Virus record (IMG/VR): IMGVR_UViG_3300032676_001083
Coordinates: 1 to 41,275 of that record
Length of the DNA: 41,275 nucleotides
Strand: one strand, 5' to 3'
Source of the DNA: a virus
Shown piece by piece: positions 1 to 41,275 of the stretch. The position numbers were made by a program, and so were the translations under genes. The stretch's first letter is position 1, and every line of letters begins with the position of its first letter. The notes under the pieces are model-generated. The model was not told the origin of the DNA, ran no database searches, and was given only the letters and a program-made list of their open reading frames with translations.

Positions 1-163
1 CCATGCCGTCAGGGATGAGATGGCGAGGAACGGCCCACTTGTCGCCTTCCTTCTGCTCGGACAGGAAGGACAGGATTTCCTCGTCGGTCATGTTGTCGAA
101 ATCGGGGCCAGCGCGGAGAGGATCGCGCAGCGGCTCGCGAAGAGATTCTTGCTTTATCATCAT
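1..163 (-). CDS. Small phage protein, cut by the window edge
   Basis: The first 54 residues are visible and the reading frame runs off the left edge. It starts at one of two adjacent ATG codons (163 or 160), preceded by a GAGGAA ribosome-binding site that overlaps the end of the scaffold-like gene. The visible part is charged and ends in DKWAVPRHLIPDGM, the style of a short conserved phage protein found next to capsid genes. I do not know its function. From gene order (portal, scaffold, this gene) the major capsid gene is expected just outside the window. Confidence 0.75.
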   Translation of the reverse strand, partial: MMIKQESLREPLRDPLRAGPDFDNMTDEEILSFLSEQKEGDKWAVPRHLIPDGM

Positions 164-171
164 TCTGTTCC

Positions 172-1203
172 TCACCTACGCCTATAAGGCCACTCTCCGC
201 GAGCGGAGAGGCGTTGCTTCTCGGCAGCGTAATCGGCGGGATCGACCCCCAGCCACTCGGCTGCCGTCTTGTCCTCGGCGCTGACGTACACATCGCCCGG
301 CCGAACCTTGCCGCCGGGCTGCGGCGCTTCCCTGCTTGGGGCGGCGGCGGTGGGAGGTGCGTTGCGCGGAGATGGTGTGGCCGGAGTTTCGGGTGGCCGG
401 TAGGTGGGAGATGCTTCCGGCTGGGCCACGCCCGCCTCCTGTTTGATGAGGTCGAAATACTCCTGAGTATCGACAGCGAGGCCGCGCCCGCGAGCCAACG
501 CCTCGGCTCCAGTCATGCGCCGAAACGCCGCTTCATCGGTGAAGAACTGTGGGTTCTCGCGTAGGAAGGCGGCGGTAGCGTCGGTGCGGCTGGCAAGGAA
601 GGCATCCCGGCTCGGCGCTCGCAATTCCCCCAGAATGGCCCGTTCGGTGGCAGTGCCGGCCTGCGGCTGCGACGGCCGTTGCTGTGGGGGCGGCTGAAGC
701 CTGGTTCCACGCTGCTGTTCATATTGCAGCTTGCCGCGCTCCAGTTCCCCGACCTCAAAGCCGAGACGACCCAACCGTTCGGTGATCTCGGCAATTCGAC
801 CGAAATCCCCAGCCTCGCCGGCTGTTTTCATCTCGGACTTGAGAGATTGAACCTCGCCTTGAGCGGCACCAAGGGCGGTCACGATAGCAGTAAAGCCGGT
901 ATCCTCGGCACCCTGCGCCACGCGGGCAGCGTGTTGCTCGGCCGCCTGCCGAGCGCGGGCCTCTTCTTCGGCGCGGCGATCGGCCTCACCGGCTCGGTTC
1001 TTCCAGCGCGCCAGTTCAGCCGCGGCTTGTTCGGCGGCATCAGCAGGAGGCGCCGGTTTCGCCGGCCTGTCGGTGGGATCGGTGGTGGGGGGCGGCGTAT
1101 CGGGAACACCCTCGCTGCGCCGTTCGAGGATTTCACGGATACCAGGCGCGTCGCCGGTAATCGGGTTGACCCGAAGGGCTTTAGGGATTTGGGTTTCGCT
1201 CAT
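172..1203 (-). CDS. Scaffold-like head assembly protein
   Basis: 343 residues. The N-terminal third is Pro/Ala-rich. Residues of about 60-165 form a strongly charged Ala/Glu/Arg coiled coil. The C-terminal half has a block with RENPQFFTDEAAFRRM and VDTQEYFDLI, a pattern I associate with scaffold-like proteins of podovirus-type phages. Position supports this: it lies between portal/co-chaperonin and the place where capsid is expected. It starts 4 bases after the co-chaperonin stop. A scaffold would fill the procapsid interior and leave during packaging. The role is inferred from composition and position, with no catalytic motif to confirm it. Confidence 0.6.
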   Translation of the reverse strand: MSETQIPKALRVNPITGDAPGIREILERRSEGVPDTPPPTTDPTDRPAKPAPPADAAEQAAAELARWKNRAGEADRRAEEEARARQAAEQHAARVAQGAEDTGFTAIVTALGAAQGEVQSLKSEMKTAGEAGDFGRIAEITERLGRLGFEVGELERGKLQYEQQRGTRLQPPPQQRPSQPQAGTATERAILGELRAPSRDAFLASRTDATAAFLRENPQFFTDEAAFRRMTGAEALARGRGLAVDTQEYFDLIKQEAGVAQPEASPTYRPPETPATPSPRNAPPTAAAPSREAPQPGGKVRPGDVYVSAEDKTAAEWLGVDPADYAAEKQRLSARGEWPYRRR

Positions 1204-1206
1204 GGT

Positions 1207-1698
1207 CTAAAACACCGCGTCGGGACGGGGCAGCACCATCTTGATGCCACGCTCGCTGTCCATGACGATGCACTCGATACCCCAGATGCGGGTGCGGAAG
1301 CCTTCGCCGCGGCGGAACATCACCCAGTCACCGACCGCGCAGCGGTCTTCCGCCCTGAAGATGATTTGGTCGTTGTCCTCGTAGCAGTGGGGGCCAAGTT
1401 TCAGCACCAACGCCGAAACGCCCTGCCACTTGTCTTCGTTCACCACCGCGTCGGGGATGATGATCTCCAACCCGTTCGCTAGTTTGCGGGTCTTTGGTCG
1501 GACCCAGACGGCGAGTAGGATGCGGTTGAGAGGGAGCGTAATCGTCGAGAGATCGCCAACGGCGGCGAAAATCTCTGCCTTGGCAGCGGCGAAGAACTCG
1601 TCGGGGTTCTCAACGTGCCCAAGGGCTTCGCTCTTTTGCTCTGAGCGCGTGCCCAGAACCACTAGCGACGGGGCGCCCGCCGCAGAACTTGATTTCAC
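1207..1698 (-). CDS. GroES-like co-chaperonin fold protein
   Basis: 163 residues. After an N-terminal extension of about 55 residues the protein resembles the GroES beta-barrel: NRILLAVWVRPKTRKLANGLEIIIPDAV (a long first strand and mobile-loop-like turn), then GVSALVLKLG, then GDWVMFRRGEGFRTRIWG and a final strand. Phage GroES analogues such as T4 gp31 replace host GroES so that the capsid protein folds in GroEL. Placement between portal-side genes and the scaffold-like gene fits this. The ATG overlaps the stop of the preceding gene by 4 bases. The fold call is by pattern only, and a fibre- or decoration-type barrel is an alternative. Confidence 0.6.
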   Translation of the reverse strand: MKSSSAAGAPSLVVLGTRSEQKSEALGHVENPDEFFAAAKAEIFAAVGDLSTITLPLNRILLAVWVRPKTRKLANGLEIIIPDAVVNEDKWQGVSALVLKLGPHCYEDNDQIIFRAEDRCAVGDWVMFRRGEGFRTRIWGIECIVMDSERGIKMVLPRPDAVF

Positions 1699-1889
1699 TG
1701 ACGCTTCTCCTTGTCTTCTGTTAAGTCGATGATGATGGCCCGGAGGCGTTCCAAGCCCTTGATGTAGCCGACCCGTTGCCGATAATCAGCCAAGTCGGCA
1801 GCGCCCCCGCCGACGACGATCTTGCCGGCCTCGGCAATCTCGTCGTCGATCTGGGATTTCAGATGATCCAGGATTCGCGGGTGGATCAA
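1695..1889 (-). CDS. Small conserved head-region protein
   Basis: 64 residues, predicted to be almost wholly helical (DHLKSQIDDEIAEAG, a Gly turn GGGAADLADY, then VGYIKGLERLRAIIIDL). It overlaps both neighbours by 4 bases and is therefore co-translated with the Pro/Gly-rich protein and the co-chaperonin. Short helical proteins of this type commonly sit between portal and scaffold in podovirus-like genomes of Alphaproteobacteria. The function is unknown. Confidence 0.75.
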   Translation of the reverse strand: MIHPRILDHLKSQIDDEIAEAGKIVVGGGAADLADYRQRVGYIKGLERLRAIIIDLTEDKEKRQ

Positions 1890-2404
1890 TGCTTGCCCTC
1901 GGCCTTTTCCAGCCGCCCTTCACCACTCAGCGCCCCCGCCGTCATCCGGCCGCCACGGGCACGAGGCGGCATCGCCCCGGCAGGAGGCGCACCAGGAGGC
2001 ATCGGCGCCATGCCGCCCACGGGAGCACCCATGGGACGAGGAGGCATACCAGCGCCCGGAGGCATCACAGCGGGCGCACCCATCGGAGGGCGCGAAGGAA
2101 CCGGAACCGGCACAGGTTGACCCCCGCCGGCACCGCCGGGCGGCATAAGGATGTTCACGACGGTTTTGCCGCCGTGCTTGCCGGGACGATCGACCTTGCC
2201 GCCGCGAGCACGGCCCTCAATCTCGCCGCCGTGTTTCTTCTCTTTGCCGATCAAGCCGTCCTTCTTCAGAACTTTGGCGATCAGCTTCTTGTCGGCCTTC
2301 TCGTCCTCGACGGCGGTCAGGACGCGACCGCCCTTGGCGCGATGTTCGGCGGCGCGCTTGTCGTGGCTCTCCTTGGCGGCAGAGCGAATTTCATCGAACG
2401 TCAT
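1886..2404 (-). CDS. Pro/Gly/Met-rich head-region protein
   Basis: 172 residues in two parts. The N-terminal half is basic and helical, with repeated GG(R/K) turns (KGGRV, HGGEIEGRARGGKV, KHGGKTVVNIL). The second half is a low-complexity Met/Pro/Gly/Ala tract from about residue 88 to 150. It closes with RARGGRMTAGALSGEGRLEKAE. The motifs ARGGR and TAGA.SGEGRLEK recur in portal-adjacent proteins of alphaproteobacterial podovirus-like phages, from memory. It is co-translated with its neighbours through 4-base overlaps. The basic, disordered character could suit an internal or DNA-contacting virion protein, but that is inference. Confidence 0.75.
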   Translation of the reverse strand: MTFDEIRSAAKESHDKRAAEHRAKGGRVLTAVEDEKADKKLIAKVLKKDGLIGKEKKHGGEIEGRARGGKVDRPGKHGGKTVVNILMPPGGAGGGQPVPVPVPSRPPMGAPAVMPPGAGMPPRPMGAPVGGMAPMPPGAPPAGAMPPRARGGRMTAGALSGEGRLEKAEGKH

Positions 2405-2679
2405 TTTAACGCTCCTAAACTTCTGAGTTGATCGGTTCGGCCTAGCCTCGCCAGTTCACGGGTCTGCCACATCAACTCAAAGAGATTGCGAACACAATCG
2501 CCGTCCTCTCTGGAGTTTCCAGTTGCGGCAAAGCCAAGGCGACAGTTAAGTCCATAGTCACGCACGCCGACAGAGATCATGAACTTACCATCGTGGATCT
2601 CGAACGTCATCTCAGGTGCCCAACTACTGGGCCTTGGAAAGATTGGCACGATGTCGCTTGGAAGTTCCCACTTAGGCAT
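2401..2679 (-). CDS. Hypothetical protein after portal
   Basis: 92 residues, not recognised. The N-terminal half looks beta-rich (MTFEIHDGKFMISVGVRDYG), the C-terminal half helical (DCVRNLFELMWQTRELARL). It begins 8 bases before the portal stop and ends overlapping the next start, so it belongs to the head operon. No signal peptide or membrane segment is visible. Confidence 0.7.
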   Translation of the reverse strand: MPKWELPSDIVPIFPRPSSWAPEMTFEIHDGKFMISVGVRDYGLNCRLGFAATGNSREDGDCVRNLFELMWQTRELARLGRTDQLRSLGALK

Positions 2680-4948
2680 TTGCGTTCTCCTGTTGAGTCA
2701 TCGCCTGTAGGCCCGCAATGCCGGAGGCGTGGGCGTGGTCCTTGTCCTGCATACCCGCCTCGTGTGTACGCTGGATCGCTGCTTGTTCGCTGTCTGTGTT
2801 GTTCTTAGCCCCGGCCTTCGCCAGATCGGAACCGATCTTCTGTTGGGCGCTACGCTGGTTGATCTGGGCGATTTCAAGATGGGATTGCCGATCAGCATCG
2901 CGCTCCTGCGATTCGGTCAGCATCTCAGTGGCGCGGAACTGACGTTCAGTCTGCTTCTCTTGAAGGTTCGCCTGTGCTTCTGCCCCTATCGCCTGCGCCT
3001 CAACCAATGCCTGCTGAGTCTTCGCCTGCGTCAACGCCGCCGTGGCTTGGGCCTGTTGTGTCTTAGCGGCGGTCAACTGCGGGTCGTCGCCCTTGCCGGG
3101 GGGCGACTGACTCATCGCAGCCTTGGCCTGGTCGATTTCGTCCTGGCTGGCAAGGACACCCTCCGGGTCGGGGATGCCGACCATCCGCATGAACCGCAAC
3201 GCCGTATCGCGTTCGTGGAAAAGATAGGGAGCAGTCTTCGCCAGTTCCATCATCGACCACGCCACCGCAATCCGCTGGACCTGCGAGGCGGTGTTGGGGT
3301 CGGCCATCGGCACCAGTTCGCTATTGTCCAACGCCGACAAGAACTCATCTTCTTCCCATTGCCGGGCTGGCTTTGGGTTGAAGCGCCATAAAGCTCCGGG
3401 GTCTTCGCGGAACCGCTGCTTCAATAGCCGAAACTCTTCGGCCTGACTGCGGTGCAGTCCTTTGAAAACGCCCTTGATCGGCTTCAGGGCTTGCTCGATC
3501 TGGGCAACCATGGTGCCGACCGGCATGTTGGCAGCCCCTTCGGAAAGCGGCACCGACGCCTCGCCGCCCAACGCCCGTCCAGCCTCCTCGATGTGCTGAA
3601 TAAACTGCATAAAACCAGCATCGGGAGACTTGTACGGCATGTTCGATACGACTTCACCGATCGGCTTGCCACCGGTTTTGATCGGGACGCCGCCTCCCGG
3701 CGGGACGCGGAACTGGTTAGTGATCTGTTTGCCGACATCATCCGAATATAGGAATCCCGGGAAGTTGGCAAACATCCCGGCGTCGATAAACTCTCGAAAT
3801 GCAGCGGTCAAAGCCCGAACCGTATTACCGAGAACGTGGACTAGACCAAGGGCGTAGAAGCCAAGGGCGTTAATATAGAAATACGGAACAATCTCTTCGC
3901 GCGGAAGTTTCAGTTCATCGGTTTCATCCCAGTTTCTATAGATAGCCAGAATTTGCCGGCTATCAAGATCGAGAACAATTCTGTATGGATTGAAGTCATC
4001 GTCCTCGATATCGCGCTCGGTGCAGCATTCATAGATGGTGTGGAGGTGGTCGGACGGCAGTTGCGAGTATGCAGTCAGACCGGCGGCTCTCGCCTCAGCT
4101 TCCTCCAATGGGTCTTGCTTCGCCACGGGCTGTCCAAGCTCGACATCCCGGTAAATCTTGGCTTTGACCATGCGACGCAGAATGTTGTGCCGCATCTTGA
4201 TCCGATGGGTAACACGCGCCGCATTACGCAGATCGGTGGCATTGTAGTCAACGATCAAGTCATTGACATCAATGGATTCCGATACCGGACGCTTGCGGAG
4301 AGGACAGTGATAGACCTTCTTGAACCCGCAGCCGAATAGTCCAACTCGGAACGCCATGCGGGTCGTATCTGGGTAGTACTCGCTGGCCGTCACGGTCAGG
4401 TAGTGGTTGAGATCAGACTGCAACGCCATTGCCAGATCGGCAGATGTGGCACCGGGGATTTCCAGATTCATCGGCGCCCCGGTCGGTGGCTCCGGGGTGT
4501 CGTCACGGACCTTGACCGGGCCATCGGCAGGAAGCAACTCAGCCACGAAGTCGGCCTGAAAGCGGATGGAGGATTGCAGCAATAGAGGATGACGGAATGT
4601 ACTGGTGCCCTCGACCGGAGCCGATGTGTCGTTGGCAGCGGAAGCGGCATCCTCGACCCTGGTGCCGAGCATTTCTACCGCTTTGCCGAGACTTTCGAGG
4701 TATTCGCGCCGGCTCATATCGTCGGCCTGAATCTCCCGCAGGAGATCATCGGCAAGCGCCGATAACTTGTTGAGGTCCAACGTATCGGCCAGATTGTCGC
4801 CGTGCTTGTCGGTCGCCGTTCGTTTCTGCCGCCAGTCCGTCCGAATGATGACACCGCCTTCGGGCGTGGAAATTTGGAGGCGCCCCTTGTCATCAAGGAC
4901 GCCTTCCATGCCGTCATCGGTCAGGATTTTGCGCGCCGCTTTTGCCAC
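2672..4948 (-). CDS. Portal protein
   Basis: 758 residues from the chosen start. This large portal type would form the dodecameric DNA gate at one capsid vertex and the docking site of the terminase. The central part (RHPLLLQSSIRFQADFVAEL, MAFRVGLFGCGFKKVYHCP, and later PYFYINALGFYALGLVHVLG) is typical of podovirus-like portals. The last 150 residues are Gln/Ala-rich helix (TQQAQATAALTQAKTQQALV), as in the barrel of long portals. It lies two small genes downstream of the large terminase. Start: GTG at 4948 has GAGG eight bases upstream and begins VAKAARKILTDDGM. A TTG at 5014 would give 780 residues but has no good ribosome-binding site. A strong promoter ends about 90 bases upstream of the GTG. 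Confidence 0.88.
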   Translation of the reverse strand: MAKAARKILTDDGMEGVLDDKGRLQISTPEGGVIIRTDWRQKRTATDKHGDNLADTLDLNKLSALADDLLREIQADDMSRREYLESLGKAVEMLGTRVEDAASAANDTSAPVEGTSTFRHPLLLQSSIRFQADFVAELLPADGPVKVRDDTPEPPTGAPMNLEIPGATSADLAMALQSDLNHYLTVTASEYYPDTTRMAFRVGLFGCGFKKVYHCPLRKRPVSESIDVNDLIVDYNATDLRNAARVTHRIKMRHNILRRMVKAKIYRDVELGQPVAKQDPLEEAEARAAGLTAYSQLPSDHLHTIYECCTERDIEDDDFNPYRIVLDLDSRQILAIYRNWDETDELKLPREEIVPYFYINALGFYALGLVHVLGNTVRALTAAFREFIDAGMFANFPGFLYSDDVGKQITNQFRVPPGGGVPIKTGGKPIGEVVSNMPYKSPDAGFMQFIQHIEEAGRALGGEASVPLSEGAANMPVGTMVAQIEQALKPIKGVFKGLHRSQAEEFRLLKQRFREDPGALWRFNPKPARQWEEDEFLSALDNSELVPMADPNTASQVQRIAVAWSMMELAKTAPYLFHERDTALRFMRMVGIPDPEGVLASQDEIDQAKAAMSQSPPGKGDDPQLTAAKTQQAQATAALTQAKTQQALVEAQAIGAEAQANLQEKQTERQFRATEMLTESQERDADRQSHLEIAQINQRSAQQKIGSDLAKAGAKNNTDSEQAAIQRTHEAGMQDKDHAHASGIAGLQAMTQQENANA

Positions 4949-5038
4949 TATGGCATCCTCACGGCGGCGATCCCAAACCCGGCGCGGGCGCGGTACGTCG
5001 CAATAAGGCCCCAAGCGGCACGCAGGGAACCGGAGATC

Positions 5039-5067
5039 ATTATAGGCCGCTACGTCGGGGGCGTCAA
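5039..5067 (-). promoter_or_regulatory. Near-consensus sigma70 promoter before portal
   Basis: On the minus strand the sequence reads TTGACG (5067-5062), a 17-base spacer, then TATAAT (5044-5039). Ten or more of twelve consensus bases match with optimal spacing. Transcription would begin near 5032 and run through portal and the head genes. The -35 box lies inside the last codons of the 69-residue gene. Confidence 0.7.
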
Positions 5068-5259
5068 GGAAAGGACGCGCTCAAGGAACGTCGTCCTGAC
5101 CCGGCTGATGTGGTCCCGGTCCAGCAGGGGCGCCATCCGCGCGATCTCGGCGGTTATCTCGGCGCGAGACAGGAGCGCCGCCGCCTCCGGTGCAGGGTCA
5201 ACGCCGCCTCGGATGGCATGATTATAGCCTTGGATCATGGCTTGCTTGATGGTCAACAT
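5050..5259 (-). CDS. Small protein between terminase and portal
   Basis: 69 residues, mostly helical (MLTIKQAMIQGYNHAIRGG; RAEITAEIARMAPLLDRDHI). It overlaps the preceding 83-residue gene by 7 bases. Its last codons contain the -35 element of the portal promoter, so the two signals are interleaved. The function is not recognised. Paired small genes between large terminase and portal are common in this type of genome. Confidence 0.7.
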   Translation of the reverse strand: MLTIKQAMIQGYNHAIRGGVDPAPEAAALLSRAEITAEIARMAPLLDRDHISRVRTTFLERVLSLTPPT

Positions 5260-5504
5260 CCCGTCCTCGCTACCGCCAACTCGGCGTCTTTGAACTTCCG
5301 AACGCCTCGCCGCACCAAATAGGCGGCGTCAACGAGGCTTTGCGTCGCCCATGCGACTTCCCGGATTTCCTGGGGCTGCGCGTCGAATGCATCCATCCGA
5401 CCCTGCGCCGCGATCTTCTGCTTCAGGTAGGTCATCCGCGAGTTCTGGTCCACATAACCCTCAATAGGCGGGAGGATGGCGGGGGTGACTCGGCGGCGTT
5501 TCAT
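5253..5504 (-). CDS. Small protein following the large terminase
   Basis: 83 residues starting 6 bases after the terminase stop. It opens with MKRRRVTPAILPPIEGYVD and continues in charged helices (YLKQKIAAQGRMDAF; VWATQSLVDAAYLVRR-like segment). It is not recognised. The overlap with the next small gene indicates co-translation within the packaging operon. Confidence 0.7.
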   Translation of the reverse strand: MKRRRVTPAILPPIEGYVDQNSRMTYLKQKIAAQGRMDAFDAQPQEIREVAWATQSLVDAAYLVRRGVRKFKDAELAVARTGC

Positions 5505-5510
5505 CCTACA

Positions 5511-7073
5511 TCACCCCGGATAAAGTGGTTTCGGCACGACCTGGTTGCGCGCCAGCATCGCCATGTCGTCGTCATGCCAACGTTTTTCCTGCTTACGGTA
5601 AAGTATCCCACGCTCTCGGAAGTGACGAAGGCACTGGGAAAGAGCGTCAACGCGATCATCATGGCGCCCCCGGGGGAAGATAGCTGCTTCGTCGATCATA
5701 TCTTCTGCCCAGGTTGTATTTGGGCGCCATATCAATCCTTCTTCGAACAGGTGCGTTATTGCATGGACGCGCGCCACCTTTCCTCCGGCCGGTGTCGGAT
5801 CAACGAGTATTGTCCCCCAATCCGACCTTTGGTAGTTTCGCAGAATTTCCTGTTGCACCGAATGGCCGTTGGCCTTGTTCTCGATAAGCAGGGTATCGAC
5901 GCGGTACTTGTCGCAGGTCTTGGCGACACGCTGGACAAGATCGTGCAGCTTCAGGTGGTCGATCCAGACGTTCATCAGCATGACGGCCTGCTGACCAGTC
6001 TGCGGCACTTCCCAGATTCCCATGACGACAAGGGCCGAGGGATCATTCTCCGTCTTGTCGGTCAAGGCACAGTCCAGCGAAGCGGCAACATACGAGAATG
6101 GCGGAAACTTCAGCTTGACCGCCGTGGGGTCTTCATCCGGTTTTCCGTAAAGTTTCCACCAGTCCCGCTTGATGATGGCGCCCCCTCGGGGCTCCGGGTG
6201 TTGCTGAAACTGGCCGGCCCAGGCGTAGTCGGTCATGGTCTCCTTGAGTTGAGCCGAAGCCTCGGCGCTGAAGCGTTCCGGCCAAAACAAGTCACCCTTG
6301 ATGGTGCGGGGGTCTTTCCATCCGATCTGCGTTTCGCCACACGTCCAGTCGGGGTCATACTCCATCGGCACCATGACGTAGCACCAGCGGTCTCCACCGC
6401 GGGTCGGGTCGAGCAGGAACCCGGTGGCGTCCTCCTGATTAGTGCGTTGCTGGATCAGGACAATGGCCGACTTCTCAAGGTCATTCAACCGGGTCGGCAT
6501 AACTTCCGCCAGCCACCTATTAGTATTGTCTCGTATAACCTTACTTTCAGATTCGTTGATATTGTTTGGATCGTCTATGATGAAAATGTCTCCGCGCATT
6601 CCGGTAATAGAACCACCTACCGATGACGCGACCTTCCACCCCGTCTTGTCGTTTGCCAGACTTATCTTGCTGTCGTTCGCCTTGAAGAGATGTCCCCAGT
6701 ACTTTTGATACTCATGGGATGAAATAAGCACTCCCATGCGGCCGTTGTCGCGCTCGGTCAAGGTTTGAGAATACGCCGCCGTCAGGAATCGCGTGCTGGG
6801 TTTGTTCTTCGGCCCCCATACCCAGGCGGGCCAAAAAACGTTTGTAATTAAACTTTTCGTTGAGCCAGGAGGACAATTCCCAATGATCCTGGTAACGTCA
6901 CCATTAGTTACCGCCTCCAGGTGCCGGCACCACGACCGAGGCCACCAGCCGTCAGCGAACGGCGTCGATGGTTCCAGCACCGGCCACATCAGCCGGACGA
7001 AGTAGTGCAGCGATTCCTCGGCGCGGCTGATCCACATCGACTCGGCTTGGGCAGCGGTCAAGGGGAGGAGCAT
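5511..7073 (-). CDS. terL: Terminase large subunit (TerL)
   Basis: 520 residues. It is the packaging motor ATPase and nuclease, which acts at the portal to pump and cut concatemeric DNA. The ATPase domain shows a Walker A variant CPPGSTKS (residues 67-74), Walker B IFIIDDP (163-169) and a coupling-type segment IVLIQQRTNQED. The RNase H-like nuclease domain shows SLDCALTDK with Asp334, LLIENK with Glu398, and HDDRVDALSQ with Asp472/473/476 as acidic metal ligands. Length is normal for the family. It starts on the base after the stop of the preceding gene. All expected catalytic residues appear present. Confidence 0.95.
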   Translation of the reverse strand: MLLPLTAAQAESMWISRAEESLHYFVRLMWPVLEPSTPFADGWWPRSWCRHLEAVTNGDVTRIIGNCPPGSTKSLITNVFWPAWVWGPKNKPSTRFLTAAYSQTLTERDNGRMGVLISSHEYQKYWGHLFKANDSKISLANDKTGWKVASSVGGSITGMRGDIFIIDDPNNINESESKVIRDNTNRWLAEVMPTRLNDLEKSAIVLIQQRTNQEDATGFLLDPTRGGDRWCYVMVPMEYDPDWTCGETQIGWKDPRTIKGDLFWPERFSAEASAQLKETMTDYAWAGQFQQHPEPRGGAIIKRDWWKLYGKPDEDPTAVKLKFPPFSYVAASLDCALTDKTENDPSALVVMGIWEVPQTGQQAVMLMNVWIDHLKLHDLVQRVAKTCDKYRVDTLLIENKANGHSVQQEILRNYQRSDWGTILVDPTPAGGKVARVHAITHLFEEGLIWRPNTTWAEDMIDEAAIFPRGRHDDRVDALSQCLRHFRERGILYRKQEKRWHDDDMAMLARNQVVPKPLYPG

Positions 7074-7562
7074 CTAGCGGCCGATCTCCATCAAGTCATC
7101 GTCCTTCCGTTCCATCTCCCGGCGCTTCGCTTCGTCGCGTATCCCCTTCAGCCGCCGCACGGCGCGGTTGTGCATGTCCACGGCATCACGGGAGCTTTGG
7201 GTAAACCGGGGGCCGCTGATCTGGAGCGCATCGTACAACGCCCGGAAGTGCGTCATCAGCAGCGTCAGTTCGGCGGTCGTCAGCGGCGCCTCAGTCACAA
7301 GCGCGTTGGTGGTCTCGGCGCTAACTGGCCGGCCATCGTGGCGCTGCGCGAGGTGCCGGAGGTCGGTGTCGCTGGGCGCTTGGCACAATTTCTTGGCTTG
7401 GCTTGCTGTCAGGCCAACCCAACCAGCCTGCTGTAGCGGCCACTGCGGATGCTCGGGGTCTTCAATCCATGGGTAACCTTCGCGCTTCAGTGCCGAAGGC
7501 ATAGGAACATCCACGTCTTCGGGGTGGGTGCGAGAAGGCAACTGCCTCGGCGCCTTGCTCAC
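7074..7562 (-). CDS. Hypothetical protein upstream of terminase
   Basis: 162 residues, charged and probably helical. The N-terminal 60 residues hold several Trp/Pro turns (YPWIEDPEHPQWPLQQAGWVGL). The C-terminal part is a long helix with AVDMHNRAVRRLKGIRDEAKRREMERKDDD. It shares a 4-base overlap with the gene before it and abuts terL. A packaging-accessory role is possible from position only. Confidence 0.75.
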   Translation of the reverse strand: MSKAPRQLPSRTHPEDVDVPMPSALKREGYPWIEDPEHPQWPLQQAGWVGLTASQAKKLCQAPSDTDLRHLAQRHDGRPVSAETTNALVTEAPLTTAELTLLMTHFRALYDALQISGPRFTQSSRDAVDMHNRAVRRLKGIRDEAKRREMERKDDDLMEIGR

Positions 7563-7882
7563 GACTGAAACCCCTGGATCATTGGCCCGGTGCCGCCCAA
7601 CATCCCGGCCTTGGCCGCCGCGGCGCGCTGCATCTTGGCGTTGAGGTCGATCTTCGTGCGGGCGATGAACTCCATGCCCTCCATCTCGGCCGCCCAGTCC
7701 ACGACGACGATGGCGGCTGTCTCAGCGGGATCGACGTGCAGGGTCTTGCCGTAGTCGTCCAGCAGGTGGCAGTCCTCCTCAGTCAGAAGCGCCGTTTCAT
7801 CCCGCCGGCAGAAGTCCTGGCCCTTGTAGAACAACTCAACTTGGCCGCCGCTAGCCAGGAATATCCGAAGAATCCACATCAC
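7559..7882 (-). CDS. Hypothetical packaging-operon protein
   Basis: 107 residues, not recognised. It has a beta-like N-terminus (MWILRIFLASGGQVELFYKG), an acidic middle (LLTEEDCHLLDDYG) and a helical C-terminus (RTKIDLNAKMQRAAAAKAG). Both ends overlap neighbours by 4 bases. MMW at the start offers two adjacent ATG codons. The hydrophobic first ten residues are too short and interrupted for a membrane span. Confidence 0.75.
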   Translation of the reverse strand: MMWILRIFLASGGQVELFYKGQDFCRRDETALLTEEDCHLLDDYGKTLHVDPAETAAIVVVDWAAEMEGMEFIARTKIDLNAKMQRAAAAKAGMLGGTGPMIQGFQS

Positions 7883-8250
7883 GCTATCCCTTCATGATTC
7901 GCTGGGGAGCATTGCAGTCGGCTGTAGATGGTGAATTTCCCCCTCTTGCCCCTAATGTCGCCCCTATTCGACATTTGGGGACGCTCGCGCCAGTAGAGGG
8001 TGCCTGGGTATGTGGGGATGTAGGTTCGCACCGCCTTCAGCCACGACTCGATGGCGTCTTCCTCGGTGGCTCGATATGCCGACGCCTCGCCATCGATCTT
8101 CAAGCCGCCACAGTCGATGGTAACATATGACTTGCCGTTGGGTGCCCGGCTCCAATCACGTTCAGATGGAGCCGCGGCGGCGGGGAACCCGATCTCATCA
8201 GAAACGAACAGATCGCGCTCGATCTTGGCAACGGCCTCAGCGAATGTCAT
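7879..8250 (-). CDS. Hypothetical protein, possible tail/head accessory
   Basis: 123 residues, not recognised. It begins with a helix MTFAEAVAKIERDLFVSD, then a beta-rich region (SYVTIDCGGLKIDGEAS; TLYWRERPQM; GKFTIYSRLQC). It overlaps both neighbours by 4 bases, so it is translated with the packaging genes. No catalytic motif is visible. Confidence 0.75.
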   Translation of the reverse strand: MTFAEAVAKIERDLFVSDEIGFPAAAAPSERDWSRAPNGKSYVTIDCGGLKIDGEASAYRATEEDAIESWLKAVRTYIPTYPGTLYWRERPQMSNRGDIRGKRGKFTIYSRLQCSPANHEGIA

Positions 8251-8855
8251 TCCGCATCCTCCTCCGGCACGATTTCTACCTTTCCTTCGATCTGAAGCGG
8301 CGCCACATTCTTGTGCGCCAGTTTCAGCAGCACCTTGTCGAAGACCTCTTGCTCATCGGGAGACAGCAGCCCCATGTCAAATGGGATCGGTTCCCGGGCC
8401 TGCGCGGTGACGATCGGCTGCACCGGCTTGCCCTCGGCGCGCTCTACCATCTTGTCGGCCGCGATGACGCGGGCGGCGGCGGGCGCCTTGGCATCATCCA
8501 TCACCTCGGCCCAAACCCCAACGGCGCGGGTGGCGTGCTTGCGGGCCTCCTCGGCGGCAGTCTTGGCGTCTACCATGCCTTGACGTTCCAACGCCCGGTA
8601 TTCCTCAGGCTTCAGGTTGCCGGCCGGCTTGTGGCCGCCGCCGCCCCAGCCCGGCCCCATGCCCGGCCCCTTTGCCGCCTTCCTGGGATCATAGTAAGGG
8701 CCACCGGGACGAAAATGCCAGCCCTTCCCCTTTCCCTTTCCGGGCGGGTCGAGCTTTTTCGGGGGCACTTTTCCTTCAGCCCTCCGCCGTTCCCATGCGG
8801 CTTTCAACTTGGCCTTGGTCTCCTCAGACCTCGGAACACCCTTGGGGGGAGCCAT
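8247..8855 (-). CDS. Terminase small-subunit-like protein
   Basis: 202 residues, first gene of the packaging operon. The N-terminus GVPRSEETKAKLKAAWERRR looks like a basic DNA-binding (NUMOD-like) helix, followed by a Gly/Pro/Lys-rich linker (about residues 37-75). The segment HATRAVGVWAEVMDDAKAPAAARVIAADKMVERAEGKPVQ matches the helical domain common in phage small-terminase or terminase-adjacent proteins (pattern A..AA..ILDR..GKP.Q). It would recognise the packaging site and load TerL. The call rests on this pattern and on operon position, and three genes separate it from terL. It is transcribed from the promoter at 8887-8915. Confidence 0.6.
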   Translation of the reverse strand: MAPPKGVPRSEETKAKLKAAWERRRAEGKVPPKKLDPPGKGKGKGWHFRPGGPYYDPRKAAKGPGMGPGWGGGGHKPAGNLKPEEYRALERQGMVDAKTAAEEARKHATRAVGVWAEVMDDAKAPAAARVIAADKMVERAEGKPVQPIVTAQAREPIPFDMGLLSPDEQEVFDKVLLKLAHKNVAPLQIEGKVEIVPEEDAE

Positions 8856-8886
8856 CGACGCGATGCCTCATCAGTTGCGTGGCGGC

Positions 8887-8915
8887 ATACTATCGGGGTT
8901 TGGAGATAGTATCAA
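8887..8915 (-). promoter_or_regulatory. Packaging-operon promoter inside an inverted repeat
   Basis: Minus strand: TTGATA (8915-8910), 17-base spacer, TAGTAT (8892-8887). An inverted repeat with 8-base arms, ATACTATC (8887-8894) and GATAGTAT (8905-8912), covers the -10 box with one arm and most of the -35 box with the other. The transcript would start near 8880, about 25 bases before the first gene. A repressor or activator binding the repeat would control late packaging genes. Confidence 0.6.
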
Positions 8916-8986
8916 CCCACATCTTGCGGTCTCCGGCGGGGTCCAGACACCACGGGTGGGGATCACGAAAAAGAGGTTTCGGGGGA

Positions 8987-9016
8987 TAGACGGGGAATGA
9001 TTTAGTGCGCTATTGT
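8987..9016 (+). promoter_or_regulatory. Weak candidate promoter for the replication genes
   Basis: TAGACG (8987-8992), an 18-base spacer and TATTGT (9011-9016) precede the first plus-strand gene. Each box matches four of six consensus bases. The start would fall near 9023, just before the AGGAGG at 9026-9031. It is the best candidate in the divergent gap but is weak. Confidence 0.3.
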
Positions 9017-9036
9017 TCGCCTTTCAGGAGGCGTCC

Positions 9037-9252
9037 ATGGTCGGATCAATGCGCGTCAACCTTCATCTCCCTCCCGAGATCGCCGCCGTCATGGATCGGT
9101 TGGCCGAGGAGCGGGGGCTGACCCGAACACCCCTTGTCCGCCAGGCGCTCGGCGTCATGCAGGTCTGCCATGATGCCGGCAAGGACGGCCTGCTGGTCGG
9201 CACATGCCGCAACCGGGAAGACTTGGAAACCGTCATCGCCTCGCCTCTCTGA
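9037..9252 (+). CDS. Ribbon-helix-helix (CopG/Arc-like) regulator
   Basis: 71 residues. RVNLHLPPEIAAVMDRLAEERGLTRTPLVRQAL is the standard ribbon-helix-helix layout: one beta strand that enters the DNA major groove as a dimer pair, then two helices. Start ATG at 9037 has AGGAGG seven bases upstream, and an upstream in-frame start at 9013 has none. It is first in the replication operon and transcribed divergently from the packaging operon, so autoregulation or control of the divergent promoter with its inverted repeat at 8887-8912 is plausible. That link is inference. Confidence 0.8.
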   Translation: MVGSMRVNLHLPPEIAAVMDRLAEERGLTRTPLVRQALGVMQVCHDAGKDGLLVGTCRNREDLETVIASPL

Positions 9253-9264
9253 GAGGGGACCGCC

Positions 9265-9711
9265 ATGACCATCATCGTGGCCCACAAAGGCATCGTGGTT
9301 GCCGACTCGATGGCTGTCATCGGCGGCAGGAGAGAGCCGGCCGGACACGATAAGATTGCACGATGCCAAGACGGAAGCCTGGTTGCATGTTGCGGTGCGG
9401 CAGACGACGGAGAGGCGTTTCGCCAATGGGCGATGGCAGGATTTCCGGCGAGATCAAAGCCGCGGCTGACGGAGGGTGAGGACGGTTTCCGCGCCCTTCA
9501 CATGCGTCTGGATGGTTCTGTCTGGACGTTCTATGGCACCGAACGATCCTTCATAACACACCAGCCCGCCATCATCGGGGAATCCACGGCCTGCAATTTT
9601 GTAGCCGGCGCCATGGCGGCCGGGGCCGACGCTGAGACAGCCGTTCGGCTTGCCATCAAACATACAATTTATGTCGGCGGCCCCGTTCAGGTCGAGGGTT
9701 TGGTGCCGTGA
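9265..9711 (+). CDS. Proteasome/HslV-like Ntn-hydrolase
   Basis: 148 residues. It begins MTIIVAHKGIVVADSMAV. After removal of Met the new N-terminal Thr would be the nucleophile, followed by VVADS (Asp17-equivalent) and HDKIAR (Lys33-equivalent), the catalytic set of proteasome beta and HslV subunits. The gap of 13 residues between VVADS and DK and the later GAMAAGADAETAVRLAIKHTIYVGGPVQ agree with phage members of this family. They are usually shorter than HslV (about 175 residues). It has no ATPase partner nearby. It overlaps the prim-pol gene by 4 bases (GTGA). The substrate is unknown: self-assembled peptidase or protein-processing roles are both possible. Confidence 0.75.
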   Translation: MTIIVAHKGIVVADSMAVIGGRREPAGHDKIARCQDGSLVACCGAADDGEAFRQWAMAGFPARSKPRLTEGEDGFRALHMRLDGSVWTFYGTERSFITHQPAIIGESTACNFVAGAMAAGADAETAVRLAIKHTIYVGGPVQVEGLVP

Positions 9712-11669
9712 GCATCGTCGAATCGGCCATCCAGCTTGCGGCGTGGGCTCCGGTCTTCCCATGCCGACCCGACAAACGCCCGGCATGTATCCACGGCTTC
9801 CACGACGCCACATCCGATCCCATCGAAATCCGCCGACTGTTCAACGGCTCCGGTGCCCTGATCGGCGTCCCGACCGGCGAGGCGTCCGGTTTCGACGTGC
9901 TGGACGTGGACCCCCGCCACGGTGGCGACGAGTGGGAGAAGGCCAATCAACACCGCCTGCCGGAAACCCGCATCCACCAAACGATGGGCGGCGGCCGGCA
10001 CTGGCTCTTCCGCCACGTCGAGGGCGTTCACAATTCAGCCTCGGCTATCGCGCCCGGAATTGATGTGAGGGGCAGCGGGGGCTATGTCGTCGTTCCCCCA
10101 TCCCCATCCTATTCCGTCGTCAGTGATGCCGAGATCGCCCACTGGCCGGACTGGCTGCTGGCGGAAATCCTACCGAAGACGCGCGCCGCAGACCCGAAAC
10201 CAGCGCCGAGTTCCTACGACCCGATCCCGTCCGCGCGCCTCGAAGGCTTCGTCCGCGCCGTCCTGAGCCGGGTCAGTTCAGCCCCGGAAGGCCAGAAGCA
10301 TTTCATCCTCCGCAATCAGGCCATGATCCTCGGCGGCGTCGCCCACCTCGGCCCGCTATCCAAACCCGATCTGGTCCGCCGACTCATGGATGCCCTGCCG
10401 GCGACGGCACTGGACCGCAAGGGAGCCGAGAAGACGGCCGAGTGGGGCGTCGAGATGGGGATGCAGAACCCGCTGGACCTACCGGACAGGCCCCGACTAA
10501 ACGGGCACGCGCCAGAGGAACCAACGCCGGCGAACGATGAGCACGACGGCGGCGAAGATCAGCAGACTTCCGCCCAACCTTCGCCGGAACCTTCGCCGGA
10601 CGCGCAACCCGATGATTTAATTGATCCTAGATCATGGACGGCACCCGCCGAGCCCCGGCAATGGATCGTAGTAAGCTGGATACCAAGAGGCGTCGTGACG
10701 GCCCTCTATGGTGATGGCGGGATGGGGAAGTCCCTCCTAGCCCAGCAATTGATGACCAGCGTGGCGACGGGCCAACCATGGATCGGACAGGAAGTCCTAC
10801 ACGGCCGCGCCCTCGGGATCATGTGCGAGGACGACGAGCCAGAACTTCATCGCCGCCAGGACAGCATCAACCGAAGCATGGAGATAGAGCCGGAGCGCCT
10901 TGACAACCTTCGGTATTCCGCCCGACTTGGCCGTGACAACATCCTCATGGCCTTCGATGGCCGGGATGTCGGAAGCATCACCGAGGCGTTCAACGAAATC
11001 GACGCCACATGCTACAGCTTCAAGCCTGATCTTCTGGTGTGCGATACCATCGCAGATTTCTTCGGCGGCAATGAAAACAACCGATCCCAGGTCCGCCAGT
11101 TCGTCCAGAACACATTCGGCAGACTCGCCCGCACCCACCACTGCGCCGTCCTGGTCTGCGGTCATCCGTCCGTTTCCGGCATAGCCAGCGGCGCCGGAAC
11201 CGGCGGCTCTACGGCGTGGTCGAATACCGTCCGGTCCCGCCTCTACCTGACCGCACAGGACGGTGACAACGCCGATCCCAACGCCCGCATTTTGAGCCGC
11301 AAGAAGGCCAACTACGCCGCCCGCGATGCCGAGGTTAACCTTGTCTGGCGGGCCGGGTGCCTCATCGTCCCCGGAGAGGATGACGCCGCCAGCGACATGC
11401 CGGACTGGCAAATCATAACCGAGATATTCAAATCCATCGACACGGCATGGGTTGCCAAAAAACCATGGTCCATCGTGCCGCAGTCCAGAATGCAGGGACG
11501 ATACCTGCCGACGTTCGCCAAGGAGCACTTCAACATGGGCGAAAAAAAGACGATCAAGCTGGTGCAGGATTGGCTGATGAACGGGTATCTGGCCGTCGAA
11601 ATTGCCGACCGAAAAACCCACAACAAGGGGCTTCAGGTGATCAAAAATCTAACCCCTTACGGCGATTGA
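9708..11669 (+). CDS. Primase-polymerase / RepA-type helicase fusion
   Basis: 653 residues, GTG start overlapping the previous stop. Residues 1-160 match the bifunctional primase/polymerase (AEP) domain: VFPCRPDKRP, DVLDVDPRHGG (63-73, metal-binding Asp pair) and GGGRHWLF (94-101). A linker rich in Pro, Glu and Asp spans about 265-305. Residues 320-600 are a RecA-like RepA/AAA_25 helicase: Walker A GDGGMGKS (335-342), Walker B LLVCD (442-446), then CGHPS and an SNTVRSRLYL arginine-finger-like segment. The protein should both prime and unwind at the phage origin. The iteron array starts about 40 bases after its stop, which supports an initiator role. Confidence 0.9.
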   Translation: MSIVESAIQLAAWAPVFPCRPDKRPACIHGFHDATSDPIEIRRLFNGSGALIGVPTGEASGFDVLDVDPRHGGDEWEKANQHRLPETRIHQTMGGGRHWLFRHVEGVHNSASAIAPGIDVRGSGGYVVVPPSPSYSVVSDAEIAHWPDWLLAEILPKTRAADPKPAPSSYDPIPSARLEGFVRAVLSRVSSAPEGQKHFILRNQAMILGGVAHLGPLSKPDLVRRLMDALPATALDRKGAEKTAEWGVEMGMQNPLDLPDRPRLNGHAPEEPTPANDEHDGGEDQQTSAQPSPEPSPDAQPDDLIDPRSWTAPAEPRQWIVVSWIPRGVVTALYGDGGMGKSLLAQQLMTSVATGQPWIGQEVLHGRALGIMCEDDEPELHRRQDSINRSMEIEPERLDNLRYSARLGRDNILMAFDGRDVGSITEAFNEIDATCYSFKPDLLVCDTIADFFGGNENNRSQVRQFVQNTFGRLARTHHCAVLVCGHPSVSGIASGAGTGGSTAWSNTVRSRLYLTAQDGDNADPNARILSRKKANYAARDAEVNLVWRAGCLIVPGEDDAASDMPDWQIITEIFKSIDTAWVAKKPWSIVPQSRMQGRYLPTFAKEHFNMGEKKTIKLVQDWLMNGYLAVEIADRKTHNKGLQVIKNLTPYGD

Positions 11670-11710
11670 TGCAATTTCATGCGAAATTCATACTAGCAAC
11701 GACGGGTTGC

Positions 11711-11880
11711 TAACCCATTGTTTTTACTTAGGCGAAGGTCTGGCGAAGGTTGGCGAAAAAGCGAAGGTTGGCAAATAACCCATTGATATCGTTATGGCGA
11801 AGGTCTGGCGAAGGTTGGCGAAGGTCAAGGGTAACACACTGATATTGTTGGCGAAAGTTTGGCGAAGGTTAGGCGAAAGT
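11711..11880 (+). repeat. Iteron array, candidate replication origin
   Basis: Three copies of a composite repeat start at 11711, 11776 and 11832. Each has an A/T-rich head beginning TAACCCATTG (TAACACACTG in the third), then two or three iterons of GGCGAAGGT. Iteron starts are at 11731, 11742, 11752 (degenerate), 11796, 11807, 11817, 11850, 11861 and 11872, plus GCGAAGGT at 11761. Within each cluster the spacing is 10-11 bases, one helical turn, so bound initiator molecules would lie on one face. The array directly follows the prim-pol/helicase gene and sits in a gene-free stretch. Iterons plus A/T-rich heads are the usual form of an initiator-dependent origin. Confidence 0.7.
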
Positions 11881-12237
11881 ATCCCCCCATACCCCCCTAC
11901 GTGCTTCGCCCGCCCCTTCAGAGGGTCGGCGAGCACGACAAAGGGGACAAAACATGGCCGCTGAACCCCGCCAACCCCGCAAGTCATGATCCCACGCCCC
12001 GTCCAGAAATTGCGACACTCCTACCCTCATTCCCCTCCCGACCCAAAATCTCCGGTTCCACTTTTCCAGCTAGGGGGGTCGTGACAAATTCCGAAACCTC
12101 AGCCAGCGGGGGGTGGGGGGTCTGCTCCGGGGCATCCTGCCGCTGCCAGGAGCGGCCGGACGCGGTGCCGGCATCGATCCCCCCCCCTCACTGACCGAAC
12201 GATGGCCCGCTGGACCGCGACGTTGAGGCTACAGGCC
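11881..12237. other. Gene-free stretch after the iterons
   Basis: G/C-rich with C runs (for example at 11883-11888, 11892-11897 and 12180-12187). No reading frame here has both a ribosome-binding site and coding-like codon use. It separates the candidate origin from the 70-bp duplication and the recombinase. It may hold further origin elements, but none can be named from sequence. Confidence 0.4.
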
Positions 12238-12377
12238 GGCGTGGTGGCTGTCCGGTGTCCCTGCACCCGGCGCGGCGTCCACGGTGCTGTGCGGGCTGCT
12301 ACGGGGCGGCGTGGTGGCTGTCCGGTGTCCCTGCACCCGGCGCGGCGTCCACGGTGCTGTGCGGGCTGCTACGGGGC
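12238..12377 (+). repeat. Perfect 70-bp tandem duplication
   Basis: Two identical 70-base copies lie head to tail (12238-12307 and 12308-12377). The second copy contains the last codons and TAG stop (12369-12371) of the serine recombinase, so the first copy is an extra copy of the gene end plus downstream sequence. Perfect identity implies a recent event or active homogenisation. It could also be a recombination site of the recombinase, but no paired inverted half-sites were found. Confidence 0.85.
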
Positions 12378-13040
12378 GCGGCGGAGGATGGCCCGGACCA
12401 TGCGGCCGTTCCACGCCCCCTCCGACAGGGTTCGGATGCCACGAGCCGACAGGCATAAAGCGATCGCCCGCGCCGATCTGGTGCCGCCGGCCTGTATCTC
12501 CCGGATGGTTGGCGACACAGACGCAGCGAAGGCGTCGAAGGCAGCCCGGTTTGTCGCTGCGCCCTTCGCTTGCGCTTCGGCCAGGTTCGTACGGTTGCCC
12601 AGCTTAACGCCGCGCGCCTTGGCGGCAGCCAACGCCAAACGGGTCCGCTCGCCTATCATCGCCCGTTCCTTCTGTGCCAAGGCGGCATAGATGTGCAGCA
12701 TGAACGGGTCGGCGTCTAGGCCAAGATCAGCCACGATGAACGGCACGCGCTGCGCCATCAGGCCAGCGATGAACGCCACATCACGGGATAGGCGATCCAG
12801 CTTCGCCACGACAACCGCGGCCTTCGCCTTCCGCGCCTGTGCCAGCGCCTCGCGCAGCACCGGCCGGCGGTCCAGGGCATCGGTACCCTTGCCCGTCTCG
12901 ATCTCGACGCACTCGCCAATCAGCGTCAGTCCGTTGGCGGCGACAAACCGCGCGATGGTCTCGCGCTGCGAGTCGATGCCTAGACCGCTCCTGCCTTGGC
13001 GCGACGTGGAAACCCGCAAATAAGACAATACGTTAGTCAT
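12369..13040 (-). CDS. Serine recombinase (resolvase/invertase type)
   Basis: 223 residues. The catalytic domain carries YLRVSTSRQ with nucleophile Ser11, and KLDRLSRD (80-87) with active-site arginines. The long helix E follows ([34 protein letters not shown]). The C-terminal part ends in a helix-turn-helix-like region ([41 protein letters not shown]). The size is that of resolvases and invertases, not of large serine integrases of about 500 residues. Possible jobs are dimer resolution, DNA inversion or integration. It is the only recombinase of this kind in the window. It stands alone on the minus strand, with a palindrome (13071-13086) upstream and a 70-bp duplication at its 3' end. Confidence 0.92.
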
Positions 13041-13070
13041 GCTATCACATTCCCGGAAGATGATACAGCA

Positions 13071-13086
13071 CTATACCACCGTATAG
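13071..13086. promoter_or_regulatory. Palindrome upstream of the recombinase
   Basis: CTATAC, four bases, GTATAG: perfect 6-base arms, 30 bases before the recombinase start. On the minus strand a TATAGT at this position could act as a -10 box, but no matching -35 box at 17 bases was found. It is a possible operator for the recombinase promoter. Confidence 0.4.
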
Positions 13087-13126
13087 ACGAGCCACATAGC
13101 CCGATCCATGCTGCATGTGCGAGAGA

Positions 13127-13147
13127 AACGCGAGACTTATTCGCGTT
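13127..13147. promoter_or_regulatory. 21-bp palindrome with a third half-site
   Basis: AACGCGA, seven bases, TCGCGTT: perfect 7-base arms. A further AACGCGA half-site lies at 13168-13174, about four turns from the first arm. The layout is that of a dimeric repressor operator in the gap between the divergent recombinase and plus-strand accessory genes. No coding frame in 13041-13335 is convincing. Confidence 0.45.
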
Positions 13148-13335
13148 AGCACAACCGGAAGTATCAAAACGCGAATCTCGCTCACGTTTACGCGCCCTCG
13201 AAAGCCCGGAACGCGCAAAATAGTGGCACTCCGTCTCGGATCGTCAATCGGTGCGCCAGATCGTCACGCAGCATCCCTCAGCCCGAGCACGACCATCCGC
13301 CGGATAGCCTCGCCGCGCTCGGGATATCGGGCTGC

Positions 13336-13569
13336 GTGCGACGCCATGCGTCTATGCGGGCGATCCGGCAGAATTGTGTGGATTGCGCGGGTGGCACGGA
13401 GGCCGAGGTTAGGCGATGCCGCTGTGTCGCCTGTCCGATGTGGCCATACCGGATGGCGTCAAACCCCTTCAATTCCCGTGAAATGACTGAAACGCAACGG
13501 GCCGAAGCGGTAGAGAGGCTTTCACCGGCTAGGGCGGCGCGGGCAATGCTTGCCGGGCGATCCGACTGA
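13336..13569 (+). CDS. Small Cys-rich conserved phage protein
   Basis: 77 residues. RAIRQNCVDCAGGTEAEVRRCRCVACPMWPYRMASNPF matches a widely seen small phage protein pattern (AIR..C..C.GG...EVR.C....CP.WPYR.G.NP). Five cysteines (C14, C17, C28, C30, C33) could hold a zinc ion. Its function is unknown, and it is often found with early accessory or recombination genes. GTG at 13336 is used here. ATG at 13354 (71 residues) is equally possible, since neither has a clear ribosome-binding site. It is first of the plus-strand accessory run downstream of the palindrome at 13127-13147. Confidence 0.75.
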   Translation: MRRHASMRAIRQNCVDCAGGTEAEVRRCRCVACPMWPYRMASNPFNSREMTETQRAEAVERLSPARAARAMLAGRSD

Positions 13570-13722
13570 TTGCTTAGGTAGCGTATCGAGCCGTCCCCAA
13601 ATCCCGACATCGCCGCTCAGTCATCCGATCACGAACCTGTTACCGCAATAGGCGCAATCCGCGTTTGCGTCCCGCCGCGAATGGCGCGCCATATTGGCGT
13701 CATGGTCGATAGGACGCATGAC

Positions 13723-14068
13723 ATGGGCAAAGCAGACGACGCGGCGATAGCTGCGTTCGCGGCGGCTCGCGGTGTCACCCGCGTTGCCGAGGGCGCCGCC
13801 GCGCTCCCGACTGACCGCCGCTACTGGCGCGATGCCGTGCGGGCGCCTCGTCCGGTGTCTGTTGATCCCACGATTGTCCGCCGCGTGGCCGCCGTGGATG
13901 CGCTGGGGCGACGTGGTTGTGTCAACCGGCACCATGCCGGCTGGCTGCACGGACGTGATCCGCTTCGGGCCGCACGGCTCGGCAATCCTGCACGTTCCCT
14001 ACCCGCATGTGCAATCGCTGCTTTGGAACGCTTGCCGGTCAATGCCGGTACTGGGCACGCACGCCTAA
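13723..14068 (+). pseudogene. Accessory gene broken by an apparent frameshift
   Basis: ATG at 13723 has AGGA eight bases upstream. The frame begins MGKADDAAIAAFAAARGVTRV and runs to about VAAVDALG. At the run GGGG (13905-13908) coding character moves to the next frame: DVVVSTGTMPAGCTDVIRFGPHGSAILHVPYPHVQSLL, ending with TAA at 14066-14068. Third-position GC is high in the first frame before the run and in the second frame after it. Read without a shift, the first frame stays open to 14175 but with poor codon use. The options are a sequencing or assembly indel, a true broken gene, or a frameshift in the host. The function is unknown. Confidence 0.5.
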
Positions 14069-14149
14069 CCCGGCCTCCCCATGCCGCCGGACGCGTTCAC
14101 GGGCGCCCGGCGGAACGGAGAGACCTCCGAACAGAAGGGACCGAGACCG

Positions 14150-14365
14150 ATGAACCGCCCATGGCTGACAAATAACCCGCAGGTTGCCGCCGCGTTGAAA
14201 GCCGCTGATGGATGGTATGCCGCCAAGATGCGCGATTGCGCCGGCATGAAGCTGGCCGACAAGATTATTGCCATCCGGGCCGCGCGCATTGCACTGGCGA
14301 CCACGCAAGAGGCGATTGCCGAACGCTATGGCGAGCAACCCACAATGACCGGCGCGAAGGAGTGA
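14150..14365 (+). CDS. Small helical accessory protein
   Basis: 71 residues, not recognised. It is helical and Ala-rich (NPQVAAALKAADGWYAAKMRDCAG; IIAIRAARIALATTQEAIAERYGE). The start at 14150 follows AGAAGGGA at usual distance. It sits in a run of tightly spaced small plus-strand genes, and the next gene starts five bases after its stop. Confidence 0.7.
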   Translation: MNRPWLTNNPQVAAALKAADGWYAAKMRDCAGMKLADKIIAIRAARIALATTQEAIAERYGEQPTMTGAKE

Positions 14366-14370
14366 GAGCG

Positions 14371-14547
14371 ATGAACGCCACCACGCAACCCACAATGACC
14401 GGCGAACAAGCCTATGAGGCCGACCGGGCGCAACTGCCGCTGTATCACAATGGCAAGCCGCGCCCGTGCTGGGCTGACCTGCCCTCATGGGCGCAGGGCA
14501 CATGGAACCGCAACCCGACCGTGCCGGCGCGGAGGGTTGTGGCATGA
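14371..14547 (+). CDS. Small hypothetical protein
   Basis: 58 residues, short for a standard gene call. AAGGAG lies eight bases before ATG 14371. The sequence has EADRAQLPLYHNGKPRPCW and WADLPSWAQGTWNRNP, with many aromatic residues, a style seen in small phage proteins that bind a partner surface. It ends in a 4-base overlap with the next gene. It repeats the motif QPTMTG that ends the preceding protein, a short duplication at 14335-14350 and 14387-14402. Confidence 0.65.
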   Translation: MNATTQPTMTGEQAYEADRAQLPLYHNGKPRPCWADLPSWAQGTWNRNPTVPARRVVA

Positions 14548-14753
14548 CCCTGGAAATACAGCGAACGGACGCCGTTCGCTGGTTCGAGACGCTCGGCGGT
14601 TGTGTCTGCGGGAAAGCCGCTACCGGCACGCTGCGCGGCCCGCGCAATGAAAGCTACGGCAACCGATGCACCAAATGCGGCAAGGCGCGCGTGAGGAAGG
14701 CCGACCGTGAACGGGCGGCGTTTGTTAAGCGGATGAAGGAACTCGACACATGA
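14544..14753 (+). CDS. Small zinc-ribbon protein
   Basis: 69 residues. CVCGKAATG..., then 20 residues, then CTKCGKAR form two CxC/CxxC knuckles of a zinc ribbon, followed by a basic helix (RKADRERAAFVKRMKEL). Such proteins bind DNA, RNA or a protein partner. The 4-base overlaps at both ends show that it is translated with its neighbours. No precise role can be named. Confidence 0.7.
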   Translation: MTLEIQRTDAVRWFETLGGCVCGKAATGTLRGPRNESYGNRCTKCGKARVRKADRERAAFVKRMKELDT

Positions 14754-14926
14754 CCCCGCAAGCCCTCGCCGCCCTCCTGGCTCCGCTCGGCTCGCGCCCC
14801 GATCAGGCCCGCGCGCTGGGCGTCGGGCTCCGCACCGTGCAGCGATGGCACGCCAAGGGCTGCAACCGCTTCATCGCGCGGGCGCTGCGACTGATGGTTG
14901 CCGAGATACTTTGTCACACTTCGTAA
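14750..14926 (+). CDS. Small HTH protein
   Basis: 58 residues. PLGSRPDQARALGVGLRTVQRWHAKGCNRFIARALRLMV has the spacing of a helix-turn-helix: helix ending in ARALG, Gly turn, recognition helix RTVQRWHAKG. The start ATG overlaps the preceding stop (ATGA). It is likely a DNA-binding regulator or an anti-host-type small protein. The target is unknown. Confidence 0.6.
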   Translation: MTPQALAALLAPLGSRPDQARALGVGLRTVQRWHAKGCNRFIARALRLMVAEILCHTS

Positions 14927-14993
14927 CTCGCTTTCCGCGCCAGAGTGGCGCTTGATGTGCGTATCGAACGAGACCACCCAAGGGACCGCCGAG

Positions 14994-15221
14994 ATGACCG
15001 CTACATTCACAATCACTGATTCCCCCGTGAAACACGAAACGCCAGAAGCCGCGCGCACGGCGGCTTATGAGATCGCCGTGATCTGGTGGACGGATCGCTG
15101 GAACAACACGCACCCGGTTGACCCACACGATCATGCCGGCCGAGATGCTCGCGCCAAAGCGGCCGCCGCCTACGTTGTCCGGCAAATCGACGCGCAGATT
15201 GCAAACGGCTCGCTGATCTAA
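14994..15221 (+). CDS. Small hypothetical protein
   Basis: 75 residues from ATG 14994, with AAGGGA upstream. It has a short beta N-terminus (TATFTITDSP), then helices (AARTAAYEIAVIWWTDRWNN; AKAAAAYVVRQIDAQIANG). It is not recognised. It is preceded by a 67-base gap with no clear promoter and followed by an 80-base gap that carries a strong hairpin at 15242-15261. Confidence 0.65.
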   Translation: MTATFTITDSPVKHETPEAARTAAYEIAVIWWTDRWNNTHPVDPHDHAGRDARAKAAAAYVVRQIDAQIANGSLI

Positions 15222-15241
15222 CCCGCAGCATTTCGCAACGC

Positions 15242-15261
15242 GGGCGCCAGGTCCGGCGCCC
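15242..15261 (+). terminator. Strong GC hairpin without T tract
   Basis: GGGCGCC, six-base loop, GGCGCCC: perfect 7-bp stem between two small genes. No T run follows, so it is more likely an RNA-stability or attenuating hairpin than a complete intrinsic terminator. Confidence 0.4.
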
Positions 15262-15300
15262 GACGCGAAAGCCTACGACGCAACCAAAGGGAAACGACCG

Positions 15301-15558
15301 ATGCCGAGGATGACGACACAAAAGGCCGGAACCGTCCAGAAAGTGGGCTTTACCAGCGGCGGCGCCGGCAACCAATTTACCACAATCGACGGCGTAAAAT
15401 ACGCGACCTATTGGGACATCAGGCGGATAGACTGGCGAACCGGCGACATGGTGACGTTTGACGCATACATGGCGCCACTCTGGACCGGACACCCGGAGAT
15501 TCCGCACGCGCAAAACATCCACAAGGTAGCCGCGCAACTCGCTGCGACCGAAGCCTAA
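15301..15558 (+). CDS. Small hypothetical protein
   Basis: 85 residues with AAGGGA ahead of ATG 15301. It is beta-rich and soluble: VQKVGFTSGGAGNQFTTIDGVKYATYWDI, then GDMVTFDAYMAPLW. This hints at a small OB-like or SH3-like barrel, which is inference. It lies before the pentapeptide-repeat gene in the accessory run. Function is unknown. Confidence 0.7.
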   Translation: MPRMTTQKAGTVQKVGFTSGGAGNQFTTIDGVKYATYWDIRRIDWRTGDMVTFDAYMAPLWTGHPEIPHAQNIHKVAAQLAATEA

Positions 15559-15609
15559 CCCCGCAACCAGCCCGGCGGCCACGCTGCCGGGCGATGGAGG
15601 AAAGAGAGA

Positions 15610-16350
15610 ATGACCGAGAAATTCCAAATCATGAGCCGCTTCACCGGAGCGGTACAATTCGAGTGCGAGTTATCCGCCGAGATTGCCGGGGAGTCGTTTG
15701 GCATCCAGCTGGGATACGCCATCAAAGCAGCGATAAAATCACACAGCGACCTGCGCGGCAGCAACCTGAGCGACAGCGACCTGCGCGGCAGCAACCTGAT
15801 CTACAGCAACCTGATCTACAGCAACCTGAGCGGCAGCGACCTGAGCGGCAGCAACCTGAGCGGCAGCGACCTGCGCGGCAGCGACCTGCGCGGCAGCGAC
15901 CTGCGCGGCAGCAACCTGCGCGGCAGCAACCTGATCTACAGCGACCTGCGCGACAGCGACCTGCGCGGCAGCAACCTGATCTACAGCAACCTGAGCTACA
16001 GCAACCTGAGCGGCAGCGACCTGCGCGGCAGCAACCTGAGCGGCAGCAACCTGAGCTACAGCAACCTGAGCGGCAGCGACCTGCGCGACTCGAAATGGAC
16101 GGACGAAATCACTATCCAGCGCGCGCCGCTGCAAATATCCGGCCTCGCCTACCCGATCACGATCCTCGATCAGCACATGCAAATCGGCTGCGAGTTGCAC
16201 ACACTCGCCGAATGGGCCGCGTTCGACGATGAGCACATCGCGCGTATGGATGGTTTCAACGCGCGGCGATTCTGGAAAGCGCACAAGGCGGCGCTGCTGG
16301 CGTTGGCTGCTGGGGACGGGCGCGGTGTGGATGCGGAGGTTGCGGCATGA
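15610..16350 (+). CDS. Pentapeptide-repeat protein
   Basis: 246 residues, start with GGAGGAAAGAG upstream. Residues 1-45 are a non-repeat head (MSRFTGAVQFECELSAE; FGIQLGYAIKAAI). Residues 46-160 are 23 units of the type S(N/D)L(R/S/I)(G/Y/D), the A(D/N)LXX right-handed quadrilateral beta-helix fold. Residues 165-246 form a soluble tail (TILDQHMQIGCELHTLAEWAAFDDEHI). Similar repeat proteins can mimic DNA and inhibit gyrase (MfpA, Qnr), but many have no known role. The non-repeat tail suggests a fused partner-binding domain. The 4-base overlap with the next gene links them. Confidence 0.85.
   Translation: MTEKFQIMSRFTGAVQFECELSAEIAGESFGIQLGYAIKAAIKSHSDLRGSNLSDSDLRGSNLIYSNLIYSNLSGSDLSGSNLSGSDLRGSDLRGSDLRGSNLRGSNLIYSDLRDSDLRGSNLIYSNLSYSNLSGSDLRGSNLSGSNLSYSNLSGSDLRDSKWTDEITIQRAPLQISGLAYPITILDQHMQIGCELHTLAEWAAFDDEHIARMDGFNARRFWKAHKAALLALAAGDGRGVDAEVAA
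15745..16089 (+). repeat. 15-bp coding tandem repeats
   Basis: Twenty-three 15-base units (variants of AGCGACCTGCGCGGC and AGCAACCTGATCTAC) encode the pentapeptide helix. Several neighbouring units are identical, so the array is prone to gain or loss of units. Confidence 0.9.
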
Positions 16351-16517
16351 CGGGCCGAGATTGGCAAATCATCGTGGCGCGCATACGTCACTCGGGTTAC
16401 GACATGCCGCAAATCAACGCTGCCTGGCAGCGCGCCCGCGCCCTCGGCACCAGCCGCGACGATCCGGCCGAGGTGGTCGAGGCGGCGGTAAGAAAGGAAT
16501 TGGAGGCCACGCCATGA
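16347..16517 (+). CDS. Small hypothetical protein
   Basis: 56 residues, all helical: MTGRDWQIIVARIRHSGYDMPQINAAWQRARAL, then AEVVEAAVRKEL. Both ends overlap neighbours by 4 bases (ATGA), which supports it despite its length. It is not recognised. The spacing of helices could be HTH-like but no recognition helix is clear. Confidence 0.65.
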   Translation: MTGRDWQIIVARIRHSGYDMPQINAAWQRARALGTSRDDPAEVVEAAVRKELEATP

Positions 16518-16909
16518 CCGAAACACAGTCGCCATTCGCCGGCTCCGAGGATCTGAACCCGAACACCGCAACCGGCGTCCTGTTGGACGACATCGCGCAC
16601 CGTTGCGGCATTACATCACGCCTCCGCTGGACGCCCGGAGCGACCGAGAGCGATGACAGCCTGCGTGGACGCGTCCTGGGCGCCATCAGGGCCGCTCTGT
16701 CGTCTCGGGCTATCGCGGTGCCGGGCGGCACCCATCCCCGCCTCAGCGTCACGCTGGACCTCGCCACGACCCAACCCGACACCGAGACCCGCCGGACGCT
16801 CGCCGCGGTCCTGTGCCAGGTCGCAATCTCCGTCGCCACCGGCATGAGTGAGGGCATCGTGGACGATCTGGGCGGCACGATCGTGGCGCGGTTTCGCATC
16901 GAGAGTTGA
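16514..16909 (+). CDS. Hypothetical protein, last gene of the accessory run
   Basis: 131 residues, not recognised. LLDDIAHRCGITSRLRWTPG, then DDSLRGRVLGAIRAALSSR, then LAAVLCQVAISVATGMSEGIVDD: mixed alpha/beta and soluble. It ends 62 bases before an intrinsic terminator, so it closes the plus-strand transcription unit. Confidence 0.7.
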   Translation: MTETQSPFAGSEDLNPNTATGVLLDDIAHRCGITSRLRWTPGATESDDSLRGRVLGAIRAALSSRAIAVPGGTHPRLSVTLDLATTQPDTETRRTLAAVLCQVAISVATGMSEGIVDDLGGTIVARFRIES

Positions 16910-16916
16910 CACCAGC

Positions 16917-16941
16917 GGGCCGGCCCGGTATTGTCCGGCCC
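16917..16941 (+). terminator. Hairpin ahead of the terminator
   Basis: GGGCCGG, eleven-base loop, CCGGCCC. It directly follows the stop of the last accessory gene and has no T tract. With the next hairpin it makes a double stem between convergent operons. Confidence 0.4.
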
Positions 16942-16971
16942 GTACGTTTGCTCCCAGGACTGCCAAACTCC

Positions 16972-17004
16972 GCCCCGGCGCCGCAAGGTTCCGGGGCTTT
17001 CTTT
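16972..17004 (+). terminator. Intrinsic terminator between convergent operons
   Basis: GCCCCGG (16972-16978), 12-base loop, CCGGGGC (16991-16997), followed by TTTCTTT. Stem plus T-rich tail point to plus-strand termination. The minus-strand operon ends two bases further on at 17006. Confidence 0.8.
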
Positions 17005-17005
17005 G

Positions 17006-17314
17006 TCAGCCGGATACGCGCCCCGCCAGCCGCTCGCTGTAAGCCGCAAACCACGCATCACCGGGACCGACATCCTCGGTCTCGGCGTGCGCCTGTTTGC
17101 CCTCGGTGCGCCAGCCCAGCAGCCGATGGGGCACAGTGTCGATAGTCAGCAACTCGGCTGCCGGCTCAATCCGCAGCGCCGAGGGTGCCCAGCCGTCCGG
17201 TGTCAGCGTGGCCGTGTAGGCGGCGCCGTCCTTGCGCCAGTCCGTCAGCGCGTAGTCGATAGCGCCCCAGCGGACCTTGGCGGCGCCGACATCGATGTGC
17301 AGGGGGAGTTTCAT
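17006..17314 (-). CDS. Hypothetical protein, end of recombination operon
   Basis: 102 residues, beta-rich: MKLPLHIDVGAAKVRWGAIDYALTDWRKDGAAYTATL, then EPAAELLTIDTVPHRLLGWRT. It is not recognised. It starts 3 bases after the stop of the preceding gene and ends at the terminator between operons. Ala/Trp-rich strands suggest a small barrel, which is inference. Confidence 0.7.
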   Translation of the reverse strand: MKLPLHIDVGAAKVRWGAIDYALTDWRKDGAAYTATLTPDGWAPSALRIEPAAELLTIDTVPHRLLGWRTEGKQAHAETEDVGPGDAWFAAYSERLAGRVSG

Positions 17315-17317
17315 GGA

Positions 17318-17689
17318 TCACCACGGAATGACGATGAAATGTCGATCCAGAGAACGCCACCGCCAAAACACAATCTGGTTAGGGCTTTCTGCAATCACTT
17401 CGTCAATGTCCATCATCACAACCTGATAACCGAGCCGCTTGAGCCGTCGCCGTTCTAGGCGCGTGAACCATCGGTTCAGCCCATCCCGATCCGCACAACC
17501 GCAGCCACACGCGCCGCCGAATTCGTCAATCTTGCGGTGCAGTTTGTTTATGATTTCATTGCCAAATTCAACCATGACTGGCGGCAACTGATCGGGTCCG
17601 TCCTCCTGGACCCACCGCGCGGACATGCCGGGACGAAACGGGCCGCGCCCTTCTTTGTCCTGCACGCGATAAATGCAGCGCGCGTTCAT
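17318..17689 (-). CDS. Hypothetical Cys/basic protein
   Basis: 123 residues from ATG 17689, which overlaps the stop of the 45-residue gene (ATGA). A longer frame back to 17920 exists but would run antiparallel in frame over rusA. Visible features: FGNEIINKLHRKIDEFGGACGCGCADRDGLNRWFTRLERRRLKRLGYQVVMMDIDEVIAE, i.e. a CGCGC cluster and a basic helix. It is not recognised. It could be a small metal-binding DNA-interaction protein, but nothing proves it. Confidence 0.7.
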   Translation of the reverse strand: MNARCIYRVQDKEGRGPFRPGMSARWVQEDGPDQLPPVMVEFGNEIINKLHRKIDEFGGACGCGCADRDGLNRWFTRLERRRLKRLGYQVVMMDIDEVIAESPNQIVFWRWRSLDRHFIVIPW

Positions 17690-17823
17690 CGTCCCGGTGG
17701 CCTCTGCGCGAAAGCCCACGCCGCCAGGGCGCGCTTGGTCGGCTTGATGGATCGGATAATGCGCGGCCGTTTTGCCTTCCCGCTTTTGACTGCCATCGGT
17801 GGCGGCTTCGGTTGGTCTGTCAT
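17686..17823 (-). CDS. 45-residue basic protein after rusA
   Basis: A short gene supported by 4-base overlaps at both ends: its ATG (17823) overlaps the rusA stop and its stop overlaps the next ATG. The protein is strongly basic (VKSGKAKRPRIIRSIKPTKRALAAWAFAQR) and would bind nucleic acid non-specifically. The double overlap makes chance unlikely, but no homologue is known to me. Confidence 0.6.
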   Translation of the reverse strand: MTDQPKPPPMAVKSGKAKRPRIIRSIKPTKRALAAWAFAQRPPGR

Positions 17824-18230
17824 AGCAACGTAACCGTAAGAACCGTGAACGCCTTTGATGCATAAAACTTCCTAGCCTGTAGTTGGACGATCTGCGAATC
17901 GTCGCGCCACAAAACACCATTCAGAGCATCAAAAATTGTCTTCTGCAAATTGTCAATATCGGGACGACCTACCGGATACACTGAACCGCCAATTGCACCT
18001 GCCTGTTTTTTCTTTGGCCATGATGCCGGTATTTCCGAGGCAATAGCGATTTCCACCCTGAGCGCCCCTTCAAGGCAAAGCTGCCCGACCTGATCGAGCG
18101 CGCATTGCTTTACCCACGCCTCCGCGCTGACCGTTGCGGCCGGCGTGTAGGCATGACCGGACTTCATCACGCGGGGGCGAGCCTTGCCGCGCAGGGTGCC
18201 GGGTATCGTGACAGTTAGAGTTGCGCTCAT
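17820..18230 (-). CDS. rusA: RusA-family Holliday junction resolvase
   Basis: 136 residues, family-typical length. The family signature GRPDIDNLQKTIFDALNGVLWRDDSQIV is complete: Asp91 and Asp93 with Asp110/111 form the metal site and the following Asn/Lys residues contact DNA. RusA dimers cleave four-way junctions that arise in recombination or replication. It follows GapR with a 4-base overlap and lies downstream of the exonuclease and annealing-type genes, which makes a complete phage recombination set. Confidence 0.93.
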   Translation of the reverse strand: MSATLTVTIPGTLRGKARPRVMKSGHAYTPAATVSAEAWVKQCALDQVGQLCLEGALRVEIAIASEIPASWPKKKQAGAIGGSVYPVGRPDIDNLQKTIFDALNGVLWRDDSQIVQLQARKFYASKAFTVLTVTLL

Positions 18231-18529
18231 GGCCGCGCCGCATCCGCGAGAGGCGTGCCGAGAAGTTGACCCATCGCGCGGCGGTAGACATCGAGCAAGG
18301 TTTCGCGTTCCTCGACCTCGGCGGGGTCCATTTTCCGCTCCTTGATAAGCTGCCGAATCACCTTGACATCGAAACCAGCCGACTTAGCCTCCGCCATGAT
18401 GTCCTTGATATCGGCACCGATGCTCTTGCGTTCTTCCTCAAGCCGTTCTACGCGCTCGATGATGCTGCGAAGGCGACTTTCCGCGATGTCGCCCCACGCG
18501 GTGTTGTGGCCGGGTCCGGGTTCGGTCAT
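18227..18529 (-). CDS. gapR-like: GapR/DUF2312-family DNA-binding protein
   Basis: 100 residues. HNTAWGDIAESRLRSIIERVERLEEERKSIGADIKDIMAEAKSAGFDVKVIRQLIKERK is a close match in layout to GapR: long N-terminal helix, EAK.xGFD.K..R..I..RK segment, short C-terminal helices (ETLLDVYRRAMGQL). In Caulobacter GapR clamps over-twisted DNA ahead of forks and RNA polymerase and stimulates topoisomerases. The phage copy sits between a basic NUMOD-like protein and RusA, all overlapping by 4 bases. It may protect phage DNA during replication or compete with host GapR. The start is the ATG at 18529, as an upstream in-frame ATG has no ribosome-binding site. Confidence 0.9.
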   Translation of the reverse strand: MTEPGPGHNTAWGDIAESRLRSIIERVERLEEERKSIGADIKDIMAEAKSAGFDVKVIRQLIKERKMDPAEVEERETLLDVYRRAMGQLLGTPLADAARP

Positions 18530-18714
18530 GGCTTCCTCCTTGCTTCCCGATAAGCCGGGTCTGCCCACCGCCGCTTGGCCGCGGCGACGTGGCGATCATG
18601 GCTGTCCTCGGGGTGGTGCGTGCCGCGCTTTGCCTCAGCGATGCGGGCGCGCGTCTCCGGCGACTGTGGCGTGCCAGGCGGGCGACCAACGGGGCGGCCG
18701 GTGGGGTGGTCCAT
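18526..18714 (-). CDS. Small NUMOD-like basic DNA-binding protein
   Basis: 62 residues: GRPVGRPPGTPQSPETRARIAEAKRGTHHPEDSHDRHVAAAKRRWADPAYREARRKP. The double helix pattern S.ETR..I..AKRG and H..A..RRW.DP.YRE resembles NUMOD3-type DNA-binding motifs found in homing endonucleases and phage regulators, preceded by an AT-hook-like GRPVGRPPG. It is probably a stand-alone DNA binder. It shares the A of the preceding stop (TGATG) and overlaps gapR by 4 bases. Confidence 0.65.
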   Translation of the reverse strand: MDHPTGRPVGRPPGTPQSPETRARIAEAKRGTHHPEDSHDRHVAAAKRRWADPAYREARRKP

Positions 18715-19328
18715 CAGGTTTCCATCCCCTCGGCTTCCGGCGCAAATCGGGCCAGGGCGGAGGTCACGGCATCGTCAACGAGTGCCGCCAGTTCTAGGCG
18801 GTTCTTCGCCAGGTAAGCGCGCTGCTTCATCACGTCGGCGTCGGCGGTGATGGCTTCAAGGGCGGCTTGGTCCGGCGCGGACTTGATGCGTCCGACAAGC
18901 AATTGCGAGCCGACCGCAGCCTTGTCCGACGGCGCGTCGATCACAAGCGGATGCACGGTAAACGGCTTGCGGCTGGCGCGGGTTTCGGTCAGCGCCATCG
19001 TGGTCGTCTCGGGGATATCGGTCATGTGCGAGATGCGGATGCCGCCTACAGCCATCCCACCGAACCGCACTTTCTCGTCACGAAAGATCGTCATGGATCG
19101 GCCGATATAGGCGTTCCCGTCCGGTCCCCATAGCCTTACCATGACGCGGCGCATTGACTTGCCGGGCATGTAGGGCTTGCCGCCGTCGCCCTCAAATGAG
19201 ACGGCAATCGGCTGTTCTCCCGCGCGGAGTTCAACCTTCGTGACCTTAATGGTGATCGGCCCAACGATCAGATCGTCCGCGTTAAGCTGTTCACTTTTGG
19301 GCGCTATCGTGCCGCTTAGGTCGGTCAT
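18714..19328 (-). CDS. Probable exonuclease partner (ssDNA-binding/annealing role)
   Basis: 204 residues immediately after the YqaJ exonuclease with a 4-base overlap. A beta-rich N-terminal part (DLIVGPITIKVTKVELRAGEQPIAVSFEGDGGKPYMPGKSMRRVMVRLWGPDGNAYIGRSMTIF) resembles an OB-fold or ssDNA-binding surface with basic strands. The second half is helical (QAALEAITADADVMKQRAYLAKNRLELAAL). In phage recombination operons this place holds a Redbeta/RecT-like annealing protein or SSB. Position and charge support that role, but no RecT, Erf or Rad52 signature is visible, so the exact family is open. Confidence 0.6.
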   Translation of the reverse strand: MTDLSGTIAPKSEQLNADDLIVGPITIKVTKVELRAGEQPIAVSFEGDGGKPYMPGKSMRRVMVRLWGPDGNAYIGRSMTIFRDEKVRFGGMAVGGIRISHMTDIPETTTMALTETRASRKPFTVHPLVIDAPSDKAAVGSQLLVGRIKSAPDQAALEAITADADVMKQRAYLAKNRLELAALVDDAVTSALARFAPEAEGMET

Positions 19329-20017
19329 ACCCTGATGTCCTGTTCTATCCTGCGTTCAGTCGGTATCAGCCGCGCCTTCGATGCCAGCGCCGCCCGATAG
19401 GCTTCCATCTTTTCGGCCAATCGCGTCTCAAATTTCGCGGCGGCTTCAAGGATGGCAAACATGATCGTGGCATCCGGCAACACCCGGATCGTCGCCATTG
19501 GCAATCCGCCGCTGAACGATATGAAGTCGCACCATTGGCGCTTCGTCACCAGAAAGCCGGTCTGGATTTGCAGCATGAACTCCTGCGGGATCGTGTCCGA
19601 TGCGACGTTCTCGACGATGGTCTCGATCTGGAACCGCTGACGGCGTGACTTGCACTCAATGAAGCCGTCATCGCCAACCAAGCCGTCCGGCGAGAATCCG
19701 AGCGTGAAACCCCATTCGTCGTTTGTGACGAAACCCATTTCGGTAGCAGGGGCATAGGCTTTGGAATAGAGTTTCCGAGCCTCGTCCTCGTCGTCATAGC
19801 CGCGCATCATGTCGTAGCTGTAGTATTGCGGCTCTACGTAGTGGGTTATGCGTTGGGCGAGCAGTTCCCACATATGGGCGCGTTCTTTGTCGTTGCTGGC
19901 GGCTTTGAGCGTGGGGGTGAGGACCAATTTCATGTTGCTTGCCGTGAGCAAGCCAATGCGAGCCTTGGTCCATTCCTCACTCCCCTGTGTCAATTCTGGG
20001 AAATAGCGTATCGTCAT
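19325..20017 (-). CDS. YqaJ-type viral recombinase / lambda-exonuclease family
   Basis: 230 residues, typical length. TQGSEEWTKARIGLLTASN opens the YqaJ domain. The nuclease core is FSPDGLVGDDGFIECKSRR with Asp111, Glu121 and Lys123 (the PD-(D/E)xK set), followed by QEFMLQIQTGFLVT, the conserved QxQ substrate helix. The enzyme resects one strand from 5' ends to make 3' overhangs for the annealing partner. Its start lies 9 bases after the coiled-coil gene and its stop overlaps the next gene. Confidence 0.92.
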   Translation of the reverse strand: MTIRYFPELTQGSEEWTKARIGLLTASNMKLVLTPTLKAASNDKERAHMWELLAQRITHYVEPQYYSYDMMRGYDDEDEARKLYSKAYAPATEMGFVTNDEWGFTLGFSPDGLVGDDGFIECKSRRQRFQIETIVENVASDTIPQEFMLQIQTGFLVTKRQWCDFISFSGGLPMATIRVLPDATIMFAILEAAAKFETRLAEKMEAYRAALASKARLIPTERRIEQDIRV

Positions 20018-20026
20018 GACCGCCCC

Positions 20027-21157
20027 CTAATAACTGATCTGGACATGCGGCACGGCGCCCCGAGCAATGGCGACAACAGCAGCCCGAGCCGCCTTGTCAT
20101 TCAACCCAGCCGCCACCAGTCCGGCCATCGCCTCGTTGTTCACCTTAGCCAGATGCGCCTTGTCGGCAGTCCGGCGCGCGGTCTCGGCTTCCTCGGCAGC
20201 CTTGGCGGCGGCGGCACGCTTGCGCTCGGCGATGAGGATGTATTGCTGGTCCATCTCAGCCTTCGCCTGCGCCTGAGCCAACGCCAGTTCCGCGCGACGT
20301 TCGGCGTCCAGACGGTCTTGCTCGGCCTTGGCGACTGCGGCAACCCGTGCAGCCTCAGCCCGGTCAGCGGCTTCCTGCGCCTGCGCGCGGGCCAGTTCCG
20401 CCGCTTGCTCGCGCCGGGCAGCCTCGCCCAACTCGGCGGCGGCCCTAGCCTCGGCATCGAGTCGCGCTTGCTCGGCCGCGCGGCGTCGGATTTCGTCTTC
20501 CCGCTCCTGCTGCCGAATTTCGGCTTCCTGGCGTTCCCGCTCGGCATGTTCCGCGCGGAGGCGGTCCAGTTCGACGGCATCGGCCTCGCGCTTCACGGCG
20601 GCGGCGTGCAGGTCGGTCAAACGATCATTGATCTGCCCGATTGTCATGGTGGCCCGGGTAGAAAACTCCTGCCATGATCGCTTTGCCTTCGCGGTCAGAT
20701 CATCCATCCGAAGGGCAATCTGATAGGGGGAAGCGTCGGCCGGAACGTCGGCCAGCGCGACGATCTCGGCCAGCGCAGCCTCATGCGCGGCAATCCGGTC
20801 CCGCTCGGCGTTTTCGTATTCGGTGAGCGGCTTGCGGACTTCCTCCTTGAGGGCGTCCAGGCGGTCGCGGATCATGCGGCGTTCCTGGTCGATCACGCCG
20901 GCTTGTTTCTTCCATCCATCGACCAGCGACTTGCCCATGCCATCGAAGGCCGTCTTGGTCTTGGCAACCTTGAGGCCGAGGGATGCAAACGCCTCTCGAC
21001 CGGCCCGTGTCGAAACGTCCAGCGCCGCCGCTTCCTCACGCGCCTTGCGTTCGATGCTGTCCAGCAGCTTCGCGGCATTGCCGGGTCCAAATGCCACAAC
21101 TGCGGTTACTGCGCCACCCAAGACCAGATCGGTGCCGGGTTCTGATTGATCGCTCAT
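20027..21157 (-). CDS. Long coiled-coil protein before the exonuclease
   Basis: 376 residues. Residues 1-120 form a helical head with an aromatic/Lys-rich stretch (TKTAFDGMGKSLVDGWKKQAGVIDQERRMIRDRLDALKEEVRKPLTEYE). Residues of about 120-345 are almost unbroken Ala/Glu/Arg/Gln coiled coil. The tail VNNEAMAGLVAAGLNDKAARAAVVAIARGAVPHVQISY is a compact helical motif that also ends other phage recombination-operon proteins, from memory. Start ATG 21157 overlaps the MarR-like stop. A role in organising exonuclease or replication complexes is possible. Its family (DUF1351-like) is only a guess. Confidence 0.8.
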   Translation of the reverse strand: MSDQSEPGTDLVLGGAVTAVVAFGPGNAAKLLDSIERKAREEAAALDVSTRAGREAFASLGLKVAKTKTAFDGMGKSLVDGWKKQAGVIDQERRMIRDRLDALKEEVRKPLTEYENAERDRIAAHEAALAEIVALADVPADASPYQIALRMDDLTAKAKRSWQEFSTRATMTIGQINDRLTDLHAAAVKREADAVELDRLRAEHAERERQEAEIRQQEREDEIRRRAAEQARLDAEARAAAELGEAARREQAAELARAQAQEAADRAEAARVAAVAKAEQDRLDAERRAELALAQAQAKAEMDQQYILIAERKRAAAAKAAEEAETARRTADKAHLAKVNNEAMAGLVAAGLNDKAARAAVVAIARGAVPHVQISY

Positions 21158-21483
21158 ACCGCCCCCACCATCCGTTCGGCCAGCCTGACCCCGGCCGGGC
21201 TCAGCGCCAGCACGACGCACCGGCGGTCCTCGGGAGCGGTCCAGCGGGCCATCAGCTTGGCGGCGACCAGGCCGTCGCACGCGCGGGTTATCGACGCCTG
21301 GTTCGGGATGTTGGTCAATTTGCTGATCAGCGCGGATGTCGTCAGAATGCCGGGATGCGCGGCAACGCGCAGCAACAGCGCGGCCTGACGGAGGTTCAGG
21401 CCGGCCGCGATTGCCGGGCGCAGGCGGTCCAGCAGCGCGTGGGCGCCGAAGATCGGGGTGGGGATGGTCGGGGTCTTGGTCAT
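21154..21483 (-). CDS. MarR-like winged-helix regulator
   Basis: 109 residues. LNLRQAALLLRVAAHPGILTTSALISKLTNIPNQASITRACDGLVAAKLMARWTAPEDRRCVVLALSPAGVRLAERMV shows the MarR order: helix, recognition helix NQASITRACDGLVAAKL, then a wing with DRR and the L(S/T)..G closing helix. It is first after the internal promoter 21526-21554, which has a small palindrome at the transcription start, so autoregulation and control of the recombination genes is likely. Confidence 0.85.
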   Translation of the reverse strand: MTKTPTIPTPIFGAHALLDRLRPAIAAGLNLRQAALLLRVAAHPGILTTSALISKLTNIPNQASITRACDGLVAAKLMARWTAPEDRRCVVLALSPAGVRLAERMVGAV

Positions 21484-21501
21484 GGTCGGTTCTTCATGTT
21501 G

Positions 21502-21519
21502 CGGCGTATCAACACGCCG
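21502..21519. promoter_or_regulatory. Palindrome at the recombination-operon start site
   Basis: CGGCGT, six bases, ACGCCG: perfect 6-base arms covering the predicted start (about 21519) and first transcribed bases. It may be a binding site for the adjacent MarR-like protein or a 5' mRNA hairpin. Confidence 0.45.
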
Positions 21520-21525
21520 GGGGAG

Positions 21526-21554
21526 ACATTACGCCGCCGCCGGATACAAGTCAA
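21526..21554 (-). promoter_or_regulatory. Promoter of the recombination operon
   Basis: Minus strand: TTGACT (21554-21549), 17-base spacer, TAATGT (21531-21526). It lies in the 83-base gap before the MarR-like gene, the largest gap in the minus-strand run, and would drive exonuclease, GapR and RusA. Confidence 0.65.
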
Positions 21555-21566
21555 CGGCGGAATGGG

Positions 21567-22298
21567 TCAGTCGCTCGGCTTCTGGTCGGCGACGGCAAAT
21601 GTGATCGCCACGACCTCGGGGTTTGCGTCCCATGCGCCGGGGCCGTGTATGTGGTCCCATAGGTCGGCGAATGACCTGCGCGGGTCCGCCGTGGCGCAGT
21701 CGATTGTCTCACTGTTGGCTGCTGGCGCAATCCCCTCCGCGATGGCGTCCGCGCAGGTGATCTCCTGCAACCGCTGGAGACGCACGCCGGTGACGGCCAG
21801 TGTCAAGCGGCTCAGCCCGCGCGGCATGTGGATGGACGGGTGCCATGGTGGACGATCGCGCCGTTCGTCCGTGTCGGGATCGAGGTAGTAGCCATACGGA
21901 TATCCATCCGCCCGGTAGAAATATTGAGGCTCGCCTATCGGGCGGTCATCGCCGTCCAGTTCATAGATCGGCCCGCAGAACGCCTCTCGGACCCACAGCC
22001 GATCGCCGGGGTTATAGGTCAGCCTACCGAGCCACTGCGCCATTATTGCGCCGGCTTGATGGGGAGCCGGATCGGTGATCCACGCAAGGCGACCTTCAAT
22101 CGAGCGGAAGTCGCGGGCGTTATTCATCGCGGCCGAGAAAAGAGCGCCGTCGGGCTTCACGTAGGAGCCTGCGTAATCGAGACCGCCAGTCCAAATACGC
22201 AGGTTGTGGGGCGAAAGTCGCCGACGTGTTTGCGTCTTCGTGCCGGCCAGTAACGCGCGGATCATCGGGGCGGAAAAGATGATGGGGCGATCGGTCAT
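21567..22298 (-). CDS. ASCH-domain-like phage protein
   Basis: 243 residues. It starts RPIIFSAPMIRALLAGTKTQTRRRLS, the signature of phage proteins often labelled morphogenetic and related to the ASCH/PUA-like fold. Later come NPGDRLWVREAFCG, RPPWHPSIHMPRGLSRLTLAVTGVRLQRLQEIT and DAIAEGI, all in the family order. ASCH folds bind RNA or modified nucleotides, yet no activity is established for the phage branch. The ATG overlaps the previous stop. It ends the upper part of this minus run, just before the internal promoter. Confidence 0.82.
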   Translation of the reverse strand: MTDRPIIFSAPMIRALLAGTKTQTRRRLSPHNLRIWTGGLDYAGSYVKPDGALFSAAMNNARDFRSIEGRLAWITDPAPHQAGAIMAQWLGRLTYNPGDRLWVREAFCGPIYELDGDDRPIGEPQYFYRADGYPYGYYLDPDTDERRDRPPWHPSIHMPRGLSRLTLAVTGVRLQRLQEITCADAIAEGIAPAANSETIDCATADPRRSFADLWDHIHGPGAWDANPEVVAITFAVADQKPSD

Positions 22299-22537
22299 GT
22301 GGGGGCGTCCTCTGTCTTTCTTGGCTCCCGGATGCCGTGGAACACCGGAAACCGATACACCTCGGCGCTCGGCATCGCCGCCCGGAGTGTCGCGTTCTCC
22401 TGCGCCATTCGCGCCCACTCGACGGCGAGCGCGTTCAACTCGGCAGCCCCGGCCGGCTGTCCGGCGGCAGCGAGCGTCAGGGCGATCTCGCGCAGCTTGG
22501 CGACGTGTGGGTTGGGGATGCTCAGGGGGTCACTCAT
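22295..22537 (-). CDS. Small helical protein
   Basis: 80 residues. It begins MSDPLSIPNPHVAKLREIALTLAAAG, continues in Ala/Leu helix (GAAELNALAVEWARMAQENATLRAAM) and ends in a short basic strand region. It is likely dimeric coiled coil. It is not recognised. It overlaps the next gene by 4 bases and a 15-codon frame by 8. Confidence 0.65.
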   Translation of the reverse strand: MSDPLSIPNPHVAKLREIALTLAAAGQPAGAAELNALAVEWARMAQENATLRAAMPSAEVYRFPVFHGIREPRKTEDAPT

Positions 22538-22577
22538 CCCGCCGCGCCTCGGCTCGTGCCTCACGGGCGAAGTTCAT
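22530..22577 (-). CDS. 15-residue coupled micro-ORF
   Basis: The frame MNFAREARAEARRDE starts in a 4-base overlap with the preceding stop and ends 8 bases inside the next gene. It may only pass ribosomes across a 36-base gap (translational coupling) or make a basic/acidic micropeptide. Length alone cannot decide. Confidence 0.25.
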   Translation of the reverse strand: MNFAREARAEARRDE

Positions 22578-22903
22578 GTCAACGGCGCGGTGACGACGTT
22601 GCCGCCCTCGGTACCGGTGACGAACAGCACGCGGCCGCCCTCGATGGCGGAGACCAGCACCATGTCGCCAGCGGCGAACATGTCCGCCGCGTCATCAAAG
22701 AAGCCCTTTTCAGCCACCCGGCGCAGTGGGGCTGTGCCCGCGCGGTAGTGCCAGAGGGTGAAGCCTTGGGCATAGGCCAGGATGGACAGGTTTTTGATGG
22801 CGAACTGCATGACGGGAATCCTTTTGATTGGGACGGGGCGATCGGCGCCGAACTCGCCCAGAAGCAAGCGTTCGGTCGAAGGGTTGCGGGCGGCATCGCT
22901 CAT
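22574..22903 (-). CDS. Conserved small phage protein (FTLWHYR type)
   Basis: 109 residues from ATG 22903 with GGAGGG upstream. The core MQFAIKNLSILAYAQGFTLWHYRAGTAP, then GFFDDAADMFAAGDMVLVSAIEGGRVLFVTGTEGGNVV is a conserved small phage protein pattern that I recall from many genomes, usually near structural or tail genes. An internal ATG before QFAIK also has a good AAGGA site and would give about 78 residues. The function is unknown. Its presence in an early-type operon is unusual. Confidence 0.7.
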   Translation of the reverse strand: MSDAARNPSTERLLLGEFGADRPVPIKRIPVMQFAIKNLSILAYAQGFTLWHYRAGTAPLRRVAEKGFFDDAADMFAAGDMVLVSAIEGGRVLFVTGTEGGNVVTAPLT

Positions 22904-22907
22904 CTGA

Positions 22908-23141
22908 TCACCCCTCCAGATCATCCACCAGCCGGAACCCGGTTTCGGAGATGAACTCAATCAACGCCTCGCCGGTCAGCCGGGGCGTGTCGGGAGGCTC
23001 GATCAACATGCCGGTCCCGACCAGGCACCGCTCCTGAATGGCCCCCAGCATCGCGCGCAGCCGGTCAGCGACCGGGCCGGAAATGTCGCCGTGCGGCGGG
23101 TCGATGTCGTCCATCAGTCTGCGCATGGTTTTGAGGGCCAT
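22908..23141 (-). CDS. Small hypothetical protein
   Basis: 77 residues from ATG 23141, which shares its A with the preceding stop. MALKTMRRLMDDIDPPHGDISGPVADRLRAML, then a short acidic C-terminal part (EALIEFISETGFRLVDDLE). It is not recognised. The segment RRLMDDIDPP recurs in the small frame at 24015-24182, with an 18-base identity in DNA. Confidence 0.7.
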   Translation of the reverse strand: MALKTMRRLMDDIDPPHGDISGPVADRLRAMLGAIQERCLVGTGMLIEPPDTPRLTGEALIEFISETGFRLVDDLEG

Positions 23142-24085
23142 CACACGGCCTCCACAAACTCGCCGAGGTTGTTGACCGAATACCGCCTGCCGGCCTCGAC
23201 ATTCTCGCCGACGTAGGCGGTGGCAAAGCGCGTGCGGGTGCCGTCGTGATATGGAACCGCTGCGCATCCACCGACTCCCAGCGCGACTGTCGATCCAATG
23301 CCAGCGATGGCCACAATGGCGTTTTCGCCTGTCGCGTCGATCTGCGCGGCGTCGCCACTACTGCCGATCCGCGCGGCGTCGCCACTGCTGCCGATCTGCG
23401 CGTCGTAGCCACTGCTGCCGATCTGCGCGGCGTCGCCACTACTGCCGATCCGCGCGGCGTAGCCACTGCTGCCGATCTGCGCGGCGTAGCCACTGCTGCC
23501 GATCCGCGCGGCGTCGCCACTGCTGCCGATCCGCGCGGCGTCGCCACTGCTGCCGATCCGCGCGTCGTAGCCACTGCTGCCGATCCGCGCGTCGTCGCCA
23601 CTGCTGCCGATCTGCGCGGCGTAGCCACTGCTGCCGATCCGCGCGGCGTAGCCACTGCTGCCGATCCGCGCGGCGTCGCCACTGCTGCCGATCCGCGCGT
23701 CGTCGCCACTGCTGCCGATCTGCGCGTCGTAGCCACTGCTGCCGATCCGCGCGGCGTCGCCACTGCTGGTCAGATCGCTTTCCGCAAGCGCCGTCAGTCG
23801 TGCGACCATTCCATCGCTGGCAGTGATCTCGGCAGCCAGGAACTCAGGCGTCTCGATCCAGGCCGCCCATGCGGCACCCGCAAGCCATCGCGCGTAGCCG
23901 TATTGCTTGGTGTCGTATGCATTGTCGATCACGTCGGCATAGACGCCGCCCTCGGGAAAGCGGCGGCTAAACTCGGCGATGCCATCCGCGCATGCTCTCC
24001 ACTCGTGCAGCAGATCAGTGGTGATGCGGAAGGGGTCGGCTGCCTGGGGTTCCGGTGCGGCGGCGGGCTTGGTCTTGCGAGGCAT
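23141..24085 (-). CDS. 9-residue-repeat protein (GSSGxxA(R/Q)I repeats)
   Basis: 314 residues. Residues 1-105 are a helical head (DLLHEWRACADGIAEFSRRFPEGGVYADVIDNAY; YARWLAGAAWAAWIETPEFL). Residues of about 105-250 hold some 16 units of the pattern IGSSG(D/Y)(A/D)A(R/Q), predicted to stack as a beta-solenoid. The C-terminus TGENAIVAIAGIGSTVALGVGG, then RRYSVNNLGEFVEAV resembles the closing part of phage proteins of the DUF7666 type that carry similar ATSGxxxx repeats. No function is established. Repeat units coded by 27-base repeats vary only at few positions, so gain and loss of units is likely. Confidence 0.8.
   Translation of the reverse strand: MPRKTKPAAAPEPQAADPFRITTDLLHEWRACADGIAEFSRRFPEGGVYADVIDNAYDTKQYGYARWLAGAAWAAWIETPEFLAAEITASDGMVARLTALAESDLTSSGDAARIGSSGYDAQIGSSGDDARIGSSGDAARIGSSGYAARIGSSGYAAQIGSSGDDARIGSSGYDARIGSSGDAARIGSSGDAARIGSSGYAAQIGSSGYAARIGSSGDAAQIGSSGYDAQIGSSGDAARIGSSGDAAQIDATGENAIVAIAGIGSTVALGVGGCAAVPYHDGTRTRFATAYVGENVEAGRRYSVNNLGEFVEAV
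23339..23770 (+). repeat. 27-bp coding tandem repeats
   Basis: About 16 contiguous 27-base units within the repeat protein, differing mainly at the Asp/Tyr, Ala/Asp and Arg/Gln codons. There are no spacers between units, so this is not a CRISPR array. Confidence 0.9.
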
Positions 24086-24182
24086 GGCGGGGTGCTCCCT
24101 GGGGTGTGTGGTGATGGTGTGGCGGCGGGTCGATGTCGTCGTGCAACTGACGGCGGATGATTGTTTCAGTGGTGGCGCTCAT
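24015..24182 (-). CDS. Small frame overlapping the repeat-protein start
   Basis: 55 codons. ATG 24182 overlaps the clamp-like stop by 4 bases. MSATTETIIRRQLHDDIDPP is then followed by a His/Pro-rich end that runs in another frame over the first 71 bases of the repeat-protein gene. The first 20 residues look genuine and resemble MALKTMRRLMDDIDPP of the gene at 22908-23141. It may be the remnant of a gene cut by insertion of the repeat-protein gene. Confidence 0.4.
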   Translation of the reverse strand: MSATTETIIRRQLHDDIDPPPHHHHTPQGAPRHASQDQARRRTGTPGSRPLPHHH

Positions 24183-24664
24183 GGCGCGCTCCCTTTAGTT
24201 CTGCCGATGCTGGCGGTGTGCGCCCGGCGCAGTGAATGGACAGCCACGACGATCCAATCAGCCAGCGGCCAGTCGCGGCGAGCGGTTGCCCCGCGCCGGA
24301 CGCAGGCACGGTGGACGCCGACTGCCTTGCGCCACCGCGCCCGCCATTGCGCCTCGGTAAACGGGACAGCGTGCCGGAACAGGGCGCGGCGCAGGTCGAT
24401 GGCGAGGAGATCGGTGGGGGCGAGCGTCGGTGTCATGGCTTGGAAATCCATGTCGGCGGCGTTGCGGATGATCGCCGGCTCGGTTATAGCGCCTTCGGGG
24501 TCGTGAAACACGCCCATGCATATACCGTCTGTTGCCACCACGAGCACACCGCCGGACTTTGATGGTTCGATCCGCGCGCCGCTAAGACAATAGCGCGTGG
24601 GTTCCTGGCTGGTGAAGCGATTGGCTTCCGCGAGCAGTTTCGCGCTTATGCATATTCGGAGCAT
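24179..24664 (-). CDS. Sliding-clamp-like (DnaN domain) phage protein
   Basis: 161 residues from ATG 24664 with GGGAGG upstream. RFTSQEPTRYCLSGARIEPSKSGGVLVVATDGICMGVFHDPEGAI follows the pattern of a single DnaN-like domain (E....R..L.G..I......G.L.VATDG.R......). A full beta clamp has three such domains (about 370 residues), so this would be a one-domain relative, alone or multimeric. The C-terminal 70 residues (APTDLLAIDLRRALFRHAVPFTEAQWRARWRKAVGV) do not match the pattern. It is first of the minus run and divergent from the Cro-like gene. Confidence 0.6.
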   Translation of the reverse strand: MLRICISAKLLAEANRFTSQEPTRYCLSGARIEPSKSGGVLVVATDGICMGVFHDPEGAITEPAIIRNAADMDFQAMTPTLAPTDLLAIDLRRALFRHAVPFTEAQWRARWRKAVGVHRACVRRGATARRDWPLADWIVVAVHSLRRAHTASIGRTKGSAP

Positions 24665-24690
24665 GTCTGCCTCCCTTGTCTGTGCCGCCA

Positions 24691-24719
24691 TCCTTACACC
24701 GGGTCCGGACGCGCCGCAA
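24691..24719 (-). promoter_or_regulatory. Promoter for the clamp-like gene and minus run
   Basis: Minus strand: TTGCGG (24719-24714), 17-base spacer, TAAGGA (24696-24691). It lies in the 103-base gap between divergent genes. Transcription would start near 24684, 20 bases before the ATG. Confidence 0.5.
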
Positions 24720-24737
24720 GAAAAATGTTGGTTGACA

Positions 24738-24755
24738 CCGGACGATGTTCGCCGG
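24738..24755. promoter_or_regulatory. Imperfect 18-bp palindrome, candidate operator
   Basis: CCGG...CCGG with symmetric inner bases except at two pairs, located between the divergent clamp-like and Cro-like genes. TTGACA at 24732-24737 precedes it on the plus strand but no convincing -10 box follows at 16-18 bases. It may be the binding site of the Cro-like protein. Confidence 0.35.
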
Positions 24756-24767
24756 CAGTGTGTCGGC

Positions 24768-25004
24768 ATGAACACGAAACCCATCCACCCGTTGCGGCGA
24801 TGGCTGTTTGAGCGCCAGATGACGCTGGACGTTTTCGCCGTGAAGTCGGGCATCTGCAAGAGTATGTTGAGCGAGATCATGACCCGGAAGAAGATGCCGT
24901 CCGCGCAGGCAATGCTCAAGATACGCAAGGCAACGCGCGGGGTGGTGACGCCGAACGATCTGGTCCCGGAGGCTCGGGCCGCAGCGAGGGAGAAAACACC
25001 ATGA
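24768..25004 (+). CDS. Cro/CI-like helix-turn-helix regulator
   Basis: 78 residues. HPLRRWLFERQMTLDVFAVKSGICKSMLSEIMTRKKMPSAQAMLKIRKATRGVVTPNDLVPEA has the five-helix HTH_XRE (Cro/C1) layout: LDVFAVKSG turn, recognition helix CKSMLSEIMTRK, closing APNDL-type segment (VVTPNDLV). It has no C-terminal cleavage domain, so it is of Cro type and size. It is divergent from the clamp-like gene across a palindrome. It opens the plus-strand regulator run and the next frame starts in a 4-base overlap. Confidence 0.85.
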   Translation: MNTKPIHPLRRWLFERQMTLDVFAVKSGICKSMLSEIMTRKKMPSAQAMLKIRKATRGVVTPNDLVPEARAAAREKTP

Positions 25005-25020
25005 ACGGCCCTGTCCGCGC

Positions 25021-25089
25021 GTGCGCCTCTGGCACATCGTCGTTGGTGTCGGCATCGTGGTCGCGGCGGTGGTGTGGTGGGTGCATTGA
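25021..25089 (+). CDS. Possible 22-residue membrane micropeptide
   Basis: GTG-started frame with a single hydrophobic segment (HIVVGVGIVVAAVVWWVH), ending in TGA that overlaps a TTG of the next frame. Third-position GC is high. There is no ribosome-binding site at the GTG. A competing frame from ATG 25001 (good GAGGGAG site) also runs here, so reality is uncertain. Confidence 0.3.
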   Translation: MRLWHIVVGVGIVVAAVVWWVH

Positions 25090-25274
25090 ACACAAAGCCG
25101 GGCCTCTTTGCGGATCGCCCGGCCTGGCGCGCGGTGGATGCAACCCTCGGGTCGTTATCCGCGATGTGCGCGCGCCGCGTGGCTGGATGGGCCAGACGGG
25201 GGCGGGTGCGCTCCCTTCCCGCCGAACGTCGCATCCAGCCACGCAACTATTTGCCTATAGGGAGGGATAAATGA
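25086..25274 (+). CDS. Small hypothetical protein
   Basis: About 62 residues in the frame NTKPGLFADRPAWRAVDATLGSLSAMCARRVAGWARRGRV. Third-position GC is about 70 percent, higher than the overlapping frame that starts at ATG 25001. It ends AAATGA in a 4-base overlap with the next gene. The start codon is unclear: TTG 25086 or GTG 25074. It is not recognised. Confidence 0.45.
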   Translation: MNTKPGLFADRPAWRAVDATLGSLSAMCARRVAGWARRGRVRSLPAERRIQPRNYLPIGRDK

Positions 25275-25516
25275 CTGAAGAAGAACTCGCCTACCTCGCC
25301 CTGACGCCGGAAACCCGCTCCCGCCGGCTGGCCCTGCGTGAACGCAAGATGGCGGCTGCGCAGGCCCGGTTCCAAGCCACGGTTGACGATAGCACATATG
25401 AAGCCGCCTGCCGCGCCGCGGCACCGAAGGCCATTCAGGAGGCGCTGTATCCGCCGGGCGTTGACGAGCCGGTGGGGCGGGTTGTGGCACGAAGAAAACA
25501 CGAGGGGATGGCGTGA
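25271..25516 (+). CDS. Small hypothetical protein
   Basis: 81 residues, AGGGAGG seven bases before ATG. Charged helical protein (TEEELAYLALTPETRSRRLALRERKMAAAQARF), C-terminal basic tail (RVVARRKHEGMA). It is not recognised and lies in the regulator run. Confidence 0.7.
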   Translation: MTEEELAYLALTPETRSRRLALRERKMAAAQARFQATVDDSTYEAACRAAAPKAIQEALYPPGVDEPVGRVVARRKHEGMA

Positions 25517-25776
25517 TGGCAACCAAGATCAATGCCGTGCAGTTAGCGTGTCTCGAATGCCTCCACGCAAAGAGCCATCCTCACGGTGAGATGTGCATTC
25601 CGTTCGCGCCCATTGCGATCTATACTAGTCTTCCTCGCGCCGAGGTTCGCCGCGCGGTTCGGTTCCTCGCGCGCAAGGGCTTGGCGGAATTTCACAGCGG
25701 ACTGTCAACCGAAGACGGCGACTTTGCTGGGGCCGGCTATTGCATTACGCCCGCCGGCATAGCGGAGTTTCCGTGA
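25516..25776 (+). CDS. Winged-helix-like small protein
   Basis: 86 residues. NAVQLACLECLHAKSHPHGEMCIPFAPIAIYTSLPRAEVRRAVRFLARKGLAEFHSGLSTEDGDFAGAGYCITPAGIAEF has winged-helix spacing: helix SLPRAEVRRAVRFLARKGL followed by a wing and ITPAG closing strand. It is likely a DNA-binding regulator. ATG 25516 shares its A with the preceding stop (TGATG). The GTG three bases upstream is an alternative. Confidence 0.65.
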   Translation: MATKINAVQLACLECLHAKSHPHGEMCIPFAPIAIYTSLPRAEVRRAVRFLARKGLAEFHSGLSTEDGDFAGAGYCITPAGIAEFP

Positions 25777-26324
25777 TGCCCGCCGCTCATCATTACCCGC
25801 AGTCGCATTGGTCCGCCGAGCGAGACGCCGCGTTCGCCCCAATGTGGAAGGACGGCTTAGACTGGCCGGCCATCATTGAGGCCCTTAATACCATCCCCGG
25901 CCCGCGCCCGATTACTGACCGGAAAACGCTGGCGAAACGCGCCGAAGTGCTGGGCATCAAGCGACCGGCTTGGTATCTGACGCTGATCCGGCAGCGCATT
26001 TCGGCGGCAGGAAACGCGGTGCAGGCGGCGATGCGGAAGTCTGCACCGCCGAAGCCACCGAGGCCCAAACACGGCTACCGCACCGGCGGCACCCGCCACG
26101 CGCTGCCGGCGGGACATGCGATGACGGCGCTGGTGACGAAGATGGTGGTGTCGGAGTTGCCGCTTTCGAGTCGGCGGACATGCCAGTTTATTTCTGGCGA
26201 GCCTTGGCGGCACGAGTTCTGCGGGGCGCCGTCAGTGGTCGGCCTGTCGTGGTGCCCGATGCACGCCGAGGTGGTGTTTTCGAATTGGCCGGAGGTCAGG
26301 TGGCGGTTGGAGTGTCGGACATGA
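25776..26324 (+). CDS. gcrA-like: GcrA-like cell-cycle transcription regulator
   Basis: 182 residues. The N-terminal part HWSAERDAAFAPMWKDGLDWPAIIEAL, then DRKTLAKRAEVLGIKRPAW follows the GcrA order W..E....L...W..G.S...IA......T...V..KA..LGL. Residues 75-120 are a basic Pro-rich linker. The C-terminus RRTCQFISGEPWRHEFCGAPSVVGLSWCPMHAEVVF keeps the GcrA signature with Cys136, Cys149, Cys160 and His163. In Caulobacter GcrA binds sigma70 and CcrM-methylated GANTC promoters of cell-cycle genes. The phage copy could redirect host RNA polymerase. It starts in a TGATG overlap and ends ATGA into another HTH gene. Confidence 0.8.
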   Translation: MPAAHHYPQSHWSAERDAAFAPMWKDGLDWPAIIEALNTIPGPRPITDRKTLAKRAEVLGIKRPAWYLTLIRQRISAAGNAVQAAMRKSAPPKPPRPKHGYRTGGTRHALPAGHAMTALVTKMVVSELPLSSRRTCQFISGEPWRHEFCGAPSVVGLSWCPMHAEVVFSNWPEVRWRLECRT

Positions 26325-26524
26325 CCACCACCGCCCGCGACCGCTGGGACAGCTACCACTGCCGCCCGCTGCCGATCACGGCCGGCGTCTGCGAGGCGTT
26401 GGCGACTGGAGAGGGAATGAAGGTGATCGCATGGAAGTTCGGCGTCCATCTGTCCACCGTGAGTATGATCGCGGTGCAGAACGGTTTGGCGCGGCGGCGC
26501 GATGCGGGGATACGGAGAAAATGA
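26321..26524 (+). CDS. Small HTH protein
   Basis: 67 residues. ITAGVCEALATGEGMKVIAWKFGVHLSTVSMIAVQNGLARRR is a homeodomain-like helix-turn-helix (helix, FGVHLSTVS turn and recognition helix). It is translated with the GcrA-like gene and the next HTH gene by 4-base overlaps. It is a likely sequence-specific regulator, though the target is unknown. Confidence 0.7.
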   Translation: MTTTARDRWDSYHCRPLPITAGVCEALATGEGMKVIAWKFGVHLSTVSMIAVQNGLARRRDAGIRRK

Positions 26525-26799
26525 GCGCCACCAACACCCGCTACACCCCGTCCCAGCGTGAGGCCGCGGTTGCCGCAGTTCGCAGCGGTGTTGCCGTCAA
26601 AGTTGCCGCCGCACGCTATGGGGTCAGCGCCGATTCTTTGCGGAATTGGTTGCAGGGGCGGCGGTTCGCGCTTTTCGTTGCGCCGGACAGCGCGTTGACG
26701 CGGCGGTGTCTGCGGTGCCAGGTGAAGTTTACGCCATCGCACAAGGGGTTTTTCCTCTGCCCGCTGTGTCGGGCGGATGATTCCCGTTGCTGTCATTAG
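26521..26799 (+). CDS. HTH plus zinc-ribbon protein
   Basis: 92 residues in two domains. Residues 8-45: PSQREAAVAAVRSGVAVKVAAARYGVSADSLRNWLQGR, a transposase-like HTH (HTH_28/Transposase_8 type). Residues 60-85: CLRCQVKFTPSHKGFFLCPLC, a CxxC...CxxC zinc ribbon. The joining of these two small domains points to a DNA-binding adaptor. No transposase catalytic part exists. It is third in the overlapping regulator chain after the GcrA-like gene. Confidence 0.7.
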   Translation: MSATNTRYTPSQREAAVAAVRSGVAVKVAAARYGVSADSLRNWLQGRRFALFVAPDSALTRRCLRCQVKFTPSHKGFFLCPLCRADDSRCCH

Positions 26800-26810
26800 G
26801 GAGAAAAGCC

Positions 26811-27476
26811 ATGACCAACCCCGAGCGTGAGCGCATAGAGCGGATCGAACGGTTGGTGCTACTACAATTAGCGTATGGCCCGAACCCCGGCTATGAGCGT
26901 TCGTGGCGTGAGCGTGTGGATGACCTCATTGGCAAGATAGAGGCGGCGCGCTGCCAGGAGCGAAGTGGGGGCGTTGAACAGATGCTGCCGTCAGTAGCTC
27001 CGGCACAGCGCGATGGCTTGCAGCAGGAGAACGACACCCTGCGAGCCATTATCGCCAAAGGCCCTATGGATTGCGTCTACTGCGGGTTGCCGGCGACCGA
27101 TATGAGCAAGTGCGCCAGCGGCTTCCCTGGTTGTGCCAGAGCGGACGACATGCTGGGCGATCCACGGCCTGCTATGCCGCCCCCAGTAGCCCCGGCGCAG
27201 ACCGAGGCGACGTTCCCGCAACCCAGCCGCAATGACGGCGGTGTGCCGTGTGGGGAGTGTCATCTGCGTGCTGGCGAGACATGCGACGTGTGCGGCGCGG
27301 AGCAGTCCGGCGGTGGCGCGGATGCTGCCGCCTCCCGCCCATCCCTCGCCGCGCAGGCCGAGGCGGTGGAGCTGGCGGATCAACGGACGAACATAGGCGA
27401 GATGGAGGAGGATGCGGGTGCCCTCTCCGCTGCCGCCGAGACGCTGCGGCAGTGCTGGGGTTGGTGGCGGACATGA
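26811..27476 (+). CDS. Hypothetical Cys-rich protein
   Basis: 221 residues, AGGGAG before ATG 26811. It has a basic helical N-terminus (PERERIERIERLVLLQLAYG; RVDDLIGKIEAARC), a middle Cys group (MDCVYCGLPATDMSKCASGFPGC), then a second Cys group (VPCGECHLRAGETCDVCGAE), each of zinc-ribbon type, and an Ala/Glu helix at the end. It is not recognised. It closes the regulator run together with the next small gene. Confidence 0.65.
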   Translation: MTNPERERIERIERLVLLQLAYGPNPGYERSWRERVDDLIGKIEAARCQERSGGVEQMLPSVAPAQRDGLQQENDTLRAIIAKGPMDCVYCGLPATDMSKCASGFPGCARADDMLGDPRPAMPPPVAPAQTEATFPQPSRNDGGVPCGECHLRAGETCDVCGAEQSGGGADAAASRPSLAAQAEAVELADQRTNIGEMEEDAGALSAAAETLRQCWGWWRT

Positions 27477-27601
27477 AGCGGCTGACGGACAGTGCTGCGG
27501 CATTTATCGGCGCGCCGAACTCGGTAGTCCGAACCACGATGCACAATGACATTATCCAGGCCCGCGCCGCGCTCCGGGCGCTGGGCGGGAAGGGAGAATA
27601 A
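27473..27601 (+). CDS. 42-residue protein
   Basis: MKRLTDSAAAFIGAPNSVVRTTMHNDIIQARAALRAL: one helix, a Pro/Asn turn and a second helix. ATG overlaps the preceding stop by 4 bases. It could instead be the true C-terminus of the preceding protein after a frameshift, since LGLVADMKRLTDSAAA reads well in this frame. It ends three bases before the convergent papain-like gene. Confidence 0.5.
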   Translation: MKRLTDSAAAFIGAPNSVVRTTMHNDIIQARAALRALGGKGE

Positions 27602-27604
27602 AGC

Positions 27605-28375
27605 CTACGACAGCGCCCGCTTAACCGCCGCCATCTCATCCCAAACCGATCCCGGCAGCACCAACTCGGGCCGGGATCGGAACCACGCCAGCGACGGCAC
27701 GGCATCCACGGCCATCACGTAGGCCGCGAACCATTCGGGATGCACGGATACATCAATGCCCCAGGTACGGGCCGTCAGGAAGCCACCCACGGCCTCATAC
27801 GCTCCGAACAGCACCCGATGCTGCCCACCTGAGTTCTTAGCCCACGAGGCGCCAACTCCGGGCGCCTGTGCCCATGTCGAAAGGTCTTCCCACGTCGCCG
27901 GTAGCGCCAGCGTCACCAGCACCGGCCCAGTGCGGTCGATGGCAAAGGCAACCTCGACCGGATCAGTGCCGTCCACGATGCACCACGTCGGGACATCCTC
28001 GACTTGCAGCGGTGCCAGGTCGATGCCGTGGGTTGTCCAGTCCGCCATATCGTCGTCAGTGTAGGTGCCGCTGTCGTTGTCACCCGTGGCCGCATCATAG
28101 CCCGTGATGTGGGCATAGCGGCCTAGCACCATCTCAGTTGTCGGCCGCCACTCGCTGCCCATCGCGGCTTGGTTGATTTCGATGCGACGGAAATCTGCTG
28201 CCTCACAGCAGCATGAGCGCGTGGCGTTGCCGAGGTCGTCACCATCCGCCTTCCGCAGATCGAACCAGTTCCGGCTCGGGCTGGGGATCATGCGGGATAG
28301 CCCGACGCGGGCACGTAGGGCCGGCGTGCTGGGGTGATGCGGGCGATAGCGGGCGCCAAGGCAGAAGTCAGGCAT
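27605..28375 (-). CDS. Papain-like (C1) cysteine-peptidase-fold protein
   Basis: 256 residues. NWFDLRKADGDDLGNATRSCCCEAADF corresponds to the DLR...D.G..G.C.A.A entry of phage papain-like proteins, with Cys55-57 around the nucleophile position. GGQHRVLFGAYEA supplies His186, and TWGIDVSVHPEW (about 204-215) stands where the family has SWG...W. Asn after the SWG block is not obvious, so activity is uncertain. Related proteins occur in phages near tail or lysis genes. It ends convergent to the regulator run with three bases between stops. Confidence 0.65.
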   Translation of the reverse strand: MPDFCLGARYRPHHPSTPALRARVGLSRMIPSPSRNWFDLRKADGDDLGNATRSCCCEAADFRRIEINQAAMGSEWRPTTEMVLGRYAHITGYDAATGDNDSGTYTDDDMADWTTHGIDLAPLQVEDVPTWCIVDGTDPVEVAFAIDRTGPVLVTLALPATWEDLSTWAQAPGVGASWAKNSGGQHRVLFGAYEAVGGFLTARTWGIDVSVHPEWFAAYVMAVDAVPSLAWFRSRPELVLPGSVWDEMAAVKRALS

Positions 28376-28643
28376 CCATATCCTCCTGCGCCGGCTCTCG
28401 GAACGCCAGTACCGCAAGCATGGTATCAACGGCCGCAGTCAGTTTCCGCCAGTCGTGCTCGGGAACGACGCGGTGCTGGCACGATCTATTGACGCTCCGC
28501 AGCCAGTCAGTCATCTCCGTCGTGTCCCCGCAGAGCCGCGCGCACAGTCCCTCCGACAGTAGCCGGGCGCGGTCGAATTGACGCGCGGCCAGGGCTTCCT
28601 TGATTGTACAGAGGATCAGCGGGACACTGCGATCGACGTTCAT
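28368..28643 (-). CDS. Small helical protein
   Basis: 91 residues, helical: VPLILCTIKEALAARQFDRARLLSEGLCARLCGDTTEMTDWLRSVNRSCQ, then KLTAAVDTMLAVLAF. It is not recognised. The start overlaps the stop of the membrane micropeptide (ATGA) and the stop lies 8 bases inside the papain-like gene. Confidence 0.65.
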   Translation of the reverse strand: MNVDRSVPLILCTIKEALAARQFDRARLLSEGLCARLCGDTTEMTDWLRSVNRSCQHRVVPEHDWRKLTAAVDTMLAVLAFREPAQEDMDA

Positions 28644-28741
28644 GGCCGCTCTCTAGACTGCGCGATAATAGCCACGATGGTTCCCAAAACCGCAACACCC
28701 ACCCCGAAGATGGCGAAGGCGTAGACCAGAATTGAAATCAA
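28640..28741 (-). CDS. 33-residue single-span membrane protein, TTG start
   Basis: TTG at 28741 has AGGAGG six bases upstream. One hydrophobic span (ISILVYAFAIFGVGVAVLGTIVAII) is followed by a basic tail AQSRERP. Both ends are coupled: the start overlaps the lipoprotein-frame stop (TTGA) and the stop overlaps the next ATG (ATGA). In a lysis region a small one-span protein may be an accessory holin or antiholin. It has no known homologue to me. Confidence 0.6.
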   Translation of the reverse strand: MISILVYAFAIFGVGVAVLGTIVAIIAQSRERP

Positions 28742-28881
28742 AACGCCCTCCTATACAGTGTCACCACCAGGCCCGTCCGCGCGGCGTCCTGCGCCGAGGC
28801 TGCGGCCTGCCGGTAAAGCGCGCAGCCGCTAACCGCTGCCCCTGTCGATAGGATCGAAAGGGTCAGGGCCAGGCGGCACAG
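28738..28881 (-). CDS. Lipoprotein frame (spanin-like) without a usual start
   Basis: The frame reads LCRLALTLSILSTGAAVSGC, then ALYRQAAASAQDAARTGLVVTLYRRAF: a classic lipoprotein signal with lipobox AVSGC and a short mature part of about 27 residues, as in small outer-membrane spanins. No ATG, GTG or TTG lies in this frame upstream; CTG at 28881 is the nearest possible codon. An ATG with AGGAG (28888) starts seven bases earlier in another frame, so a frameshift or an assembly indel may hide the true start. It overlaps the 46-residue gene and leads by TTGA into the membrane micropeptide. Confidence 0.45.
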   Translation of the reverse strand: MCRLALTLSILSTGAAVSGCALYRQAAASAQDAARTGLVVTLYRRAF

Positions 28882-28969
28882 TAGGCATCGCCGGCTTCTC
28901 CTGCTCCCATTTTCGGAACCGAAAGAGCACCCGGAATGCCCACCATGCCGCCTTGAGTTTCGCCAGCAT
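28829..28969 (-). CDS. 46-residue protein
   Basis: Starts with ATG 28969 sharing its A with the lipoprotein stop (TGATG). MLAKLKAAWWAFRVLFRFRKWEQEKP is a basic amphipathic helix with several aromatic residues, and the rest is Pro/Asp-rich (TVPPGPDPFDPIDRG). It could lie on the inner membrane face. The lipoprotein frame overlaps its 3' half. It is not recognised. Confidence 0.55.
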   Translation of the reverse strand: MLAKLKAAWWAFRVLFRFRKWEQEKPAMPTVPPGPDPFDPIDRGSG

Positions 28970-29439
28970 CACTTCGCCGGTATCGCCCGCAGCAACAGCC
29001 GCGCGTTGTCAGGCGAGTAGACCGGCACCACGCCGCTCGCCCCGGTCAAGCCGACCCATGCCAGCAGTGCCGGGATCATCGACAGCGCAGCGTTGGCGAC
29101 CGGAATGAACGGCGAGGCCCCAGGCAGGAACGTCAATGCGATGGGCACCAACACCTTGAGCGTGCCGGTGATGTCCTGCACCAGCGTCGTGTTGTTCGCG
29201 GTGCCGGCCTGCACGGCGGCGGCTGCGGTGTCGATCTTCGTCAGGTAGCCCTGCACCTGCGCGACGGTCGCGGCAGGCACCCCGGCGATTTGCAGGATGG
29301 CCCCAGCGAGCGCCTGCGCGCCAGCATCGACCAACTGCACGTCCCCGGCGAGCGTTGCGGCTGAGGTCGGGGTCTTGCAGCCGAATAGCGGCACGGCACA
29401 GAGCGCGCTGCCGGCGGCCAACATAAAGCGACGGTTCAT
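28969..29439 (-). CDS. Lipoprotein of the lysis region
   Basis: 156 residues. Signal MNRRFMLAAGSALCAVPLFGC with lipobox LFGC (Cys21), so it should be lipidated and held in a membrane. The mature part has helices (AQALAGAILQIAGVPAATVAQVQGYLTKIDTAAAAVQAG) and a hydrophobic stretch (LVPIALTFLPGASPFIPVANAALSMIPALLAWVGL) that may cross or enter the membrane. Its start overlaps the holin candidate's stop. A role in disrupting the outer membrane, or in exclusion, is inference. Confidence 0.7.
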   Translation of the reverse strand: MNRRFMLAAGSALCAVPLFGCKTPTSAATLAGDVQLVDAGAQALAGAILQIAGVPAATVAQVQGYLTKIDTAAAAVQAGTANNTTLVQDITGTLKVLVPIALTFLPGASPFIPVANAALSMIPALLAWVGLTGASGVVPVYSPDNARLLLRAIPAK

Positions 29440-29870
29440 GGCTTGTTCTCTCCAACGGTTGAAACGGGATCAAGCGGGGCTGGCGTAGCAGACGCCGGCG
29501 AGGCGGCGATCGCCTGATTTGTAGCGATGTTCACCAACCCCAATTGCGCCTCGATCTTACCGGCGATCTTCTCTTGTGTCATATCCGCAAGCCGCGCCAC
29601 AGACGGACCCTCTTGGGTCAGCACGTAGCCTAAAGCCGCCGCCACAGCCGGGGATACGCCGGGGATAGTCACTTCCGGGTGCGCATATTGAATGCCCTGC
29701 TGCGCGGCCTGCTGTGCAGCACCGAGGCTGTTCTTCACGGCAGCGGTGATGGCCGCGCGGGCTGCTTCATCCTTGATGTGAGCCTGCAACCACGCCAAAA
29801 ACACCGCGCCAGCGATGGAGAAGAAACCACCGATAACAGCGATCAGGATTTGCGTGAGGTCAACGGTCAT
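29436..29870 (-). CDS. Holin candidate (one N-terminal membrane span)
   Basis: 144 residues from ATG 29870. After a short acidic head there is one span (ILIAVIGGFFSIAGAVFLAWLQAHI), then an Ala/Gln-rich helix (AARAAITAAVKNSLGAAQQAAQQG), a Pro-rich linker and a second helical region. A single span and a cytoplasmic helical tail suit class III holins or phage holin-like proteins of the lysis cassette. It sits four genes from the endolysin. It lies just after the gp49-like gene and overlaps the lipoprotein gene by 4 bases. Confidence 0.6.
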   Translation of the reverse strand: MTVDLTQILIAVIGGFFSIAGAVFLAWLQAHIKDEAARAAITAAVKNSLGAAQQAAQQGIQYAHPEVTIPGVSPAVAAALGYVLTQEGPSVARLADMTQEKIAGKIEAQLGLVNIATNQAIAASPASATPAPLDPVSTVGENKP

Positions 29871-29871
29871 G

Positions 29872-30180
29872 TCACCAGCCCTCCCTGATTCTCGTTCGCA
29901 GCAGATATCCTTCCAGCGCCCAGATTTTGTCACGCGCGCGCTCTCTGGCGATCTTCTGGCCCAGCGCCACATCGAAGTTGGCGGGGCTGGCTGCTGCGCT
30001 CTCGCCAATGACGTGATAGCCGTTGCGGAGCGTCAGGGCGCACACAGTCAGCGTCGTGCCGGGAAACACGTAAAAGGCTTCCGATACGATCTGAGCGTCG
30101 ATGTCAGCGGGCGTCAGGCGCGGGGCATTCAAGCCCTTAGCCTGGATTTCGGCCTCAATGGCCGTTTCGTCTTTGCTCAT
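29872..30180 (-). CDS. N4 gp49 / Sf6 gp66-family protein
   Basis: 102 residues. IDAQIVSEAFYVFPGTTLTVCALTLRNGYHVIGESAAASPANFDVALGQKIARERARDKIWALEGYLLR fits the family pattern (FPGTTLTVC.LTL.NG...GES.C..P.NFD...G..IA...A..K.W.LEG..L). Its function is unknown; it is a frequent neighbour of lysis genes. AAAGGAAG lies five bases before the ATG. It is a confident family call without a role. Confidence 0.85.
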   Translation of the reverse strand: MSKDETAIEAEIQAKGLNAPRLTPADIDAQIVSEAFYVFPGTTLTVCALTLRNGYHVIGESAAASPANFDVALGQKIARERARDKIWALEGYLLRTRIREGW

Positions 30181-30213
30181 GTTCTTCCTTTCAGGGTTGA
30201 GCGGTATGCACGT

Positions 30214-30816
30214 TTAAGTTCCTTGAGCCGGCGCGCCGGCCAGTTTCAACGCAAGCAGCCGACAATGTTCAGTTCGGCGGGTCCAGTCCGACCCGGCCCA
30301 TCCCCATTGCGGCTTCGTCCGATAGTTGGCGAGGCGGGCGGCTGCGAGCGCATTGATGAACGGCGCCGGGGGAACGAGCGCACTCATCGCCGCAGTCGTC
30401 CTCGGCCCCAGCACCCCGTCCGCCCCGCCGCATTCCACACCCACCGCAGCCAGCGCGGTCTGCAAGCACCACGCGGCGGACTTGATCCGCCAGCCACCCA
30501 ATCCCGCGTTGAAGGTATGGTCAACGTATAGCACCGCTCCGCATCGCAGCAGTCCAGCGTGGCTGGGCACCCAATAACCCGCGTTGGCAATCTGGCCGAT
30601 TTCCGTCCGGGTTAGCATCCGCCGGAAATCGTCCTGCGTCAGCGACGGGCAGCAGCGCCATGCCTTCCACTCATCGAACAGAACCCCGCGATACGTTGGG
30701 TTCTGCCCGGGCGGGTCCGTCACCGGGTCATTCTGATCCCAGCCGCCCTCCTCGCCGCCGGGCTGCGTCTCGCTATCGCCAAAGGCGAAGGACAACCATG
30801 CGTCGAAGTCACTCAT
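30214..30816 (-). CDS. Endolysin, GH108-type lysozyme with peptidoglycan-binding end
   Basis: 200 residues. N-terminal motifs GGEEGGWDQNDPVTDPPGQNPTYRGVLFDEWKAW correspond to the EGG...DP.DPGG.T..GI segment of GH108 (ZliS) lysozymes, with Glu22 or Glu23 as catalytic acid. IGQIANAGYWVPSHAGLLRCGAVLYVDHTFNAGLGGWRIKSAAWCLQTALAAVG, then ADGVLGPRTTAAMSAL is the family's C-terminal peptidoglycan-binding part. It cleaves the glycan strand once holin opens the membrane. No signal peptide, so holin is needed. It is the only muralytic enzyme recognised in the window. Confidence 0.85.
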   Translation of the reverse strand: MSDFDAWLSFAFGDSETQPGGEEGGWDQNDPVTDPPGQNPTYRGVLFDEWKAWRCCPSLTQDDFRRMLTRTEIGQIANAGYWVPSHAGLLRCGAVLYVDHTFNAGLGGWRIKSAAWCLQTALAAVGVECGGADGVLGPRTTAAMSALVPPAPFINALAAARLANYRTKPQWGWAGSDWTRRTEHCRLLALKLAGAPAQGT

Positions 30817-30952
30817 TGACCGACTCCCCGCGCTTCACCGCCTCGTCTCGGAGCGCGATCAACTTCAACTGCCGAATGCTTTCGTGTATCTTGTCCAGCG
30901 TTGCGTGACAGGCAGCAATCTCGGCGCGCAGTTCGCCCAGGTCTGCGGTCAT
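30809..30952 (-). CDS. 47-residue coiled-coil protein
   Basis: MTADLGELRAEIAACHATLDKIHESIRQLKLIALRDEAVKRGES: one amphipathic helix. The stop lies 8 bases within the endolysin gene. The alternative start at 30970 adds MGIDGS; ribosome-binding sites do not decide. It is probably an oligomer-forming accessory of the lysis genes. Confidence 0.55.
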   Translation of the reverse strand: MTADLGELRAEIAACHATLDKIHESIRQLKLIALRDEAVKRGESVNE

Positions 30953-30959
30953 GCTCCCA

Positions 30960-31223
30960 TCAATCCCCATTGTGCGGGCGCATCGCCGGAAAAGAACTCT
31001 CGGGCGTTCTGCGTTGCAGCATTCCTTCGAGGAACGCAACTGCCCTGACCACGCCTACGTGCCCTTTGGCAAGATCGGCCGTGGCAAGTTTCAGGGCATC
31101 CGCTTCTCGTTGCTGTGCGTTGCGCCATTCTCGCAGGTTCTCGACGCGACCGAACAGCACGCCAGCCCAGAATATCAGACCAGCAAACGCGATGATGGCT
31201 GGTATCCATATGTTTTCTGCCAT
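30960..31223 (-). CDS. Small membrane protein with coiled coil
   Basis: 87 residues from ATG 31223 (a GTG at 31235 would add four residues). One N-terminal span (IWIPAIIAFAGLIFWAGVLFG) then a charged helix (RVENLREWRNAQQREADALKLATADLA). This is the outline of an inner-membrane spanin or an accessory holin. It lies upstream of the endolysin. Confidence 0.65.
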   Translation of the reverse strand: MAENIWIPAIIAFAGLIFWAGVLFGRVENLREWRNAQQREADALKLATADLAKGHVGVVRAVAFLEGMLQRRTPESSFPAMRPHNGD

Positions 31224-31244
31224 CTCGCATGTCACTCCTCAAAT

Positions 31245-31736
31245 TCAGCCGTCCTTGTCTCTGCTGGCCCCGGCGCTAACCGGCTGCCCCAGCATTGCTG
31301 GCTTTGCCCTTGACTGCATGAGACCATCCAGTTGCGTTCTCAGGGCGGTGATGGCGTTCGTGGCATCGCCTAGCTTGTCGATGATAACTGCCGAATTCCG
31401 CCGCACCTCGGCCATATCGGTTTGGTATCCGGTCTCGTCTATTTTCACTCGGGCTGACAACGCCTTGAATTGTTCGTCCTGCGCATGGTCGCGCGCTTCA
31501 ACTAATGCTGACGCCGCGGTAATCGCATTACTCGACCGAACTGAACTGTCCGACAACGCATTTTGCAGCGCGACGATCTGGGCGGTGTGCGCTGAGGTGG
31601 TGATGGTGGTGCTCCACACCCAGCTACCGAATCCTCCGAAAGCAACGACGATGGCGGCTCCAATGACTGTTCGAGCCACCCGCGTCAGGTCTGCCGTGGT
31701 AGGCTCACGCGGCGCGGGTTGAGGTTCAGCCACCAT
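31245..31736 (-). CDS. Membrane-anchored coiled-coil protein (i-spanin-like)
   Basis: 163 residues, GGAGGAG seven bases before the ATG. A cytoplasmic Pro-rich head of about 20 residues leads to one span (RTVIGAAIVVAFGGFGSWVWST), then about 110 residues of periplasmic coiled coil (QIVALQNALSDSSVRSSNAITAASALVEARDHAQDEQFKALSARV). An N-in, coiled-coil-out protein next to an endolysin matches inner-membrane spanins, with the lipoproteins at 28738 or 28969 as possible partners. Holin or tail-anchoring roles are not excluded. Confidence 0.6.
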   Translation of the reverse strand: MVAEPQPAPREPTTADLTRVARTVIGAAIVVAFGGFGSWVWSTTITTSAHTAQIVALQNALSDSSVRSSNAITAASALVEARDHAQDEQFKALSARVKIDETGYQTDMAEVRRNSAVIIDKLGDATNAITALRTQLDGLMQSRAKPAMLGQPVSAGASRDKDG

Positions 31737-31749
31737 CTTTCGTCTCCTC

Positions 31750-33327
31750 CTAATACCCGCCGCCCTGAAGCCATGCGGCTGACGCCGCCCCAGCGCGGAG
31801 CGTCACGGACAGGAAGTGCCCGTTGAACTGCCCGGCGGCGTTGAGCGCCCCGATCCCGCAGGTCGTCACTTTCGGCATCCCGGAAACCGCTACAGAGCGT
31901 GCCGAGCCTCCGGTCGAAAACGCCCACAACAGTACCGGGGAGACGCTGAGCGATGCACGCGCCAACGTGCCGGCAGTCGGGTTGTTTTGATAGGAGGTGG
32001 TGGCGGACGCATAGCCGATCACACCGATACCCCGGTTTGTTATGCCGCCCACGCTGCTGAGGATGTAATCAGAATTCATTGCAACGCCACCGCTACCGTA
32101 GCAGCCACCCGGAATTGCGCCCGACGCCTGCGTGCCTGCGGAAGTGAACTGCATCCCCAGCGTCCAGCCCATCGCGGTCTGCCACCACGGATATTGTGAC
32201 GTTGGGAACGAGAGGCCGCTGTCGGCGGCGCGGGTGACAGCGGCGCCGGCGGTGATGATCCGCGAGGTGGCGAAACTTCCGGCCTCAACCTGCACATTCG
32301 TCACCGTGCCGGTCAGCGTAGCAATCAGCGCCCCGGCAGTCGGCGTGAAGGTCAACTGGACAAGGTTGCCGGCGCCGGTGCCAACCAGCGTGCCGGTGTA
32401 GGTTCCGGTCAGCGCAATCGTGCCGGTGCCGTAGAACGACAGCGTGTAAGCCTGCGCCGTGACGGTGATAGTCTGTGTCGCGGGAGCCTGCGAGTTGAGG
32501 TAGATGTTCTGCGCCGTCGGCTCGTTCAGATACCCCAGCGCCGCGCCGGCAGCGTTGGTCTCAAAGCGTGGCAGGATCACCGCGGAGCCGGAGGTGGGGA
32601 CATAGGCGGTCAGCGCACCTTGCTGCACTTGACCTCCCCAAACATAAAGAGCTTCCCCGGAACCCACATAGGGTGGGTTCCGTGTCGTCGTGCTCGCGTT
32701 ATTAGTCATAGAAATCGTCAAATAGGCACTGGCAGTAGCCGTTGCTGGACCTGTTGCCCAGCATCTATACCACCCACCAGACAACGGGGTGATACCGGAC
32801 GAGATAACGCCCGCACCAACCGATCCCATTATTCCGTTGGTTAGATCACAGGTAGCCCACAGCCCCGTTCCAAACGCCGATGTGCTTCCAATAACCTGTC
32901 CGACAGTGGCCGTTCCTGCTTTCAGGAAAGCGGAAAGTGTATAACTCGTGCCACTTGTGTATGAAACTAGCGGAGTAAGTACGTAATGCGCCCCCGATGT
33001 GCTGTTGTCAGCCAAAAGCATGGCAGACAAGGAACCATCCCACGCAATAGCATTATTGAATGTTGGAACGGTATTAGTCGCCGACCACTGTACGGTCGTT
33101 GGCACTGAATACGGGCTTAGGTTGCTCGGCGTGGTGGTGACAACCCCGTTATTCAGGTAGGTCGGTGGATACGGCCCGGCGTTGGAGTAGGTCCAACCCT
33201 GCGGAACGGCTGTAGTGAGCGGGATTGTGACCTGCCGCGCCGAGGGGCACGGCACCCCCGGTCCGATCGGGCACGGTCCAGCGGCACCCAGCCATACCCC
33301 GGCCAGCAGGAGAAAAATCGCGCGCAT
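31750..33327 (-). CDS. Secreted beta-rich adhesin-like protein
   Basis: 525 residues from ATG 33327. It has a Sec-type signal (MRAIFLLLAGVWLGAAG). The rest is Thr/Ser/Gly/Ala-rich beta structure with carbohydrate-binding-type blocks (SYTSGTSYTLSAFLKAGTATVG; SGGWYRCWATGPATATASAYLTISM; ALYVWGGQVQQGALTAYVPT) as in CBM-like domains of tail fibres, and a C-terminal LamG-like end (WTLGMQFTSAG; GHFLSVTLRAG). It is probably a receptor-binding or decoration protein. A signal peptide on a virion protein is unusual. TGATG overlap with the preceding gene. Confidence 0.7.
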   Translation of the reverse strand: MRAIFLLLAGVWLGAAGPCPIGPGVPCPSARQVTIPLTTAVPQGWTYSNAGPYPPTYLNNGVVTTTPSNLSPYSVPTTVQWSATNTVPTFNNAIAWDGSLSAMLLADNSTSGAHYVLTPLVSYTSGTSYTLSAFLKAGTATVGQVIGSTSAFGTGLWATCDLTNGIMGSVGAGVISSGITPLSGGWYRCWATGPATATASAYLTISMTNNASTTTRNPPYVGSGEALYVWGGQVQQGALTAYVPTSGSAVILPRFETNAAGAALGYLNEPTAQNIYLNSQAPATQTITVTAQAYTLSFYGTGTIALTGTYTGTLVGTGAGNLVQLTFTPTAGALIATLTGTVTNVQVEAGSFATSRIITAGAAVTRAADSGLSFPTSQYPWWQTAMGWTLGMQFTSAGTQASGAIPGGCYGSGGVAMNSDYILSSVGGITNRGIGVIGYASATTSYQNNPTAGTLARASLSVSPVLLWAFSTGGSARSVAVSGMPKVTTCGIGALNAAGQFNGHFLSVTLRAGAASAAWLQGGGY

Positions 33328-34154
33328 CACGGCACCGTGGCGGCGATGTCGGCGACAATGTTGAACGTCTCACCTGTCGCGCGGACGTAGGCGCCCGGCA
33401 CCGCGACGATGCCGTATATAGTCCCGTTCGCGGTGTTGAAGGCGTTATAGCCGGCAGGGGCGTCGGGGAAGCACTCAAAGGTTTCCAGGTTCGCGTTCGC
33501 CGTTGTGCAACTCCAACCTCCCAGCCACGCCTTGCTGAGAACATCCGCCGCCGGGATCGTGTAGGCCGTGGCGTCGTAGATCGCAGTCATCGTCGGCGCG
33601 GTCTCGAAAATGTTCACTCGAAAACTTGCCGCCGTCGCACCAGTCGTGGATTTCTGCAACACCAGCCGCGTGACGTACCCGCTGTTGGTCTGTGTGCCAC
33701 TGATCGTGATTGTCAGCGGCGCGCAGATCGTCACGCTGGCATTGGCGCAGACGGCCAGTGGATTCGTGGTTGTTGCGGCAGAATAGGTTATGCCAGTCGG
33801 GGTGGTCAGCGTGCTGCTGACGAGGTGGTAGGGTGCGCCGACGCCACCGATGACATTACCGCCCGCGACCAAGCCGACCGTGCCGCCCGTGGCCTGCATG
33901 GGCGAGCCGGGGAGGGACGAGACTGCAACGCTGCCCGAGTTCACCACCACCCCGTTCGTCACGCCGGGCGTCGTCTGGTCGATGCCGACTTTACCAACAA
34001 TAGCCGATCCGGCGCCGAGCGTGACGGTGCCAGCAGTTCCGCCGCGACCGCCGATGTTAACATTCAGGTTTCCGTTGCCGTCCCAGGAGTTTTGAGCAGA
34101 AGCGCCCCCGATCCCTATCGCAAGGAAGACCATCGCGCACAGAAGCCGCAACAT
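33327..34154 (-). CDS. Secreted beta-rich adhesin-like protein
   Basis: 275 residues from ATG 34154 with GGAG upstream. Signal peptide MLRLLCAMVFLAIGIGGASAQN with cleavage site ASA-Q. The mature part begins with Gly/Asn/Val repeats (NLNVNIGGRGGTAGTVTLGAGSAIVGKVGIDQTTPGVTNGVVV), then beta sandwich-like segments (VTICAPLTITISGTQTNSGYVTRLVLQKSTTGATAASFRVNIFETAPTM). It resembles phage adhesion or decoration proteins of alphaproteobacterial phages. It is first downstream of the promoter 34254-34282 and co-translated with the larger adhesin. Confidence 0.7.
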   Translation of the reverse strand: MLRLLCAMVFLAIGIGGASAQNSWDGNGNLNVNIGGRGGTAGTVTLGAGSAIVGKVGIDQTTPGVTNGVVVNSGSVAVSSLPGSPMQATGGTVGLVAGGNVIGGVGAPYHLVSSTLTTPTGITYSAATTTNPLAVCANASVTICAPLTITISGTQTNSGYVTRLVLQKSTTGATAASFRVNIFETAPTMTAIYDATAYTIPAADVLSKAWLGGWSCTTANANLETFECFPDAPAGYNAFNTANGTIYGIVAVPGAYVRATGETFNIVADIAATVP

Positions 34155-34253
34155 GGCAAAATCTCCGCCATGCGGCTTTCCCCCAAGCGGCGCGCTCGGG
34201 CTGGGACCGCGTGTGATAACGGGCGCGACTGCACGCCGCTCCGCTTCGGGAAT

Positions 34254-34282
34254 ATCATAGACGAAAAGCACAAAAGGTTCAA
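34254..34282 (-). promoter_or_regulatory. Promoter of the adhesin/lysis operon
   Basis: Minus strand: TTGAAC (34282-34277), 17-base spacer, TATGAT (34259-34254). Predicted start near 34247, leader of about 93 bases before the first secreted protein. Confidence 0.65.
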
Positions 34283-34318
34283 CGGAACACCCATCTCAGG
34301 ATGTGCCACGAGTTTGTG

Positions 34319-34347
34319 TTGTATTGGAACGTGGCCCATGCTATCAT
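34319..34347 (+). promoter_or_regulatory. Promoter of the homing-endonuclease gene
   Basis: TTGTAT (34319-34324), 17-base spacer, TATCAT (34342-34347). The start site would be at or next to the ATG at 34355, giving a leaderless mRNA. Confidence 0.5.
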
Positions 34348-34354
34348 CCCCACC

Positions 34355-34984
34355 ATGGGAAAGATCATTGATCTCACGGGACAACGATTTGGGCGACTTA
34401 CGGTTCTTAGTGTGGCGAACCGGACGCTGAAACATTCTTTTTGGTTCTGCCAATGCGACTGCGGCGGCGAGACGATCGTCCGTATGAACAGCCTCCATCG
34501 TGGGCTTACAAAAAGTTGCGGGTGCCTTCGCCAAGAGGTAGTTAAAGAAGTCAATCGAACACATGGCGATACCATCGAACGCCGCATAAGCCGTGAGTAC
34601 AGGGTTTGGTGTGCGATGCTCTCTCGCTGCTACAATCCAAACGTAGATCGCTTTCGTGATTACGGCGGCCGTGGAATAGCGGTGTGCGTCGAGTGGCGAC
34701 ACGACTTTGCGAAGTTTCTGGCGGATATGGGTCGCTGCCCGCCGGATCTGACTATCGAACGAATTAACAACGAAACGTCCTACTCTAAGGACAATTGCAA
34801 GTGGGCGACAAAAAAAGAACAAGGCAGAAACAAGAGAAACAACGTTACTATTTTGATGAACGGAGCCAACGTTTTGTTGGAGGACGCAGCGAGAATAAGC
34901 GGCGTTTCTGTGACGGCATTGCGGCACAGACTTCAGCGAGGCTGGTCTGGAGATAGGCTGCTGTCTCCAATGCGATCTTGGTGA
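34355..34984 (+). CDS. HNH-type homing endonuclease with zinc-knuckle N-terminus
   Basis: 209 residues from ATG 34355. IIDLTGQRFGRLTVLSVANR, then FCQCDCGGETIVRMNSLHRGLTKSCGCL is the zinc-binding entry typical of this phage endonuclease group. RVWCAMLSRCYNPNVDRFRDYGGRGIAVCVEWRHDFAKFLADMG, then LTIERINNETSYSKDNCKWATKKEQGRNKRNN forms the HNH-like nuclease core. The C-terminus (EDAARISGVSVTALRHRLQRGWSGDRLL) is an HTH DNA-binding end. Such enzymes cut unoccupied sites and spread by repair. It is opposite to all neighbours, has markedly lower GC, and no ribosome-binding site. Confidence 0.88.
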   Translation: MGKIIDLTGQRFGRLTVLSVANRTLKHSFWFCQCDCGGETIVRMNSLHRGLTKSCGCLRQEVVKEVNRTHGDTIERRISREYRVWCAMLSRCYNPNVDRFRDYGGRGIAVCVEWRHDFAKFLADMGRCPPDLTIERINNETSYSKDNCKWATKKEQGRNKRNNVTILMNGANVLLEDAARISGVSVTALRHRLQRGWSGDRLLSPMRSW

Positions 34985-34986
34985 GG

Positions 34987-37900
34987 TCATGGGACCGCCG
35001 CTCTATCCCGTTGGTATCGCTGGACTTGCTCTGGTGTCGCCTGCCGCATAAACGCCTGAACCTGCCTGCCGCCGGCGTGCGGGTTCTGGGCGTTCTTGAT
35101 GATGGCGCGTCGCTCTCCTGGGGGGATTTTCAGCACATCCATCGCCGCTATCGCATCATCCATTTTGCCGTCCTTGATTTGCTGACGGATGCCAGGAAGC
35201 GCGGCCCGTACTTGGTAATCTTCCGACTTCTTCGCGGCAAATCTCTCGCCTTCCGCCGGCCCACCCGGGAAGCCGTGCGAGACACTGAAGCCAAGACCGC
35301 CGCCCACAATCTGCGCCGCCTCAAAGGCGCCCCCTTGGCCGGTGAATATCTTGTAGATCGCGCTCAAAGCAGTCTTTGGCACCACGCTAGACGCCGCCAC
35401 CTGGGCAAGGTTGGAAACCGCCTGTCCAAGCGCGACTGGCATCGGTGCGTATGGATCGTATATCTGGCGCCCAGGCGACATCTCATTTGTTAGCAGCGTA
35501 ACTGGCGCCCGGATAAAGGGAGACTCAATGCCAAGCATAGTCTGACGAAGCTGGGTAAAGTAATCACTCGTGTCTTCCATCGTCTTGCCAACCACCGGCC
35601 GCACATAAACTCCGGTTCCGTCTTTGTTGTATCCAACAAGGATGCGATTACCCTTGCCTGGCTCGTTTTCGTGCGTAGGCAGAAGCGACTCCACCATACT
35701 GAACGGGTTCATATTTTCTAGCGGGTGCGCCATCAGACGCTCGCCCTCTTCCATGAACCGACGTAGATAGCCCTTCCCTTCGTCGTCCAGAGAGTTACCT
35801 TGCAGCATGACATTTGCGGCGCTCTGAAGCGTAGCCTTGCCGACGTAGTACATGGCAAGATCGGTCAGAAGGATGCCCATTGCGGCGCGTCGAGCGACGT
35901 TGTTGACGCCCATCATGGCCTGCACGCCACGGTCGCGCATGATCTGGGCCTGCACATCCTTCGGCATCCCAACAATCGCATCCTTGAGAGCCGCCATCGT
36001 GCCGAATCGGTAAGACCGAGAGAACAGCAGCGTGTTGGCAACCTTACGTGCGCCATCCGACATAGCCTCGCGGGGCAACGAACCAGCAAACACGTTCCCG
36101 AAGTTAGTAGCGACACGGGTGGCGCTTTGTGGATCAACACCTTTTGCGATCAACTCTCGTTCGTACCGCAGCGCCAATCCAACCTGAATATCGGCAACCC
36201 GGTTCCATAGCAACGTGTTGTGGGCAAAATCACCGGCTCGGTCGATTGCCGCCTTGACCGCCGTTCCAGCGCGCTCATCGAACAGACCTGGAACAAAAGA
36301 CAGCACCTGAGAAGTCCACGAGCGGCCTGGCGTGAGTATCGGGGACTGCTCAAAACTCTCGATATCCTGCGCCCCGAAGTTGCGACCGATTGGACGTAGA
36401 CCACCGAGGATTAGGCGCCGCATCGTGCCTGGATCACTCTTTGCCGCGTAGCCCTCGCGCATCCCTGCGACGAGGTTTGGCATAGCAGGGAAAGCGCGGC
36501 CGGCAATCACGCCAAGATGCGCAACCCCATACATGATCGAGGTCATCATGCGGCCCTTAAGGTCCATCAGGCCGTTGTAAATCGCTCCTGATTTGCCTCC
36601 CATGACTGCGCGCAGCGGACCTTCAAAGTCGCCACGAACATAGATAGGGCTTTTCTGGAAAATCGGCTTACCCTTGGCGTCGGTGCCTACGACATGGCTT
36701 TCCCAGAAGGCGGGATTCTCTTTGATAGTGAACCAATCAAAGCCATCGCCGCCTGGTATCTTGCGCGCAGCCGCTTCGGTTTCCTCGGTCGTTAGGTATT
36801 TCCGGTGCAGAAGTTGCGATGTGCTTGTTTTGAGATCGGCCCCGAATGGATTGAGAGGACGGCCGCCGCCAACGCCGCCAACCTGCACGGTCTGATCCCC
36901 CGATCGTTGCCCGGCTTCGCGGATGCGGTTGATGAGAATACGGCCCTGCGTAGCTTCTTGCAGCCGCATCGTCGCCATCATAAGGGTGCGGATATCCCTA
37001 ACAACACGCGCCCCTTCCGGTTCCCCAATGCCAACAACCATGCGCGGCACATAGGACGGAAGCGCCTCGATGTCGTGGACGCCAGCGGCCCTCGCTTGCT
37101 CAAAGGCAGCAACAGCGGTACGCTGAGTCGCATTCACCGCGGCGCGTTGGCGAGGCGGTAGTTGATCCAAGCCAACACCATCTGGGGATTTCCCACTTTG
37201 TAGCGCCACGCTCTCAGCATCCGCCCGCTCCCACATCTCCTTCAATTCGGCCGGCGTAAAGTTTTTGGTTGCCCAATCTATCGCCTGGGTGCCGTCGTGA
37301 CGAGCAAGCGTCTTGGCGTTCATGTAGTCTTTCGCCATCGCCTTCGCGGCATCCGCGCCGGTTGCCATCGGCACGGTCATCAACTTTACCTGCTCGCCAA
37401 AATCCAGCAGATGATTGACTGCGGCGCCCAAAGACGCGCCGATCCTGGGGATACGCTCTAGCCGAGACGCAAAGTCTGCGTCGTCCTTAACCGGAGCACC
37501 AAGCGGCATCTCGCCCTGCCCCTGCGCTCGGCGGGAGAACTTCGGAAGATCGTCCAAAGGCGACAAATAGCCATGAGGCGGCGGTGGGGTTTCTGGAGCA
37601 GCGGAAGGCGCTATTGCTCTTTTATCCCCCCGCATCACCGAGTCAAAAACATCATCCGCTGTCTTGAACCCCTCACCGCGCAGCCATTGGCCGACGCCCT
37701 TGAGGAAATTCAGCATCTTGTAATACGGCGCAGGGGCGTTCACCCCGCGCGCCAAGGCATCCTCACCCATGCGGGCAATGGCTTCCTCGCGGAGTTCGTT
37801 CTGCCCGTAGCCGCGCGATTCCAGATCGGCGCGGTTCGTGCCCTGTTTCAGCCAGCGATCGGCGCCGATTTCCAGTGCCCGACGTTCTCCGTTTCCGAGT

Positions 37901-40794
37901 AGCCCAAGAGCCGGGTCCATCAGAGCATGAATGCTTTCGTGGAACAACTTCGCCGGCAGCAATCCATGTGGCGTGTCCAGCGCGAGGTCGATCAGACCGT
38001 GTGTGTAGCGCCCATCCGCCGTGCCGTCCTGGATGCGATCAACCAGATTAAGGCCAACCTTGTCCGGAAGGCCAATGGCGCGCATGATGCGTTGGGCGGC
38101 GTCCTGTAGCCGCGCCTTGGCTTCGGGGTCGATCTCGCGGGGGGCGGCATCGCCTTCGCGGCGAGCCAACAGTCCGGGTTGCTCGGTTTCCTTCTCCGCG
38201 AACAACCCCTCATTCGCCGGTTCCTGCCCGCTGCGTGGTCCGGCGGCATCGCGTGCTGCCTGCGCTTGGAGCGCCGTTGGCTCGGTGCCCAACAGGCCCA
38301 TCTGCCTCGGGTCGGTGCGGATCGTCGGCTCCGGTTCGGGTTTCGGAATGGCCTCGCGTTCTGGTTCCCCAAACAACGACGGGCCGGTTGACGGGGGCAG
38401 TGGGGCGCGGCGGGAGAGTAGTGAGTTTCTTTCTCCAAAGTCTGGAGGCTCTTCTATGGGTGGGGGTTCGCGCATTGGGATCGCGGCGAAACGCGCTTTC
38501 ATCGCCGCCAAGTCTTCTGGTGTATACGAGTGAGATAGCGGACGGATTGGAGGAAGCTGCCCTACCTCGCCTGCTTCGCCCGCAGGTCCGTTGCCGCGAA
38601 TCTCAGTGCCATGTTGTACGCCTTCGTCCGGCCCTCGCTGCTCAAGCGCCCGAACGGAGGCGAGAAACCGGGACGTGACCCCGGAGACGGATTTGCCGGC
38701 GGCAAGGTCGGCGGCTGCGGCGGTAAGGGCGTCCGAGACCGGGCCACGCTTGGTTCCGTCAACTGTGAGTTGGGTAAGGAGTCGGTCATTCTCTGATTTC
38801 CCCGCAAGGTTGCCTTCGCGCGTCAGCACGTTGCCGGCGGCGGTTAATGTGTCTTCGCCGTTCAGGGCGCCCCGGAACACGGCCCCAGCACGGCGCAGCG
38901 TTTTCATGGCATTGTCGAGAACGCGAGCGCGCTGCGGGAACAACGAGGTCGCCACATCCTCGTCGCCGAACAGCGTTGTCTGCGCGCCCCGCAAGAATCC
39001 AGAATTGCGGGCATCCTGCACCATAATGCGGGCCTGCTCGGCGTTGTCGGGATGCTCTTTGGATAGCAGGTCCATCGTGGCGATTTGTTCGGCGGGATCG
39101 GCGATCATGGCACCGACGAATGACGCATAGGCGTCCGGCACGACGCCGGCTTCCACCATTCCGAAGGCGTCCGGTGACAGCGCCGCCAAGCCGCGCGCCT
39201 GAATTGCCAGCGCATTGTGCGGCGCAATATCCGGCAGGCTAAGATCGTCCGGCACCGCCGACTTGCCTCGCAGCACTTTGGCGAAATCCAGCGCCGTTCC
39301 GCTGCCCTCGGCGATGTTCTGATAGGCGCCGAGAACCCGCATGAAGTCGGGGGTATAACCATCGGCCTCACGGAATATCCGCGCCGGAACCTGCACATCA
39401 GGTTGCCCAGCAGCCTTGGAATCTTGGGCAAGGATGGTGCGTTGATGCCCGTTGACGGGGCTGATCGTGCCGTCGTTCGCCTGCCATGCCGTGATGGGGT
39501 TGGTTAGAGTCTGATCCCACTTCGCGCCAGTCAGCGCGCCAGTTCCGCCGCGCTCATCTGATGCCTTGAACTGGAACAAGTCCGGTCGCAGCACCAGTTG
39601 GTCGGGGTCCAGCATCGTGTAGGGCGATTTGGACTCTGCTGACGCTGGGACCGACGCAGGAGGCGGCGCACCCAGCCCCACCTCGGTTACTGGCGCAGCC
39701 TCCCCCATCGGCGATGGGGGCTTCGGTGTCACCAGATCGGCAAGCTCTTTCTCGGCGGGAGGCGCGTTCGGGGGAACTTCTCCCGGAGGCGCAGGAGGCG
39801 GTGCTGCCGCTTCCTCAGATTCCGCCGCCGCCGCCTGCTCAGGTGTGCGCGGCGTATTAGCGGTCGGCGCTGTCTCGTCGAGCATATCCGCCACGCCCTG
39901 CCGTAATTCCGGCGAGGCCACGGGCGCGGCCTTGGCGCCCATGCCCCGAATGGCAGCGTATCCGGCAAGCGGAATGGCGGTGCTGACGGCAGACCCAAGA
40001 TACGTTCCCTCCATGCCTTCGGTAAGCGGTTTTCCTTGCTCCCAATTTTCTACGCCGCGCTCAGTCATGCCGATGCCTGGCTGCACGCCAAACGCTTGGA
40101 ACAAAAGACTCTTAACCGGCCCCTCGAAGAACTTGGCACCGAAGGCAGCCCATCCAGCGGCAGAGAACAACCCAGCTTGCCCGGCTTGAGCCAACGTTGC
40201 GTCCCACGCCTTGTTCGGATCGGCGTTCGGCTTCTGCATTTCGCGGGCGAAGATCGGCGTCAACTGACCGAGTGCCGTAGCGGCTCCGGCTGCTACTGCG
40301 CCACCAACAAGACCACCGCCCTCTGGTGCAATAGCCTCTCCAGCGATGCCGCCCGCGATGCCGGCACCGAGCGTCGATCCACTGGACGCCAGTTGGTACG
40401 TGATCTTGGGAAGCGCCTGACTGGGGTGCGCTATATCGCTAAGGGTAAGGGGCTGCTGGTAAGGTTGCGGTGCCTCGTCTGGTTGTTGCTGTGCCTTTCC
40501 TTGGAGGGTAGCCGGTAGTCCGGCGAGGTTACGAATGTCCTGCATGAAGCCCGATTTTGCCGCCTGCCCCATGTTGGACAGAAATCCCGGTTCCTCCGGC
40601 GGCAAATCCTCAGCCTGCGCCGGAGCGCCGTTCTTGTTGGTTGCGGCCGATGGCGCTCCTTTGGTTTGGTAATCAGCCCAAGGCCCATCCTTCGCTGTCG
40701 GCGATTGATACGCCGACCAAGGGCCGTCTCCGGAAGGGGCCGGAGCTTCCGGTTGACTTCCTTGGTCCTGATAATCAGCCCAAGGTCCGTCCAT
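34987..40794 (-). CDS. Giant polyvalent internal virion protein
   Basis: 1935 residues. The N-terminus carries three DGPW(A/S)xYQ motifs (residues 2-9, 24-31, 37-44). Residues 60-290 have Gly/Ala-rich hydrophobic stretches. Residues of about 395-520 are ParB/DdrB-like: LDPDQLVLRPDLFQF and PVNGHQRTILAQ (NGHQR 448-452). Residues 910-1010 contain a zinc-metallopeptidase-like LFHESIHAL (His952, Glu953, His956) with ELREEAIARMGED further on. The last 700 residues are mostly helical with some hydrophobic segments. Large proteins of this kind enter the host with phage DNA, as T7 gp16 does. No transglycosylase motif was seen. TAATG overlap with the gene upstream; convergent with the HNH gene. Confidence 0.8.
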   Translation of the reverse strand: MDGPWADYQDQGSQPEAPAPSGDGPWSAYQSPTAKDGPWADYQTKGAPSAATNKNGAPAQAEDLPPEEPGFLSNMGQAAKSGFMQDIRNLAGLPATLQGKAQQQPDEAPQPYQQPLTLSDIAHPSQALPKITYQLASSGSTLGAGIAGGIAGEAIAPEGGGLVGGAVAAGAATALGQLTPIFAREMQKPNADPNKAWDATLAQAGQAGLFSAAGWAAFGAKFFEGPVKSLLFQAFGVQPGIGMTERGVENWEQGKPLTEGMEGTYLGSAVSTAIPLAGYAAIRGMGAKAAPVASPELRQGVADMLDETAPTANTPRTPEQAAAAESEEAAAPPPAPPGEVPPNAPPAEKELADLVTPKPPSPMGEAAPVTEVGLGAPPPASVPASAESKSPYTMLDPDQLVLRPDLFQFKASDERGGTGALTGAKWDQTLTNPITAWQANDGTISPVNGHQRTILAQDSKAAGQPDVQVPARIFREADGYTPDFMRVLGAYQNIAEGSGTALDFAKVLRGKSAVPDDLSLPDIAPHNALAIQARGLAALSPDAFGMVEAGVVPDAYASFVGAMIADPAEQIATMDLLSKEHPDNAEQARIMVQDARNSGFLRGAQTTLFGDEDVATSLFPQRARVLDNAMKTLRRAGAVFRGALNGEDTLTAAGNVLTREGNLAGKSENDRLLTQLTVDGTKRGPVSDALTAAAADLAAGKSVSGVTSRFLASVRALEQRGPDEGVQHGTEIRGNGPAGEAGEVGQLPPIRPLSHSYTPEDLAAMKARFAAIPMREPPPIEEPPDFGERNSLLSRRAPLPPSTGPSLFGEPEREAIPKPEPEPTIRTDPRQMGLLGTEPTALQAQAARDAAGPRSGQEPANEGLFAEKETEQPGLLARREGDAAPREIDPEAKARLQDAAQRIMRAIGLPDKVGLNLVDRIQDGTADGRYTHGLIDLALDTPHGLLPAKLFHESIHALMDPALGLLGNGERRALEIGADRWLKQGTNRADLESRGYGQNELREEAIARMGEDALARGVNAPAPYYKMLNFLKGVGQWLRGEGFKTADDVFDSVMRGDKRAIAPSAAPETPPPPHGYLSPLDDLPKFSRRAQGQGEMPLGAPVKDDADFASRLERIPRIGASLGAAVNHLLDFGEQVKLMTVPMATGADAAKAMAKDYMNAKTLARHDGTQAIDWATKNFTPAELKEMWERADAESVALQSGKSPDGVGLDQLPPRQRAAVNATQRTAVAAFEQARAAGVHDIEALPSYVPRMVVGIGEPEGARVVRDIRTLMMATMRLQEATQGRILINRIREAGQRSGDQTVQVGGVGGGRPLNPFGADLKTSTSQLLHRKYLTTEETEAAARKIPGGDGFDWFTIKENPAFWESHVVGTDAKGKPIFQKSPIYVRGDFEGPLRAVMGGKSGAIYNGLMDLKGRMMTSIMYGVAHLGVIAGRAFPAMPNLVAGMREGYAAKSDPGTMRRLILGGLRPIGRNFGAQDIESFEQSPILTPGRSWTSQVLSFVPGLFDERAGTAVKAAIDRAGDFAHNTLLWNRVADIQVGLALRYERELIAKGVDPQSATRVATNFGNVFAGSLPREAMSDGARKVANTLLFSRSYRFGTMAALKDAIVGMPKDVQAQIMRDRGVQAMMGVNNVARRAAMGILLTDLAMYYVGKATLQSAANVMLQGNSLDDEGKGYLRRFMEEGERLMAHPLENMNPFSMVESLLPTHENEPGKGNRILVGYNKDGTGVYVRPVVGKTMEDTSDYFTQLRQTMLGIESPFIRAPVTLLTNEMSPGRQIYDPYAPMPVALGQAVSNLAQVAASSVVPKTALSAIYKIFTGQGGAFEAAQIVGGGLGFSVSHGFPGGPAEGERFAAKKSEDYQVRAALPGIRQQIKDGKMDDAIAAMDVLKIPPGERRAIIKNAQNPHAGGRQVQAFMRQATPEQVQRYQRDRAAVP

Positions 40795-41275
40795 TACTGG
40801 GGTATCCAGCTTGCCGGATCAGCGGGATTGCCGCCTTTGTAGGTGTAGCCGCTCTTTACGTCACCCACCTTGGGAAGCGACGGCGATGATACCGGCGCAT
40901 TTCGTTGCGGCACGATGGTTGCGGGAACAGGCGAAAGAGTCTTCCCGCTGACCTCCTGCGTCTGGCCGCGCTGCTGAATCTGCTCCTCGGTCAGTCCATG
41001 ATTGATGGCCCAATCGTGGGCGTGCTGCTGTTCGGCCAGTGAGGCATCGCCGTGCGCCATTTGCCATTGGCGGTACTGCGTCATTGCGTCCTGACCAGAA
41101 CCCCGGAGATCAATCCCTTGCTGTGCCCGCGATGCCCGCCCAGCAAAGCCCTTCGACGCCTCGATGGCATCAGGCAGCGACATGCCCTCGCCGCCCTTTT
41201 CAGGGGGGAGCATCAGCTTGTTGATAAGCGACTGTTCACCCTCGGCCGCAGACATATGACCGGCGGCCACCTTCA
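40794..41275 (-). CDS. Virion-region protein, cut by the window edge
   Basis: 160 codons visible; the frame continues beyond the right edge, so the internal GTG at 41270 is not a real start. The visible part is helical and Gln-rich (EGEQSLINKLMLPPEKGGEGMSLPDAIEASKGFAGRASRAQQG; QYRQWQMAHGDASLAEQQHAHDW), then a Ser/Pro linker and the tail GYTYKGGNPADPASWIPQ. The stop overlaps the giant gene's start (TAATG). It is likely the C-terminus of another internal virion or ejection protein. Confidence 0.75.
   Translation of the reverse strand, partial: KVAAGHMSAAEGEQSLINKLMLPPEKGGEGMSLPDAIEASKGFAGRASRAQQGIDLRGSGQDAMTQYRQWQMAHGDASLAEQQHAHDWAINHGLTEEQIQQRGQTQEVSGKTLSPVPATIVPQRNAPVSSPSLPKVGDVKSGYTYKGGNPADPASWIPQ

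Follow-up and report, generated by a model that had tools for sequence, protein, structure and literature searches.

The window, by which we mean the whole 41,275-base stretch of phage DNA analysed here, encodes at 25776-26324 (+) a protein of 182 amino acids whose sequence supports its assignment as a divergent phage member of the GcrA family. We consider it fairly likely that this protein is a phage sigma70 cofactor, which has kept the sigma-docking tail of GcrA and carries a head whose recognition sequence is different from methylated GANTC.

Results

The reading frame begins with an ATG at 25776, which overlaps the stop of the preceding gene and has the sequence GGAG about 8 nt upstream, and ends with a stop at 26322-26324. 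A phage GcrA-like gene had been proposed at this position from the sequence alone (the original prediction), and a profile search bore this out. The GcrA family of Pfam (PF07750) was the only Pfam family to match the protein, and aligned with residues 11-169 at E=1.9e-6 and 28.7 bits, narrowly exceeding the curated gathering cut-off of 26.9 bits. The match took in both domains, in order, and was the sole GcrA match in the 41,275-base record; a PHROGs search with the protein gave no match. A homolog of 163 amino acids, 58% identical to the window protein, was found in a 52.8-kb contig from a related phage (IMGVR_UViG_3300050015_000111, hereafter G003), and scored 34.9 bits against PF07750. Comparison of the two genes gave a dN/dS of ~0.40, the linker having the highest value (0.54), ahead of the tail (0.37) and the head (0.35); these ratios are rough because the synonymous divergence of the pair is ~1. 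The sequences nevertheless show that the pair is under purifying selection. Each of the two phages has a single copy of the Cys/His motif, at the gcrA-like gene. Taken with the G003 homolog and the dN/dS, this indicates that the resemblance to GcrA is greater than expected by chance.

The sequence identifies the record as that of a tailed phage, with genes for a terminase large subunit (5511-7073 (-); PF17289, 7.4e-9; 83% identical in G003) and an SU10-type portal protein (2672-4948 (-); PF23899, 1.1e-10), and it also encodes RusA, a prim-pol and a YqaJ exonuclease. The gcrA-like gene is the last in a run of three overlapping genes (25271-26324), downstream of a gene for a Cro/CI-type HTH repressor-like protein with which the regulatory region begins (24768-25004 (+); phrog_7241, transcriptional regulator, 4e-5). 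The first small gene of the run (25271-25516 (+)) had no Pfam match and its stop overlaps the start of the second (25516-25776 (+)), an 86-amino-acid gene with only a very weak HTH resemblance, whose stop in turn overlaps the gcrA-like start. The lysis/structural module adjoins the gcrA-like gene and is read in the opposite direction. Elsewhere in the window we noted a pentapeptide-repeat protein (15610-16350 (+); PF00805, 3.8e-36) and a protein of 1935 amino acids (34987-40794 (-)) that belongs to no Pfam family, has only a distant portal/unknown PHROG match, and is 87% identical to G003 in its N-terminal half. Pentapeptide-repeat proteins in phages may mimic DNA.

Apart from the terminase, G003 has most structural genes in common with the window. 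By gene order, ~18.7 kb of G003 (11.2-29.9 kb) is without a counterpart in the window, which indicates that the window is a phage fragment. A megablast of window bases 1-25000 against 50,697 named phages detected no near relative, a direct search for relatives of the GcrA-like protein in viral contigs and GTDB genomes yielded none, and a terminase scan of GTDB genomes revealed no prophage relative. Close to its gcrA-like gene, G003 carries a gene for a DNA methyltransferase-like protein with an SPPF motif (47507-48556 (-)), adjoining a helicase-like gene; no counterpart of the methyltransferase-like gene was found in the window. The window encodes a homolog of the nucleoid-associated protein GapR (18227-18529 (-); PF10073, 8.9e-31), as does G003, judged by sequence resemblance. 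GcrA and GapR are alphaproteobacterial protein families, and the host is therefore probably an alphaproteobacterium. Genes for GapR and GcrA-like proteins are adjacent in the phage segments L055 (GapR at ~1394-1546), L058 and L066, and lie close together in L049 (GapR at L049:4002-4313).

The C-terminal part of the protein (26181-26321 (+)) is homologous to the sigma-interacting domain (SID) of GcrA, and matched PF07750 as a fragment on its own (E=0.0015, profile positions 107-147). The Cys/His signature that had been noted in this region was confirmed as C136-x12-C149-G-x9-C160-x2-H163, and the C, G, C and H positions do not vary among 14 phage homologs. Since most of these homologs were picked up via the pattern CQWI[ED]G[ED], only C149, G150, C160 and H163, which lie outside that pattern, count as independent. 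Compared with Caulobacter crescentus GcrA (PDB 7ye1/7ye2, 5yix, 5yiu), which has the same C...CG...C..H tail, the spacing between the first two cysteines is 13 rather than 15, and the conserved Trp of the SID is replaced by Phe (CQFISGE), the sole exception among the 14 homologs. A model of the tail (pLDDT 81) had as its rank-1 match, among 350,542 PDB chains, 5yix_B, the GcrA SID in complex with sigma70 domain 2. The match is weak by itself (E 1.3, probability 0.44) but telling as the top rank; matches in BFVD include several phage proteins named 'GcrA cell cycle regulator'. HNH nucleases and other proteins with Cys/His sites were among further, weak fold matches of the model, and these, together with the marginal Pfam score, speak for a generic DNA-binding protein, made up of an HTH and a small zinc-type Cys/His part, that had come to resemble GcrA by convergence. 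We regard convergence as very improbable, given that the PF07750 match spans the two domains in their order, that the G003 relative scores higher, and that the closest solved structure is a GcrA SID. Thus, by sequence and model, the putative sigma-binding tail is well kept. In GcrA, residues 108-173 bind sigma2 and residues 1-45 bind methylated promoter DNA (PMC7403470), so that the original proposal to pair residues 1-65 with sigma70 domain 2 had the domains reversed and addressed the wrong end of the protein.

The N-terminal head (approximately residues 1-68; 25776-25980 (+)) was delineated from an AlphaFold model, alignment and HHalign. The model (pLDDT 76) contains three helices of an HTH fold (residues 14-25, 30-38 and 49-59) and a fourth helix. 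The W-[ST]-x-E-R start and helices 1-2 of GcrA are present, in agreement with the W/E pattern that had been predicted: the head opens with HWSAERDAAF, where C. crescentus GcrA has SWTDERVSTL (HWSAER against SWTDER). Residues 7-37 aligned with a profile of canonical GcrA heads (HHalign probability 89), but this alignment covers helices 1-2 only and does not extend to helix 3. In the sequence alignment a nine-residue loop, NTIPGPRPI, is inserted ahead of the third helix, and the reading helix has TDRKTLAKRAEVLGI in place of TRNAVIGKVHRLGL; the canonical recognition-helix signature RNAVIGKxHRLGL is absent, with DRKTLAKRAEVLGI and the inserted loop in its stead. Both the loop and the changed helix are common to the G003 relative. 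The head fragment alone had no match in Pfam, and a Foldseek search with the head model gave no convincing match, the known head structures of GcrA being absent from its results. Between the window and G003 the head is the best-kept part (68% identity; linker 36%), and this speaks for the importance of DNA binding.

Head and tail are joined by a basic linker (approximately residues 69-134; 25981-26178 (+)) of low conservation that is probably disordered. This had been described as longer and more basic than that of the host protein. Only the second part held: between the same landmarks the linker measures 74 residues in the window protein, 72 in C. crescentus GcrA and 80 in the homolog from phage phiCbK, while the net charges are +13, +5 and +17, respectively. 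The linker of the window protein is thus much more basic than that of C. crescentus GcrA, and resembles other phage copies in this respect.

We next consider GANTC sites. The window contains 61, compared with 88 +/- 7 in codon-preserving shuffles (z -3.75), and the same procedure revealed depletion in G003 (111 observed, 145 expected, z -3.4) and in a phiCbK segment (43 observed, 73 expected, z -5.0), although some control palindromes deviate too (for example CTNAG in G003, z -3.4). Such depletion fits phages of GANTC-methylating hosts. GANTC density was also very low, at 0.14-0.28 per kb, in the phage segments L053, L055, L058 and L066. None of the GANTC sites in the window is intergenic, where 5.2 would be expected (Poisson ~0.006, with our own gene calls on a 41-kb fragment); G003 has 11 against 10.4 expected, an average rate, and two of the 11 lie inside a tRNA gene. 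These two, located 5' of the gcrA-like operon of G003, were considered as a GcrA promoter and rejected, as they fall within a tRNA-Gln (TTG) gene (L047:11349-11423; G003 51349-51423) that lies directly upstream of the operon and is absent from the window. Neither the window nor G003 was enriched for GANTC at its likely own promoters, and GcrA sites likewise showed no positional signal in a published analysis of alphaproteobacterial phages (PMC9437464). A sigma70 promoter scan around the gcrA-like gene found none above chance and no target motif, and no CtrA boxes were found.

Because GANTC is depleted in the window and missing from its intergenic regions, the phage's own promoters are unlikely to be captured through methylated GANTC; recruitment of sigma70 to a different site is more likely. 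Of the proposed coupling of sigma70 to methylated GANTC promoters, the sigma-binding half is supported by the tail, and the GANTC half disagrees with the missing recognition-helix signature and the GANTC counts. The protein could still mimic GcrA functionally by binding methylated GANTC at host promoters, either imposing the GcrA (S-phase) programme or keeping replication genes on at any stage of the host cell cycle. Membership of the family speaks for such a role, which has been proposed for phiCbK gp222 (PMC3556154); a GANTC-methylating host would fit the depletion, and GANTC-free phage promoters would be irrelevant if the targets were those of the host. However, replacement of NAVIGKxHRLGL by TDRKTLAKRAEVLGI together with the inserted loop, both kept in G003, and the restriction of the alignment with the canonical head to helices 1-2 make this mimicry unlikely.

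Discussion

Phage-borne GcrA as such is not new. Homologs have been reported in phiCbK (gp222) and other Caulobacter phages since 2012 (PMC3556154), and GcrA is annotated in Agrobacterium phage Atu_ph08 (gp5; PMC6630229), brucellaphage Y17 (ORF4/5; PMC11836647), phiLM21-like prophages of Sinorhizobium (PMC12429752) and a coral phage (PMC11309003); these last four are akin to the window protein in being annotated as GcrA in alphaproteobacterial phages. Public viral proteins in BFVD already bear the name GcrA, and the cited papers contain no test of any phage copy. The window protein is a new divergent member; given the reports of phage copies since 2012, it adds modestly to the family and does not amount to a discovery. 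It shares domain order and a basic linker of similar length with C. crescentus GcrA, from which it differs in the recognition helix and the loop ahead of it. Like the window protein, phiCbK gp222 is a phage-borne GcrA-family protein of 182 amino acids with a basic linker; however, the two are only 23% identical, and the head and tail of gp222 are closer to host GcrA. The G003 protein (50566-51057 (-)) is alike in its head insertion, its reading helix and the site of its gene, which has replication genes on one side and the lysis/structural module on the other, but has a shorter linker and the canonical tail motif CQWIEGDP.

In the sigma70 cofactor reading that we favour, the Cys/His tail would dock on domain 2 of the main sigma factor of the host, the basic and flexible linker would join it to the N-terminal HTH head, and the head would tie the polymerase to specific DNA, aiding open-complex formation. 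Since the third helix departs from its GcrA counterpart and no GANTC site in the window is intergenic, the sequence recognised by the head is most likely not methylated GANTC. Its targets would probably be phage promoters, in a switch from early to late expression, as the gene ends the early/regulatory region and lies beside the late module; host promoters, or a subset of them, are the next possibility. Family, domain layout, conservation and GANTC depletion can be read from the sequence, whereas sigma binding, activation, target sites and timing are inferred.

During this analysis we observed that GcrA sigma-interacting domains also occur on their own in phages and plasmids, as proteins of 63-73 amino acids that are devoid of a DNA-binding head (L052:6126-6332, L060:7287-7493, L053:2397-2588, L064:4489-4710, L002:4055-4261 in phiKM1, where it is unannotated, and L004:1950-2156 in a Microvirga plasmid). 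The phiKM1 protein was considered as a homolog of the whole gene and rejected, as it matches the tail only. These tail-only proteins may be natural competitors of host GcrA, and theirs is the form expected of a pure competitor. By extension, the window protein might occupy sigma2 through its SID-like tail, block host GcrA and so shut down the host programme, with the head adding little. We find such a role distinctly improbable here because the head is so well conserved, being the most conserved part of the protein (68% identity, dN/dS 0.35). We also observed GcrA-type tails on differing N-terminal HTH parts in L055, L056, L062, L069, L071, L072, L073, L074 and L077, including two HTHs in L055 and L069 and three Myb-like repeats in L073. 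The pattern of varied heads and lone tails comes from a motif-selected sample rather than a systematic count; we found no description of it in the cited literature, which is not proof of novelty.

Tentatively, and with more doubt than the cofactor role itself, we suggest that the GcrA tail may be a modular device for sigma70 appropriation in phages. Its head would be swapped or re-tuned (the window, L055, L056, L062, L069, L071-L074 and L077) or dropped (the tail-only proteins), bringing host polymerase to phage-specific sites or blocking host GcrA, with no dependence on GANTC methylation. The combination of a kept sigma tail with a changed DNA-binding head would provide a clean test case for separating sigma capture from the reading of methylation. 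Should head swapping prove common among phages, it would constitute an alphaproteobacterial counterpart of the sigma appropriation by AsiA/MotA of phage T4.
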